Below, one piece after another: positions 1-64,000 of a stretch of DNA of 64,000 nucleotides. Source of the stretch: Rodentibacter caecimuris (lineage in GTDB: Bacteria; Pseudomonadota; Gammaproteobacteria; Enterobacterales; Pasteurellaceae); contig NZ_BBXJ01000001.1 in assembly GCF_001019715.1 (NCBI RefSeq), forward strand, positions 2,542,001 to 2,606,000. The letters are read 5' to 3'. The notes under the pieces are model-generated. The model was given only the letters and a program-made list of their open reading frames with translations, did no database searches and was not told the origin of the DNA. A program made the position numbers and the translations under genes. Within the stretch, counting starts at the first letter, position 1, and the number at the start of each line of letters is the position of its first letter.

Positions 1-1
1 A

Positions 2-58
2 ACCGCGTTAGTTTACCTTAAAGTGAAAGGGTTTGACGATTTTTTACAAAAAATTTAA
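2..58 (+). CDS. possible 3' end of a plus-strand gene cut by the window start
   Basis: Frame 2 is open from the first base to a TAA at 56-58, giving 19 codons that end in ...DDFLQKI. The other two plus frames close at once. An inverted uptake-sequence hairpin follows at 76-106 and would suit convergent termination with rseB. The piece is too short to name, and its coding status is only a guess from the open frame and the terminator behind it. Confidence 0.3.
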   Translation, partial: TALVYLKVKGFDDFLQKI

Positions 59-75
59 TTACTTAAATAAGAGAT

Positions 76-106
76 AAAAAATGCGGTTAGAATCAACCGC
101 ACTTTT
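76..106. terminator. inverted uptake-sequence hairpin, likely bidirectional terminator
   Basis: A degenerate uptake core (AATGCGGTT, 79-87) faces a perfect AACCGCACT (95-103), with A and T runs outside the arms. It lies just after the rseB stop on the minus strand and after the partial plus-strand frame, so it can end transcripts from both sides. One A/C mismatch is present in the stem. Confidence 0.6.
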
Positions 107-109
107 CTT

Positions 110-1063
110 TTAGTTACCGAAAAACCGCACTTCCTGCACAATGCGCTTGGCGGTAGCAATAGGTAATTGTCCAATAAAGGTGATTTCTTTGTCGCCGACC
201 ACCTCGCTATACAGGGTATATTCGCCTTGTTTCCACACTTGATCGGGATTTAATTGTTGCCCTTCTGCCTTGGTGACATATAACGTGAAAGTAAACAAGC
301 CATCACTAAATAAACTGCTGTCAATCGTTTCTCCGTCAAATAAATCCTGACTGTGGCGAAGACTTTCAAACCCTTTCGGCAACCAGCTTGGTTTCCAGTT
401 TAGAGAAGAAACTGCATTTTGTGTTTCATTTAATAACGGTGGCATGGAAACTTTATTTAAATACTCAGTTAATCCTTTTAAGCGATCATCAATATAAAGA
501 GTGACTACACGGAACTGATTAAGCAATTTACCATCTCTATCAAGCATATCGCCACGCAATAATAAGCCGTTTTCTTCATCGACAAAAACCAAATATTGGT
601 AGCGAAAATCATCTTTCGGCACAATACGGACAGTATCGACAAAACGTCCGGCAACGCGGCTTTTCCCTAAGGGGATAAAATCATAGTTTTCCGCTAATTT
701 ATTAAAATTACTACGAATCACTGCCGGTAAAGCATCAACAATGCTTCCGCTGTTCAATGTAAAAGCCCGTGAATCCAATTGGAAATAGCTCACTAAATTA
801 TCACGCTGAATTATTTCTTTCTGATCGCCGTCCAATGTGACAAGCTGTGCGTAAATTTTGTTATCCCGTTTGATATGTCGATAACGGAAAGAATCCATAT
901 TAGAAGGCGACGTTTGCACAAAGGCAATTTCGTAATTGAGATTATTCACCGCATTCGCCATTTTTTCCAACGTTTTCTTTGCTGAAAGTTCTCCTGCAGA
1001 AACAGAAAAGCTAAACAAAGCTATAAGCAAAAGTGCGGTTAATTTGAAGGCGTTTTTTTTCAT
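110..1063 (-). CDS. rseB: RseB, periplasmic regulator of sigma-E
   Basis: The 317-residue protein has a signal peptide (residues 1-23, ending VSA before GEL). A MucB/RseB lipid-binding N domain (about 25-200) and a C domain (about 215-315) follow. In the known family RseB binds the periplasmic part of RseA and protects it from DegS until misfolded porins or lipopolysaccharide displace it. The length matches E. coli RseB (about 318). It follows rpoE-rseA on the same strand, but the 77-base gap to rseA holds a hairpin with a U run that may lower its expression. A perfect uptake sequence is embedded in the signal-peptide codons (LTALL). Identification is firm. Confidence 0.93.
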   Translation of the reverse strand: MKKNAFKLTALLLIALFSFSVSAGELSAKKTLEKMANAVNNLNYEIAFVQTSPSNMDSFRYRHIKRDNKIYAQLVTLDGDQKEIIQRDNLVSYFQLDSRAFTLNSGSIVDALPAVIRSNFNKLAENYDFIPLGKSRVAGRFVDTVRIVPKDDFRYQYLVFVDEENGLLLRGDMLDRDGKLLNQFRVVTLYIDDRLKGLTEYLNKVSMPPLLNETQNAVSSLNWKPSWLPKGFESLRHSQDLFDGETIDSSLFSDGLFTFTLYVTKAEGQQLNPDQVWKQGEYTLYSEVVGDKEITFIGQLPIATAKRIVQEVRFFGN

Positions 1064-1085
1064 AAATTCTTAACAATTCATAAAA

Positions 1086-1122
1086 AAATTCACCATGCCA
1101 TCGTGAGATTGGTGGTGAATTT
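1086..1122 (-). terminator. hairpin with U run between rseA and rseB (attenuator or partial terminator)
   Basis: A perfect 10-bp inverted repeat (AAATTCACCA at 1086-1095, TGGTGAATTT at 1113-1122) lies between rseA and rseB. Read on the minus strand the stem runs straight into seven T residues. This is the form of a rho-independent terminator inside an operon, so RseB may be made at a lower level than RpoE and RseA. Confidence 0.6.
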
Positions 1123-1140
1123 ATTTATTTTATTTAATAA

Positions 1141-1725
1141 TTATTTTACTTGATGAGTACCGATATTCAAGGTATCGGCATGCATACGACGCTGTAATTC
1201 ATAGTTTTGTAACATTGCGCCGATACGCCGATTTTTTTGTTCCATTTGATCAGCTGTTGCCACATCTTTAGTCGGCGCATTATAGCTGACTTCTTGGACT
1301 GCATTATTAAACGGCAATGTTTGTAAAACCGGAGTTTCCGGCGCATTATTTACGTCATTTTTTGCATTAAATGACTGCACGCCAAGCACGGCGACTAAAC
1401 ATACGCCGGCTGCGACAGCAATTTGAGCCATTGGCGCAAAGAAAGACTTAAATTTACGCATAAACGGCAAACGTTGTGTTTCTTCAGGTGTTGGCTGAGA
1501 TTGTGTGATTTCAACTCTTTCGATTTCTTCATGTTCAATTAAATCGGCCATTTTTGCGGTAAAATCAGCCCCTAAAATAACCGCACTTTCTTTACGCATG
1601 ACTGCACGAGCCACATGATACGTTGCCCAAGACTGGCGTAAAGATTCATTTTTACACAATTCCTCTGTGAATGCTGCATCCACTTGCTCGCCATCCATAT
1701 AGGCTGAAAGTAACTCTTTTTGCAT
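1141..1725 (-). CDS. rseA: RseA anti-sigma-E factor
   Basis: An inner-membrane anti-sigma factor that holds RpoE inactive until DegS and RseP cut it. The N-terminal cytoplasmic part (1-75, beginning MQKELLSAYMDGE) matches the sigma-binding domain. One membrane segment lies at about 99-118, followed by a periplasmic RseB-binding tail. The start was set at 1725 because it aligns with E. coli RseA and has GGAG seven bases upstream. An in-frame ATG at 1743 would add six residues and overlap the rpoE stop (TAATG). The protein is 194 residues. Gene order rpoE-rseA-rseB confirms the call. An rseC is not next to it here. Confidence 0.92.
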   Translation of the reverse strand: MQKELLSAYMDGEQVDAAFTEELCKNESLRQSWATYHVARAVMRKESAVILGADFTAKMADLIEHEEIERVEITQSQPTPEETQRLPFMRKFKSFFAPMAQIAVAAGVCLVAVLGVQSFNAKNDVNNAPETPVLQTLPFNNAVQEVSYNAPTKDVATADQMEQKNRRIGAMLQNYELQRRMHADTLNIGTHQVK

Positions 1726-1742
1726 TTTAAACTCCGACTTCA

Positions 1743-2318
1743 TTAACGTTGCATAAGCGGTTGTATTTTGTTTTCGATAATTTCACGCGCACGGAAAATT
1801 CGAGAACGCACAGTGCCTACGGGACAGTTCATAATTTCTGCGATATCTTCATAGCTTAATCCTTCTAATTCACGAAGGGTAATCGCACTCTTTAAATCTT
1901 CCGGCATACCGTTAATCGTATCAAATACGATTTTTTCCAGTTCGTCGGATAACATTTCATTTTCCGGCGTATCCACATCACGAAGATGAGTTCCCACATC
2001 ATAGTTTTCGGCATCATCTGCTAAAATATCTTCGCTTGGAGGGCGACGCCCCTGTGCCGTTAAATAATTTTTCGCCGTATTAACGGCAATTCTGTATAGC
2101 CAAGTGTAGAACGCGCTATCTCCCCGAAAAGATTCAATGGAACGATAGGCTTTTATAAAGGATTCCTGCACAACATCAGGAATATCATTACGCGAAACAT
2201 AGCGGGTAAGTAATCCGGCTACTTTATTTTGATAACGCGAAACTAATAAATTAAAGGCTTTTTTATCGCCTTGTTGTACCCTTTCTACCAAAGCTTGATC
2301 GGTTAGCTGTTCAGCCAT
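1743..2318 (-). CDS. rpoE: RNA polymerase sigma-E (extracytoplasmic stress)
   Basis: The 191-residue ECF sigma factor has region 2 at about 25-95 (core and -10 contacts, with QESFIKAYRSIESFRG) and region 4 at about 130-185 (helix-turn-helix with LSYEDIAEIMNCPVGTVRSR). It directs transcription of envelope-stress genes when RseA is degraded. The length equals E. coli RpoE (191). It starts 68 bases below a candidate sigma-E promoter (2383-2409), so it probably activates itself. It is the first gene of rpoE-rseA-rseB and is almost certainly functional. Confidence 0.97.
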   Translation of the reverse strand: MAEQLTDQALVERVQQGDKKAFNLLVSRYQNKVAGLLTRYVSRNDIPDVVQESFIKAYRSIESFRGDSAFYTWLYRIAVNTAKNYLTAQGRRPPSEDILADDAENYDVGTHLRDVDTPENEMLSDELEKIVFDTINGMPEDLKSAITLRELEGLSYEDIAEIMNCPVGTVRSRIFRAREIIENKIQPLMQR

Positions 2319-2382
2319 ATTTCTCCTAATGCTATGCCTAACACGCCTTAATACTCAAGACATCAAGCTCTCACTTGCTTTA

Positions 2383-2409
2383 TCTGACATAAGCGAGTTT
2401 AAAAAGTTC
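2383..2409 (-). promoter_or_regulatory. candidate sigma-E-dependent promoter of rpoE
   Basis: On the minus strand GAACTT (2404-2409) is followed after exactly 16 bases by TCAGA (2383-2387). This resembles the sigma-E consensus GGAACTT-N16-TCTRA, though the first G is missing. Its place about 65 bases upstream of rpoE suits the known autoregulation of this sigma factor. Confidence 0.5.
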
Positions 2410-2428
2410 AAAGGTTAAAAAAATAAAT

Positions 2429-2686
2429 TTAGGTGGTGGGTATTTTTTGTATGGTTTGAATATATTCCACCATATTTTGGAGTTCAATATCCTCAGATTT
2501 GCCACGGTTAAAAAACCAAGAGAAAAGCTGTAAATCGGTAGAGGCAAGCAATCGAATAAAAATATCTTTTTGCTTATCCGAGAGTTGATCAAAATGATGT
2601 TTGTAGAACGGCATAATGATTTTATCAAGTTCCAGCATTCCCCGACGGCAATCCCATTCAATGCGAAGTTTGTTATATTTTTCCAT
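2429..2686 (-). CDS. sdhE: SdhE/CptB family FAD assembly factor
   Basis: The 85-residue protein carries the family signature RRGMLELD (residues 14-21) and the small all-helical SdhE fold length (E. coli 88). SdhE helps attach FAD covalently to the flavoprotein subunits of succinate dehydrogenase and fumarate reductase, with the RGxxE motif essential. It lies upstream of rpoE on the same strand, separated by the rpoE promoter region. A start at 2686 gives MEKYNKLRIEWDCRRG, which aligns with the family. A longer frame overlapping it in another register has no support. Confidence 0.88.
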   Translation of the reverse strand: MEKYNKLRIEWDCRRGMLELDKIIMPFYKHHFDQLSDKQKDIFIRLLASTDLQLFSWFFNRGKSEDIELQNMVEYIQTIQKIPTT

Positions 2687-2742
2687 ATTCCCCTCTGTCT
2701 ATAAAAGTGCGGTCAATTTTTTCAAAGATTTTTAGTTTATTT

Positions 2743-2822
2743 GTAGGGACACACTGCGTGTGTCCGTTTGTAACATATTGAAATAATTTTATTTTTAAAG
2801 GACACTCGCAGTGTATCCTTAC
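2743..2822. repeat. REPIN-like pair of inverted GTAG-headed hairpins
   Basis: A GTAG-led palindrome, GTAG then GGACACAC-TGC-GTGTGTCC (stem 2747-2765), is repeated in inverted orientation about 30 bases away. The second arm (2798-2822) reads on the other strand as GTAAGGATACACTGCGAGTG and so on. Each arm folds by itself and the two arms can pair with each other. This is the layout of REPIN or MITE elements mobilised by RAYT-type transposases. No transposase is nearby. The 206 bases between sdhE and fruA otherwise hold only an uptake sequence at 2705. Confidence 0.5.
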
Positions 2823-2892
2823 GTTTTTCATTTTGTACATTTGCTATATAGTGCTAAAAAAACCCAAAAAAACCAAGCGCACTTTAGCTAGA

Positions 2893-4602
2893 TTATTCCG
2901 TTGCTGATTTCGGTTTAATCACCGCATAAATCACACCGGTTACCAAAGCCCCCGCGGCAATGGCGGCTAAATAACGCATGGGTTCGGAGACGAACGGAAT
3001 CACAAATAAACCGCCATGCGGCGCTTGTAATGTAATGTCTGAAGCCATTGAAATCGCACCGGCTGTTGCCCCTCCGACAACAGAACTGATAATCACACGA
3101 ATCGGATCCGCTGCCACAAACGGCAATGCGCCTTCTGAAATAAAACATAATCCTAATACAAAAGAGGCTTTTCCGGCATCCCGTTGGTTGGCGGTAAATT
3201 TATTGCGAGCAATCCAAGTAGCAATCGCCATACCGATTGGCGGCACCATACCTGCTGCCATAATAGCTGCCATCGGAGTATAAACTTGTGATGCAATAAG
3301 CCCCGTACCGAAAGTATAAGCGGCTTTATTAATTGGTCCGCCCATATCAACGCACATCATTGCCCCGACAACAGCACCAAGAATTAAAGCATTAGCTTGC
3401 CCCATAGAATTTAACCATTCAACTAAGTTATCCATAATAACTTTAATTGGCGGGATAAAAATATAAAGCATTAATAAACTAACTATTCCAGTTCCCAGTA
3501 AAGGTAAAATTAAAATTGGCTTTAATGATAAAAAACTTGCTGGTAACTTAATAGTAGTATTTAAAAGTTTGACAATATAACCTGATAAGAAACCTGCTAA
3601 AATACCGCCTAAAATACCTGCGCCACCTAAATTAGTGAGATTACCATCAACAAGACCTAATTCACCTTTGTATGCAAGCATACCACTTACAAAACCAACA
3701 ACTAAACCCGGTCTATCCGCGATAGAATAAGCAACATAACCAGCAAAAGCAGCTATCATCAATCCAAACGCTGTATCACCAATATATTTAATATCAAAAG
3801 CTAATGTTCCTAAATTTTCCTTATCTCCCGCATAAATACCACCTAATGCAAAAGCAATAGCAATTAATAATCCACCAGCAACAACGAAAGGCAACATATG
3901 GGATACGCCTGTCATCAAATGTTTGTAAATACCTTTTTTCTCACCTTTTTCCTCGGAGTTTGCCGCTTTGGCGCTACCGCCCTCAAACACTTTGGCTTCT
4001 TTAAAGGCTTTATCAAATTCTTGTGCCGTTTTCTTTAATGCTAAACCGGTGGAAGTACGATACATAGGTTTGCCTTTAAATTTGTCTAACGGCACATCAA
4101 TATCCGCCGCCACAAAAACAAGATCGGCAGCCGCAACTTCTTCCGGCGTAATTTCATTACCCGCACCCACCTGACCGCGGGTTTCCACTTTTACATTCCA
4201 ACCCTGTTTTTTCGCATAAGCTTCGATAGCCTCTGCAGACATAAAAGTATGCGCCACGCCCGTTGGACAGGCGGTAACGGCAACAATATTTTTTACCTTG
4301 GAAACACCGTTAAAACTAACCGCACTTTCCGGTGCAACATAATCCACCGCTTGAGTTTGTGCATTTGTAAGGGTTACTTCCGGTGCATTCATTGCACTTT
4401 CTTCGCTCACCAGTAAGACTTTTTTGCCTACCAAGGCAGAATTATTTGGCAATGTTGCCCCCACAACGAGAGCAATATCCGCCTCAGCAAGGTTTTCTGT
4501 TAGCGATATATCGGCTTTCTGTGCCGCTGCACGAAATACCTCACGCAACAAATAGGCTTTTGCGCTACCTACATTATCTGATTGGGTTAAAAATAACTTC
4601 AT
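2893..4602 (-). CDS. fruA: PTS fructose transporter, EIIB'BC
   Basis: Membrane component of the fructose phosphotransferase system, which imports fructose as fructose-1-phosphate. Domains in order: a degenerate IIB-prime (about 1-95), IIB (about 104-205) with the phosphorylated Cys112 in TACPTGVAHTFMSAEA, and a long IIC membrane domain (about 225-565). The total is 569 residues from the ATG at 4602, chosen because AAGGAT lies in front of it. A TTG at 4617 would add five residues and overlap the end of fruK. It is last in fruB-fruK-fruA, with a 4-base gap after fruK. Confidence 0.95.
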   Translation of the reverse strand: MKLFLTQSDNVGSAKAYLLREVFRAAAQKADISLTENLAEADIALVVGATLPNNSALVGKKVLLVSEESAMNAPEVTLTNAQTQAVDYVAPESAVSFNGVSKVKNIVAVTACPTGVAHTFMSAEAIEAYAKKQGWNVKVETRGQVGAGNEITPEEVAAADLVFVAADIDVPLDKFKGKPMYRTSTGLALKKTAQEFDKAFKEAKVFEGGSAKAANSEEKGEKKGIYKHLMTGVSHMLPFVVAGGLLIAIAFALGGIYAGDKENLGTLAFDIKYIGDTAFGLMIAAFAGYVAYSIADRPGLVVGFVSGMLAYKGELGLVDGNLTNLGGAGILGGILAGFLSGYIVKLLNTTIKLPASFLSLKPILILPLLGTGIVSLLMLYIFIPPIKVIMDNLVEWLNSMGQANALILGAVVGAMMCVDMGGPINKAAYTFGTGLIASQVYTPMAAIMAAGMVPPIGMAIATWIARNKFTANQRDAGKASFVLGLCFISEGALPFVAADPIRVIISSVVGGATAGAISMASDITLQAPHGGLFVIPFVSEPMRYLAAIAAGALVTGVIYAVIKPKSATE

Positions 4603-4606
4603 TCTA

Positions 4607-5548
4607 TTATCCTTCAATCACAGTAATTTTTACTTGGTTTAAAATCGGCTTTAATAAGGCTGGATCACTTACGCCCACATTACTTTGTGATACCGCAAAG
4701 GCTGAAACCGCACTGGCAAATGCAAGGGTTTCTGCTTTAGCGAATCCTTGCGCAAAGCCATAAATTAAGCCGGCGACCATTGAATCGCCTGCGCCTACGG
4801 TGCTTACCACATTTTCACACTTTGGCGGTTGGGCTTTTATAATGCCTTCATGATTGATCCACAATGAACCTTCCGCCCCCATAGAAATGATGACATTTTC
4901 AATGCCTTGATTGCTTAATTGCTGTGCGGCATTAATAATTTCTTCCTCAGTATTAAGTGAATGGCCAATCCAAGCCTCTAATTCACGATGATTCGGTTTT
5001 ACCAACCAAGGGTAGGCTTTCAAACCGGCTGTCAGTGCCGCATTGCTACTATCCAATACCACTTTTACACCGGATTCATGAAGTTGGTTTAACCAATCGG
5101 CAAATAATTCCGGCGTAACCCCTCTCGGCAAACTACCGCATACCGCCACGATGTCATAATCAAGGCAATAAGCCAAAGTATCTGCGACAAATTGCTGCCA
5201 AGATTGCGGGCTGATTTCATAACCAAGAAAATTTAAATCCGTTACATCGGCTTCGGTTTCCGTAATTTTTACATTAATACGGGTTTTACCGGTAACGCGG
5301 TGAAATTTATCTTCCAAATTTTTCTTTTTGAACATTTGTTCAAAATCACCGGCGTTGTCTTCCCCTAAGAATCCGCCAACGGCAACTTCTTCCCCTAAAT
5401 CATTCAATACATTTGCCACATTAATGCCTTTGCCGGCAGGAAAAAGCCCTAGTGTTTCCACGGTATTGACTTCACCCAATTCAATGCGTGGCAAACGACC
5501 GACTAAATCATAAGCGGTATTTAAGGTAATGGTTGCAACTTTTGCCAT
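4607..5548 (-). CDS. fruK: 1-phosphofructokinase
   Basis: PfkB-family sugar kinase (313 residues) that phosphorylates fructose-1-phosphate to fructose-1,6-bisphosphate. It shows the N-terminal sugar-binding signature GLFPAGKGINVANVL (about 35-49) and the C-terminal ATP/catalytic signature VGAGDSMVAGLIYGF (about 251-265) with its catalytic Asp. It is packed tightly between fruB (2-base gap) and fruA (4-base gap), so the three genes are one transcript. The length is typical (E. coli 312). Confidence 0.95.
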   Translation of the reverse strand: MAKVATITLNTAYDLVGRLPRIELGEVNTVETLGLFPAGKGINVANVLNDLGEEVAVGGFLGEDNAGDFEQMFKKKNLEDKFHRVTGKTRINVKITETEADVTDLNFLGYEISPQSWQQFVADTLAYCLDYDIVAVCGSLPRGVTPELFADWLNQLHESGVKVVLDSSNAALTAGLKAYPWLVKPNHRELEAWIGHSLNTEEEIINAAQQLSNQGIENVIISMGAEGSLWINHEGIIKAQPPKCENVVSTVGAGDSMVAGLIYGFAQGFAKAETLAFASAVSAFAVSQSNVGVSDPALLKPILNQVKITVIEG

Positions 5549-5550
5549 CG

Positions 5551-7080
5551 TTATTCCCCTTTTCCTTCACCAAGACCGGATTCAATAGCAAGGCGAATGC
5601 CCTCGATGGCTTCTTTTGCCTGTTCGCCGGTTGCCACAAATCGTAAACGGGAACCTTTCACTACCCCCAATGCCACAATTTTCATTAAACTTTTTGCACT
5701 AACCAGTTGGGAATTGCGATCCAGATTCTGCACTGCAACAGAGGCGTTGTATTTTTTCACTTCATTGACTAATACGGCGCTTGGACGGGCATGTAAACCG
5801 TGTTCATTATGGATAACAAATACCGCTTCAATGGCATCGGAAGGTAAATCTTTATCTTCTGCTACAGTCGGTGTAGCGGTTTGTTCGCCGACAATCTCAA
5901 TAACATCTGGTTCTGTCGGCGGTACTGCTGAAACATTTTCACCTAATCCTTCGGCAATCACTTTACCAAGAGATTCGATCGCTTGTTTGGCATCGTCCCC
6001 TTCCGCCACAAAACGCAAGCGATGACCTTGTGTCACACCAAGAGCGACAATTTTCATCAGACTTTTTGCGCTCACCGGTTCGCTACCGCGGGTAATATTT
6101 TGTACAGTGATTTTTGCCGCAAATTTTTTCACTTCATTGACTAGTACGGCACTTGGACGAGCGTGTAAACCATGTTCGTTGCGAATAGTAAATATCCCTA
6201 CCACCGCATTAGCAAGCGCTGTTTTTTGTGCTTGCGTTGAACCGGAAAGCGCTGCATTTTCACCTAAAAGTGCGCTCAAAATAGCGGAAGAATTTCCCTC
6301 TAATAAAGCGGTTTGTACATTTTCCTCTAATAAACGGGTTAATACCGGATTAATAGCGTCATTGACGGCAGAAACAGTAATAACACCTTTCACCGGTTTT
6401 CCATTATGGTTAAAAATCGTTTTTGCCCGACTAAATGTTAAGGCATTTTTTACATTGCCGGAAACCGCATCAGTGACCCACAAGCCTTTGCCTAAAGGTA
6501 AAGCGGCATTGCCAATCACTTCGGAAACAAAGCTATTTTCTACCGCACTTTGTGCTTGTAATTGACCGGCATTCATCGCAACCAAAGTGAGTAAACTTTG
6601 CGTCTCAATATCTAAGCGAATGTTTTCTTCGGGAATGATAAAATTCTCACTTGTTTCGCCCATTAAAACGGCACGGAATTGCGCGACATCCGTTAATGTG
6701 GCTAATTTTGCTGCAACCTCTTCATCGCCAAGTACGTGGGTTAATTGGCGTAATAACGCCAAGTGTTCATCGGAACGTGCGGCAATACCAATCACAACGT
6801 AGGCAATATTGCCTTCCCCCCATTCTATCCCTTGAGGAAATTGAAAAACTTGCACGCCGGTTTTTTTCACCATATCGCGTGTTTCCAATGTGCCGTGAGG
6901 AATCGCAATACCGTTTCCTAAAAAAGTGGAAGTTTGCTGCTCACGCACTAACATTCCTTGTAGATATCCCTGTTCTACATTGCCGGCATTTTCCAATGCA
7001 TTCGCCACCATCTCAATGGTTTGTTGTTTGGTTTCTGCAATGGCATTTAAATGAATGTTGCTTTCCGAAAGTTCTAACAT
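5551..7080 (-). CDS. fruB: PTS fructose EIIA with two HPr domains (diphosphoryl transfer protein)
   Basis: Soluble phosphocarrier feeding FruA. The 509 residues hold an EIIA domain (1-145; phosphorylation site His62 in AIPHGTLETRD), a middle linker domain (about 150-285) and two consecutive HPr domains. Each HPr domain carries NEHGLHARPSAVLV, with phospho-His at about 306 and 430. E. coli FruB has only one HPr-like domain (376 residues); the H. influenzae protein is, as far as I recall, similarly long. The two HPr copies share most of their length, showing an internal duplication. First gene of fruBKA. No clear Cra site was seen in the short upstream gap. Confidence 0.94.
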   Translation of the reverse strand: MLELSESNIHLNAIAETKQQTIEMVANALENAGNVEQGYLQGMLVREQQTSTFLGNGIAIPHGTLETRDMVKKTGVQVFQFPQGIEWGEGNIAYVVIGIAARSDEHLALLRQLTHVLGDEEVAAKLATLTDVAQFRAVLMGETSENFIIPEENIRLDIETQSLLTLVAMNAGQLQAQSAVENSFVSEVIGNAALPLGKGLWVTDAVSGNVKNALTFSRAKTIFNHNGKPVKGVITVSAVNDAINPVLTRLLEENVQTALLEGNSSAILSALLGENAALSGSTQAQKTALANAVVGIFTIRNEHGLHARPSAVLVNEVKKFAAKITVQNITRGSEPVSAKSLMKIVALGVTQGHRLRFVAEGDDAKQAIESLGKVIAEGLGENVSAVPPTEPDVIEIVGEQTATPTVAEDKDLPSDAIEAVFVIHNEHGLHARPSAVLVNEVKKYNASVAVQNLDRNSQLVSAKSLMKIVALGVVKGSRLRFVATGEQAKEAIEGIRLAIESGLGEGKGE

Positions 7081-7112
7081 TCTTACTCCTTAGTCTAAGA
7101 TTTAGAAAAAGA

Positions 7113-7147
7113 AAAACTGTTGATAGCATTACTCTAGCAACAGTTTT
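7113..7147 (-). terminator. intrinsic terminator of the lipoprotein gene
   Basis: A 10-bp stem, AAAACTGTTG (7113-7122) and CAACAGTTTT (7138-7147), lies just after the lipoprotein stop. On the minus strand it is followed by TTTTTCTTTTT. It separates that gene from fruB, whose promoter must lie in or just beyond this gap. Confidence 0.75.
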
Positions 7148-7152
7148 ATTTA

Positions 7153-7674
7153 TTATTTAGATGTACAAATTCTTAACAATTCATCGCTACCTTTTGCGAT
7201 GTATTCATCATTTTCGCCACGCGCTTTACCTTTCTTCAAATCACGCATTGCGTCATAAATTCCCTGAGTAATACTTGGTGAATCTAATTTATTCCAGCAA
7301 GTTTGGCTTAAACGATTGAAATTATTTTGTAAGGCTTCGGCGTGCAATACACCGCTATAATAAGCATAAACATCGGAATCATGCCCGCCACTGTAAAGTT
7401 TGTCTTGGATTTGCTTAATCGGCACTAAAATACGCCCTAAATACCAGTCATTAGCACCACTGGCAAAATTGTCTACATAGAAATCTTCATTTACACGACC
7501 TTTATATGTCGCCACTGTTGCCTCATAAGCCGCAGCATAAGATTTTTGATCAATCTTGTCTTCATCCAAATTAATCACTTTCTTGTCACTATCCATAAAA
7601 GGAATATAGGACGTCATTGAGGAACAAGCTGCTAAACTAATGGAAAACAATAAGATAGAGATTTTTTTTAACAT
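7153..7674 (-). CDS. conserved lipoprotein of unknown function
   Basis: The 173-residue protein has a clear type II signal peptide with lipobox LAAC (Cys17) followed by SSM, so it should be lipid-anchored; Ser after the Cys suggests the outer membrane. The mature part is mostly charged and helical with no motif I recognise. Two further cysteines (in QTCWNKL and LLRICTSK) could form a disulfide. It stands alone, between paeA and the fru operon, with its own terminator. Secretion is well supported and function is unknown. Confidence 0.75.
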   Translation of the reverse strand: MLKKISILLFSISLAACSSMTSYIPFMDSDKKVINLDEDKIDQKSYAAAYEATVATYKGRVNEDFYVDNFASGANDWYLGRILVPIKQIQDKLYSGGHDSDVYAYYSGVLHAEALQNNFNRLSQTCWNKLDSPSITQGIYDAMRDLKKGKARGENDEYIAKGSDELLRICTSK

Positions 7675-7751
7675 AATGATTATTCCTATTTCAACTTAAA
7701 AATAAATCGTCGCCATTATACTGACTGCGGGGGATTAAGCAAGAAAGCGGG

Positions 7752-9044
7752 CTACTCGCTCTCTTTCACCAGTGATACTAAAATTTGGTCAATTTTAAAA
7801 TTTTCCGTATCAATCACTTCAAACTTATACTTACCATAAATGACAAAATCGGTCTTTTTCGGGATTTTGCGTAACATATACATCATAAAACCACTGATTG
7901 TTTCATAATTTTCTTCATCAGGGAAAGATTCTATATCCAATGCCCGCATCACATCTTCAAGCGGTGTTGCCCCATCAATCAGCCAAGAATTTTCATCACG
8001 ACTAACAATTTGCTCTTCCTCATTGGACACCAATTCCCCCATTACAATACTCATCACATCATTGAGCGTTACAATGCCCACCACCAACGCATATTCGTTG
8101 ACAATAATGGCAAAATCTTCACCGGTTGATTTAAATAATTCCAATACTTCATAAAGCGAAAGGGTATCCGGCACAAATAGGGCTTTGCGTAACAATTTAG
8201 AATCGGTCAATGATACGTTCGCATTTTGCAAATACATAGTCAGCAAAGTATGGGATTCCACGTAGCCTAAAATTCTATCCAAACTATTGTCACAAATAAC
8301 AATTTTGGAATGAGAATCACGGGAAAGGGTATCCACCACTTCTTGACGGCTAAAAGTGCGGTCTAAATACACGATATTTTCACGTGTCGTCATGGTGGAA
8401 GTGACCGTACGCTCCTGCATATCAAAAATATTTTCAATCAGATAATGCTGTTGGGTTTTTAGTACGCCGGCTTCGGCACCCGCCTCAACCACCGCCACAA
8501 TATCTTCCGGTGTCATATTGTCATCACGCAATGTTGAAACGCCAAAAAGTTTGAAAAGTAAATTTGACATCCCGTCAAACACCCATACGATAGGTTTTAA
8601 TAAGAAAATAAACACCTGCATAATGCCGACCGTACGCAATGCAACCGCTTCCGGGTTAATCAAGGCAAGGCGTTTAGGCATTAAATCCGCTAAAAGAATG
8701 AAAGAGCAGGTAACAAGCAAAAAGGCCATCCAAGATGAAGCGGGTTCAACCCAAGTATCCCGAATATGTCCGTTTAAAAACTGTTGTAAATGAATACTAA
8801 GGTTCGCCTCACCAATCATCCCCCCTAATACTGCAACCATATTTAAGCCAATTTGCACGACGGTGATAAAACGTCCGGGCTGCTCTTGTAGTTTCAATAC
8901 CTGTTCGGCTTTAAGATTGCCTTCATTTGCCATATTTTGCAATTTAATGCGGCGGGCTCCGGCAAGGGAAATTTCCGCTGATGAAACAATGGCACTGATA
9001 ATAATTAACACGATTATGACTAAAATCGCTGCAAATAAACTCAT
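7752..9044 (-). CDS. paeA: CNNM/CBS-domain membrane protein, PaeA (YtfL) type
   Basis: The 430-residue protein has an N-terminal CNNM (DUF21) membrane domain with about four segments (1-185), two CBS domains (about 205-325) and a C-terminal CorC/HlyC transporter-associated domain (about 345-425). It resembles E. coli YtfL/PaeA along its whole length, including the shared stretches VVQIGLN, EDFA and NEYALVVGI. YtfL has been described as an exporter of cadaverine and putrescine. Older annotation calls this family hemolysin-like, which is misleading. Assignment to PaeA rather than to the paralogue YfjD rests on remembered similarity. Confidence 0.75.
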   Translation of the reverse strand: MSLFAAILVIIVLIIISAIVSSAEISLAGARRIKLQNMANEGNLKAEQVLKLQEQPGRFITVVQIGLNMVAVLGGMIGEANLSIHLQQFLNGHIRDTWVEPASSWMAFLLVTCSFILLADLMPKRLALINPEAVALRTVGIMQVFIFLLKPIVWVFDGMSNLLFKLFGVSTLRDDNMTPEDIVAVVEAGAEAGVLKTQQHYLIENIFDMQERTVTSTMTTRENIVYLDRTFSRQEVVDTLSRDSHSKIVICDNSLDRILGYVESHTLLTMYLQNANVSLTDSKLLRKALFVPDTLSLYEVLELFKSTGEDFAIIVNEYALVVGIVTLNDVMSIVMGELVSNEEEQIVSRDENSWLIDGATPLEDVMRALDIESFPDEENYETISGFMMYMLRKIPKKTDFVIYGKYKFEVIDTENFKIDQILVSLVKESE

Positions 9045-9088
9045 AATTTTCTCGTTAATTTAATAAATCGATTTGATAATTTTGATAA

Positions 9089-9115
9089 AAAGTGCGGTCA
9101 AAACCACCGCACTTT
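9089..9115 (-). terminator. inverted uptake-sequence terminator
   Basis: AAAGTGCGGT (9089-9098) faces ACCGCACTTT (9106-9115) with a 7-base loop. It sits 16 bases after the DUF1523 stop, and on the minus strand a T run (TTTTTATC) follows the stem. It ends that transcript ahead of paeA. Confidence 0.7.
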
Positions 9116-9130
9116 CAAGGAAATGAAAAT

Positions 9131-9655
9131 CTAATTTTCGCTGTCAAACCAGCCGCGGATAAATTGAATAGAAAGGAATAATGTCACCAACAAGAAAGCA
9201 TAAAACACCCAAGATAAAATAGGATGACTCGGTGTAACATCACCACTGATTTCTTTCACGGAAACCGCGTTACGAAACTCATCAAACATGGTTAAACGCC
9301 AACCGTAATATTTAATTTGAACCAGTTTATTTTCATTCCCCATAGCTTGTGCTTCGGCCTGTAAGTTGGCCGAACCGAATTTAAAATAGAAAGGAAAACC
9401 CCAACGGGTATCTTCGTTGCGGTAAACCATAATTTTGCCGTCATCATTTTGTGTATTAATATAGTACACATCACGCGTCGGGCCGTCAGCCGGATTGGAT
9501 TTGGTAATCGGTCCGTCTTTATCAACCCGCTTTACTTCTACCCCCGTTACCCGAGTCACATCGTAATGAGGAAATACATAATTCACCACAGAAAACATAA
9601 AACCGTGGAACGCAAATACCACTAAAAATAAAAAATATTTGAAAAATTTACGCAT
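9131..9655 (-). CDS. DUF1523 family membrane protein
   Basis: The 174-residue protein has a membrane segment at each end (about 5-27 and 148-166) and a periplasmic middle part of mixed strands. The pattern fits the DUF1523 family of proteobacterial inner-membrane proteins, recognised from the N-terminal stretch ending in VNYVFPHYDVTRVTG. Its function is not known. It lies 29 bases after ycfH on the same strand and could be read with the mltG-tmk-holB-ycfH group. An overlapping alternative frame at 9292-9525 is only a shadow. Confidence 0.7.
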   Translation of the reverse strand: MRKFFKYFLFLVVFAFHGFMFSVVNYVFPHYDVTRVTGVEVKRVDKDGPITKSNPADGPTRDVYYINTQNDDGKIMVYRNEDTRWGFPFYFKFGSANLQAEAQAMGNENKLVQIKYYGWRLTMFDEFRNAVSVKEISGDVTPSHPILSWVFYAFLLVTLFLSIQFIRGWFDSEN

Positions 9656-9683
9656 AATCTTTTCTCTCTTTCATATTGAGTGT

Positions 9684-10466
9684 TTATTGTACATTAATTT
9701 TAAACAAACGTTCGAAATTTTGTGTCGTAATTTGGGCGAATTCCCCTAGAGAAACTCCTTTTAATGCCGCCACGTACTCACATACTTCACGGGTATAAGC
9801 CGGCTGATTTTCTTTGCCACGATATGGCACGGGCGCAAGATAAGGCGAATCCGTTTCCACTAACAAACGATCCGTCGGTACATAACGAATCGCTTCACGA
9901 ATCGCTTCCGCATTTTTAAAAGTAATAATACCGGAACAAGAAATATAAAAACCCAAATCTAATGCTTTTTTCGCAAAATCCAAGGTTTCGGTAAAACAAT
10001 GAATAACACCGCCGCACTTTTCTGCCTGATGTTTACGGAGCATCGAAATGGTATCATCACCAGCTGAACGGGTGTGAATAATCACTGGCTTATTCAGTTG
10101 GTTTGCGATGTCAATTTGGCTGGCAAAAATGTCTTGCTGTGCTATTTTGTTATCCGCGCTGTAATAATAATCCAGTCCGATTTCACCAATGGCAATGACT
10201 TTTTTATCTTGCACTAAGCGGAATAAACGTTCGGCATCGTAGGGTTCTTCTTCAAAATCTAACGGATGCACGCCGCACGCCAGTGAAATATTTTCAAACG
10301 GGTTTAATAAGTCATAAGCCTTTTCAAATCGACTTAGCGTTACCCCAATGGCAAGCATATGTTTCACATCGCGTTTTTGTGCTTTTTCCACTACATCGGC
10401 AATGTTTTTGTGTAAATTATCATAATCCAGTGCATCTAAATGGCAGTGGGAATCAACGATAAACAT
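9684..10466 (-). CDS. ycfH: TatD-family metal-dependent hydrolase YcfH
   Basis: The 260-residue TIM-barrel hydrolase has the metal-binding motifs of the TatD family: DSHCHLD at the N terminus, GEIGLDYY (about 94-101), IIHTR and IHCF in the middle, and ETDSPYLAP near the C-terminal third. Family members are metal-dependent DNases or hydrolases; the cellular substrate of YcfH is uncertain. It follows holB as in E. coli (holB-ycfH), which supports YcfH over TatD itself. Confidence 0.9.
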
Positions 10467-10515
10467 AAATTATTTTTCCTTTATTTTTTATTTTCAGTGG
10501 GAAATACACCCTCTA

Positions 10516-11499
10516 TCAGGTTTCAAACACATTCGTGATAAGTTTAGTCAATCCGTCTAACAACATTAATTCTACGTTGACACCATTAATTGAAAGTAAA
10601 TCGGATCGCACTTTTTGCATAATTCGGATTGATTGCAATAAACCTAAAACAGGTTGTTCATCACTAAATTGTTCAATTCCTTTGGCTAAATCCATCGTTT
10701 GACGATGGCCGCCTATTTCAAGTTTGTGCTTTAAGCAGTCGGAAAGAAAAGCCAAAATCCAATCTAATTGTTGGATATAGCGTTCCTTATCAAATAATGG
10801 AAGAATCTCCAAAGGCGAACGACGACGGTAAAAAAGCCAAAACTGACGAAGAAAATTTTTTCGTTGTTCAATTAAGCCTTGCTGCAAGGTTTCCAATGCA
10901 AGCAGAGGACGGCCTAAATCCATGGCAAGTGCGGTCAATATTTCATGTGTTTCCGCTACTGTTTGATTTTGTAGCCAATCCTTCGCCATTTGTTCATTCG
11001 GTGTAGGTAGATTCCATACTTGACAGCGGCTGTAAATTGTCGCTAACAAACTTGCAGAACTATCTGCCAGTAACAAAAAATAGGTGTTCGGACGGGGTTC
11101 TTCCAAGGTTTTAAGCAAAGCGTTAGCGGCAGCTTCCGTTAAGCGTTCAGCCCCTTGCACATAGACGATTTTATTGCCATTCTGTTGAGCATGTTGGGCG
11201 ACAATTTCGTTAATTTCACGCACTTGATCAACACCGATATCTTTTCCATCGACAGAATAAAGTTGGTGATAATCAGGATGGCTGTTCGCTTGCATTAAAT
11301 GGCAGGCATGGCATTGCCCGCAAGGTTGATTATCTTTCGGATTCATACACATAATGCGGCGAGAAAGCGCATCAAAGAGATGTTCTACGCCCATCCCCTG
11401 ATCGGCTTTAATAAGTATCGCATGATGTCCTAAACCTTCGGAAAAAGTTTGGGCAATGTTCACATAGGTAGGTGTCAGCCAAGGATAAAGTGCGGTCAT
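10516..11499 (-). CDS. holB: DNA polymerase III subunit delta prime
   Basis: Part of the clamp loader that places the beta ring on primed DNA. The 327 residues show an AAA+ fold with a degenerate P-loop ([10 protein letters not shown], about 31-40), as is normal for delta prime, which does not hydrolyse ATP. A zinc module is formed by Cys51, Cys60, Cys63 and Cys66, and LLKTLEEP (about 149-156) is seen. It overlaps the tmk stop by four bases (ATGA), so the genes are translationally coupled. A perfect uptake sequence lies across the start codon, so the protein begins MTAL. Confidence 0.95.
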
Positions 11500-12128
11500 T
11501 TTTCGTTATGTTTCCACCAATTTTTCACCGCATTTGTAATATCAGCCTGAACTTGCTCAATACTTTGCGCCGCATTGATGATAACCGCTTTCGGATTATC
11601 TTTCACCAATTCTAAATAACGGCTGCGGGTGCGATGGAAAAAATCAAGATTCATTTGTTCAATACGATCTAATTCGCCACGTCCACGGGCTCGAGCCAAA
11701 CCTAATACGGGATCAATATCTAGATAAATAGTAAGATCCGGTTCAAAATTACCTAATACCGCATCTTTTAAGGTTTTCATAAAATGAGGATCTAACCGAC
11801 GACCGCCACCTTGATAAGCTTGTGACGACATATCGTGACGATCTCCCACTACCCATTTTCCTCCAGCAAGGGCCGGTTTAATCACATTTTCCACTAATTG
11901 AATCCGAGCGGCATAAAGCATTAGTAATTCAGCTTTGTCTGTAACCGGTTCTTCCGTTTCATGTTTGATAAGTTGGCGTAATTTTTCAGCTAGAGGCGTA
12001 CCGCCCGGTTCACGGGTAAACACGACATTATGAATGCCTAATTCATTCAATATCTTTACTACTGACTGATGGGCCGTGCTTTTTCCTGCGCCTTCCAACC
12101 CTTCAATAACAATAAATTTTCCACTCAT
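11496..12128 (-). CDS. tmk: thymidylate kinase
   Basis: Phosphorylates dTMP to dTDP. The 210 residues carry the P-loop GLEGAGKST near the N terminus, the TREPGG motif, [15 protein letters not shown] and the arginine-rich lid ([12 protein letters not shown]). The start at 12128 gives [10 protein letters not shown], aligned with the family; an ATG 12 bases upstream is possible and would add MENN. It lies between mltG (1-base gap) and holB (4-base overlap), the same order as yceG-tmk-holB-ycfH in E. coli. Confidence 0.96.
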
Positions 12129-12129
12129 A

Positions 12130-13176
12130 TTATTTTCCATTTTTCTGGCTACGATACCAACGTAAATATTGTTGAACCGCTTTATTATGCTCGTTTAAAT
12201 TACGACTGAATTTATGACCACCGCTTCCATCTGCGACGAAATAGTAAAAATCGGTTTTTTCAGGGTGTGCGACCGCCTGCAAAGCACCTTCACTCACCAT
12301 TGCAATTGGGGTGGGAGGTAATCCGTCAATCACATAAGTATTATATGCTGTGGGGGTTTCTAAATCTTTTTTACGGATATTTCCCTGATAATTTTCACCC
12401 ATACCGTAAATTACAGTGGGATCCGTTTGTAATTTCATTTTTGCATTGAGTCGATTAATAAATACAGAAGCCACTTTAGCACGTTCTTCCGCAATACCGG
12501 TTTCTTTTTCTACGATAGAAGCTAACACTAACATCTCGTGAGGGTTTGCTAACGGAAGATTTTCATCACGTTCATTCCAAGCGTTATCTAAGGCTTTTTT
12601 TAAACGTTCTGCCGAACGTTGGAGCAATTCAAAATCCGTTGAGTTTGGCGTATAACTGTAGGTATCGGGATATAACCAGCCATCAAGATTTCTATATTCG
12701 TGAATGTTTTTTACAAAATTCGAAATTTTAAGTAAATCAAAAATTTCTTGATTGCTTTTATCCTTTAAAGTTTGCTTTAAGTGCGGTGCTTTTTCGAGGT
12801 TTTTTCGCCATTCTTTGAATGTTTTTCCTTCGATGAATTTCACGTTAAATTGAGCCTCTTTTCCAGAATTTAGTAGGATTAACAGATCTTGTATGGTTTT
12901 GATACCGCTTAAAGAATAAGTTCCGGCTTTGATTTTGTTTAGTTCGGGCTTTAATTTCAATAAGTAAGGAAGAAAAACTGCATTCTCAACTAATTTTTCC
13001 TGCTCAAAAAGCGTAGCTAATTTTTGCCCGGTCGTACCACGTTCAACAATTAAAAGTTGATCGGCTCGCACATTTACTGTTTGTTGTTGAAAATCGTTTA
13101 ATTTCTGATAACCCCAAAAACCACCGGCAATAATAATCAAAAGAAGAATAAATAAGCTAATAAAAAATTTTTTCAT
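12130..13176 (-). CDS. mltG: endolytic murein transglycosylase MltG
   Basis: Inner-membrane enzyme that cleaves nascent glycan strands and is thought to terminate peptidoglycan polymerisation. The 348 residues have one N-terminal membrane segment (about 4-24), a LysM-like part and the YceG catalytic domain with its conserved Glu in [13 protein letters not shown]. The ATG at 13176 was chosen so that the membrane anchor starts [13 protein letters not shown] 39 bases upstream lies in the surA terminator and is unlikely. First gene of mltG-tmk-holB-ycfH. Confidence 0.92.
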
Positions 13177-13207
13177 AGAATCAAAATAATGGAATAAAAA
13201 CAATAAA

Positions 13208-13224
13208 AGGGGCAAAACGCCCCT
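13208..13224 (-). terminator. intrinsic terminator of surA
   Basis: A short GC-rich hairpin, AGGGGC (13208-13213) and GCCCCT (13219-13224), lies 19 bases past the surA stop. On the minus strand it is followed by TTTATTGTTTTT. It insulates mltG from surA. Confidence 0.7.
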
Positions 13225-13242
13225 CTCATATAAAATGCAAAC

Positions 13243-14175
13243 TTATTGATTAAAATATTGAATATCGGCAGTTTTACGCAGGGCTTTTACCCAATCTTTC
13301 GTCGCATCTTTTAATTGGCTGTTTACAATTTGCTCGTAAGCTTTTTGGCGGTATGCCTCTTCAGTTTTATCGCCATCACGTGTACCGGTAACTTCTAAAA
13401 TATGCCAGCCAAATTCGGATTTAAAAGGTGCAGAAATGCTACCTTGTTTAGTCGTTTGTACAGCTTTAGCAAAAGGCCCGACATAGGTTTCAGGGAACGC
13501 ATAACCTAAACTTCCACCATTAGCCCCGGATAAATAATCTTTAGAATATTTTAATGCTGCATCGGCGAAAGTTGTTTTGCCGGAAATAATATCCGCACGA
13601 ATTTTTTGAAGTTCCGCTTTTGCCTGTGCATCATTCAACATTGGATTAAGTTTTAAAAGAATATGACGAACTTCATATTCTTTACCTGTTACTTTGTGCT
13701 CGGTACCACTAGCTCTTGCATCTTTTAACATTTTTTTACCCAATTCATTCACTTCTTCACGGGTTACCTGCACACTGTTACTAATTGCGTGATCACGCAC
13801 ACCGGACATCATCATTTGATTAACAATTTGCTGACGAAAGGCTTTCAAAGAAATACCCTGATAATCCAACGCATCTAAAAACTGACCATAGGTTAAACCA
13901 TTTTGTTCAGCAATATTATCTACAATGCGATCAATTTCACGAGGGTTTATTTTTACACTGGATTGTTGAATAGCTTTTTGTACCAAAATATCATCTATGA
14001 CTTTATCTAATGCTGCTTGGTAATTACCTTTTTTCCCCATTGCTGCACGCACCTGACTTTCTAGAACAGGAACGCCATCTACCGTTGCAACAACACGCTC
14101 TTCTGCATAAGCAGAAGAAAATGAAAGAGCACCTAACATGACAATAAAAAGAGATTTTAATACTGATTTTTTCAT
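13243..14175 (-). CDS. surA: SurA-like periplasmic chaperone / peptidyl-prolyl isomerase
   Basis: The 310-residue protein has a signal peptide (about 1-24, ending AYA), an N-terminal chaperone domain (about 25-160) and one parvulin rotamase domain (about 168-275, beginning YEVRHILLKLNP and containing GGSLGYAFPE). E. coli SurA (428 residues) has two parvulin domains, so this is the short form that I recall also from H. influenzae. The family escorts outer-membrane proteins. The start at 14175 places the signal peptide at the N terminus; a start 27 bases upstream is less likely. It is monocistronic, with its own terminator. Confidence 0.85.
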   Translation of the reverse strand: MKKSVLKSLFIVMLGALSFSSAYAEERVVATVDGVPVLESQVRAAMGKKGNYQAALDKVIDDILVQKAIQQSSVKINPREIDRIVDNIAEQNGLTYGQFLDALDYQGISLKAFRQQIVNQMMMSGVRDHAISNSVQVTREEVNELGKKMLKDARASGTEHKVTGKEYEVRHILLKLNPMLNDAQAKAELQKIRADIISGKTTFADAALKYSKDYLSGANGGSLGYAFPETYVGPFAKAVQTTKQGSISAPFKSEFGWHILEVTGTRDGDKTEEAYRQKAYEQIVNSQLKDATKDWVKALRKTADIQYFNQ

Positions 14176-14252
14176 ATTTATTTTTTCTTTAAAATGAGCC
14201 AACGACGCTGGTTAGAGTATCAATTTTAAACAAGGTTCACAATAGATTGGCA

Positions 14253-14792
14253 TTATTTTGCCAATAATGCTACTTCGTAACAACCATCATACTTTTCAGT
14301 TCGAACCTGTACTTTTTCTTCCCGATTAGTGGGTACATTTTTACCTACATAATCTGCCCGAATAGGTAGTTCTCGATGTCCACGATCAACAAAAATAACC
14401 AATTCTATCTTTGCCGCACGGCCAAAGTCAGTCAATGCATCCATCGCGGCGCGAATCGTACGACCTGTAAATAATACATCATCAATTAAAATGACTTCTT
14501 TATCTTTTACATTCAGATACTGTGATGCTCCACTATACACTGGCATTAAATTTTCAGATTCAACATGCTGTAAATCATCACGATAGAAAGTAATATCCAG
14601 TTCCATTGAAGGAAGTTCTATCTTAATTAAATCTGCAATTTTACGTTTGATTAGAGCGGCAATTTCTGCGCCACGACGTTTAATACCAACAATCACGATA
14701 TTATCTAAACTTGGGTGTTTTTCAATAATTTCGTGGGAAATACGAGAAATTGTGCGCTGAAACTGATTTTCATCAATAATGATCTTTTCCAT
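14253..14792 (-). CDS. pyrR: PyrR, pyrimidine regulator / uracil phosphoribosyltransferase
   Basis: The 179-residue protein has a type I phosphoribosyltransferase fold with the PRPP-binding motif VILIDDVLFTGRTIRAA (about 98-114). In Gram-positive bacteria PyrR binds pyr mRNA and attenuates the operon. In Pasteurellaceae the regulatory role is less clear and uracil phosphoribosyltransferase activity is the safer call. No pyr biosynthesis gene is next to it; it lies between atpC and surA. Confidence 0.9.
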   Translation of the reverse strand: MEKIIIDENQFQRTISRISHEIIEKHPSLDNIVIVGIKRRGAEIAALIKRKIADLIKIELPSMELDITFYRDDLQHVESENLMPVYSGASQYLNVKDKEVILIDDVLFTGRTIRAAMDALTDFGRAAKIELVIFVDRGHRELPIRADYVGKNVPTNREEKVQVRTEKYDGCYEVALLAK

Positions 14793-14882
14793 AATTCATC
14801 AAAATTAACTGTGAAACGGTCGGTAAAATACCACAAAAATAGACGAAATTTAATCGTTTTTAATAAATGATAATCCATAAAC

Positions 14883-14914
14883 AAAAAGTGCGGTTAAAAT
14901 CAACCGCACTTTTT
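14883..14914 (-). terminator. inverted uptake-sequence terminator of the atp operon
   Basis: A perfect 13-bp stem, AAAAAGTGCGGTT (14883-14895) and AACCGCACTTTTT (14902-14914), with a 6-base loop lies two bases after the atpC stop. Two full uptake sequences form the arms. On the minus strand the stem ends in a T run, giving a strong operon terminator. Confidence 0.85.
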
Positions 14915-14916
14915 TA

Positions 14917-15345
14917 TTATCTTTTTGATTTCACAAGTTTTTCTGTTAGCTCATAAGCTCGAAGTTTTGCTAACTCTTTGGAGAGTTTCGCTACCAACAA
15001 TTCATGATCCACATCAGCTGAGTGTGCCACAATATTTTCTTCGGCTTTGCGCTTAGCTTCTAGAATTCGTTCGGAATCTAATTCAGATCCACGAATCGCT
15101 ACATCAGCGAGAACGGTTACTACGCTTGGTTGAACCTCTAAAAAACCACCGGAGACATAAATAACATCTTCGCTATCATTCTCTAAGGTTAATTTGACAA
15201 TTCCCGGTTTTATCGCAGTCAGTAAAGGGGTATGATTCGGCAAAATACCTAATTCCCCTTCTGTTCCCGTAGCCAGAATTTGCTTTACTTTACCTTCAAA
15301 AATTTTATGTTCCGCACTGACTATAATTAAATCAAATGTCGCCAT
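14917..15345 (-). CDS. atpC: F1Fo ATP synthase subunit epsilon
   Basis: Central-stalk subunit of F1 that couples rotation and inhibits ATP hydrolysis. The 142 residues consist of an N-terminal beta sandwich (about 1-88, with GELGILPNHTPLLTAIKPG) and a C-terminal helical hairpin. The start at 15345 gives MATFDLIIVSAEH and has GGAG upstream; an earlier frame start would add five residues without a better ribosome site. Last gene of atpIBEFHAGDC, followed directly by the uptake-sequence terminator. Confidence 0.96.
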   Translation of the reverse strand: MATFDLIIVSAEHKIFEGKVKQILATGTEGELGILPNHTPLLTAIKPGIVKLTLENDSEDVIYVSGGFLEVQPSVVTVLADVAIRGSELDSERILEAKRKAEENIVAHSADVDHELLVAKLSKELAKLRAYELTEKLVKSKR

Positions 15346-15373
15346 TTTGTTCTCCTTCAATTACTTGAAGCGA

Positions 15374-17637
<2,264 letters not shown>

Positions 17638-17658
17638 CTTATTTCTCCATTGACCTAA

Positions 17659-19200
17659 TTACCATGCACTATTGGCTTTAAAATTATCTAAAATAGATTT
17701 TAATGTGTCTTTAATTTCATCATTATAATTACCCGTTTTAGTTAAATCAGCCATAAATTCGCTATGGTTACGGTGTGCATAATCTAAAAGTGCGGTCTCA
17801 AAACTTGCAATTTTCTGCAATTCCACATCTTCAAGATAACCAAATTCAACAGCGAAAAGTAAAATAGCTTGTTCCGCAACACTTAACGGTGCATATTGTT
17901 TCTGTTTCAATAATTCTGTCACTTTTTCCCCGTGGGTAAGTTGCTTACGGGTAGCATCATCAAGATCAGAAGCAAATTGAGCAAATGCAGCTAACTCACG
18001 ATATTGCGCAAGAGCGGTACGAATCCCCCCGGCTAATTTTTTCACCACTTTAGTTTGTGCAGCGCCACCTACCCGAGAAACGGAAATACCCGGGTTTACC
18101 GCAGGGCGAATACCTGAGTTAAATAAATTGGATTCTAAGAAGATTTGACCGTCAGTAATTGAAATAACGTTAGTTGGAACGAACGCAGAAACATCCCCTG
18201 CTTGAGTTTCAATAATCGGCAGAGCAGTTAAAGAACCTGTTTTTCCGGTTACTTTACCTTCAGTGAATTTTTCAACATATTCTTCATTTACTCGGGCTGC
18301 GCGCTCAAGTAAGCGTGAGTGTAAATAGAATACATCACCCGGATAGGCCTCACGACCCGGTGGACGGCGTAATAATAATGAAATTTGGCGATAAGCAACG
18401 GCTTGTTTTGATAAATCGTCATACACAATTAACGCATCTTCACCGCGATCACGGAAGTATTCTCCCATTGCACAACCTGCATAAGGTGCAAGATATTGCA
18501 ATGCCGCAGATTCCGAAGCCGAGGCAGCAACAACAATTGTATTTGCCAACGCACCGTGTTCTTCCAATTTACGCACAACATTTGCAATAGTCGAAGCTTT
18601 TTGACCTATTGCAACATAAATACATTTAATACCAGAATCACGTTGGTTAATGATAGCATCAATCGCTAATGCCGTTTTACCGGTTTGACGGTCACCGATA
18701 ATTAACTCACGTTGTCCTCGACCGATAGGCACCATTGAGTCAACCGCTTTATAACCGGTTTGTACCGGTTGATCAACGGATTTACGATCAATTACCCCAG
18801 GAGCGATAACTTCAACAGGAGAAAAACCGTCGTTTTCAATTTCTCCCTTTCCGTCAATCGGTTGACCTAATGTATTTACTACACGTCCTAATAATCCTCG
18901 TCCAACAGGTACTTCAAGAATTCTTCCGGTACATTGAACTTCCATTCCTTCAGCCAAATCGGCATAAGGTCCCATAACAACCGCACCAACCGAATCTCTT
19001 TCTAAGTTAAGTGCCATTGCATAACGATTACCCGGTAATGCAATCATTTCCCCTTGCATTACATCACTTAATCCGTGAATACGAAGAATACCGTCGCTAA
19101 CAGAGACAATTGTTCCTGTATTACGAGCTTCGCTGACCACATCAAATTGAGCAATACGTTTTTTAATTAATTCACTAATTTCAGTAGAATTTAGTTGCAT
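17659..19200 (-). CDS. atpA: F1Fo ATP synthase subunit alpha
   Basis: Non-catalytic nucleotide-binding subunit of F1 (513 residues, identical in length to E. coli). The P-loop is GDRQTGKTA (about 169-177), and the arginine-finger region lies in [10 protein letters not shown]. The gene carries an uptake sequence at 17788. It follows atpH by 12 bases. Confidence 0.98.
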
Positions 19201-19212
19201 CTTTTATTCCTC

Positions 19213-19746
19213 TTACACTTGCAACTCATTTGCCAGACGAGTTAGCTGTCCGCGACTACTTCCGTCAATGACAAAATCCTCAGTACGAATTACCACACCG
19301 GCAATCAGTGAGCTATCTACATTGCAATTTAATTTTACTTTGCGAGCTAATCTTTTTTCCATTGCCGCTGTTATTTTTTCAATTTGCGTTACATTCAATG
19401 GTTGAGCAGAAACTACATCGACTTCTGCAATGGCTTGGTGCTCTTCTACATAATGTTTAAATTCATTAAATACTGCAGGAATAGCACTCAAACGCTTATT
19501 TTCAGCCATTAACCGAATAAAATTTTGCCCATATTGATCCAATTGTTCACCACAAATAGAAATAACCGTATCAGCTAATTTTTGTGCTGAAGCAACACTA
19601 TTTAGTAATGTTTTTACCATTTCGTTCTCAATAACTGCCGAGACAAAACTTAACATTTCAGCCCATTTTTCGACCGCACTTTTTTCAATAGCGAAATCAA
19701 ACGCTGCTTTGGCATAAGGGCGAGCTATCGTAGTTAATTCCGACAT
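19213..19746 (-). CDS. atpH: F1Fo ATP synthase subunit delta
   Basis: Peripheral-stalk cap that links F1 alpha to the b dimer (177 residues, as in E. coli). The N-terminal six-helix domain begins [19 protein letters not shown]; the C-terminal part has [13 protein letters not shown] and [20 protein letters not shown]. It is placed between atpF and atpA, with 12-base spacers on both sides. Confidence 0.97.
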
Positions 19747-19758
19747 AAGCTTAAGCCT

Positions 19759-20229
19759 CTACAACTCTGCAACTAATTTATCAATAATGTCATTGTTCGC
19801 CGCCTCATCAATAGAACGACCCACAATTTTCTCAGCACCGGCAACAGCCAATGAAACCACTTTAAGGCGTAACTCTTCTTGAACACGTTTGCGTTCCGCT
19901 TCAACTTCAGCATGACCTTGTTCAATAATTTTTGCTTTCAGTTCTTCCGCTTCGGCTTTTACTTCATCTAATACTTCATTGCGACGTTTATTAGCAGCAT
20001 CCAAAATTTCTTGAGCTTGAACTTTCGCTTTAGAAATTTCTTGTTCTACAAGCATTTTTGTATCAGCTTGCTCTTTTTTTGCCGCTTCGGCAGAAGCAAG
20101 CGCATTCGCAATTTGGCTTTGACGTGTTTCGATGGCTTTAATAATCGGCGGCCAAACAAATTTCATACAAAACCACACAAAAAGTGCGAATGCAATCAGT
20201 TGACCGATTAATGTTGCATTTAGATTCAC
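19759..20229 (-). CDS. atpF: F1Fo ATP synthase subunit b
   Basis: Peripheral-stalk subunit (156 residues, as in E. coli). One N-terminal membrane segment (about 5-25, [20 protein letters not shown]) is followed by a long charged helix rich in A, E and K that dimerises as a right-handed coiled coil. The order atpE-atpF-atpH is standard. Confidence 0.97.
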
Positions 20230-20278
20230 AACGTCCTCCCTAATATGCTTGTTTTACGTTGATAAGCAAATAAGGCAA

Positions 20279-20575
<297 letters not shown>

Positions 20576-20586
20576 TTAATAAAAAA

Positions 20587-21402
<816 letters not shown>

Positions 21403-21780
21403 TCACGCCTTATATAACAAAAAAGGCACTAAATTATTCAATATCAATGCAATAAAAAAACCAGCAAAGAACGTTATAAAATGCTCTACCGCCAGCCATT
21501 TAAACGAAATAATGATAAGTACAATAGTACAAGTAAATTTCAACGCTTCGGCACGATAAAATGCGCTTAGTTTTTTTGATAAATGCTGATTGCGATAAAA
21601 CACAACATAAACAAAGATAGAAAAAGGTATGAATGCAGAAAAAAAACCTAAGAAAAAATCAACCGCACTTTGGATATCAAGCAATAACATAACAATAGAG
21701 CCCAAAACAAGACCAATAAAAAATTCAATATAAATAGACGTTTTATATTTAGTTCGGGCTTGCGTTAAAACTCTAGACAT
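21403..21780 (-). CDS. atpI: ATP synthase accessory protein AtpI
   Basis: Small four-helix membrane protein (125 residues from the ATG at 21780) opening the atp operon. AtpI proteins help assemble the c ring or take part in ion transport, and are poorly conserved in sequence. A TTG at 21807 would add nine residues; the ATG with AAGG about 12 bases upstream is preferred. An uptake sequence at 21662 encodes QSAVDFF. The operon promoter should lie in 21781-21892, where no clear sigma-70 site stood out. Confidence 0.88.
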   Translation of the reverse strand: MSRVLTQARTKYKTSIYIEFFIGLVLGSIVMLLLDIQSAVDFFLGFFSAFIPFSIFVYVVFYRNQHLSKKLSAFYRAEALKFTCTIVLIIISFKWLAVEHFITFFAGFFIALILNNLVPFLLYKA

Positions 21781-21892
21781 CACTTTTAAAACCTTAAAAC
21801 GGAGCAATTATACCTTTGAAAAAACGAGATTCAACCTAAAAAATGTTAACTAAATCACACTTTTAGAAAATAATTTATAAAAATATTACGCT

Positions 21893-22504
21893 TTATCGCA
21901 AAATGATTAAATGTCGTTCACCTACTAGCTCAGGAACATGCAATTCAACAACATGCTGAATAGTATATCTTTTATCCATTGCTTTTACCTCATCTTCTTG
22001 ATAAATCCCTTTAAGGGCATAAAAATAGCCGTTTTCTTTGGGCAAATGGCCACACCAATCCGTCATATCTTTAAGTGATGCAAAGGCTCGACTTAACACG
22101 CCGTCAAATTTTTCTTCAGATTGATATTCCTCTACACGGCTCAATATAGGTATCACATTGGTTAATTTCAGCTCACGCACTGCATTACGAATAAAACTAA
22201 TACGCTTGCCAAGACTATCTAGCAAAACAAATTGTTTATCCGGATTGACAATCGCCAAAGGTAACCCCGGTAAACCCGGTCCTGTTCCCACATCAATAAA
22301 ACGATCACCCTGTAAATAAGAACTTACTACAATGCTATCCAAAATATGTTTCACTAACATTTCATTTGGATCACGTACAGAAGTTAAATTATAGGCTTTA
22401 TTCCATTTATCTAATAAATTAACAAGATCAATCAACTTCTGTTTTTGTATCTCACTGAGTTGAATTTTAGCTTGTGCAAGTAGGTTATCCAGTCTTTTTT
22501 TCAT
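21893..22504 (-). CDS. rsmG: 16S rRNA m7G527 methyltransferase
   Basis: Methylates N7 of G527 in 16S rRNA using S-adenosylmethionine. The 203 residues contain the SAM-binding motif [17 protein letters not shown] (about 65-81) and a basic C terminus. The older name is gidB, from its place beside gidA (mnmG) near the origin, and the same arrangement is seen here. It is separated from mnmG by 268 bases and from atpI by 112 bases. Confidence 0.95.
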
Positions 22505-22568
22505 TAATCAATTGCTCTTTTAAAAATCTTTCACATTTTACTTGAAAGTGCGGTCAGTATTCTATGCA

Positions 22569-22718
22569 TTTTTTGATTTCTGTTGCAAGATTCCGTCTAG
22601 GCTTCCAATCCCAGCAACATTAGCAAATCATGCTTTCTATAGTTCTGCTATTGAATCCGCACTTCGAGCGAAACTAACAGAAGCGACACTAAATGCGGTA
22701 TTGAAACGGGTTCTATAA
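22569..22718 (+). other. unexplained open frame without a start, between rsmG and mnmG
   Basis: On the strand opposite to its neighbours, a frame without stops runs through this stretch and ends in TAA at 22716-22718. Its last part reads like protein (PIPATLANHAF, then AIESALRAKLTEATLNAVL). No ATG in a good context is seen. It could be the decayed end of a lost gene. I cannot assign a family. The rest of the 268-base gap holds one uptake sequence (22545) and the mnmG terminator. Confidence 0.25.
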
Positions 22719-22722
22719 CCAA

Positions 22723-22753
22723 AAAAAGTGCGGCTAAATTAACCGCACTTTTT
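22723..22753 (-). terminator. inverted uptake-sequence terminator of mnmG
   Basis: A near-perfect stem is formed by AAAAAGTGCGG (one changed base in the following arm) and AACCGCACTTTTT (22741-22753). It lies 20 bases after the mnmG stop with a T run on the minus strand. The left arm has GCGGC instead of GCGGT. Confidence 0.7.
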
Positions 22754-22772
22754 ATCTCAACCATAGAAAAAA

Positions 22773-24662
22773 TTATTCCCCACGTTTCAACATCCCTTGT
22801 TTTTTCAAATTCACCAAGATAATCGAAATAGCCGCCGGAGTAATGCCGGAAATTCGGCTTGCCTGCCCAATAGAAACCGGACGATGTTGTTCTAACTTAG
22901 CTCGGACTTCATTGGATAACCCCGATACCTTGGAATAATCAAATTGAGCCGGAATAGCCGTATTCTCATGACGTTTTTGTTTTTCGATTTCTTCTTCCTG
23001 ATGTTCAATATAGCCTTGATATTTTATGGCGATTTCCACCTGTTCCACCGCTTCTTTATCAGCCATTGCCGGTTGATAAGGGGTTAAGGCGGTTAAAATC
23101 TCATAATTCATTTCAGGGCGGCGTAATAAATCTTCCCCATTGGCCTCACGTACAAGCGGACTGCTTAACACTTTATTGGCTTCTTCTAAATATTCCGAAC
23201 GGGGATGTAACCAAATACTGCGTAAACGTTGACGTTCAAGCTCAATGTTTTCCATTTTCTGATTGAAACGCACCCAACGTTTTTCATCAATCAAACCAAA
23301 TTCACGGGCAATCGGCGTTAAGCGAATATCGGCATTATCTTCACGTAACAATAAACGGTATTCCGCACGAGAGGTAAACACGCGATAGGGCTCTTTCGTT
23401 CCAAGAGTACAAAGATCGTCCACCAATACCCCGATATAAGCTTGGTCACGGCGAGGAAACCATCCCTCTTTCTCTTGTACATAAAGTCCAGAATTAATTC
23501 CTGCAAGTAAGCCTTGTGCGGCGGCTTCTTCATAACCTGTGGTCCCATTAATTTGACCGGCAAAAAATAAACCTGAGATCCCCTTAGTTTCGAGGGTAGG
23601 TTTCAGATCACGCGGATCAAAATAATCATATTCGATCGCATAACCCGGTTTCACTATACGGGCTTTTTCTAATCCTTTCATTGAATTAACTATTCCCATC
23701 TGAACATCGAAAGGTAGGCTTGTAGAGATCCCATTCGGATAAACCTCATTACTGGTTAATCCTTCCGGTTCAAGATAAATTTGATGGGAATTTCGATCAG
23801 CAAAACGCATAACTTTATCTTCGATTGACGGACAATAACGTGGGCCGATCCCTTCGATCACTCCGGTGTACATCGGGCTACGATCCAAATTATTGCGGAT
23901 CACTTCGTGGGTTTGTTCATTAGTATGCGTGATATAGCATGGGATTTGTTGTGGGTGATCCGAAACCGATCCCATAAAAGAAAATACCGGCAATACTGCA
24001 TCACCATGCTGTTTTGTCAGCACATCAAAATTGATCGTGCGAGCATCAATGCGCGGCGGCGTACCGGTTTTTAGTCGATCCACCCGTAAATTTAGATCGC
24101 GTAAACGTTCTGCCAGCCTGGTTGAAGCAGGATCGCCTGCACGACCGCCGGTGTAGTTTTCCAAACCGATATGGATCTTACCTGCTAAAAAAGTACCGGC
24201 TGTTAAGATCACAGATTTAGCACGGAATTTTAATCCCATTTTGGTTACCACGCCGCTTACTTTATCATTTTCTATTAAGATATCCGTGGCTTCCTGTTGG
24301 AAAATATCCAGATTTGGTTGATTTTCTAACGCAACTCTTACTACTTGACGGTATAAAACACGATCCGCTTGAGCGCGGGTAGCACGTACTGCAGGACCTT
24401 TGCTACTATTTAGCGTACGAAATTGGATCCCTGCTTTATCGGCGGCATGTGCCATTAATCCACCCATTGCATCAATTTCTTTCACTAAATGACCTTTGCC
24501 GATCCCACCAATAGCAGGATTGCAGGACATTTGTCCTAAAGTATCAACATTATGGGTTAATAAAAGGGTTTTTAAACCCATACGTGCCGGTGCAAGGGCG
24601 GCTTCAGTACCTGCATGACCGCCACCAATAACGATCACATCGTAAGTTTCAATATAAAACAT
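22773..24662 (-). CDS. mnmG: tRNA uridine-34 carboxymethylaminomethyl modification enzyme MnmG
   Basis: FAD-dependent partner of MnmE that modifies the wobble uridine of several tRNAs. The 629 residues have the FAD-binding [10 protein letters not shown] (about 13-22), the two GidA signatures around [17 protein letters not shown] and [10 protein letters not shown], and the helical C-terminal MnmE-binding domain. It is transcribed away from oriC, which begins just upstream of the start codon, exactly as gidA in E. coli. Confidence 0.97.
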
Positions 24663-24734
24663 CGTTTTCTCTAATTATTCGGACATAAAATTTGCGCTAT
24701 TTTACAGAAATTCAGTTTTTCTTGAAAGAAAGAA

Positions 24735-25060
24735 TTGGATCTTGATAGAGACATAAAGGATCCAAAGATCTTGAGGTAATAAAATTAAGATCTTTTTATA
24801 TATAGAGATCTTATTATTGTTACTATTAAGGATCCTTTATTGTGTGAATAACCGTTTTTTCTTTTTATAAATTAATGGATTAGATCTTATTGGAAAATGT
24901 TGATCAATGATAAAAACGGTCATTATTTGTTGTGGATAATTTAGCTATTTATACACAGCTGATAAAACTTTTGATCTTATTCAGCGATAAAATACAGGTT
25001 TTTGACAGATTTTTTATGAGTTATACACAGGGGGAAAACGATGATCGTTAAAATCATCGT
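24735..25060. other. oriC: chromosomal replication origin oriC
   Basis: This is the mnmG-mioC gap, the classic oriC position. Four 9-mers match the DnaA box TTATNCACA: 24843-24851 (minus, TTATTCACA), 24931-24939 (minus, TTATCCACA), 24949-24957 (plus, TTATACACA) and 25021-25029 (plus, TTATACACA). Three 13-mers like those of E. coli (GATCTTTTTATAT at 24789, GATCTTATTATTG at 24807, GATCCTTTATTGT at 24831) form the AT-rich unwinding region on the mnmG side. Ten GATC sites occur between 24738 and 25046, as expected for Dam/SeqA control. The left half is the duplex-unwinding side and the right half the DnaA array. Confidence 0.93.
25038..25060 (-). terminator. hairpin ending mioC transcription before oriC
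   Basis: An 8-bp stem, ACGATGAT (25038-25045) and ATCATCGT (25053-25060), lies 8 bases past the mioC stop. On the minus strand TTTTCCCCC follows it. It could limit mioC transcription running into the origin. The U run is short, so it may be partial. Confidence 0.5.
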
Positions 25061-25068
25061 CTTTTTTA

Positions 25069-25506
25069 TTAAAGGGATCGAATGAATAGAGGAAGCCATT
25101 CTTCACTGTAACTTTCCGGATCATCGATATTGAGCACATCGATTTTTAAGGTTTCACAAAGTTTGACCGCACTTTTTTGCTCTAAAATTTTTTCAATGTG
25201 ATTTGTGGCATAACAAAAGGTATCGTAATCCGAATTGCCTAAGCCGACAATGGCAAAACGCAAATAGGAAAGATCAAGATCGGATTGTGATATTTGATCA
25301 AACAGTGATCGTAAATTATCCGGAATTTCTCCCGCTCCATGGGTAGAGGTGACGATTAACCATAATGGTTCACTAATTACATCATCATATTGAGCACCGT
25401 GAAAAAGAGCGGTTGAAAACCCTTGGTTTTTTAAACAATCCGCTAGATGCTCGGCGACATACTCGGCAGTGCCTAAAGTACTGCCTGAAATAATACAAAC
25501 TTTCAT
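25069..25506 (-). CDS. mioC: MioC flavodoxin
   Basis: The 145-residue flavodoxin has an FMN phosphate loop SGSTLGTAEYVAEHL (about 7-21) and STHGAGEIPDNL (about 54-65), with a YLRFAIVGLGNSDYDTFC core. E. coli MioC is an electron carrier linked to biotin synthesis. The gene points toward oriC and its transcription is known to influence initiation there. An uptake sequence at 25168 encodes KSAVKLCE. Confidence 0.94.
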   Translation of the reverse strand: MKVCIISGSTLGTAEYVAEHLADCLKNQGFSTALFHGAQYDDVISEPLWLIVTSTHGAGEIPDNLRSLFDQISQSDLDLSYLRFAIVGLGNSDYDTFCYATNHIEKILEQKSAVKLCETLKIDVLNIDDPESYSEEWLPLFIRSL

Positions 25507-25522
25507 AAAAATTATCTAAAAC

Positions 25523-25547
25523 AAAGGCTTAGAAAATCTAAGCCTTT
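25523..25547 (-). terminator. intrinsic terminator between zapB and mioC
   Basis: A perfect 11-bp stem, AAAGGCTTAGA (25523-25533) and TCTAAGCCTTT (25537-25547), has a 3-base loop. It lies 9 bases past the zapB stop, with GTTTTAG then an AT-rich stretch on the minus strand. mioC therefore probably needs its own promoter or read-through. Confidence 0.7.
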
Positions 25548-25556
25548 AAAATTGAG

Positions 25557-25775
25557 TTAAACGTTATCAAATTTGCCAAGCAATGAGCGAATATGTTCTT
25601 GCCAGTTACGATGTTCATTTTTTAATTGCTCATTTTCATTTTGTAATGTTTCAACGGTTTGCTGAGATTGGCTGTTTTGTTCTTTTAATTCTTCCACTTC
25701 AAGTTGAAGTAATTGAATGGTTTCTACCGCTTGCTTAATTTTATCTTCAAGCTGGTTTAAGATTTCTAATGACAT
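25557..25775 (-). CDS. zapB: ZapB cell-division protein
   Basis: Small coiled-coil protein (72 residues; E. coli 81) made almost entirely of heptads rich in E, Q and L (LEDKIKQAVETIQLLQLEVEEL). ZapB assembles near the Z ring through ZapA and helps position chromosomes. In H. influenzae the zapB gene likewise lies beside glpX, as I recall. Its promoter region is shared divergently with glpX. Confidence 0.88.
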   Translation of the reverse strand: MSLEILNQLEDKIKQAVETIQLLQLEVEELKEQNSQSQQTVETLQNENEQLKNEHRNWQEHIRSLLGKFDNV

Positions 25776-25859
25776 AGTAATTTCCTTTTAAATAACATCT
25801 GAAACGGCTCTATTGTACCCACTTCATTTTTCTTTTTAAAGCCTGCCATAAAAATTTAT

Positions 25860-25877
25860 TATGCAAACGTTTGCATA
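25860..25877. promoter_or_regulatory. PurR-like operator palindrome upstream of glpX
   Basis: TATGCAAACGTTTGCATA is a perfect 18-bp palindrome and fits the LacI-family PurR consensus ANGCAANCGNTTNCNT. It is placed between zapB and glpX, directly upstream of a likely -10 box (TAGAAT, 25882-25887), so a bound repressor would block glpX transcription. Another LacI-type regulator with an A/T-flanked site is possible. Confidence 0.65.
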
Positions 25878-25926
25878 GTGTTAGAATAGCGCGATCTTTT
25901 GCTTGCAACACAATTGGAGATAAAAA

Positions 25927-26940
25927 ATGAATCGTGCACTGGCTATTGAATTTTCTCGTGTAACAGAGGCTGCGGCATTAGCGGCTTACACTTGGCTTGG
26001 ACGTGGCAATAAACACGCGGCCGATGAAGCTGCGGTAAAAGCAATGCGATATATGCTGAATCTTATTCATATGGACGGTGAGATTGTTATAGGAGAGGGT
26101 GAAATTGATAAAGCTCCTATGCTTTATATCGGTGAAAAAGTCGGTTCGGGTAATGGAGAACTGGTTTCTATCGCTGTTGATCCGATTGATGGTACGCGTA
26201 TGACAGCAATGGGACAATCCAACGCTATTTCTGTTCTCGCCGCAGGTGGAAAACGAACTTTCTTAAAAGCACCGGATATGTACATGGAAAAAATTGTAGT
26301 AGGGCCAGAAGTCAAAGGAATGATTGATCTCAGTTTACCGATTGAACAAAATCTTCGTCGTACCGCTTCCCGATTAGGAAAATCCTTATCCGATTTAACT
26401 GTGATGGTATTAGCCAAGCCCCGTCATGATGCAGTTATCCAACAAATGTATAATTTAGGAATTCGGGTTATGGCTATTCCCGATGGTGATGTTGCCGCTT
26501 CTGTCTTATGTTGCCTGCCTGATGCCGAAGTCGATATGGTTTATGGTATTGGCGGTGCGCCGGAAGGTGTTGCTGCTGCAGCGGCAGTTCGAGCATTAGG
26601 CGGTGATATGCAGGCACGGTTAATCCCTCGTAATGAAGTAAAAGGGGATACGGAAGAAAATAGAAAAATTGCGGCGGAAGAAATCCAACGTTGTGAAGAA
26701 TTAGGCGTTAAAGTGAATGAAATATTAAAACTAGAAGATCTCGTGCGTGATGATAATCTGGTGTTTGCCGCCACCGGTATTACACACGGTGAATTACTTA
26801 AAGGAATTTCCCGTCGAGGCAATCTTGCTACCACTGAAACCCTATTAATTAGAGGCAAATCACGTACTATTCGTAAAATCCAATCCACCCATTATTTGGA
26901 TCGCAAAGATTTCGAAATTTATAATATTTTGAGAAGTTAG
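25927..26940 (+). CDS. glpX: class II fructose-1,6-bisphosphatase
   Basis: Gluconeogenic phosphatase (337 residues; E. coli GlpX 336). Metal and substrate motifs are GEGEIDKAPM (about 56-65), DPIDGT (about 85-90), GIGGAPEGVAAAAA and FAATGITHGELL. It stands alone here rather than in a glpFKX operon. It lies first on the right arm of the origin. The PurR-like palindrome in its promoter suggests control by purine supply, a hypothesis only. Confidence 0.95.
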   Translation: MNRALAIEFSRVTEAAALAAYTWLGRGNKHAADEAAVKAMRYMLNLIHMDGEIVIGEGEIDKAPMLYIGEKVGSGNGELVSIAVDPIDGTRMTAMGQSNAISVLAAGGKRTFLKAPDMYMEKIVVGPEVKGMIDLSLPIEQNLRRTASRLGKSLSDLTVMVLAKPRHDAVIQQMYNLGIRVMAIPDGDVAASVLCCLPDAEVDMVYGIGGAPEGVAAAAAVRALGGDMQARLIPRNEVKGDTEENRKIAAEEIQRCEELGVKVNEILKLEDLVRDDNLVFAATGITHGELLKGISRRGNLATTETLLIRGKSRTIRKIQSTHYLDRKDFEIYNILRS

Positions 26941-27000
26941 CGATAATAAAAGTGCGGTTAAAATTTAATGTGTTTTTTACATTATTCATAACTTTAAAAA

Positions 27001-27170
27001 TAGGGACTGTCTGGATGACTAAAACAAATTTCCATTTAAGTCCCTATTGTTTATATGCTGTTCACACTCCGTCAACTATACTTAAAATGAGCTTTGAGAA
27101 TACCTTTGAACTTCAGTATTGATGCCAATTTTAATGTGATTCTGTTTTCAATAATGCTATCAGGTTTCAT
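27001..27170 (-). mobile_element. relic of an IS1016-like (IS1595 family) insertion sequence end
   Basis: The plus strand begins with GGGACTGTCTGGATGACTAA, which looks like a terminal repeat of IS1016-type elements. On the minus strand the adjoining bases read IIENRITLKLASILKFKGI followed by LKAHFKYS and a stop. This resembles the end of that transposase (GIENFWNQAKRHLRKFNGI, then PKAHF, as I recall it). Frame breaks and loss of the other end show decay. The remaining gap from 26941 to 27353 holds an uptake sequence (26947) and a small hairpin (27193-27214). Confidence 0.45.
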
Positions 27171-27353
27171 TGCTTCTCATTTAGATACCTTGCCCTAAAC
27201 GGAAAATTTTAGGGTAGCACAAATTTTTGTAATAACTCTCTTCTCAACATTTATTCTCTGATACTTGTTAATATTTCGTGAAATTTTTATTGTATTTTGG
27301 TAAGTAAAAGCATAGTCTTGTTGATGAATTATTCATCAAAAAGGAGAAAAAAC

Positions 27354-29111
27354 ATGCAGATACCGTTCAGAAAAATATTACTTGCGGGCTTATTTACTTC
27401 GGTAGTCAGCCTTTCCCAAGTCAGTTGGGCAAGTAACTCTGCGCTTACCACAAATACCGCCGCTGCACGTTATGACAGCAGTACCGATATTTTTCAACCT
27501 GTCTATGCAAAAAACGGTATGGTAGCTTCCGAACAGGCTATTGCAACTCAAGTTGGTGTTGAAATACTGAAACAGGGTGGTAATGCGGTAGATGCGGCAG
27601 TTGCCGTCGGGTTTACCTTAGCCGTTGTGTTACCAAATGCCGGTAATATCGGCGGTGGAGGTTTTATGGTATTACATAATGAAAAAACAGGGGAGGATTT
27701 TGCCCTTGATTTTAGAGAAACCGCACCATTAAAAGCCTCTCGTGATATGTATTTGGATGCAAACGGACAAGTTGAAGACGGAAAGTCATTGTTTACACAT
27801 TTTGCTGTCGGCGTACCGGGTACGGTAGCCGGCATGGAGCTAGCTTTACAAAAATGGGGAACAATGCCTTTGCATAAAGTGTTAGAACCGGCAATCAAGT
27901 TGGCGGAGGAAGGGTTCCCAATCAGCCAAACACTTGCCAATTTACTTGATACGGAGAAAGAAGTGTTAGGTAAATGGCAGAGCAGCCGCAAAATCTTCTT
28001 CAAAAACGACCGCACTTTAGCAGCCGGTGAACCGTTAATCCAAAAAGATTTGGCTAATTCTTTAAAACTCATTGCTAAAGAAGGCGCTAAGGCCTTTTAT
28101 GAGGGAGAAATTGCGGAAAAAATCGTACAAGAAATGAAGCAGCATAATGGTTTAATCAGCCTTGAAGATATGCGCAACTATCAAGCGATTGAGCGCCGGC
28201 CGATAGTAGGGAATTATCGCGGTTATAAAATCGTAACTATGCCGCCACCAAGCTCGGGCGGTATCCATTTAGTGCAATTGTTTAATATGTTGGAAAATTA
28301 TCCGCTTAATGAATTCGGCGCAAACAGTGCAAAAACTATTCATTATTTAGCTGAATCGATGAAATTGGCTTATGCGGATCGTTCGGAATATCTTGGTGAT
28401 CCGGATTTTGTGAAGATACCCGTATCCGGTTTAACTTCAAAAAATTATGCTAATTCCTTAATTCAAAGTATTAGGGAAAATTATGCCCGCCCTGCAACGG
28501 AAATTAAGCCCGGTAAGCCTCAACCCTATGAAAGTGATCAAACCACGCACTATTCGGTTATGGATAACGCCGGTAACGCTGTTGCCGTTACTTATACATT
28601 AAATCTGAATTTTGGTAGCGGTATTGTTGCTGAAGGAACAGGTATTTTACTAAACAATGAAATGGATGATTTTTCGGCTAAACCCGGAGTGGCTAATGCA
28701 TTCGGCTTAATCGGCGGTGATGCAAATGCAATTGAAGCGAAAAAACGTCCGCTTTCGTCAATGACACCGACTATCGTGCTAAAAGATAATAAATCTTGGC
28801 TGGTAACAGGTAGTCCGGGTGGCGCTCGAATTATTACGACGGTTCTACAAAGTATTTCTAATACTATTGACCATAATATGAACCCTGCGGAAGCGATTGT
28901 TGCGCCAAGAATTCATCATCAATGGTTACCGGATGAATTACGCATTGAGGAAGGGATTAGCCCCGACACCCTAGCATTACTCACTGCTAAAGGGCATAAA
29001 ATCAAGCTAAAAGCCCCAATGGGACGTGTACAAATTATTCAAGCGCACGACGGCGGCTTCTATGGTTATTCCGACCCTCGTAATCCTGATGGAAAAACAT
29101 TAGGATTCTAA
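27354..29111 (+). CDS. ggt: gamma-glutamyltransferase
   Basis: Periplasmic enzyme that removes the gamma-glutamyl group of glutathione and transfers or hydrolyses it. The 585 residues have a signal peptide (about 1-26, ending SWA). The self-cleavage site and nucleophile is Thr397 in DQTTHYSVMD, splitting the chain into large and small subunits. The oxyanion stretch RPLSSMTPTIV and the product-binding GSPGGARIITT are intact. The start at 27354 has AAGGAG in front; an upstream frame start at 27297 lacks one. It has its own terminator and converges on uspA. Confidence 0.95.
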   Translation: MQIPFRKILLAGLFTSVVSLSQVSWASNSALTTNTAAARYDSSTDIFQPVYAKNGMVASEQAIATQVGVEILKQGGNAVDAAVAVGFTLAVVLPNAGNIGGGGFMVLHNEKTGEDFALDFRETAPLKASRDMYLDANGQVEDGKSLFTHFAVGVPGTVAGMELALQKWGTMPLHKVLEPAIKLAEEGFPISQTLANLLDTEKEVLGKWQSSRKIFFKNDRTLAAGEPLIQKDLANSLKLIAKEGAKAFYEGEIAEKIVQEMKQHNGLISLEDMRNYQAIERRPIVGNYRGYKIVTMPPPSSGGIHLVQLFNMLENYPLNEFGANSAKTIHYLAESMKLAYADRSEYLGDPDFVKIPVSGLTSKNYANSLIQSIRENYARPATEIKPGKPQPYESDQTTHYSVMDNAGNAVAVTYTLNLNFGSGIVAEGTGILLNNEMDDFSAKPGVANAFGLIGGDANAIEAKKRPLSSMTPTIVLKDNKSWLVTGSPGGARIITTVLQSISNTIDHNMNPAEAIVAPRIHHQWLPDELRIEEGISPDTLALLTAKGHKIKLKAPMGRVQIIQAHDGGFYGYSDPRNPDGKTLGF

Positions 29112-29120
29112 TAAATATAA

Positions 29121-29153
29121 AAATCCCTGCGTGAGTATTTCAGGCAGGGATTT
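29121..29153. terminator. bidirectional terminator between ggt and the UspA gene
   Basis: AAATCCCTGC (29121-29130) faces GCAGGGATTT (29144-29153), with T runs on both outer sides. It lies between the convergent stops of ggt and the UspA-family gene and serves both. Confidence 0.88.
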
Positions 29154-29156
29154 TTG

Positions 29157-29582
29157 TTATTTCAAAATCAATATCGGTTTGTTCCCATATTTTGCCACTC
29201 GCCGGGTATTATTACTTAAGCCTTTAGTGTGAGGCTTACTACTGGCAAGCATAATGATTAAATCTACCGATTTTTCTTCCGCAATCCGATTAATTTCCTC
29301 ATAAATTGTGCCGTGTGCGACGATGTGTTGCACTTTAGCATTTGCCGGAAAATGTTTGGCAGTAAAATCGTGTAACGCTTTATTCACTTCTGCTATCAAC
29401 GATTTATCAAAATTTTTTGGTAGGAAAGCGGAAATAAAGCTATCATCTACCGGTTCGACAATAGTAACGACACGAAATAGTGTATTGGGATAATGTTCAA
29501 CCAAGCGTAATGCCGTTTCAACTACTTTTTCTGAACCTTTTTGATTGTTCAGATCAATGGCGAGTAGTAATTTGTTATACAT
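29157..29582 (-). CDS. UspA-family universal stress protein
   Basis: The 141-residue Usp fold begins MYNKLLLAIDLNNQKGSEKV. The C-terminal nucleotide loop is degenerate: where ATP-binding Usps have GxxGxxxxxxxxxG(S/T), this has SSKPHTKGLSNNTRRVAKYG, so ATP binding is doubtful. It is the last gene of a TAXI-TRAP cluster. Usp proteins are known companions of TRAP transporters (TeaD type) and may regulate transport. Confidence 0.85.
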   Translation of the reverse strand: MYNKLLLAIDLNNQKGSEKVVETALRLVEHYPNTLFRVVTIVEPVDDSFISAFLPKNFDKSLIAEVNKALHDFTAKHFPANAKVQHIVAHGTIYEEINRIAEEKSVDLIIMLASSKPHTKGLSNNTRRVAKYGNKPILILK

Positions 29583-29658
29583 AATTTATCCTTTTCATCA
29601 GTATGGCGGATATTCTTAATGTTAATCGAAACACATTCAAAAATGACCGCACTTTCTA

Positions 29659-32292
29659 TTAAGATTTTGCTCTTCGCCGCTGATTCCAGCCAACCAAGAA
29701 AATTATCATTAATCCAGGAATAAACATCCATTCTTTTTCCAATGAAACAAGCGGTAAAGAAATATCAATAATGGTTTGATCCCAATTCAATCCTGCTTTT
29801 GCCGCCGGAGAATCGGTTTCCACCATATCAATTATTACTTTATCTATTTGTTTTCCGTCCACCTCAATTTTTTCCTGCGTATGCAACAGGGTTAAACCGA
29901 GATTTTGCAAACGTTGTTCGCCGGTTTCTCCCTGTGGTACGGAAAGTTGCGAGTAAAATTCGATTTGTTTACCGTAAGGATTCATTCCCGATACCTTGAG
30001 CAACAGATTTTGCCCGACCGGTGTTTTTTCCAGCTCTTGTACTAAATATGACGGCTCAATATGATGAGATGTCGGTGATATATACTCCATAAAAAAGCCC
30101 GGTCGGAAAATGACAAATGCGCCCAAAATTAATAGTGCCGTTTCCCACCATTTGTTTTTCACAAAGAAATGATTCATCGTTGCCGCGGTAAATGCCAATA
30201 TAGCCAATGTCGAAACCACCGCAACTAGAGTTCCTTTTGCCCAACCGACATCCAGTAACAATAAATCCGTATTAAAAATAAACAAGAAAGGAAGAATTGC
30301 CGTACGCAGGCTATAAAAGAACGCAATCATTCCGGTTTTTATCGGATTTCCGCCCGAAACCGCAGCGGCGGCAAACGAGGCTAATCCCACAGGAGGTGTT
30401 ACATCCGCCATAATGCCGAAATAGAATACAAATAAATGTACGGCGATAAGTGGCACTATTAATCCGTTTTGTTTGCCGACTTCAACGATAACCAATGCCA
30501 TTAATGAGGAAACAACAATGTAGTTAGCCGTTGTCGGCAATCCCATTCCCAAAATCAAACTGAATATGGCGACGAGAATAAGCATTAATAAAATATTGCC
30601 CATCGACAACACTTCAATAATCCCCGATAGCTGTACGCCGAATCCGGTTAAAGAAACAACACCGACGATAATTCCTGCGGTTGCCGTTGCAATGCCGATA
30701 CCAATCATATTTCTCGCCCCGGTTTCTAATCCGTCAATTAATGTTTTTACACCTTCAATGAAAAGCGAGGGGTTAATCGGCTGCTTACGGAAATAATGTA
30801 GTAGCGGTTTTTGTGTGAGTAAAATAACTGCAAGCGCCATTGTTCCCCAGAATGCGGAAAGCCCCGGCGATAACATTTCCACCATTAAACACCAAATTAA
30901 TACTACGACGGGAATGAGAAAATGCAGCCCAGCATTCACCGTCGGTTTGGCTGACGGCAGTGCGACCATCGGCGCATTAGGATCATCGACTTCCAAATCA
31001 GGAAATGTTGCCACTCGGCGGATAAGTAATAAATAAACCGCTGTAAGCAATGCGCAAACAATCAGGAAGGCATAATTCGGTGCAACGGTTTTAATCCACC
31101 CCAAACCAAAATGAACCACGCCGGTTAAGCCAATGACAACTAAAAGTGCGGTCAAAATTTTTAATAAAACGATCAAAATCGGATTAGGCGGATCGGTTCT
31201 TGGTAAACCTTGTAAATTCATTTTTAAGGCTTCCAAATGAACGATATAGACCAAGGCAATATATGAAATTAATGCCGGTAGTGCTGCATGGGTGATTAAT
31301 TGGCTATACGGCATATTCACATATTCAATCATCAAAAAGGCGGCAGCCCCCATAACTGGCGGCATAATCTGCCCATTTACGGAGGAGGCGACTTCAACCG
31401 CACCGGCTTTTTCGGCGGAAAAGCCGACCCGTTTCATCATTGGAATAGTAAAGGTTCCCGTCGTTACCACATTGGCAATGGACGAACCGGAAATTAATCC
31501 GGTTAAGCCTGAAGACACGACGGCTGCTTTCGCCGGACCACCACGTAAATGCCCTAAATAGGCAAAGGCGGTTTTGATAAAATAGTTGCCTGCGCCCGCT
31601 TTATCCAGTAACGCGCCGAATAAAACAAATAAAAAGACATATTTCGTCGAAACGCCTAATGCTACGCCGAATACGCCTTCTGTGGTTACCCATTGCTGAT
31701 TGATTATTTGAGAAAGTGAACCTGAGCGGTGGCTGATAATCCAGTCTGTCGGCAAAAATTGTCCGAAATAGTTATACAGTAAAAAGACGGATGCGATAAT
31801 AACCAAGGGTAATCCCAAACTACGTCGACAAGCCTCCAGTAATAAAATAATACCTAAACAACCGGCGATAATATCCGATGTATTGGGTGCGCCGAAACGG
31901 GTAACCAATCCCTCATAAAAGAAAATATAATATGCCCCTAAAAATGCGCCTAAAACGGCAAACAACCAATCTTGATAAGGAACACGGTGTTTTGGAGAAG
32001 CGGCAAACGCCGGAAATGCCAAGTAAGCCAGAAATAAGGCAAAAGCTAAGTGAATGGAACGCGCTTTAGTATCGTCAACTACCACATTCCATTCCCAACC
32101 CCAACTGCGGATCACTTCTTGCAGCCAAAACGGAAACGGCGAAGTGTAATAAAGCTGGAAGATTGACCACAAAATAGCCGTAACAATAATTAAATTTTTG
32201 GTTAAGCCTTTTGGATTTCGTCCTCCTGCATCATTGGATGCAACCATATCTTGCAGATCGTCATAATCCGATTTTTCAGATTTTACCGACAT
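29659..32292 (-). CDS. TRAP transporter fused permease (4TM/12TM), TAXI type
   Basis: The 877-residue membrane protein fuses the small DctQ-like and large DctM-like subunits. About 16 helices span residues 30-700 (signature TGLISGSSIANVVTTGTFTIP, about 263-283). A C-terminal soluble part (about 720-877) is of the DUF3394 kind and includes a PDZ-like patch (DSPAAKAGLNW). TRAP transporters use ion gradients and a periplasmic binding protein; the TAXI type often carries glutamate, 2-oxoglutarate or similar acids, but the substrate here is unknown. An uptake sequence at 31143 encodes ILTALL. Confidence 0.92.
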   Translation of the reverse strand: MSVKSEKSDYDDLQDMVASNDAGGRNPKGLTKNLIIVTAILWSIFQLYYTSPFPFWLQEVIRSWGWEWNVVVDDTKARSIHLAFALFLAYLAFPAFAASPKHRVPYQDWLFAVLGAFLGAYYIFFYEGLVTRFGAPNTSDIIAGCLGIILLLEACRRSLGLPLVIIASVFLLYNYFGQFLPTDWIISHRSGSLSQIINQQWVTTEGVFGVALGVSTKYVFLFVLFGALLDKAGAGNYFIKTAFAYLGHLRGGPAKAAVVSSGLTGLISGSSIANVVTTGTFTIPMMKRVGFSAEKAGAVEVASSVNGQIMPPVMGAAAFLMIEYVNMPYSQLITHAALPALISYIALVYIVHLEALKMNLQGLPRTDPPNPILIVLLKILTALLVVIGLTGVVHFGLGWIKTVAPNYAFLIVCALLTAVYLLLIRRVATFPDLEVDDPNAPMVALPSAKPTVNAGLHFLIPVVVLIWCLMVEMLSPGLSAFWGTMALAVILLTQKPLLHYFRKQPINPSLFIEGVKTLIDGLETGARNMIGIGIATATAGIIVGVVSLTGFGVQLSGIIEVLSMGNILLMLILVAIFSLILGMGLPTTANYIVVSSLMALVIVEVGKQNGLIVPLIAVHLFVFYFGIMADVTPPVGLASFAAAAVSGGNPIKTGMIAFFYSLRTAILPFLFIFNTDLLLLDVGWAKGTLVAVVSTLAILAFTAATMNHFFVKNKWWETALLILGAFVIFRPGFFMEYISPTSHHIEPSYLVQELEKTPVGQNLLLKVSGMNPYGKQIEFYSQLSVPQGETGEQRLQNLGLTLLHTQEKIEVDGKQIDKVIIDMVETDSPAAKAGLNWDQTIIDISLPLVSLEKEWMFIPGLMIIFLVGWNQRRRAKS

Positions 32293-32331
32293 AAAACCTC
32301 CGAAAATAAATATTACCGATTAAAACAGGAA

Positions 32332-32351
32332 AGGCAGGATAACACCTGCCT
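32332..32351 (-). terminator. intercistronic hairpin between TAXI binding protein and permease
   Basis: AGGCAGG (32332-32338) faces CCTGCCT (32345-32351) directly after the binding-protein stop. On the minus strand TTCCTGTTTT follows. Such hairpins behind binding-protein genes usually make that protein more abundant than the permease, by 3' stabilisation or partial termination. Confidence 0.6.
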
Positions 32352-32368
32352 AAATTTAATATGCTCGG

Positions 32369-33331
32369 TTATTTTAACCAGCCTTTTTCTTTGTAATAAC
32401 GTATTGCGCCTTCATGCAATGGTGCGGATAGCGCATTTTTGATCATATCTTCCTGTTTTAAATGAGCAAATGCCGGATGGAGGCGTTTAAAGCGATCAAA
32501 ATTGTCGAAAACGGCTTTAACAATGGCATAAACACTGTCCGCATCCACATCGGAGGAGGTTACTAAGGTTGCATAAACCCCAAAGGTATCCACCGGATTA
32601 TCCGTTCCTTTATACAAACCGCCCGGAATGGTTGCTTTCGCATAATACGGATTATCAGCAACCAATTTGTCAATTTCCGTACCGGTAATCGGCACTAAGT
32701 GTGCATTACACGAAGCCGCAGCTTCTTTTAATGCGCCATTCGGATGACCGACATTATAAGTAATTGCATCTAAATTGTTATCACACATTACCGATGCCAT
32801 TTCTGCCGGTTTTAATTCTGACGCAACTTTAAATTCTTTATCCGTCCAACCTTTCGCGGCTAAAATCACATTCATTGTCGCACGTGTACCAGAACCCGGA
32901 TCACCCACATTAACTCGTTTACCTTTTAAATCATTAAATTGTTGAATCCCCGAATCGTCGCGGGCCATTAGCGTAAAAGGTTCAGGGTGAATAGAAAAAA
33001 CAGCACGTAATTTATCATTTTTCTTGCCTGCAAATGAACTTGTGCCGTTATAAGCGTGATATTGCCAATCGGATTGGGCGATCCCCATTTCCATTTGATT
33101 TGCCGCAATCGCATTCAAATTGGCAACAGACGCACCGGTAGAAGGGGCATTACACTTAATTTGGGTTTTTGCCGTATCGCGATTCACTAATTGGCAAATG
33201 GATTGACCCACCACATAATAAACACCGGTTTGTCCGCCGGTACCGATGGTGACAAATTTTTCTGCGGCTTGAGCAGAGAATGCGCCCATTGTTAATACTG
33301 CTGCAAGAGAAAGAGTGGAATATTTTTTCAT
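32369..33331 (-). CDS. TAXI-family TRAP solute-binding protein
   Basis: Periplasmic receptor (320 residues) with a signal peptide (about 1-22, ending AQA). The TAXI signature follows: FVTIGTGGQTGVYYVVGQSI near the start, and GDPGSGTR (about 139-146). It is the first gene of the TAXI-permease-UspA cluster. Two cysteine-containing loops (SICQLVNRDTAKTQIKCN, and CDNN with SCNAH) may form disulfides. Substrate unknown. Confidence 0.92.
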   Translation of the reverse strand: MKKYSTLSLAAVLTMGAFSAQAAEKFVTIGTGGQTGVYYVVGQSICQLVNRDTAKTQIKCNAPSTGASVANLNAIAANQMEMGIAQSDWQYHAYNGTSSFAGKKNDKLRAVFSIHPEPFTLMARDDSGIQQFNDLKGKRVNVGDPGSGTRATMNVILAAKGWTDKEFKVASELKPAEMASVMCDNNLDAITYNVGHPNGALKEAAASCNAHLVPITGTEIDKLVADNPYYAKATIPGGLYKGTDNPVDTFGVYATLVTSSDVDADSVYAIVKAVFDNFDRFKRLHPAFAHLKQEDMIKNALSAPLHEGAIRYYKEKGWLK

Positions 33332-33720
33332 TGTAAAGCCCTCTTATCGTGGATTGTAGAAAATTTAGTAAGATGTTGTGTTATTTTTATGCAATAACCC
33401 TGACAACATATACTTGTGCGCCAATATGCGCAATCGTTTTCTTTCAAAAATATGAGGTATTTCACATTTTTTTAACATGAAAAATACAATTTATCTCTAA
33501 AAGTTCATTTCTATTAGAGAAAAAACTATTGGTCATACCGTTACAGTCCACCTTACCGGTGTTTTTATCTTATTTATAGAAATAACTACACCTGTTATTG
33601 AAACCTATGATCTATGCCCTAATCGGTTATTTAGTGATTTTTTTGCAAGAAAGTTTAGCTGTACAATTTGTTAGAACCTTAGATGAAAAATTGGAGAAAT
33701 GAATAGTGAATTAAAAAGTT
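33332..33720. other. intergenic stretch without a recognised gene
   Basis: This AT-rich divergent region lies between the TAXI gene and the his leader and should hold the TAXI promoter, though no clear box stood out. A 31-codon open frame at 33607-33702 (MIYALIGYLVIFLQ and on, ending LDEKLEK) shows no known family and may be the tail of a lost gene. Nothing else is supported. Confidence 0.4.
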
Positions 33721-33874
33721 ATCGTGACGACTTTACAACGCAAAGATTTAGCGTAAAAAATCAGCTGGAATAAACGAAAAAACGGTATGGGCTCACGCAT
33801 TATTAGGCAAAAATCAATTAAATAAATTGCCAAAAAATAGCAGAAAACAGACCGCACTTTATCTTGTTTATTGA
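33721..33874 (+). pseudogene. possible relic of cyanase (cynS)
   Basis: Two frames shifted against each other read TTLQRKDLA-stop-KISWN and then KTVWAHALLGKNQLNKLP up to a TGA at 33872. Together they resemble the N-terminal helix-turn-helix part of cyanate hydratase (in E. coli LLSKAKKDLSFAEIA then TAALLGQQALPAD). A stop, a frameshift and the absent catalytic domain make it dead. An uptake sequence lies at 33851. The match is short and the call tentative. Confidence 0.35.
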
Positions 33875-33953
33875 ATCATCTTATTCATTTTTAGAGCAAA
33901 ATAACTCATTTTTTTTATATACAATCGTTTGCGTATTTTATTAAAAAAAGGGG

Positions 33954-33982
33954 TTGCACGGTCGTTCATTTTTTCGTATAGT
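33954..33982 (+). promoter_or_regulatory. his operon promoter
   Basis: TTGCAC (33954-33959) and TATAGT (33977-33982) are spaced by 17 bases, a good sigma-70 promoter. Transcription would start near 33989, about 20 bases before the leader peptide ATG. Confidence 0.75.
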
Positions 33983-34009
33983 CGGAAACATTCAATTTTG
34001 GAGCAAGTT

Positions 34010-34057
34010 ATGACCTTTATTCGTATGAAACATCATCACCATCATTTTCCTGAATAA
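34010..34057 (+). CDS. hisL: his operon leader peptide
   Basis: A 15-codon frame with GGAG at 34000-34003 encodes MTFIRMKHHHHHFPE and contains five consecutive His codons. As in the enterobacterial his leader (seven His), ribosome stalling at these codons when charged His-tRNA is scarce should switch the downstream RNA to the antiterminated form. Promoter, peptide and hairpins are all in place ahead of hisG. Confidence 0.93.
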   Translation: MTFIRMKHHHHHFPE

Positions 34058-34079
34058 TCTTTCGGGCATTTGGTGTGTG

Positions 34080-34156
34080 CGGAAGATAACTTCCGAGTAC
34101 GAATGAACCCAAACCCAATTCAACCCCTCGGAAGCAATTTCGAGGGGTTTTTCTTT
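34080..34156 (+). promoter_or_regulatory. his attenuator (three alternative hairpins)
   Basis: Segment 1 CGGAAG (34080-34085) pairs with segment 2 CTTCCG (34090-34095). Segment 2 extended, CTTCCGAG (34090-34097), is exactly complementary to segment 3 CTCGGAAG (34127-34134), the antiterminator. Segment 3 AACCCCTCG (34122-34130) pairs with segment 4 CGAGGGGTT (34141-34149), followed by TTTCTTT, the terminator. The 2:3 and 3:4 pairings exclude each other, the textbook attenuation logic. Confidence 0.9.
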
Positions 34157-34183
34157 ATCAAAAAAATACACAGGAACACAAGT

Positions 34184-35080
34184 ATGACAAACAATAGACT
34201 TCGCATTGCAATGCAAAAATCAGGACGGCTAAGCACCGATTGCCAAACGTTACTCAAACAGTGTGGCGTAAAAATTAACTGGAACGAGCAACGGCTGATT
34301 GCCTATTCGGAAAATCTGCCGATTGAGATTTTGCGTGTGCGTGATGACGATATTCCGGGGTTGATTTTCGATGGTGTGGTCGATCTCGGTATTGTGGGCG
34401 AAAATGTGCTGGAAGAAGTGGCGTTAGGGCGGCTTGCTAGCGGCGAAAATGCTAACTATAACCTGTTAAAACGCCTTGATTTTGGCGGTTGTCGCCTTTC
34501 CCTCGCCCTGCCACGAGAGACTACCTATAATAATATTACCGATTTAACAGATACCCGCATTGCCACCTCTTACCCAAATCTGCTCAAACGCTATATGCAA
34601 CAACAAAATATCCCTTTCAAAAACTGTCTTCTGACTGGCTCGGTTGAAGTTGCTCCCACCGCAGGGCTTGCCAATGCGATTTGTGATTTAGTTTCATCTG
34701 GGGCAACTTTAGAAGCCAATGGTTTACGAGAAGTGGAAGTGATTTACCGTTCAAGTGCTTGCCTAGTGCAACGAGAAACAGAAATGGATTGCAAAAAACA
34801 AGCCCTAATCGACCGCTTGCTCACTCGCATTCAAGGAGTACAACAGGCGGCGGAATCCAAATATATTATGCTGCACGCCCCGAAGGATCGGCTTGCCGAT
34901 ATTACCGCACTTTTACCGGGGGTTGAAAACCCGACTATTCTGCCCCTTGCTCACGACACCAACCAAGTCGCAATGCACGTTGTCAGCCAAGAAAATCTAT
35001 TCTGGGAAACAATGGAAAAACTGAAAGAGATCGGGGCAAGTTCGATTTTGGTTTTACCGATTGAAAAAATGATGAAGTAA
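34184..35080 (+). CDS. hisG: ATP phosphoribosyltransferase, long form
   Basis: First enzyme of histidine synthesis, joining PRPP and ATP. The 298 residues (E. coli 299) begin [17 protein letters not shown], contain the signature [30 protein letters not shown] split over about 158-185 and end in the ACT-like regulatory domain that binds histidine (about 225-298). The start at 34184 follows the attenuator; the frame open from 34070 is leader sequence. One Hin-type and one Apl-type uptake site lie inside the gene. Confidence 0.96.
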
Positions 35081-35107
35081 CAATACGAACATAGAGATAA
35101 ACAGAAT

Positions 35108-35719
35108 ATGGCACTTTCTTTACTCATTTATTTCACTCTATCCAGCCTGTTGATTGCCGCTTTACCGGGGCCGGCGATGATGCTCACTATTCAAGGCAGT
35201 ATTGAGCGAGGTTGGCAAGCAGGTGTGGCAATCACATTCGGGATTTTACTCGGCGATGTTGTCTTGCTTATCGCCGTGATTGCAGGAGTGGGGGAATTAT
35301 TAAGTCAATCACCGACTATTTTGCAAATAATGGGAATTGCCGCTAACAGTTATTTAATTTATCTCGGCATTCGTAATATGTGGGAATTACGTTCGCTACA
35401 TCTTGAAATCGAAAACACCACAACAAAAACCGACTGGAAAACTGGCTTTTTTATTACAGTAATTAACCCGAAAACAATCGTATTTTTATTAGCTTATTTT
35501 CCGCAATTTATCGACAGCAATAGCCAATGGAGTAGCACGCAACAGCTGACTTTATTAGCCATTCTATTTTTGATCTCAGTAGCAACTGTAATGTTGTTTT
35601 ACGCCTTTAGTGCCTATTTTGCCAAACGTTTTCTCAATCAAATTTACGTTCGCAAAATAATGACAACACTTTTTGGCATATTATTGCTTTATATTGGAAT
35701 AAGCGGTTTTTTTAATTAA
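35108..35719 (+). CDS. LysE/RhtB-family amino-acid exporter
   Basis: The 203-residue membrane protein has about six helices and the family signature LPGPAMMLTIQGSIERGWQAG (residues 18-38 region) with GDVVLLIA. The family exports amino acids such as lysine, threonine and homoserine lactone. It lies between hisG and hisD (27- and 17-base gaps), so it is read with the his operon. An exporter here could relieve an excess of histidine or an analogue, but that is inference; the gene is not part of normal his operons. Confidence 0.85.
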   Translation: MALSLLIYFTLSSLLIAALPGPAMMLTIQGSIERGWQAGVAITFGILLGDVVLLIAVIAGVGELLSQSPTILQIMGIAANSYLIYLGIRNMWELRSLHLEIENTTTKTDWKTGFFITVINPKTIVFLLAYFPQFIDSNSQWSSTQQLTLLAILFLISVATVMLFYAFSAYFAKRFLNQIYVRKIMTTLFGILLLYIGISGFFN

Positions 35720-35736
35720 CACCATAGGATCATATT

Positions 35737-37026
35737 ATGCAAACACTCATTTGGCATAACTTAACTGAAACGGAAAAACAGCAGGCTCTCACTCGCCCGG
35801 CTATTTCGGCATCTGATGACACTCGACAAGCGGTCGAAAATATTCTAAATCTTGTAAAATCACAGGGCGATCAAGCCTTAATTGAACTAGGCGAAAAATT
35901 CGACAAGGTAAAATTAGAGAGCCTAGCGGTATCGCCAACAGCTATTCAGCAAGCAGGCAAACGACTTTCAAGTGAGCTGAAACAGGCAATTCAAACCGCC
36001 AAGCAAAATATTGCGACGTTTCACCAAGCCCAACAGCTACAAAGAGTGGATATTGAAACGCAAGCAGGGGTACGTTGCCAAGTGCTAACTCGCCCGATTG
36101 AGCGGGTCGGGCTATATATTCCGGGGGGATCGGCTCCGCTTTTCTCGACCGTGCTAATGCTTGCCGTGCCTGCCAAAATCGCCGGTTGTAAAAAGATTGT
36201 CTTATGCTCGCCACCGCCAATTGCCGATGAAATTCTTTACGCAGCCGAATTGTGCGGAATTGAAACCGTCTATGCAGTCGGTGGGGCTCAAGCCATTGCT
36301 GCGATGGCGTTCGGCACGGAAACGGTGGCGAAAGTAGATAAAATTTTCGGGCCGGGCAATGCCTTTGTGACAGAGGCGAAACGCCAAGTCAGCCAACGGC
36401 TTGACGGTGCAGTGATTGATATGCCGGCAGGTCCGTCCGAAGTATTGGTGATTGCCGATGAATTTGCCGATCCCGATTTTGTCGCCAGCGATCTGCTCTC
36501 ACAAGCGGAACACGGTGCGGATAGCCAAGTAATTTTAGTTACAAATAGTGAAACTGTCGCAAAATCGACCGCACTTTCGATTGAAAAACAACTTGCAAAC
36601 TTGCCACGAAAACAGACCGCTTGCCAAGCCCTTGCTCACAGCCGCATATTTCTTGCCGAGGATTTAGCCCAATGTATTGCGATTAGCAATGCTTATGCAC
36701 CGGAGCATTTGGTCGTACAAACAGCAAACCCGAGAGCCTTGCTAGACCAACTTGATAACGCCGGTTCTATTTTCTTAGGCGCATACAGCCCGGAAAGTAT
36801 GGGCGACTACGCCAGCGGCACGAACCACGTTCTTCCAACTTACGGCTACACAAAAACCTACTCAAGCCTCGGTTTAGCAGATTTCAGCAAACGAATGACG
36901 GTCCAAGAACTCAGCCCGCAAGGTTTTAAAGCCCTTGCCCCAACAGTTATCGCAATGGCTGCCTCCGAGCAGTTGGACGCTCACAGACAAGCGGTAGAAG
37001 TGCGGTTGGAAAAATTGAATGTTTAA
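35737..37026 (+). CDS. hisD: histidinol dehydrogenase
   Basis: Zinc enzyme that oxidises L-histidinol to histidine in the last two steps (429 residues; E. coli 434). The family core is present: [46 protein letters not shown] and the metal-binding Gln/His in [11 protein letters not shown], with late His residues in YAPEHL and GTNHVLPT. It carries three Apl-type uptake sites (35826, 36615, 36987) and two Hin-type sites (36568, 36998). The last two are almost fused, at the 3' end of the gene. Confidence 0.96.
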
Positions 37027-37072
37027 TTGCCGAATTAAATTAAGGGCTGATTTTTTATAAATGGAGAACCCA

Positions 37073-37534
37073 ATGCAAAATCCGATTGAAATCTACCAAA
37101 CTCAAGACGGGCAAACCCAAGTTGAAGTGTGGTTTGACAATGATACTGTGTGGCTTTCACAGGCACAGATGGTTACTTTATTTGGTAGAGATGTGTCTGT
37201 AATTTCTCGTCATATTCGTAATGCACTTGATGAAGGAGAAATTAGCGAAAAAAGCAATTTGCAAAAAATGCAAATTGCTTCTTCAGACCGTCCAGTAACA
37301 TTCTATGATTTAGAAACGGTTATTTCTGTTGGTTATCGAATTAAATCTCCTCAAGGCGTCACATTTCGCCGTTGGGCAACCGCTCGCTTGAAAGATTATC
37401 TTGTTAAAGGCTATGCCTTAAACCAAAAACGCTTGCAACAAAATGCGGTGGAATTGGAACAGGCATTAACGTTAATTTCTGATTATGCATATGTTAAAAA
37501 ATTAAACACGATAATAAAACGAGAAATAGACTAA
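37073..37534 (+). pseudogene. RhuM-family DNA-binding protein, truncated
   Basis: About 153 residues match the N-terminal part of the virulence RhuM family: DDTVWLSQAQMVTLFGRDVSVISRHIRN resembles the Bro/KilA-like DNA-binding start, and VISVGYRIKSPQGVTFRRWA is the family core. Full RhuM proteins are near 330 residues. Here the frame stops after AYVKKLNTIIKREID, so the C-terminal half is gone. The start at 37073 has GGAG upstream. It lies between hisD and a phosphatase gene, with the next ATG 3 bases after its stop. RhuM genes are common in mobile islands. Confidence 0.75.
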
Positions 37535-37536
37535 AT

Positions 37537-38106
37537 ATGAAAAGACGTATTATTTTGATTAGACATTGCACACCGAATATCCCTAATGCCGTATGTTCGG
37601 CTAAGCAGGCTAGTCATTATTTAGAGGAATACGATAAGACGGAAAATATTTGCTTTGATGAGATTGCAGCTTTTTCTTCTCCTGCAATACTAGATGAAAT
37701 TAAGCAGTGCGAATATGTATATAGTTCTCCTTTACCTCGTGCATATCTTACAGCGCGCCATTTGTTTGAACAGCATAAAATAATTATCTGTGATGCGCTT
37801 AAAGAATTTAATTTGAATATCGTAAATATTCCTTTTATTTCATTATCTGTACAGCATTGGTTTGTGATTTCTCGTTTACTTTGGCTCATTGGGCTAAATC
37901 GAGCGACTAAAACAGTGAAACAAGAAAAATCAAGGGTAAAGCGCTTTATACAGCAGCTGCCGGCAGAACAATGTTGTGTGATTGTTGCACACGGTTTTGT
38001 GATTCGAGAAATAAAAAACACACTATTAAAACAAGGCTTTTCTTGTATTTTTCTTGAAAAGCACGGATGTTTTAGTGTAACTATTTTAGAGTATAGCGGT
38101 GATTAG
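37537..38106 (+). CDS. histidine-phosphatase superfamily protein
   Basis: The 189-residue protein begins MKRRIILIRHCTPNIP, with the catalytic RH motif as RHC in place of the usual RHG. It also has YSSPLPRAYLTA (second Arg), the acidic KEFNL and the second catalytic His in VAHGFVIRE. These are the expected active-site parts of phosphoglycerate-mutase-like phosphatases, but the substrate is unknown. It begins right behind the RhuM fragment, inside the his operon. Its base composition is more AT-rich than the his genes. It looks intact and has no known role in histidine synthesis. Confidence 0.7.
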   Translation: MKRRIILIRHCTPNIPNAVCSAKQASHYLEEYDKTENICFDEIAAFSSPAILDEIKQCEYVYSSPLPRAYLTARHLFEQHKIIICDALKEFNLNIVNIPFISLSVQHWFVISRLLWLIGLNRATKTVKQEKSRVKRFIQQLPAEQCCVIVAHGFVIREIKNTLLKQGFSCIFLEKHGCFSVTILEYSGD

Positions 38107-38154
38107 ATAAAATATTACTTCTTAGGGTGATACAAAATAAAAGGAAACAATAAA

Positions 38155-38550
38155 ATGACAGAATTAAAATATCATTATCCTAAATTACAGATTTTTGTAA
38201 AAAGTCTTTTTTACACTCAAATACTAATGATATTAACAATTTTTATCTCTTATTGGTTAGCAAGAGAATATGATAATCCGTTTGAAAATATCAATGCAGT
38301 ATTTAATAAGGTATTTTTTATTTCTACAATACCTACTATTTTAAGTCTGTTATGGATTATTTATAAACAATATACACAATAAAATGAGGCTAAAGTATTT
38401 GCAGCTATTGTAATTGTATGGTTTATCAATATAGGTCTTTTAATCAGTTTTAATATACCTTTTTATAATAAAATCAATAAATTTTCAGGTGGCAGTTTAG
38501 CTATCGTTATTCCATTATTGATTATCCCGAAATTATTACCTAAAACATAA
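38155..38550 (+). pseudogene. small membrane protein gene with an in-frame stop
   Basis: A 131-codon frame with four probable membrane segments is interrupted by one TAA at codon 76 (38380-38382) and continues in the same frame (NEAKVFAAIVIVWFINIG and on) to a TAA at 38548-38550, just before hisC. The hydrophobic pattern runs on after the stop, so this was one protein until recently, or a short form is made. GGAAAC lies before the ATG. Family not recognised. Confidence 0.6.
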
Positions 38551-39618
<1,068 letters not shown>

Positions 39619-39717
39619 TGACTCTATTTGCCTAAATTGATTAAAGGCACTATTTTACACTCTGCATTGATATTATATTAACCCCTATTGAACAGGATAA
39701 ACAAAGAGGGCAACAAG

Positions 39718-40803
39718 ATGCAACCCACTCTATTTATCGACCGAGACGGCACACTGATTGACGAACCGAAAACCGATTTTCAAATTGATAGTCTGGAAAA
39801 ACTGAAATTTGAGCCGAACGTTATCCCTGCTTTGCTGACATTGCAAAAACGTTACCGTTTGGTAATGGTGAGCAACCAAGACGGCTTAGGCACAAAATCC
39901 TTTCCGCAAGCGGACTTTGACAAACCGCATAATGCGATGATGCAACTCTTTTCATCACAAGGCATTCATTTTGACGAGGTGTTGATCTGCCCGCATAAGC
40001 CTGAAGATCACTGCGATTGCCGCAAGCCGAAAACGAAATTATTACAAAAATATCTCTATGAAAAACGTTTTGATCCCAGTCAAAGTTTTGTGATCGGCGA
40101 TCGGGAAACAGATGTGCAACTTGCTGAAAATCTCGGAATTCGAGCCTTACAATATCACCCTGAAAAGTTGAGTTGGGATCTGATTGTTGAAAAATTATCA
40201 ATGCAACCGACCGCTTGCACTGAGCGTCCCCCACGCTATGCCGAAGTGGTGCGTAAAACCAAAGAAACCGACATTAAGGTGCGAGTTTGGTTGGACGAAA
40301 CGGGGATGAATGAAATCAGCACCGGTGTGGGTTTTTTCGACCATATGCTCGATCAAATTGCGACACACGGCGGGTTCAGAATGAACGTGTCTTGCAAAGG
40401 GGATTTATGGATTGATGAACATCACACTGTCGAGGATACCGCCCTTGCGCTTGGCACAGCAATCAAACAAGCCCTTGGCGATAAACGGGGCATTGCCCGT
40501 TTCGGCTTTGTACTGCCAATGGACGAATGTAAAGCAGAATGTACCCTCGACTTATCGGGTCGCCCCTATTTCAAATTCAAAGCGAAGTTCAAACGGGATA
40601 AAGTGGGCGATTTCAGCACCGAAATGACCGAGCATTTTTTCCAATCCCTCGCCTATACCCTAATGGCGACCCTGCACCTGAAAACCAAAGGCGACAACGA
40701 CCACCACAAAATCGAAAGCCTGTTTAAAGTGTTCGGCAGAACGTTAAGACAGGCAATTAAGGTGGAAGGGAGTGAGTTGCCGAGTAGTAAGGGAGTGTTG
40801 TGA
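39718..40803 (+). CDS. hisB: bifunctional histidinol-phosphatase / imidazoleglycerol-phosphate dehydratase
   Basis: The 361-residue fusion has an N-terminal HAD phosphatase (about 1-165; DRDGTL nucleophile motif and the zinc loop [15 protein letters not shown]) and a C-terminal IGPD dehydratase (about 166-361; [29 protein letters not shown] and [12 protein letters not shown] manganese motifs). The fused form is typical of gamma-proteobacteria. The start at 39718 follows an AGAGGG site; a TTG 30 bases upstream is unlikely. It contains an Apl-type site at 40209. Confidence 0.96.
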
Positions 40804-40891
40804 TCCGTAGAGGCAGGTTTTGTATCCATCCGAAAGGGAGATTAGATTTAATAACGTTAAAAATTGTTATATAGAATATTAAGGAATTGCT

Positions 40892-41491
40892 ATGACTAAA
40901 GATAAAGCATTTGAATATTTAAAGGAACATGAAATAAAATTTGAGCCTGAAGGTGTAAATTTTAAAAGAACATATCGTTATCATAGATCAGAAAGAGATA
41001 CGTTTATATCTGCATTCTTACTTGCTTATGGTGAACATGGCTTGGATGTTTTTATAAATACAGTTCATTATAAAGTTATAACATATAAATATGGGATTTA
41101 TCGTTATATAACAAATTCAATTATAGATAAGTGGTGTAATCAATACTTTGGCCCATACTATGCTGAAGTTTTGTTAAGTAGGGAAAATACATTCATAATT
41201 AATTCAGAGAATGTGAATATCAGTAATGTTAAGCAAATCATTATTAATACAACCATTACGAATATAAAATCAAAGAAATCAGAAATTATTAATAATTCCT
41301 ATGAGTTTGAAAAAGATGATTTTATTAAATTAATTAACACAATAGAAAATATTGAAAAGAATTTATTAGAGAATAAAAAACAGGATATTAATGACTTGAA
41401 TTTTCTAGAAGAAATAAAGGAAAAAGTTCCTAAATTAAGTTCTTTTATTGCAGATATTATAACGATAATATCACCATTCTTTAAAGTTTAG
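40892..41491 (+). CDS. unknown AT-rich gene between hisB and hisH
   Basis: The 199-residue protein resembles no family I know. Residues 1-95 look globular with many aromatic residues. Residues 96-130 are rich in Asn, Ile and Thr (NSENVNISNVKQIIINTTIT), a linker-like or beta-stacked stretch. Residues 135-185 are charged and helical, and the end (SFIADIITIISPFFKV) is hydrophobic. Composition is far more AT-rich than the his genes, suggesting recent arrival. The arrangement recalls small proteins with an Asn-rich hinge and a hydrophobic tail found in genomic islands, but no function can be claimed. Confidence 0.6.
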   Translation: MTKDKAFEYLKEHEIKFEPEGVNFKRTYRYHRSERDTFISAFLLAYGEHGLDVFINTVHYKVITYKYGIYRYITNSIIDKWCNQYFGPYYAEVLLSRENTFIINSENVNISNVKQIIINTTITNIKSKKSEIINNSYEFEKDDFIKLINTIENIEKNLLENKKQDINDLNFLEEIKEKVPKLSSFIADIITIISPFFKV

Positions 41492-41499
41492 GGGAGCTT

Positions 41500-41565
41500 A
41501 TGATTGTAATCATCGATACCGCCTGAGCCAATCTTTCCTCCGTCAAATTTTCTTTAGGATGATTG
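41500..41565 (+). pseudogene. hisH: relic of a second hisH start
   Basis: After a GGGGAG ribosome site an ATG opens a frame reading IIDTA-stop-ANLSSVKFSLG. The intact hisH 1 kb downstream begins IIDTGCANLSSVKFAFD, so 12 of 14 positions from IIDT to VKF agree, with a TGA at the Cys codon. A second stop soon follows and the rest of hisH is absent. This is the broken 5' end of another hisH copy, not a chance match. Confidence 0.75.
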
Positions 41566-41633
41566 GGTAACTCAGTCTAAATCAAACAAGATCTAAGCTA
41601 AGTAAACTTCTATATCCTATTTGAGAAAAGAAA

Positions 41634-41774
41634 ATGCTAAATAAGTTTGATCATTGGTTAAGCCACCACAAGCCAAATCCTGATTTAAAAGGCACTAAAC
41701 GCTTTGAGGTAGAATTTTTATTCTTCGGCTTAAAAGAAGTGAGAGCTTGTTTATTATTCCAAAAGATAGAATAG
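41634..41774 (+). pseudogene. N-terminal fragment of a DUF817-like membrane protein
   Basis: A 46-codon frame (MLNKFDHWLSHHKPNPDLKG..., then RFEVEFLFFGLKEVRACLLF) resembles the start of DUF817 integral membrane proteins, which have a FGLKxxRACLF-like first helix. It ends in TAG right inside the first membrane segment, so only a stub is left. It lies between the hisH relic and the acetyltransferase gene. The family call is from memory and tentative. Confidence 0.35.
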
Positions 41775-41825
41775 ATATTTTACAAAAATTGAGTCAATCT
41801 AACCGCTTGTATAAGGAGAAAATCA

Positions 41826-42515
41826 ATGAGGTACAATCAATTTAATCAACCGATAGGTAAAACGTTACCCGATTTTTCTAACGGCGAGTTACCGAATATT
41901 GCGTTATTACAGGGGCAATATTGCCGTTTGGAGAAATTATCCGCCGTTAAACATACTGATGATTTATTTGAAGTCTATTCTTCACCACAGCATTATTGGA
42001 CTTATTTGCCTTTAGAGCCTTTTCAGCAAAAAGAGGCGTTAATGGCTTATTTAAGTCAGATTGAAACCTCACAAGATCCTTATTATTTTGCAATTATTGA
42101 TGAAGCGACTCAACAGGCTATCGGGACATTTGCGTTAATGCGGATTGACCCGCGTAATCGAGTGATTGAAGTGGGTTGGGTGATCTATTCCCCTAAATTA
42201 CAGCAAACCAGAATAGCGACAGAAGCCCAATTTTTACTTGCCGAATATGTGTTTGAAACATTGAAATATCGCCGTTATGAATGGAAATGTGATAGTTTAA
42301 ACGCACCTTCTCGCAAAGCTGCGTTACGTCTAGGTTTTATTTATGAAGGTACTTTTAGACAATCACAAGTTTATAAGGGAAGAAATAGAGATACGGCTTG
42401 GTTTTCTATGCTAGACAGTGAATGGGAGAAAAATAAAGCCCGTTTTCAACGTTGGCTTGCGAATGACAATTTTGATGAAAACGGCAAGCAAATATTATCT
42501 CTTTCTAAGATTTGA
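41826..42515 (+). CDS. GNAT acetyltransferase of the RimL/RimJ-like type
   Basis: The 229-residue protein has a single GNAT domain (about 30-200): VIEVGWVIYSPKLQQTRIATEAQFLLAEYVFE forms the acetyl-CoA binding strand and helix, and SRKAALRLGFIYEGTFRQS is the C-terminal signature. Relatives acetylate amino groups of small molecules or proteins; the substrate is unknown. It lies 22 bases upstream of hisH. A perfect Apl-type uptake core (41802-41810) precedes its ribosome site. It is intact, and its placement inside the his operon is unusual. Confidence 0.85.
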   Translation: MRYNQFNQPIGKTLPDFSNGELPNIALLQGQYCRLEKLSAVKHTDDLFEVYSSPQHYWTYLPLEPFQQKEALMAYLSQIETSQDPYYFAIIDEATQQAIGTFALMRIDPRNRVIEVGWVIYSPKLQQTRIATEAQFLLAEYVFETLKYRRYEWKCDSLNAPSRKAALRLGFIYEGTFRQSQVYKGRNRDTAWFSMLDSEWEKNKARFQRWLANDNFDENGKQILSLSKI

Positions 42516-42537
42516 AAATAATAATTAAGGACATTAT

Positions 42538-43128
42538 GTGAATATCACCATCATCGACACAGGCTGTGCAAACCTGTCATCTGTCAAATTTGCCTTTGAT
42601 CGCCTGAATATTCAGGCGGAAATTAGCCGTGATTTAGCCAAAATCAAATCCGCCGACAAATTGTTACTCCCCGGCGTGGGAACGGCACAGGCTGCGATGC
42701 AAATTTTACAAGATCGCAATTTGATTGACGCAATCCGAAATGCGACTCAGCCAATGCTTGGCATTTGCTTGGGAATGCAGTTAATGACCGAATTTTCTGC
42801 CGAAGGCAATGTCGCAACGCTAAATGTGATGCAAGGCAAAACGAGCTTATTGCCGAATTGCGATTTACCCTTGCCGCATATGGGTTGGAATAAGGTTGGT
42901 TATGAGCCGGATCACCCGCTTTTTGCCGGGATTGAGCAAGATAGCCACTTTTACTTTGTGCATAGTTATGCGGTATTGCCAAATCAGCATACGATAGCAA
43001 CGGCTAATTATGGCGTGGCATTTTCTGCTGCGATTCAACGGGATAATTTCTATGGGGTACAGTTCCACCCGGAGCGGTCGGGGAAAAATGGGGCTATGCT
43101 ATTGAGAAACTTTGTAGAAAATCTATGA
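42538..43128 (+). CDS. hisH: imidazole glycerol phosphate synthase, glutaminase subunit
   Basis: Supplies ammonia to HisF (196 residues). The catalytic Cys lies in LGICLGMQLM (about 74-83) and the His/Glu pair in VQFHPERSGKNG (about 174-185). The start is GTG at 42538, with AAGGA about 8 bases upstream; ATG at 42536 is out of frame. It is the intact copy, with a dead copy of the first part 1 kb upstream. Confidence 0.95.
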   Translation: MNITIIDTGCANLSSVKFAFDRLNIQAEISRDLAKIKSADKLLLPGVGTAQAAMQILQDRNLIDAIRNATQPMLGICLGMQLMTEFSAEGNVATLNVMQGKTSLLPNCDLPLPHMGWNKVGYEPDHPLFAGIEQDSHFYFVHSYAVLPNQHTIATANYGVAFSAAIQRDNFYGVQFHPERSGKNGAMLLRNFVENL

Positions 43129-43137
43129 TTGCTAATT

Positions 43138-45154
<2,017 letters not shown>

Positions 45155-45203
45155 TTAACAGTAGTAAAATCCTAAAACAATTAGAAGAGCATTGAGGAAT
45201 AAT

Positions 45204-45821
45204 ATGCAAATCAATCTAACCGAAATCAACTGGCAAAAAGTCGATAATCTTCTTCCGGTTATCGTGCAAAATGCAAAAACCTGTGAGGTGCTGATGCTGG
45301 GCTATATGAACCCAGAGGCATTAGAAAAAACACTATCCGAAAAGAGAGTAACCTTTTATTCCCGCACCAAACAACGCTTATGGACAAAAGGCGAAACCTC
45401 AGGGCATTTTCTTAATGTGGTGGATATGAGCCTAGATTGCGATAATGACAGCCTGTTAATTCTAGCCGATCCGATAGGCGAAACGTGTCATACAGGAGCG
45501 GAAAGTTGTTTTTATCAATTTGAGCAGAGCGAGCCGGATTGGATCTTTTTCAGCAAATTGGAGCGGTTAATTGCCAGCCGTAAAGGGGCAGATCCGCAAA
45601 GTTCTTATACTGCTCAACTTTACGCTAAAGGCACAAAACGGATCGCCCAAAAAGTCGGCGAGGAAGGTGTTGAAACCGCCCTTGCCGCCACAGTGAAAGA
45701 TAGTGAGGAAACGATTTGCGAAGCCGCCGATTTAGCCTATCACCTCACGGTCCTATTACAGGATGCGGGATTATCGTGGGCTGATGTGATCAGTAAATTG
45801 AAAGAGCGTCATACCGAATAA
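45204..45821 (+). CDS. hisI: bifunctional PR-AMP cyclohydrolase / PR-ATP pyrophosphatase
   Basis: The 205-residue HisIE fusion has an N-terminal cyclohydrolase (about 1-115; metal motif [11 protein letters not shown] and the cysteines in [15 protein letters not shown]) and a C-terminal pyrophosphatase (about 116-205; [13 protein letters not shown] and [13 protein letters not shown]). It catalyses the second and third steps. The start at 45204 follows GAGGAAT. It is the last his gene. No clear terminator was seen before the gyrB promoter. Confidence 0.95.
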
Positions 45822-45871
45822 TTTTCACCTCAAGGAACTGCTTTTTAGAATAAGAGCCTTTTTGGTAATTA

Positions 45872-45901
45872 TTCGCTAATTAGCGCATTTTTTGCTATAA
45901 T
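45872..45901 (+). promoter_or_regulatory. gyrB promoter
   Basis: A perfect -10 box TATAAT (45896-45901) is preceded after 18 bases by TTCGCT (45872-45877). It lies 36 bases upstream of the gyrB ATG in the gap after hisIE, so gyrB has its own promoter. Confidence 0.65.
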
Positions 45902-45928
45902 CTCGCCCAATTTTCATTTACAAAATAG

Positions 45929-48361
<2,433 letters not shown>

Positions 48362-48381
48362 TCAAAAAGCAGAAAAAAATG

Positions 48382-48410
48382 ACCGCACTTTTACTTTTAT
48401 AAAGTGCGGT
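48382..48410 (+). terminator. inverted uptake-sequence terminator of gyrB
   Basis: ACCGCACTTT (48382-48391) faces AAAGTGCGGT (48401-48410), followed by TTTTTTTGAT. It lies 20 bases after the gyrB stop. Both arms are full uptake sequences. Confidence 0.85.
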
Positions 48411-48436
48411 TTTTTTGATAAAGATCACAAAATAAA

Positions 48437-48455
48437 AATTATTCTCAATATCATT
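48437..48455. promoter_or_regulatory. Fur box upstream of the TonB-dependent receptor
   Basis: The 19-mer AATTATTCTCAATATCATT fits the Fur consensus (inverted GATAAT-type units) well on both halves. It lies about 60 bases before the receptor ATG, where a promoter should be, so the receptor and the following ABC genes are probably made under iron starvation. Confidence 0.65.
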
Positions 48456-48515
48456 ATTTTTTTCTTTGGTTTTCTTTTTTATAATTCGCCGTAAGTTTTA
48501 TCTAAGGAAATCATT

Positions 48516-50843
48516 ATGAAAAAGAATAAACTACGAATAACGGCTTACAGCCTGTTACCTATGGGCATTGTTTTATCAAATATTAATGTCGCAAATGCAG
48601 AAGAAAAATTAGATGAAATTAACGTTCAAGATGAACTGGTTTCAACCCGCCAAACCCAATCCTCAGTAATTCACAAAAATGCAGAAACCATTCAAAAAGA
48701 GTTGATTCGCGATACTCGAGATTTAGTTCGTTATACCTCCGATGTTGGTATCAGTGATAACGGTCGTTTTTTGAAAGGTTTTTCTATTCGAGGTGTTGAG
48801 GGTAACCGAGTTGGCATAAGTGTTGATGGTATTAATTTACCGGATAGTGAAGAAAATTCTTTATATGCCCGTTATGGCAACTTTAATAGTTCACGTTTAT
48901 CTATTGATTCCGAATTAGTTCGTGAGATCGATATTGTGAGAGGCGCAGATGCATTTAACTCAGGAAGCGGTGCGTTGGGTGGCGTTGTGGCTTATCGTAC
49001 ACTTGAAGCAATTGATATAGTTAAGCCCGGCAAAAAATTTGGTGCGCTATTACGTGGCGGCTATGCCGGAAAAAATAGTGAATGGGTTCGTACCTTTGGC
49101 ATAGGTTATGTTGGTGATAAGTTTGATGCATTACTTATGTATTCCCAACGTACCGGCCATGAAATGAAAAGTAATGGTGATGGGGATTTATATTACCACA
49201 GTGAAAGCCAGCATCCCGATCCGTCAACACATCGTTTTCATAGCTATTTAGCTAAATTAGGCTATCAAATTAATGATCATCATCGGATTGCCTTTGCTAT
49301 AAACGGTCAAAAGGGCAATCGTTATACGGATGAACGTAGTTACACGCTTTACGGCGGAGCTTGGCGCGAAGCCGATGACCAAAATAAACGCTACAATATT
49401 AACCTAAATTATACCTATGTATCCGAATCAAGTTGGTTATCTTTTGCGAAACTGGATTTGGATTATCAAAAAACGAATCTTGCGGCGGTTAATTACAAAG
49501 GCGGCACTAACAGATTGACGCAAGAGAAAGAACTTGATGAAATTTTTGACAGAAGAATGAAAACTGAGTTTAAACGTGCAAATCTAGAATTTGAAAGTAT
49601 GCCGTTTAATTTATTGGGAGAGCATACACTCACGTTAAAAAGCTATATGAGTGAACGTGAATTTAAAAATATTAACCACGATAGAATCGGTATTGGGAAA
49701 AGTTATGAAAGCGATGATTGGTACACGATTCAACGTCCGGTTAAAACAAAAATGTATGGCATTTCTTTAAAAGATCACATTGTATGGAATCCTATTTTTT
49801 CTTCTGATTTAGGCATTCGTTATGACTATGCCAAATTAAAACCTAAAGCCCTTAATGCACAATGTTCTAAAGCTTGTTTGGAAGGCGGAGAACTAAACCC
49901 AAGTAGCTTTGCGAATTGGAGCGGTTTTATTGGATTAAATGCTCAGGTTACGGAAACATGGAAACTAGGTTATCAGCTTTCCACCGGCTATCGTATTCCA
50001 ACGGCATCGGAAATGTATTTCACCTTTCAAAATGCTTATGGTTCTTGGCGGGCAAATCCGGATTTAAAATCAGAACGTAGTGTTAGCCATACCATTTTCG
50101 CGCAATCCCGTAGTGATGTAGGATTATTTGATGTCAGTGTTTATCAGTCCCGCTATCACAATTTCTTATTTGAACAAGAAAGTGTTATCACCTCTTATTC
50201 TTATGGGAAAAAATTTCAGAGTTTAGAACAACAAATGGTCAATATTGATCGTGCGAGAGTGAGCGGCATTGAAATAAAAACCCACTTAAATTTAGATCAA
50301 ATGGCTTCATTTATTCCAAAAGGGTTTAAATTTTATGGTTCGTTAGGTTATAGCAAAGGTAAACTTTCAAACGGAACCGATTTACTCTCTATCCAACCAA
50401 TAAAAACCGTATTTGGATTGGATTATGAAGATCCGAACGGGAAATGGGGTATTTTTAGCCGTTTCACTTATTTAGGCGGTAAAAAAGCAAAAGAGGCAAA
50501 AACGATTGAAAATAATCGATATTGCATTCGAGAAGAATTTGATTATTGGTATGGCATGCTTCAATGTGTCGAACATGAATACAAACAAGAAATTGTGACT
50601 TACAAATATCTCAATAAATCCGCTTTTATTACCGATTTATTCGGTTATTACAACCCAACGGATAGCATTACGTTACGTGCGGGTGTTTATAATTTGTTTG
50701 ATAAAAAATATCACACCTGGGATGCGTTACGGGGAATTAATGCGCATAGCACAACAAATGCCGTTGACCGTAACGGTCACGGGCTTCAACGTTTCTACGC
50801 ACCGGGCAGAAACGTTGCCGCTTCCGTTGAGATTCGTTTCTAG
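48516..50843 (+). CDS. TonB-dependent haem/haemoglobin/transferrin-family receptor
   Basis: The 775-residue outer-membrane receptor has a signal peptide (about 1-28, ending ANA), a TonB box region (LDEINVQDE, about 32-40), a plug domain (about 45-165; FSIRGVEGNRVGISVDGINLPD) and a 22-strand barrel ending in the aromatic ASVEIRF. It belongs to the TIGR hemoglobin/transferrin/lactoferrin receptor class (HupA/HmbR-like). Two cysteine pairs occur in extracellular loops (CSKAC, and Cys residues about 16 apart near residue 674). A Fur box lies upstream. Two ABC half-transporters follow. The ligand cannot be told from sequence, but haem is likely. Confidence 0.9.
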   Translation: MKKNKLRITAYSLLPMGIVLSNINVANAEEKLDEINVQDELVSTRQTQSSVIHKNAETIQKELIRDTRDLVRYTSDVGISDNGRFLKGFSIRGVEGNRVGISVDGINLPDSEENSLYARYGNFNSSRLSIDSELVREIDIVRGADAFNSGSGALGGVVAYRTLEAIDIVKPGKKFGALLRGGYAGKNSEWVRTFGIGYVGDKFDALLMYSQRTGHEMKSNGDGDLYYHSESQHPDPSTHRFHSYLAKLGYQINDHHRIAFAINGQKGNRYTDERSYTLYGGAWREADDQNKRYNINLNYTYVSESSWLSFAKLDLDYQKTNLAAVNYKGGTNRLTQEKELDEIFDRRMKTEFKRANLEFESMPFNLLGEHTLTLKSYMSEREFKNINHDRIGIGKSYESDDWYTIQRPVKTKMYGISLKDHIVWNPIFSSDLGIRYDYAKLKPKALNAQCSKACLEGGELNPSSFANWSGFIGLNAQVTETWKLGYQLSTGYRIPTASEMYFTFQNAYGSWRANPDLKSERSVSHTIFAQSRSDVGLFDVSVYQSRYHNFLFEQESVITSYSYGKKFQSLEQQMVNIDRARVSGIEIKTHLNLDQMASFIPKGFKFYGSLGYSKGKLSNGTDLLSIQPIKTVFGLDYEDPNGKWGIFSRFTYLGGKKAKEAKTIENNRYCIREEFDYWYGMLQCVEHEYKQEIVTYKYLNKSAFITDLFGYYNPTDSITLRAGVYNLFDKKYHTWDALRGINAHSTTNAVDRNGHGLQRFYAPGRNVAASVEIRF

Positions 50844-50866
50844 CATTTTTTAAGCTGTTATACAGA

Positions 50867-50892
50867 AAGTACGCATTTTGTTAGGCGTACTT
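50867..50892 (+). terminator. hairpin between the receptor and ABC genes
   Basis: AAGTACGC (50867-50874) faces GCGTACTT (50885-50892), followed by ATTTTCGTTTT. It is an intrinsic-terminator-like structure 24 bases after the receptor stop and may let only part of the transcripts reach the ABC genes. Confidence 0.6.
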
Positions 50893-50916
50893 ATTTTCGT
50901 TTTAGGAGTAATCGTT

Positions 50917-52662
50917 ATGATGATAGATAAGCGTCTGATTAATACTGTGGCGGAGAGTAAAAAATGGATTGCAGTTACCGTACTTTGGAACTGGTTTGCT
51001 TTAGTCGGCGGTATTGTCACGGCAGTCGTATTTTCATATATCTTACAAGCCTCATTGTTAGGCGATCTTCGCATACCAAGTGCGGTTGGTTTGGGCGCAA
51101 TTTTGCTGGCTGCACTGGCTCTGCGGGTATTTGCCGGTAAAAAATCCGTACAGGCATCTTATTTTGCCAGCACAAGGGTGAAGCATGAATTACGCAGTTT
51201 GATTTATCGTAAATTGGCGGGAATGCCGCTTAATCAAGTTAATCAACAATCTACCTCAAGTATTATTCAGGTTGCCTCAGAAGGCGTGGAGCAATTAGAA
51301 ATCTATTTTGGGCGTTACTTACCCCAGTTATTTTATAGCTTGCTTGCCCCTCTCACCTTATTCTTTTTCTTAGTCTTTTTTAATGTACCGACCGCATTCA
51401 TTTTGTTGGTGTGCGTACCGCTTATCCCAATGTCTATTATTGCCGTGAATAAAATTGCCAAAAAACTCTTGGCAAAATATTGGGCGATCTATGTCGGGCT
51501 GGGAAGTAGTTTTTTAGATAATTTACAGGGTTTGATTACACTAAAAATCTATCAAGATGACGGCTATAAAGCTAAACAAATGGATGCGGAAGCGGAACAA
51601 TTTCGCACCATTACAATGAAAGTGCTGACAATGCAGCTTAATTCCGTTTCATTAATGGATTTACTCGCCTATGGTGGCACAGCTGTCGGGATATTAACCG
51701 CACTTTTGCAATATCAAGAGAATCAAATCAGTATTTTAGGTGTGATATTGTTTATCTTGCTTGCCTCGGAATTTTTTATTCCCTTGCGTTTATTAGGTTC
51801 TTTTTTCCATGTGGCAATGAACGGTAAAGCCGCCTCCGATAAGATTTTTACTTTGCTTGATACGCCTGTGGAAACACAACAAAGTGCGGTCGGTTTTGCT
51901 GCAAAAAATAATGTGCAAGTAGAAATACAGGATTTACATTTTGCCTACTCCGAGGAAAAACCAGCGATTCAAGGTTTGAATTTAACGATTCCGTCAAATC
52001 AACTCACGGTTTTTGTCGGTAAAAGCGGTTGCGGAAAATCCACACTGGTATCGTTATTAATGGGATTTTACAAACCGCAGAAAGGTGAGATTTTATTTAA
52101 TGGGCAAAATGTCGTTGAAATTAACCGAACTTCCTTTTACGAAAATGTTTCATTGGTTAGCCATAGCAGCTATGTGTTTAAAGGTTCTTTGCGTGAAAAT
52201 ATGCAAATGGCAAAAACCGATGCCTCCGATGAACAAATTTACCAATGTTTGGAACAAGTCAATTTAGCCGACTTTGTGCGTGAAAATGGCGGTTTGGATA
52301 TGCCTTTATTAAGCCGTGGCACAAATTTATCCGGCGGTCAAATTCAGCGTTTAGCCTTGGCTAGAGCGTTGTTGCATAATGCGAGGTTTTATATTTTTGA
52401 CGAAGCCACCAGTAATATTGATGTAGAAAGCGAAGAGGTGATCTTGAAATTTATCCGACAATTTAAACAACACAAAACGATTGTGATGATTTCCCATCGC
52501 CTTGCTAACGCAGTGAATGCAGATAATATTTATGTGTTGGAAAAAGGTAAATTGATTGAGCAAGGCACGCATACTACCTTAATAACAGAAAATGGCGCTT
52601 ATGCGGAAATGTTCCGACAACAAAAATCTTTAGAGCAAATTAGAGAGGTGGTAAATGCGTAA
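50917..52662 (+). CDS. ABC half-transporter (ATPase-permease), CydD-like
   Basis: The 581-residue protein has an N-terminal exporter-type membrane domain (six helices, about 20-305) and a C-terminal ATPase (about 335-575) with Walker A GKSGCGKST and signature LSGGQ. Similarity to CydD (YFGRYLPQLFY resembling YYARYLPQMAL) is visible but the protein is divergent, and true cydDC genes of cytochrome bd would be elsewhere. It overlaps the next half-transporter by 8 bases, so they likely form a heterodimer. The ATG at 50917 follows TAGGAG. CydDC has been linked to haem and thiol transport, fitting the upstream receptor. Confidence 0.85.
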   Translation: MMIDKRLINTVAESKKWIAVTVLWNWFALVGGIVTAVVFSYILQASLLGDLRIPSAVGLGAILLAALALRVFAGKKSVQASYFASTRVKHELRSLIYRKLAGMPLNQVNQQSTSSIIQVASEGVEQLEIYFGRYLPQLFYSLLAPLTLFFFLVFFNVPTAFILLVCVPLIPMSIIAVNKIAKKLLAKYWAIYVGLGSSFLDNLQGLITLKIYQDDGYKAKQMDAEAEQFRTITMKVLTMQLNSVSLMDLLAYGGTAVGILTALLQYQENQISILGVILFILLASEFFIPLRLLGSFFHVAMNGKAASDKIFTLLDTPVETQQSAVGFAAKNNVQVEIQDLHFAYSEEKPAIQGLNLTIPSNQLTVFVGKSGCGKSTLVSLLMGFYKPQKGEILFNGQNVVEINRTSFYENVSLVSHSSYVFKGSLRENMQMAKTDASDEQIYQCLEQVNLADFVRENGGLDMPLLSRGTNLSGGQIQRLALARALLHNARFYIFDEATSNIDVESEEVILKFIRQFKQHKTIVMISHRLANAVNADNIYVLEKGKLIEQGTHTTLITENGAYAEMFRQQKSLEQIREVVNA

Positions 52663-54313
52663 AAACGGATTTTTAGTGATGTGGCAGTTACTACAGCTGG
52701 TCAAACCGCTTGCACATATTATGCTGTTTACCATCACAATGGGAACGCTCGGCTTTCTAAGTGCGATTTTTATTATGGTGTTGGGGGCAATGGGGTTGGC
52801 TCATCTGCTTGGTTTTGACGGGCATTTAAATTTAACCCAAATTTTGACCGCACTTATTGTCCTTGCCGTTGCCCGTGGCATATTACGTTATTTAGAGCAA
52901 ATGTCCGGTCATTATATTGCGTTCAAATTGCTGGCATTATTGCGTGATAAAGTCTTTTCCGCTTTACGTCGTCTGGCATTTGTTAAATTGCAGGATAAAC
53001 AAGCCGGTCAGCTTGTATCTTTAGTCACAAATGATATTGAGCTGCTTGAAGTATTCTACGCTCACACCATTGCACCGATTATGATTGCATTCTTTACTTC
53101 TGCCATTTTAGTGTCGGTATTTGCTCATTTTTCCCTATGGTTTGCCTTAATAGCGCTTGCTGCATATCTTTGTATTGGCGTGGTTTTACCGATCATCGCG
53201 ACTAAATTAGCCCGTGAAGACGGCAGACAATATCGCGAACTTGTGGGGGAAATGAATGATTTTTTCCTCGATAGCATCCGTGGTATGAAAGAAATTCAGC
53301 TTTTTGGTTATGCAAAAAAACGTTTAGATGAAATCCGACAACGCAGTCAATCCATCGATCAGGCATTTCGTAAAATCAAAGATCAAGAAGGTAAAGTGCG
53401 GGTTTATACGGAAATTGCGGTTTCCGTGTTCAATATCATTATTTTATTTATTGGTTTGATTTTATTCAGCTTGAATAAACTGGATTTTGCCGGTTTTTTA
53501 ATCGGAGTAATTTTATTGATGTCGAGTTACGGCCCGGTTATTGCCTTGAGTAATCTTTCCAGTAATTTATTGCAAACTTTGGCATCCGGTGAGCGGGTAT
53601 TGAGTTTGTTGGCGGAACAGCCCGTATTAAAAGAGGTAGAAAGTGCGGTCAATTTAGACAATGTTTCTGAAATTCGCGTAGAAAACCTGAGTTTTACTTA
53701 TGGTGACGAACTAATTCTCACGGATATTAATTTGCAGTTACAGAAAGGACACATTTTAGGTATTCATGGCAGAAGCGGTAGCGGAAAAAGCACGTTATTA
53801 AAGCTTTTAATGCGTTTTTACGATCCGCAACAAGGAAAAATTTGCATTAACGGTACACCGCTTGGCGATATTAATACGGCGAGCCTGCGTGACAATATGG
53901 CGTATATAACCCAACAAACCTATATTTTTAATGACACGATTGAAGAAAATATTCGTCTTGCGCACCGTTCTGCGACGCAAGATCAAATCATTGAAGCCGC
54001 TAAACAGGCATCAATCCACGATTTCATTATGAGTTTACCGGCAGGTTATCAAACTAAAATGACGGAATTGGGCGGCAATCTTTCCGATGGGGAAAAACAA
54101 CGCATTGGTATTGCCCGTGCTTTCTTACACAATGCCCCAATCATTTTGCTGGACGAGCCGACGAGTAATCTGGATAGTTTAAACGAGGCGATTATTTTAC
54201 AATCATTGCGCAACGTTAAGGCGGATAAACTGATTATTCTTGTCAGCCATCGCCAATCCACAATGGCAATTTGCGATCAGGTTATTAGAATAGAAAGCGG
54301 GCGGATGTCGTAA
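52655..54313 (+). CDS. ABC half-transporter (ATPase-permease), CydC-like
   Basis: The 552-residue partner of the preceding half-transporter has six membrane helices (about 15-300) and an ATPase (about 330-550). Walker A is HGRSGSGKST, the signature is LSDGE rather than LSGGQ, and Walker B is IILLDEPTSNLDS. The changed signature suggests one consensus and one degenerate ATP site in the heterodimer. The first codons overlap the end of the previous gene. It carries uptake sequences at 52849 (ILTALIV) and 53642 (ESAVNLD). Substrate unknown; haem or a redox compound is a guess from context. Confidence 0.85.
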   Translation: MRKNGFLVMWQLLQLVKPLAHIMLFTITMGTLGFLSAIFIMVLGAMGLAHLLGFDGHLNLTQILTALIVLAVARGILRYLEQMSGHYIAFKLLALLRDKVFSALRRLAFVKLQDKQAGQLVSLVTNDIELLEVFYAHTIAPIMIAFFTSAILVSVFAHFSLWFALIALAAYLCIGVVLPIIATKLAREDGRQYRELVGEMNDFFLDSIRGMKEIQLFGYAKKRLDEIRQRSQSIDQAFRKIKDQEGKVRVYTEIAVSVFNIIILFIGLILFSLNKLDFAGFLIGVILLMSSYGPVIALSNLSSNLLQTLASGERVLSLLAEQPVLKEVESAVNLDNVSEIRVENLSFTYGDELILTDINLQLQKGHILGIHGRSGSGKSTLLKLLMRFYDPQQGKICINGTPLGDINTASLRDNMAYITQQTYIFNDTIEENIRLAHRSATQDQIIEAAKQASIHDFIMSLPAGYQTKMTELGGNLSDGEKQRIGIARAFLHNAPIILLDEPTSNLDSLNEAIILQSLRNVKADKLIILVSHRQSTMAICDQVIRIESGRMS

Positions 54314-54344
54314 AAAAGTGCGGTTGAAAATGACCGCACTTTTT
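54313..54344. terminator. inverted uptake-sequence bidirectional terminator
   Basis: AAAAAGTGCGGT (54313-54324) faces ACCGCACTTTTT (54333-54344), with A and T runs outside. It lies between the convergent ends of the ABC pair and tnaB and serves both. Its first base is the last base of the ABC stop codon. Confidence 0.88.
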
Positions 54345-54354
54345 TGTTGTAACA

Positions 54355-55587
54355 TTAACCTTGAAAGTGAGGCAGATAATTAAACATCATTAAAAAATGG
54401 GCGATGGCAACAAATACACCGAATAAAGCCGTGAAAATAATTAACCCGTTCCCTCCGCCAACACGAAATCCCGCCATATAGTGGCGTTTTCTTGATTTGT
54501 AAACCAAAAGTGCCGGAATAATGCAAGTCCAAATCGTTGCTACCGCACCGGCATAACCAATGGCTTTCAAGAAGCCCAATGGAAATAGGATCGACATAAT
54601 GAGGGGTGGAAAGAAGGTCGCAATCCAAGATTTTGTGCGTCCGCTTTTGCTGTTATCAAATTTAAAGAAATCGGCAAGATAATCAAATACGCCTAATCCT
54701 ACGCCAATAAAGGAAGATAAAATGGCGGCGATGGAAAACGCATTAATCATTTGTTTAACCGTATTTGATTCAATAACATTACCGAGGGTATTCAGCAATA
54801 CATCTAAATTTCCACCGCTCTCCAGAATAGGCGCAAATTGATCGCGCGGAAGATTACCAAAAATAACAAAAATCCAAATGAGATAAAGTGTTAGGGCAAT
54901 CCCTGTTCCTCCTAAAATGGCATATTTTGCTTTCCGTTCTTCGCCATAATATGCGCGCATACTACAAACGGAGTGATGATAACCAAAGGAAGTTAAGGCA
55001 ACCAGAAACATCCCAATCGCATATTTTGCATAATCGCCTTCTTTTCCGCCAATATCAAAAAGATTATCCAAAGAAATATTGACGGCTAACCCAGAGATAC
55101 TAATAACAAAAGTGAGCCCCATAAAGACAATCAGTAAGACGGAAATGCGATCTACAATACGGGTGGAATGCCAGACAAAATACGAAAAGATTAATACGAA
55201 TACAGTCGAACAAATGGCTAATCCGAAAGAACCTAAGTTAATCCATGGTTTAATTAAGTTTTCTATGATGCCGCCGGAAGCAGTGGTATAAGCATAAAGT
55301 AAGATCCCTCCTACGAAATAGACGGCAAGATTATTAATCGCATTAATGGTGGAACCCAACATATCTTTCGTGACGGTACTAAATGACGCTCTTAAATCAT
55401 AGGTGGAGTAGGCTTCAAGCAATAACCAGCCTGATAATGTCATGAGTATCATGGTTAAACAAATTGCGACAGCAGACCATATTGTCCATGCGCCTGCACC
55501 CGAGGTCGGTAATCCAAGCATTCCGGCACCCACGCAAACGCTGGCAATAATACAGGAACCACCGAAAATGGAAGGTTGTTTTTTCAT
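54355..55587 (-). CDS. tnaB: tryptophan permease TnaB (aromatic amino-acid transporter)
   Basis: The 410-residue permease of the HAAAP family has eleven membrane segments and the conserved start SIFGGSCIIASVCVGAGMLGLPT. It also shares FSTVTKDMLG, GNLPRDQF and the ESGGNLDVLLN-type loop with E. coli TnaB/Mtr. It follows tnaA on the same strand after an 89-base gap with a hairpin, so it is the TnaB of a tnaCAB operon rather than TyrP. Confidence 0.9.
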   Translation of the reverse strand: MKKQPSIFGGSCIIASVCVGAGMLGLPTSGAGAWTIWSAVAICLTMILMTLSGWLLLEAYSTYDLRASFSTVTKDMLGSTINAINNLAVYFVGGILLYAYTTASGGIIENLIKPWINLGSFGLAICSTVFVLIFSYFVWHSTRIVDRISVLLIVFMGLTFVISISGLAVNISLDNLFDIGGKEGDYAKYAIGMFLVALTSFGYHHSVCSMRAYYGEERKAKYAILGGTGIALTLYLIWIFVIFGNLPRDQFAPILESGGNLDVLLNTLGNVIESNTVKQMINAFSIAAILSSFIGVGLGVFDYLADFFKFDNSKSGRTKSWIATFFPPLIMSILFPLGFLKAIGYAGAVATIWTCIIPALLVYKSRKRHYMAGFRVGGGNGLIIFTALFGVFVAIAHFLMMFNYLPHFQG

Positions 55588-55633
55588 ATTGAATCCTTAT
55601 CAATAACAATGTATTGAAATAAGTCTTTGATAA

Positions 55634-55662
55634 AAAATGCAGCTCAAAATGAACTGCATTTT
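55634..55662 (-). terminator. hairpin between tnaA and tnaB
   Basis: AAAATGCAG (55634-55642) faces CTGCATTTT (55654-55662); on the minus strand it ends in a T run (TTTTTTATC). It lies just past the tnaA stop and would reduce tnaB expression relative to tnaA. Confidence 0.65.
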
Positions 55663-55676
55663 CTAGGATAATTTTT

Positions 55677-57098
55677 TTATGATTCCACTTCTTTCAATCG
55701 TGCGGTGAAATGACGTAAAACTTTCGGCTCATAAGTAAAGGTTAATCCTTTAATATTTGCTGCGTTTTCTTTCACCTTTTGGAAGGCTTCAATAATGAAA
55801 TCCATGTGGGTTTGGGTGTAGGTCGCACGTGGAATCGTAAGGCGTAATAACTCGGCAGGACAAGGCAACTGTTGTCCTGTTTTTGGATCTCTTCCTAATA
55901 AAAACGAACCAATTTCGACCGCTCTTATGCCGGCAACTTTATAAAGTTCACAAGAAAGGGCTTGGGCTGGGAATTGCTCCGGCGGAATATGCGGTAATAA
56001 TTTACCGGCATCAACGAAAGCGGCGTGCCCGCCGGGTTGTTGGCAGGCTACCCCAATGCGTTCAAGTCCTGCAACCAAATATTCAATTTGTGCGATACGA
56101 TAAGCTAACCATTCTTGCCGCATTCCGTCACGTAAACCGATTGCTAAACGTTCCATGGCTCCGCCTTCTAAACCGCCATAAGTCGGGAAGCCTTCTTGTG
56201 CAACGCAAAGGGTGCGACATTCATGATAAACCTCTTCCATGGATTGATCTTTGAAGGCTAAAATCCCCCCCATTGGCACCATTGCGTCTTTTTTGGCAGA
56301 CATTGCCAAACAATCGGCATAGCGATAACTTTCGTAAGTGATTTGTTCGATTGTCCAATCTTTATAAGCGTCTTCACGTTGCTGAATAAAATAGGCATTT
56401 TCAGCGAAGCGGGCGGAATCCATAATTACCGGAATATCGTATTTCCGTGCAATTTCATACATACCTTTTAAATTAGCGATGGAAACAGGTTGTCCCCCGG
56501 CGGAGTTACAAGTGATGGTACAAACGATATAAGGCACATTATTCGCACCGACTTCTTGAATACCTTGTTCCAATTTTTCTAAATCAAAATTACCTTTGAA
56601 CGGATATTTTACTGAAGTATCAAAGGCTTCTTTGATATAAATGTTACGCACGGTTGCCCCATTTATTTGGCTATGACCTTGTGTGGTATCGAAGAAATAA
56701 TTGGAAAATACAACCATTTTACGGCGATCCAAGCCTTTTTCTCGCTCACGTTTGGCAATTAATACGGGGATATAAATTTGTTCCGCACCTCGGCCTTGAT
56801 GAGTTGGGATGGTGTATTCATAGCCAAAAATTTCTTTCACGGAATTTGCCAGCGCATAATAGCTACGACTGCCACTGTAAGCTTCGTCACCGCGCAACAT
56901 TGCAGCCTGCATATCTTGTGTTACCGCACCGGTACCGCTGTCGGTTAAAAGATCGATGAAAACATCCTGACTATCTAGTAAAAATGGGTTCATTCCTGAT
57001 TTTAAAATTGCCTCTTCTCGATATTCTCGGGTTGTTCTTTTCACCGGTTCAATAACTCGAATGCGGAAAGGTTCGGGTAAATGTTTAAAATTTTCCAT
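55677..57098 (-). CDS. tnaA: tryptophanase
   Basis: PLP enzyme (473 residues; E. coli 471) that splits tryptophan into indole, pyruvate and ammonia. The start [22 protein letters not shown] is typical, and the PLP Lys lies in [12 protein letters not shown] (about 267-278). [12 protein letters not shown] and [14 protein letters not shown] form the substrate and cofactor site. The organism is therefore expected to be indole-positive. It is preceded by the tnaC leader and a CRP site. Confidence 0.97.
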
Positions 57099-57196
57099 AG
57101 CAAAATCCTCAAAAATTAATTTGATTAATTTAAGTAAAAATTATTTTCTAAAATGAAAATAGAACGGTAGTAAATAGAAAAAGAAAGGATGGCGGA

Positions 57197-57268
57197 CTAT
57201 GGAAAATAGAAAGATAATCTTGGATCGATAAGTACCCAAGTTTGGTTCGGTGAAAGCAAGTTAAGCAT
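57197..57268 (-). CDS. tnaC: TnaC leader peptide of the tna operon
   Basis: A 23-residue frame with AAAGGA upstream begins MLNLLSPNQTW and ends SFYFP before TAG. Key residues keep the exact spacing of E. coli TnaC: Trp11, Asp15 four residues later and the final Pro23 eight residues after that (E. coli W12, D16, P24). The rest differs. Tryptophan-bound ribosomes should stall at the last Pro codon and prevent Rho termination upstream of tnaA. Confidence 0.88.
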   Translation of the reverse strand: MLNLLSPNQTWVLIDPRLSFYFP

Positions 57269-57384
57269 ATTAAAATCCTTTGTAAGAAAATAGAAACTTA
57301 ATACTACTAACGGCTTACTTCTAACTACAAAGTGAGGTCAGAATAATACAAAAATAAAATCTGTCATCTGTTATTTTTTTAATT

Positions 57385-57400
57385 TGTGAAGCCTGTCACA
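57385..57400. promoter_or_regulatory. CRP site of the tna promoter
   Basis: TGTGA-AGCCTG-TCACA is a perfect CRP half-site pair. On the minus strand a TATTAT -10 box lies at 57343-57348, which places the CRP centre about 55-60 bases upstream of the likely start, suiting class I activation. The tna operon is known to be catabolite-controlled in E. coli. Confidence 0.85.
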
Positions 57401-57432
57401 CAATATTTTTCTGTTCTGTTTAACAAAGAAGT

Positions 57433-58449
57433 TTAAATAAATTGAGCTTTATCACTTATATTTTTAATCGATTTTCGTAATTGTAGGGTAGGGCTGAGGG
57501 TGAGTGTTTGATAAGGCTCATTCGGGTTTTTTATCCGTTGCAGTAATAATTCTACGGCGAGTTTGCCTAATTCGGCTTTAGGCTGACTGATGGTAGAAAG
57601 AGGGGGAGAAAGATAACGGGAAAGTTCGATGTCATCGTAGCCAATGACGGAAATATCCTCCGGAATACGTAAACCCTGTTGTTGAAGCACCTGATAAGCA
57701 CCAACCGCAATGGCATCGCTGCAACAAAATACGGCGGTTGGGCGATGTGGTATCGCAAGCAATTTTTGCATACCGGCGGCACCGCCTGCAAAATCGAAAT
57801 GGCTTTCCACAATCCAATGGGGATTGAGTGGGATTTTCGACTCCATTAAGGCTTTTTTGTAACCTTTTAAGCGATTTTGTGCAACAGACTTTTTTAGATT
57901 GCCGGTGATAATGGCAATTTGTTGATGACCGGCATCAATCAACGTCTTAGTTGCTAAATATCCGCCAAGTTCCGAGTTTTCGAGAATTTTGTCGGCGTTT
58001 AATTCGGTAAACCACCAATCCATTACCACCAATGGCACGGAAACGGTCAGTTCCGTATCCGCATTAAAACGGCTGTCGCCACACATCAATAATAAGCCGT
58101 CCACCTGTTTATGAAGTAGTGTCCGTAAATTTTGTTGTAATCGTCCGGCATCACCTCCGGTGGTGGCAATAATGAGATTATATTGATGTTGCTGGCAATA
58201 TTGCTCTACGCCTGCCATGACTTCGGCAAAGAAAGGATTATTGGTTGCGGTAACAAGCAACCCGATGGTTTTTGTTTCGCGTACTTTCAGGCTACGCGCC
58301 ACAGCGGATGGCGTGTAATTCAGTTCTGCTACCACGCTCATTACTTTTTCTCGAATTTCATCGCTGACAAAGCGTGAACCGTTAATGACGTGAGAAACCG
58401 TCGAAGTCGAAACCTTTGCCAATCGGGCAATATCTTTCATCGTTGCCAT
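57433..58449 (-). CDS. rbsR: ribose operon repressor
   Basis: LacI-family repressor (338 residues; E. coli 330). The helix-turn-helix [20 protein letters not shown] (about 4-23) and hinge helix [10 protein letters not shown] are followed by the ribose-binding domain. The start MATMKD equals that of E. coli RbsR. It is the last gene of rbsDACBKR and probably binds the palindrome at 63360-63375. It lies next to the tna regulatory region, with no clear terminator between. Confidence 0.94.
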
Positions 58450-58477
58450 AGAAACATCGCTATTTTTAACCGCACTT

Positions 58478-59395
58478 TTAGTTGTTTGTGAGAAATTCTA
58501 AGGTTTCTTGACGACTTGGAATAGACGGTTGTGCGCCTTCGCGTGTTACGCTAATCGCTGCAGCGGCTTGTCCGAAACGAATCGCTTCATCAAGGGATTG
58601 CCCTGCCAATAAAGCGGTAATGAAACCAGCGTTGAAGGTATCGCCCGCCGCCGTGGTATCTACCGCTTGTACGCGGAATCCTTTCATCATTTGGCTTTTG
58701 CCGTATTGGCTGACAAACACGCCTTTTGCGCCGAGCGTAATGATCACGCAGCCGATACCTTTTTCGTGAAAAACACGCGCGGCATTGACCGCACTTTGTT
58801 CATCCGTTACGCGTACGCCGGTAAGAATTTCTGCTTCAGTTTCATTTGGCGTGATAATGTCGATTAAGCCCAATAAGTGATCGGATAACGGTTGGGCTGG
58901 TGCAGGGTTTAACACCACTTGTACGTTATGTTTTTTCGCGATTTGTGCGGCAAGTTCTACACCTGAAATCGGAGTTTCCAATTGCATCAGTAAGCAATCT
59001 GATTGGGCAATCCGTTCTTCAGCGTTACATACGATTTGTTCGTCTAAAAATGCATTTGCACCACGGGCTAGCACAATGCTGTTTTCACCGGTTTGAGCTA
59101 CTTGAATAAACGCCATTCCGGTCATTTCTTGCGAAACCGTCTTGATATGGGCGGTATCAATGCCGTCCTGCGTAAAAGCATTTTTCATCGATGCACCTAT
59201 ACCATCATCCCCAATGCAACCAATAAACGCGACCTTAGCCCCCAAACGTGCTGCCGCAACGGCTTGGTTTGCCCCTTTACCACCGTAGGCGATGTGATAA
59301 TTCTTACCCGTCAAGGTTTCACCGGGTTTGGCAAAATAAGGGACGGCAATAACATGATCGGCGTTGATGCTGCCGAGAACAGTCAGTTTTTTCAT
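58478..59395 (-). CDS. rbsK: ribokinase
   Basis: Phosphorylates ribose to ribose-5-phosphate (305 residues; E. coli 309). PfkB signatures [15 protein letters not shown] (about 38-52) and [18 protein letters not shown] (about 246-263, catalytic Asp) are intact. It lies between rbsB and rbsR. An uptake sequence at 58789 encodes QSAVNAAR. Confidence 0.96.
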
Positions 59396-59456
59396 TGTTG
59401 ATCTCTAATCCGTTGGGGCATTTTTACCCGTCAGCTGTAACATATTGATTTGATTG

Positions 59457-59480
59457 TAGGCGGATAAGTGTCCGCCTACA
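59457..59480. repeat. GTAG-headed palindrome between rbsB and rbsK
   Basis: GTAGGCGGA (59457-59465) faces TCCGCCTAC (59472-59480) with a 6-base loop, right after the rbsB stop. It may stabilise the rbsB message. The preceding bases TGTAACATATTGA also occur beside the REPIN-like repeat at 2743-2822, which hints at a shared repeat family. Confidence 0.5.
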
Positions 59481-59485
59481 AATGA

Positions 59486-60376
59486 TTATTCGGTAATGAC
59501 TTTCAAATCAACCGGAATTTGTGCTTCTACTTTCTCGCCTTTTAACACTTTGTCTGCTGTTACCACACCGAGCGAACCGATTAAATCAGGCTGTTGCGCC
59601 ACGGTTGCCGCCAATTTCCCGCTTTTCACGGCTTTTATCGCATCATCAGTGCCGTCAAAGCCTACAACCAGTACGTTTTTATTGGCCGCTTTAATGGCTC
59701 GCAACGCACCCAATGCCATTTCATCGTTTTGTGCAAAAATCGCTTGCACCTCCGCTTTGCTGGCAAGTAAGTTTTCAGTTACGTTTAAACCTTTTGTGCG
59801 ATCGAAGTCCGCCGGTTGGCTGGCAAGTACATCAAATTTATGTAATTGAACCGCCTGTTTAAAGCCTTCGCCGCGTTCGCGTGCAGCAGATGTGCCGGCA
59901 ATCCCTTCAAGTTGAATCACTTTTGCACCGTCACCTAATTTTTGTGCGATAAAATCCCCTGCCGTTTTACCACCGGCGACATTATCGGAGGCAATATGAC
60001 TGACGACTTTACCTTTTGCCGAGCCACGGTCTAACGTAATGACCGGAATATTATTGCGGTTGGCAATGGCAACGGCATTGCTTACCGCTTCGGAATCGGT
60101 CGGATTAATCAAAAGCACTTTTGCACCGCGAACGGTTAAGTCTTCTACGTTGGCTAATTCTTTTGCCGGGTCATTTTGTGAATCAAGCACCACCAGTTTG
60201 TAACCTAATTCATCCGCTTTTTTCTGTGCGCTGTCTTTTAAGGTTACAAAAAACGGATTATCCAAGGTAGATACCGCTAAGGCGATGGTATCCTGTGCGT
60301 AAGCCGTGCCGGAAACGGCTAAACCTAATAATACGGTGGAACTAAGTGCGGTCAATTGTGTAGCTAATTTTTTCAT
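59486..60376 (-). CDS. rbsB: ribose-binding periplasmic protein
   Basis: Substrate receptor of the ribose ABC transporter (296 residues, as in E. coli). It has a signal peptide (about 1-27, ending AYA) and the two-domain sugar-binding fold ([19 protein letters not shown] near the mature start; [26 protein letters not shown] late). An uptake sequence lies in the signal-peptide codons (QLTALSS). The hairpin behind it fits the usual high expression of binding proteins. Confidence 0.96.
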
Positions 60377-60395
60377 AATTTCTCCTTAAAGTAAG

Positions 60396-61367
60396 TTACA
60401 GTTTTTTTGTACCAAGATAGTTATCGGCTAAAACGGCAACCAGAATAACCAACGCTTTTGCTATCATTTGATAGTAAGATGAAATATCTAATAAATTCAG
60501 GGCATTATTTAAAAATCCGATAATCAATGCTCCAATGAGTGTTCCCATTACACGCCCTTTGCCGCCCATTAAGCTGGTTCCGCCTACAACGACCGCCGCA
60601 ATCGCATCAAGTTCATAGGATACGCCGGCGGTGGGTTGTGCGGAAGATAAACGGGAAGTAACAATTAAACCGGCAAGGGCGGATAAAAAACCGCTCACAG
60701 CGAAAACAAACACTTTGATTTTATTAACATTAATACCGGAAAGTTGGGTGGCGGATTCGTTACCGCCAAGGGCATAAATATAGCGCCCGATCGGGGTGTG
60801 TTTCAAAATATACCAAGCCACCGCGAACACCACCGCCATAATCCAAATCGGCACCGGAATTCCCAACAGATAACCCGTACCAAGGGTGGCAAATACATCG
60901 GCGCTGTCAGAAAATCCCGTTGTAATCGGGCGACCGTCCGTATAAACCATGGTTACGCCGCGTAATAACGTCATGGTAACAAGGGTAGCAATAAAGGCTT
61001 GCACTTTCCCTTTGGCGACGATCATCCCGCTGATACCGCCAAGCATTGTGCCGAGTAACAAGGTTGCCGGAATGACCAGTAAAATCGGCAGTTCAAGGCT
61101 GATCATTGAAGCGGCAATTGCGCCTGTGAGTGCTAAGACCGATCCCACAGAAAGATCAATCCCTGCAATTAAAATCACGAACGTCATCCCCACGGCGATG
61201 ATGGCATTCACGGAGGTTTGACGCAAAATATTCAGAATATTATCCACACTGAAAAAATTCGGATTAATCATCGACACAATAGCAATGAGAATAATCAGTG
61301 CAATAAAAGAACGTTGTTCAATCAAAAATTTCCCAAATTGGAAACGAGAAGTTTGGGTTGTCATCAT
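60396..61367 (-). CDS. rbsC: ribose ABC transporter permease
   Basis: Membrane subunit of the ribose importer (323 residues; E. coli 321). Eight to ten membrane helices are predicted, with the family signature VILIAGIDLSVGSVLALTGAI (about 64-84) and GGTSLMGGKGRVMGTLIGALI near the end. Two ATGs stand in a row at the start. It lies 57 bases after rbsA. Confidence 0.96.
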   Translation of the reverse strand: MMTTQTSRFQFGKFLIEQRSFIALIILIAIVSMINPNFFSVDNILNILRQTSVNAIIAVGMTFVILIAGIDLSVGSVLALTGAIAASMISLELPILLVIPATLLLGTMLGGISGMIVAKGKVQAFIATLVTMTLLRGVTMVYTDGRPITTGFSDSADVFATLGTGYLLGIPVPIWIMAVVFAVAWYILKHTPIGRYIYALGGNESATQLSGINVNKIKVFVFAVSGFLSALAGLIVTSRLSSAQPTAGVSYELDAIAAVVVGGTSLMGGKGRVMGTLIGALIIGFLNNALNLLDISSYYQMIAKALVILVAVLADNYLGTKKL

Positions 61368-61424
61368 GTTTACCTTAAAAATTTATCCGTAAAATCGACC
61401 GCACTTTTGAAACCGACTTTAAGT

Positions 61425-62909
61425 CTATTTGCCAATGGCGGCGGCGAGTAATTTTTCTTGTGTTGCTGCTTCACGAGAAAATTCTGCACTGATTTTGCCT
61501 TCGTGCATAACCAAAATGCGGTCGCTCATACCAAGCACTTCCGGCATATCGGATGAAATCATCAAAATACTCAAGCCGTCTTTTTTAAATTCGTTGATCA
61601 GCTGATAAATTTCTTTTCGTGCGCCCACATCCACACCGCGTGTCGGCTCGTCTAAAATCAACACGTTTGGGCGGGTCATCAAACCGCGTGCAATCGCCAC
61701 TTTTTGCTGATTGCCGCCGGAAAGCAAGCCCACTTTTTGTTCACGGCTTGGGGTTTTAATGTTAAACATCGCAATAAAATCATCCACCGCCATGCTTTCC
61801 GCTTGGTGGTGAATTGAACCTTTTTGAGAAAAATGTTCAAGTGCGGTAAGCGACATATTTTCTTTTACGGACATCCCTAAAATAAGACCGTCGCCTTTGC
61901 GATCTTCAGAAATATAGACAATGCCGTTGTTCAAGCCGTCTTGTGGCGTGCGATTTTCAATCTCTTGATTTTTTAACCGCACTTTGCCGGCGGTTTTCGG
62001 TAAAGCACCGTAAAGTAATTTGCCAAGCTCTGTTCTGCCAGCCCCCATTAAGCCGGATACGCCCACAATTTCGCCGGCATAAAGTTTAAAAGAAACATCA
62101 TTAATACCACTGCCACTGATATGTTCGACATTCAATACGCAGTCGCCTTTTTCTTGTGGCAGGTGCGGATACTGTTCGTCGAGGCGGCGACCCACCATCA
62201 TTTCAATCAACTCATCTTCGGTCAGATTCGCCACTGCCCGTTCGCCGATAAATTGTCCGTCACGTAAAACGGTAACGTCGTCGCAAATTTGGAAAATTTC
62301 TTTTAAACGGTGGGAAATATAAACAATGCCGTGTTTTTCCGCTTTAAGCTCAGCAATAACGTTGAATAAAGCCTCCGTTTCCGTATCGGTTAATGCGTCC
62401 GTCGGTTCATCCATAATGATAACCTTAGATTCAAAACTTAACGCTTTGGCGATTTCCACCATTTGCTGTTCGCCGATGGAAAGTTCGGAACATAATTTTT
62501 TGCTACTATGGGTTACGCCTAAACGTGCTAACAGTTTGTCTGCTTCGGCGTGCATTTTTTGCCAATTAATCGCCCCCCAGCGTGTTTTAAATTCACGCCC
62601 AAGGAAAATATTTTCTGCAATGCTGAGATTGCCCACTAAATTAAGCTCTTGATGAATAATGCTAATACCGGCCTCTTGAGACGCTTTTGGCCCGTTGAAC
62701 GATACTTCGTTGCCAAGATATTCAATCGTCCCGGTATCTTTGGAATAAATACCGGTCAGCACTTTCATCAAGGTTGATTTGCCCGCACCGTTTTCGCCCA
62801 TCAATGCCATTACACGGCCGGCATACACTGACAGACAAGCCTTATTCAAGGCTTTCACACCGGGAAAGGATTTATTTACACCGCTGATTTTGAGTAGGGT
62901 TTCCATCAT
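61425..62909 (-). CDS. rbsA: ribose ABC transporter ATPase
   Basis: Double-ATPase subunit (494 residues). The first domain has a normal Walker A (GENGAGKST, about 38-46) and LSIGEQQ signature. The second has a degenerate Walker A ([11 protein letters not shown]) with [14 protein letters not shown], as is usual in RbsA/MglA proteins. Start codons ATG-ATG follow GAAGG. It lies 10 bases after rbsD. An uptake sequence at 61842 encodes SLTALEH. Confidence 0.96.
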
Positions 62910-62919
62910 TTTACCTTCG

Positions 62920-63339
62920 TTAAAACGGCACGCCGGAATATAAAATCACATTGGCATAAGGCGAACATTCGCCACTGCGTACAATCGCTTTGCTTTGCTG
63001 GGTATGTTTTTTGAAGATTTCGTGCGGCACAAATTCCAGCTGAATTTGATTGCCTTGAGCAGTTTCAAGTTGTTGGAGTTTCGCTAAAAGTGCGGTCAAT
63101 ATTTCAGGATTTTTTTGTTTGATTTCCTCGGCGATCAAGGCACGCTCCACAAACATTTCATTTATAACAACATCGAAGGTTTGTAAAAAACGTGGCACAC
63201 CGGCGGTAAGGGCTAAATCTATACGTTCCACATTTAATGGAATCGGTAGTCCGGCATCACAAATGGTAATGCTGTCGGTATGACCTAAAGTCGCAATGCA
63301 ATGAGAAAGTTGTGCATTTAATAACATTGTTTTTTTCAT
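62920..63339 (-). CDS. rbsD: D-ribose pyranase
   Basis: Converts beta-pyranose to beta-furanose ribose for the kinase (139 residues, as in E. coli). The catalytic His lies in [23 protein letters not shown] (about 12-34), and the C-terminal region has the conserved [19 protein letters not shown]. The ATG at 63339 follows AAGGA; the TTG before it is an unlikely start. First gene of the operon. Confidence 0.96.
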
Positions 63340-63359
63340 CAAAAAATCCTTTTAGGTTT

Positions 63360-63375
63360 ATCGAAACGTTTCGAT
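63360..63375. promoter_or_regulatory. RbsR-like operator
   Basis: ATCGAAACGTTTCGAT is a perfect 16-bp palindrome, with the CGAAACGTTTCG core that the LacI-family repressor RbsR binds in E. coli. It sits about 20 bases upstream of rbsD, between start codon and promoter. Confidence 0.85.
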
Positions 63376-63431
63376 GGCGTGGGGAAATACTAGAGAGAAA
63401 AAATAGAAATACAATGAGTAAATGTTAAATT

Positions 63432-63447
63432 TGTGAGAATGATCACA
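63432..63447. promoter_or_regulatory. CRP site of the rbs promoter
   Basis: TGTGA-GAATGA-TCACA is a perfect CRP site centred about 72 bases upstream of the RbsR operator centre. With the operator it gives the classic induction by ribose and activation under low glucose. Confidence 0.85.
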
Positions 63448-63510
63448 GAATTTTAATAAGATCATTTCTAAGGGATGAACCTAACGCAGTCAGAAAGTCG
63501 TGAATAATGA

Positions 63511-63539
63511 TTGTGTATAGCGTTAAGATTATTTACTAT
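63511..63539 (+). promoter_or_regulatory. promoter of the arginine-type binding protein gene
   Basis: TTGTGT (63511-63516) and TACTAT (63534-63539) are spaced by 17 bases, about 40 bases upstream of the ATG at 63579. An ATTCA half-site (63541-63545) of the ArgR type follows the -10 box but its partner half is poor. Confidence 0.5.
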
Positions 63540-63578
63540 GCATTCAGATAAATAACAATGCAAACACAGGGGGACACA

Positions 63579-64000
63579 ATGAAAAAGCAGCTTTTACTCA
63601 GTATTTTGGCAGGGGCAGCGACATTTTCAAATGCGCAGGAATTGACCTTTGGTACGGAACCGAGTTACCCGCCTTTTGAAATGACAACGGAGAAAGGTGA
63701 GTTGGAGGGGTTTGATATCGATATTGCGCAAGCCATTTGTAAAGAAATTCAAGCAACCTGCCATTTTAAAACCCAACCGTTTGACGCTTTAATTCCTAGT
63801 TTGAAAGCAAAGCGCTTTGATGCGGTAATGTCGGCAATTGATATTACGCCATCCCGAGAAAAACAGGTTTTATTCAGTGATCCTTATTATGATAGCTCGG
63901 CAAGCTACGTTGCATTAAAGGGAAAAGGAAATTTAGCGACAGCGAAAAATATCGGGGTACAAAACGGCTCGACTTTCCAGCAATATACCGTTGCCGAAAC
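63579..64000 (+). CDS. periplasmic amino-acid (arginine-type) ABC binding protein, 3' end outside window
   Basis: About 140 codons are visible. A signal peptide (about 1-19, ending SNA) is followed by [48 protein letters not shown] and [17 protein letters not shown], the standard start of the arginine/lysine/ornithine binding proteins (ArtI/ArtJ type). A strong AGGGGG site precedes the ATG. No artP gene lies upstream, so it could be the first gene of an art cluster or a stand-alone artJ. The specific ligand is inferred. Confidence 0.85.

Follow-up and report, generated by a model that had tools for sequence, protein, structure and literature searches.

Between hisB and hisH, the his operon of Rodentibacter caecimuris carries a short, decayed start of hisH, wedged among pieces of three accessory-gene cassettes. 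This hisH head is very likely a stacking scar in a slot resembling a minimal mobile element (MME), left when new DNA was joined by homology at one end and with little homology at the other. That a recombination scar lies inside the operon had already been proposed in the initial annotation. It remains the best reading, with the head and the intact hisH belonging to different lineages.

The window analysed here comprises 64,000 nucleotides (RefSeq assembly GCF_001019715.1, contig NZ_BBXJ01000001.1, positions 2,542,001 to 2,606,000). Its genome is coded G000 and its genus code, g1, is taken as Rodentibacter (Pasteurellaceae); seven g1 genomes (G001-G005, G007 and G009) are referred to below as the core. 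The slot survey covers 107 stretches from relatives and the window's own, giving 108 loci, and is a comparison between species with one genome per species. From a contig scan of mostly distant species, 12 of 80 loci were used. The operon runs in the order hisD (35737), three accessory ORFs, hisC, hisB, orf199, the remnant, a DUF817 relic, acT, hisH, orf169, hisA and hisF (Table 1).

Table 1. Features of the his operon around the hisB|hisH gap of the window
Feature	Position	Strand	Basis or remark
hisB, left conserved flank of the slot	39718..40803	+	ORF; the listed ORF begins earlier, at TTG
orf199, first cassette, intact	40892..41491	+	one other of 140 family genomes, G001, has a homologue (61-62%), likewise in the hisB|hisH gap
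Remnant of the hisH head (to about codon 23) with two stops	41500..41567	+	sequence similarity to hisH; similarity beyond is faint and not significant
5' end of DUF817 membrane-protein gene, ATG at 41634, truncated	41631..41750	+	72-75% DNA identity to full 281-aa genes
Leader of the acetyltransferase cassette	41752..41825	+	collinear with the hisB-acT gap of G006
acT (GNAT acetyltransferase), last cassette	41826..42515	+	Pfam Acetyltransf_3; 97% in G016, 89% in G006
Intact hisH of non-core lineage, right conserved flank of the slot	42538..43128	+	ORF, gene trees
orf169, occupant of the hisH|hisA gap	43129..43638	+	no Pfam match; singleton in ORF clustering
hisA, lineage apart from other g1 genomes	43647..44399	+	gene tree

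The hisH remnant

The ATG at 41500 is directly preceded by AGGGGAGCTT, a purine-rich stretch resembling a ribosome site, and opens a frame that reads MIVIIDTA-stop-ANLSSVKFSLG-stop. The first stop, TGA at 41524-41526, takes the place of codon 9, where hisH has Cys, and the second TGA (41560-41562) that of codon 21. The intact hisH starts with GTG and reads MNITIIDTGCANLSSVKFAFDR. The sequence thus confirms the initial description of a ribosome site and ATG opening a frame that shares IIDT and ANLSSVKF with the intact gene, has TGA for Cys and soon ends.

A chance match is ruled out. When 150 nt from either end of each of the six his genes (hisD to hisF) of the surveyed loci were searched by blastn against the gaps between those genes, the remnant scored 75.6 bits, against 39.4 bits for the best minus-strand control; the next plus-strand matches stood at 41 bits. 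The homology is solid over 41500-41567. Some alignments continue to about 41594 or further, but the stretch past 41567, scored alone, does no better than shuffles, 352 of 500 of which scored as high. No hisB tail was found by blastn or tblastn between the head and the DUF817 piece, and the stretch separating them gave no convincing match in the relatives' loci. The left joint of the scar lies in this decayed sequence, where its position is not resolvable at base level.

Three stacked cassettes

The gap is a patchwork, and each of its three pieces is the sole occupant of the hisB|hisH gap elsewhere. This holds for orf199 in G001, for DUF817 genes (ORFs of 281-295 aa) in six relatives (G004, G005, G007, G009, G011 and G105) and for acT, with no other ORF of at least 100 aa in the gap, in G006, G016 and G138. 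The full genes to which the DUF817 piece was aligned lie in the hisB|hisH gaps of G004, G005, G007, G009, G011 and G032; the G004 copy belongs to Pfam family PF05675. The initial annotation had assigned this membrane stub to one donor segment together with the acetyltransferase, whereas it is the relic of a separate cassette.

The acT leader, the gene and the first bases of hisH are collinear with G006, at 87.7% identity over 811 columns. Copies of acT with at least 70% identity occur in eight genomes. In seven of them (G000, G016, G006, G138, G085, G099 and G069) the copy lies in the hisB|hisH gap or directly behind hisB, and in the eighth, G003, in the hisH|hisA gap. For orf199, neither a Pfam family above the cut-off nor a PADLOC match was obtained.

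Accessory genes also occupy other gaps of the window's operon. The hisD|hisC gap (37061-38382) contains a RhuM-family gene that is short at 157 aa (relatives found in this gap reach 335 aa), a histidine-phosphatase-like gene and a 75-aa ORF, and these recur in G016, G006, G011 and G007 in differing selection and order. In the hisH|hisA gap, orf169 and a singleton ORF of G066 (L168) have N-termini that look alike by eye, though the two were clustered apart.

The hisB|hisH gap as a slot

Both hisB and hisH are within reach in 102 loci, in one of which (L179 of G099) a remnant stands in for hisH. Of these gaps, 85 contain an ORF of at least 100 aa, 12 are shorter than 100 bp, and 5 are longer without such an ORF. 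The occupied loci span 29 of 34 genera and their ORFs form 51 families, counting as one (c52) a head-tail fusion in G032. The ORFs run with the operon in 114 cases and against it in 8, all of the latter in the 6.3-kb inserts of G012 and G014. Outside the Pasteurellaceae, the gap is closed (-1 to 20 bp) in 10 of 10 measured loci. Additional ORFs of at least 100 aa were also counted in the gaps hisD|hisC (31 of 84), hisC|hisB (33 of 96), hisH|hisA (68 of 107) and hisA|hisF (3 of 107); at the last junction the genes usually overlap, and it is almost never opened, while the other four often are.

In five genomes (G069, G070, G071, G099 and G100; G003, on a short contig, stands outside this count) this gap is where the operon is broken in two, with the intact hisH far from hisB or, in G071, on another contig. 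In G099 and G100, the next ORF is a relative of c76 of G088, which we take to be NAD-salvage-like.

Representatives of 37 of the 51 slot families were scanned with PADLOC and 32 of these 37 with Pfam, the other 14 families, the G032 fusion among them, falling outside both scans. The curated Pfam cut-off was passed by 13 of the 32. PADLOC models were matched at E <1e-10 by 5 of the 37 (DUF1016/PDC-S02, TIR/PDC-S35, a pAgo-like protein, PDC-S14 and PDC-S64) and by one more weakly, and the idea of a 'defence slot' as a general rule was rejected on these counts.

Uptake sequences were likewise dropped as special marks of the slot. Cores of the Hin type, as given in passages of PMC1626085, occur in the gap leaders 35 times forward and 3 times reverse in 13,975 nt (2.7 per kb) and in the rest of the slot 10 times in 99,106 nt, and the intergenic background of the window has 17 in 6,934 nt (2.45 per kb). 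Because the leaders are no denser than intergenic DNA, these sequences lend transformation no special support.

Lineages and the order of events

Over 68 ungapped nucleotides, the remnant is 82.4% identical to hisH of G002, 80.9% to those of G004, G005 and G007, 79.4% to that of G003 and 77.9% to those of G001 and G074. Its own downstream hisH reaches 63.2% and ranks 99 of 107. The divergence from the intact copy at the DNA level, on which the initial annotation had relied, is thus borne out, and the remnant is not closest to the downstream gene among the 107 hisH genes, as simple local duplication would have required by the criterion of that annotation. Ala follows IIDT, as in the remnant, in 10 of the 107 genes (those of the seven core genomes and of three genomes of genus g49); the intact hisH of the window has Gly. 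Further, positions 40780-41567 are collinear with hisB-orf199-hisH of G001 (73% over 816 columns), in which orf199 stands directly before a core-type hisH. Since orf199 has no other relative in the 140 family genomes (E 1e-4), this collinearity indicates that the head belongs with orf199. The comparisons support the assignment of the head to a hisH lineage other than that of the intact gene.

In the gene tree, the intact hisH groups with G016, G008, G068 and others outside the core. A constraint placing this gene and that of G016 with the seven core genomes was rejected (AU p 5.5e-5), although the p-value is weakened by the group having been named after earlier trees were seen. The type is nonetheless found within g1, where three other genomes (G008, G010 and G013) have their hisH in the same 20-row clade. 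The hisA tree places the window's copy beside those of G016 and G095 and away from the remaining g1 genomes, while hisD, hisC, hisB and hisF group with g1. Within g1, hisB sides with G006 and G011; its placement with the core alone was rejected (p 0.001) and with the core, G006 and G011 was not (p 0.08). In identity, hisB reaches 99% to G016 and 83-92% to 13 other genomes measured, all of the same genus. G016, which has another genus code, is the closest match to the operon as a whole, with hisD, hisC, hisB, acT, hisH, hisA and hisF 93-99% identical. As its gyrB is 76% identical, this suggests that the operon passed recently from one of the two lineages to the other.

One series of events probably accounts for the patchwork. 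The hisB|hisH gap is a slot that exchanges whole accessory genes, most likely by recombination in the flanking his genes, and the head would be the start of a hisH stranded at the right-hand edge of an older cassette, orf199. Incoming DNA, carrying another cassette and its own hisH, could have been joined homologously on the right, in or beyond hisH, and on the left with little or no homology, inside the first third of the hisH already present. The head of this first hisH would have been left next to orf199, with the intact hisH further on, and would then have decayed because the downstream gene supplies the function. The Pasteurellaceae include naturally competent species, and natural transformation may have been the route.

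The initial annotation went further in regarding the remnant as probably the resident hisH left behind. The head may instead be the trailing arm of an imported orf199 cassette, as orf199 occurs in 2 of the 140 family genomes and the window hisB does not go with the core.

The same scar could have arisen with the opposite polarity, a serious contender that we place just short of probable. On this account hisB-acT-hisH came first, and orf199 with a hisH head, and perhaps the DUF817 relic, entered the gap afterwards in DNA of a core Rodentibacter donor, the head being the trailing arm of the donor DNA. It is favoured by the restriction of orf199 to G000 and G001, with a core-type hisH behind it in the latter, and by the grouping of the window hisB with G006 and G011 instead of the core. 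Moreover, as G016, the nearest operon, has the same acT-hisH pair without the orf199-head-DUF817 block, the block may postdate the intact hisH. Against this, the acT leader of the window matches that of G016 only over its last 29 nt and that of G006 over 73 nt; the G016 gap may itself have recombined and lost the block.

Scars in relatives

Stranded pieces of his genes recur in other genera. With plus-strand blastn matches above 50 bits, hisH heads were found in the window, G032, G085, G088 and G097, hisB tails in G032, G085 and G029, and pieces of hisD and hisC in the hisC|hisB gap of G139. A tblastn search with full his proteins recovered all of these loci but G097 and added two partial matches in other gaps, in G095 (hisH|hisA gap, 26% identity) and G123 (hisA|hisF gap). 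In all, six further genomes carry stranded hisH heads, which in three of them (G032, G085 and G029) are joined to a hisB tail. G032 has DUF817, a hisH head of about 25 codons, the hisB tail, an ORF and hisH; G085 has acT, a head of about 46 codons, the hisB tail, DUF817 and hisH; and G029 has an ORF, 15 nt of hisH (recognised by eye, with 11 of 13 nt matching), the hisB tail, an ORF and hisH. In G088 and G097, a head lies between ORFs on either side, followed by hisH. In G099, hisB is followed by an ORF, a head of 62 codons, acT and a second head of about 30 codons; the intact gene lies elsewhere.

The geometry of these pieces is uniform. All hisH pieces found by blastn in the gaps are 5' ends whose alignments begin within 10 nt of the gene start, and all hisB pieces reach the end of hisB. 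Among loci with more than one slot ORF, 6 of 19 carry such pieces by blastn and none was detected in the other 13. Those with a single slot ORF have none (0 of 66), leaving aside L179 of G099, where a head forms the right flank. Not every head clearly comes from another allele, because those of G032 (90.3%, rank 3 of 107) and G088 (83.9%, rank 10 of 107) are also close to their own intact hisH; the hisB tail of G029 ties with its own hisB. At the joint, G032 shares CCGCTT if the hisH partner was G062-like and only CCG with its own hisH, and G029 and G085 share about 2-3 bases by eye. The eight heads (one each in the window, G029, G032, G085, G088 and G097, two in G099) cover at most about 62 of 196 codons, as would be expected if longer heads had been removed through recombination with the intact gene, or if joining were biased.

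Two of these loci show further peculiarities. The head and tail of G032 (L039, 7038-7409) are fused in frame, leaving an open frame of 123 codons that may be translated. In the hisC|hisB gap of G139 (L161), a gene of opposite orientation is flanked by repeats of hisD pieces and of the hisC 3' end, in a scar resembling those above.

The position of the heads found, at the start of hisH, and the match of some cassettes to nuclease families (DUF1016/YhcG, HNH and PIN) might suggest that cassettes are moved by a dedicated recombinase or homing enzyme that carries the hisH head as its target sequence. This is very unlikely, as the slots share no ORF family (the most frequent one is present in 14 of the 85 occupied loci) and the scars include hisB tails and joints at variable positions. 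That the operon duplicated its own hisH head locally in tandem, for which the presence of two starts of one gene within 1.1 kb could be cited, is rejected as highly improbable because the intact hisH ranks only 99 of 107 in identity to the remnant, and both the differing residue behind IIDT and the collinearity with orf199-hisH of another species oppose it. It is equally hard to credit that MIVIIDTA-stop functions as a leader peptide or as an element coupling the downstream genes, in spite of its retained ATG and ribosome-site-like stretch, given the second stop that follows and the heads elsewhere, which vary in length and in some cases have no start or an early stop (G085, G097), unlike a conserved peptide.

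In the broader reading, to which we give not quite even weight, the his operon would serve cassettes throughout the Pasteurellaceae as a platform, open at four junctions (hisD|hisC, hisC|hisB, hisB|hisH and hisH|hisA) and nearly always closed at one, hisA|hisF. Cassettes, some of them phage-defence-like, would travel with his arms and pile up, and the heads and tails would record successive exchanges.

Relation to known systems

In passages of PMC3928620, type f isolates of Haemophilus influenzae are described as missing part of the histidine operon, with no mention there of inserts. Among the matches listed in the open-access literature, titles and the beginnings of abstracts gave no account of cassettes in the Pasteurellaceae his operon.

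Integron gene cassettes are single genes lined up mostly in one orientation, and the slot ORFs resemble them in this respect (114 plus, 8 minus). The likeness lies in ORF orientation, and the stacked units here differ in being bounded by pieces of his genes.

Homology-facilitated illegitimate recombination combines one homologous with one illegitimate joint, according to the passages of PMC3240628 that describe it. Such a pair of joints would leave stranded heads, and the G032 joint, which may share CCGCTT, would be in keeping with it. At the presumed homologous end, the window hisF groups with Rodentibacter again beyond the hisH-hisA stretch of other lineage. That reaction was measured in the laboratory in the passages concerned, whereas the his loci offer old natural products only, and the joint in the window has decayed.

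A close parallel is the MME, described in Neisseria and taken here as the relevant passages of PMC3082526 define it. Two conserved genes, hisB and hisH, flank the slot throughout the 102 loci, apart from the one hisH remnant. Whole-gene cassettes differ between species and include empty forms (85 of 102 occupied, 51 families, 12 empty). The hisH-hisA lineage differs from that of hisB and hisF, which is consistent with, but no proof of, homologous recombination in the flanks. As for the lack of a mobility gene of their own, orf199 and acT matched no mobility family in Pfam or PADLOC; two ORFs of the G088 gap (c78 and c79) presumably form an IS3-type element, and family c0, common in the hisC|hisB and hisH|hisA gaps, is one that we assume to be transposase-like. 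Two features set the his slot apart from the MMEs of those passages: its flanks are consecutive genes of one biosynthetic operon, and its stacked cassettes with stranded heads and tails of the flanking genes have no counterpart mentioned there. These stranded heads suggest that alternative single-gene cassettes at one slot are added and not only swapped, and a small pseudogene thereby becomes a readable joint. If the same is true at strain level, the Pasteurellaceae his operon would serve as a simple and testable model for how a core operon takes up accessory genes, and possible defence genes, when no dedicated mobile element is involved.
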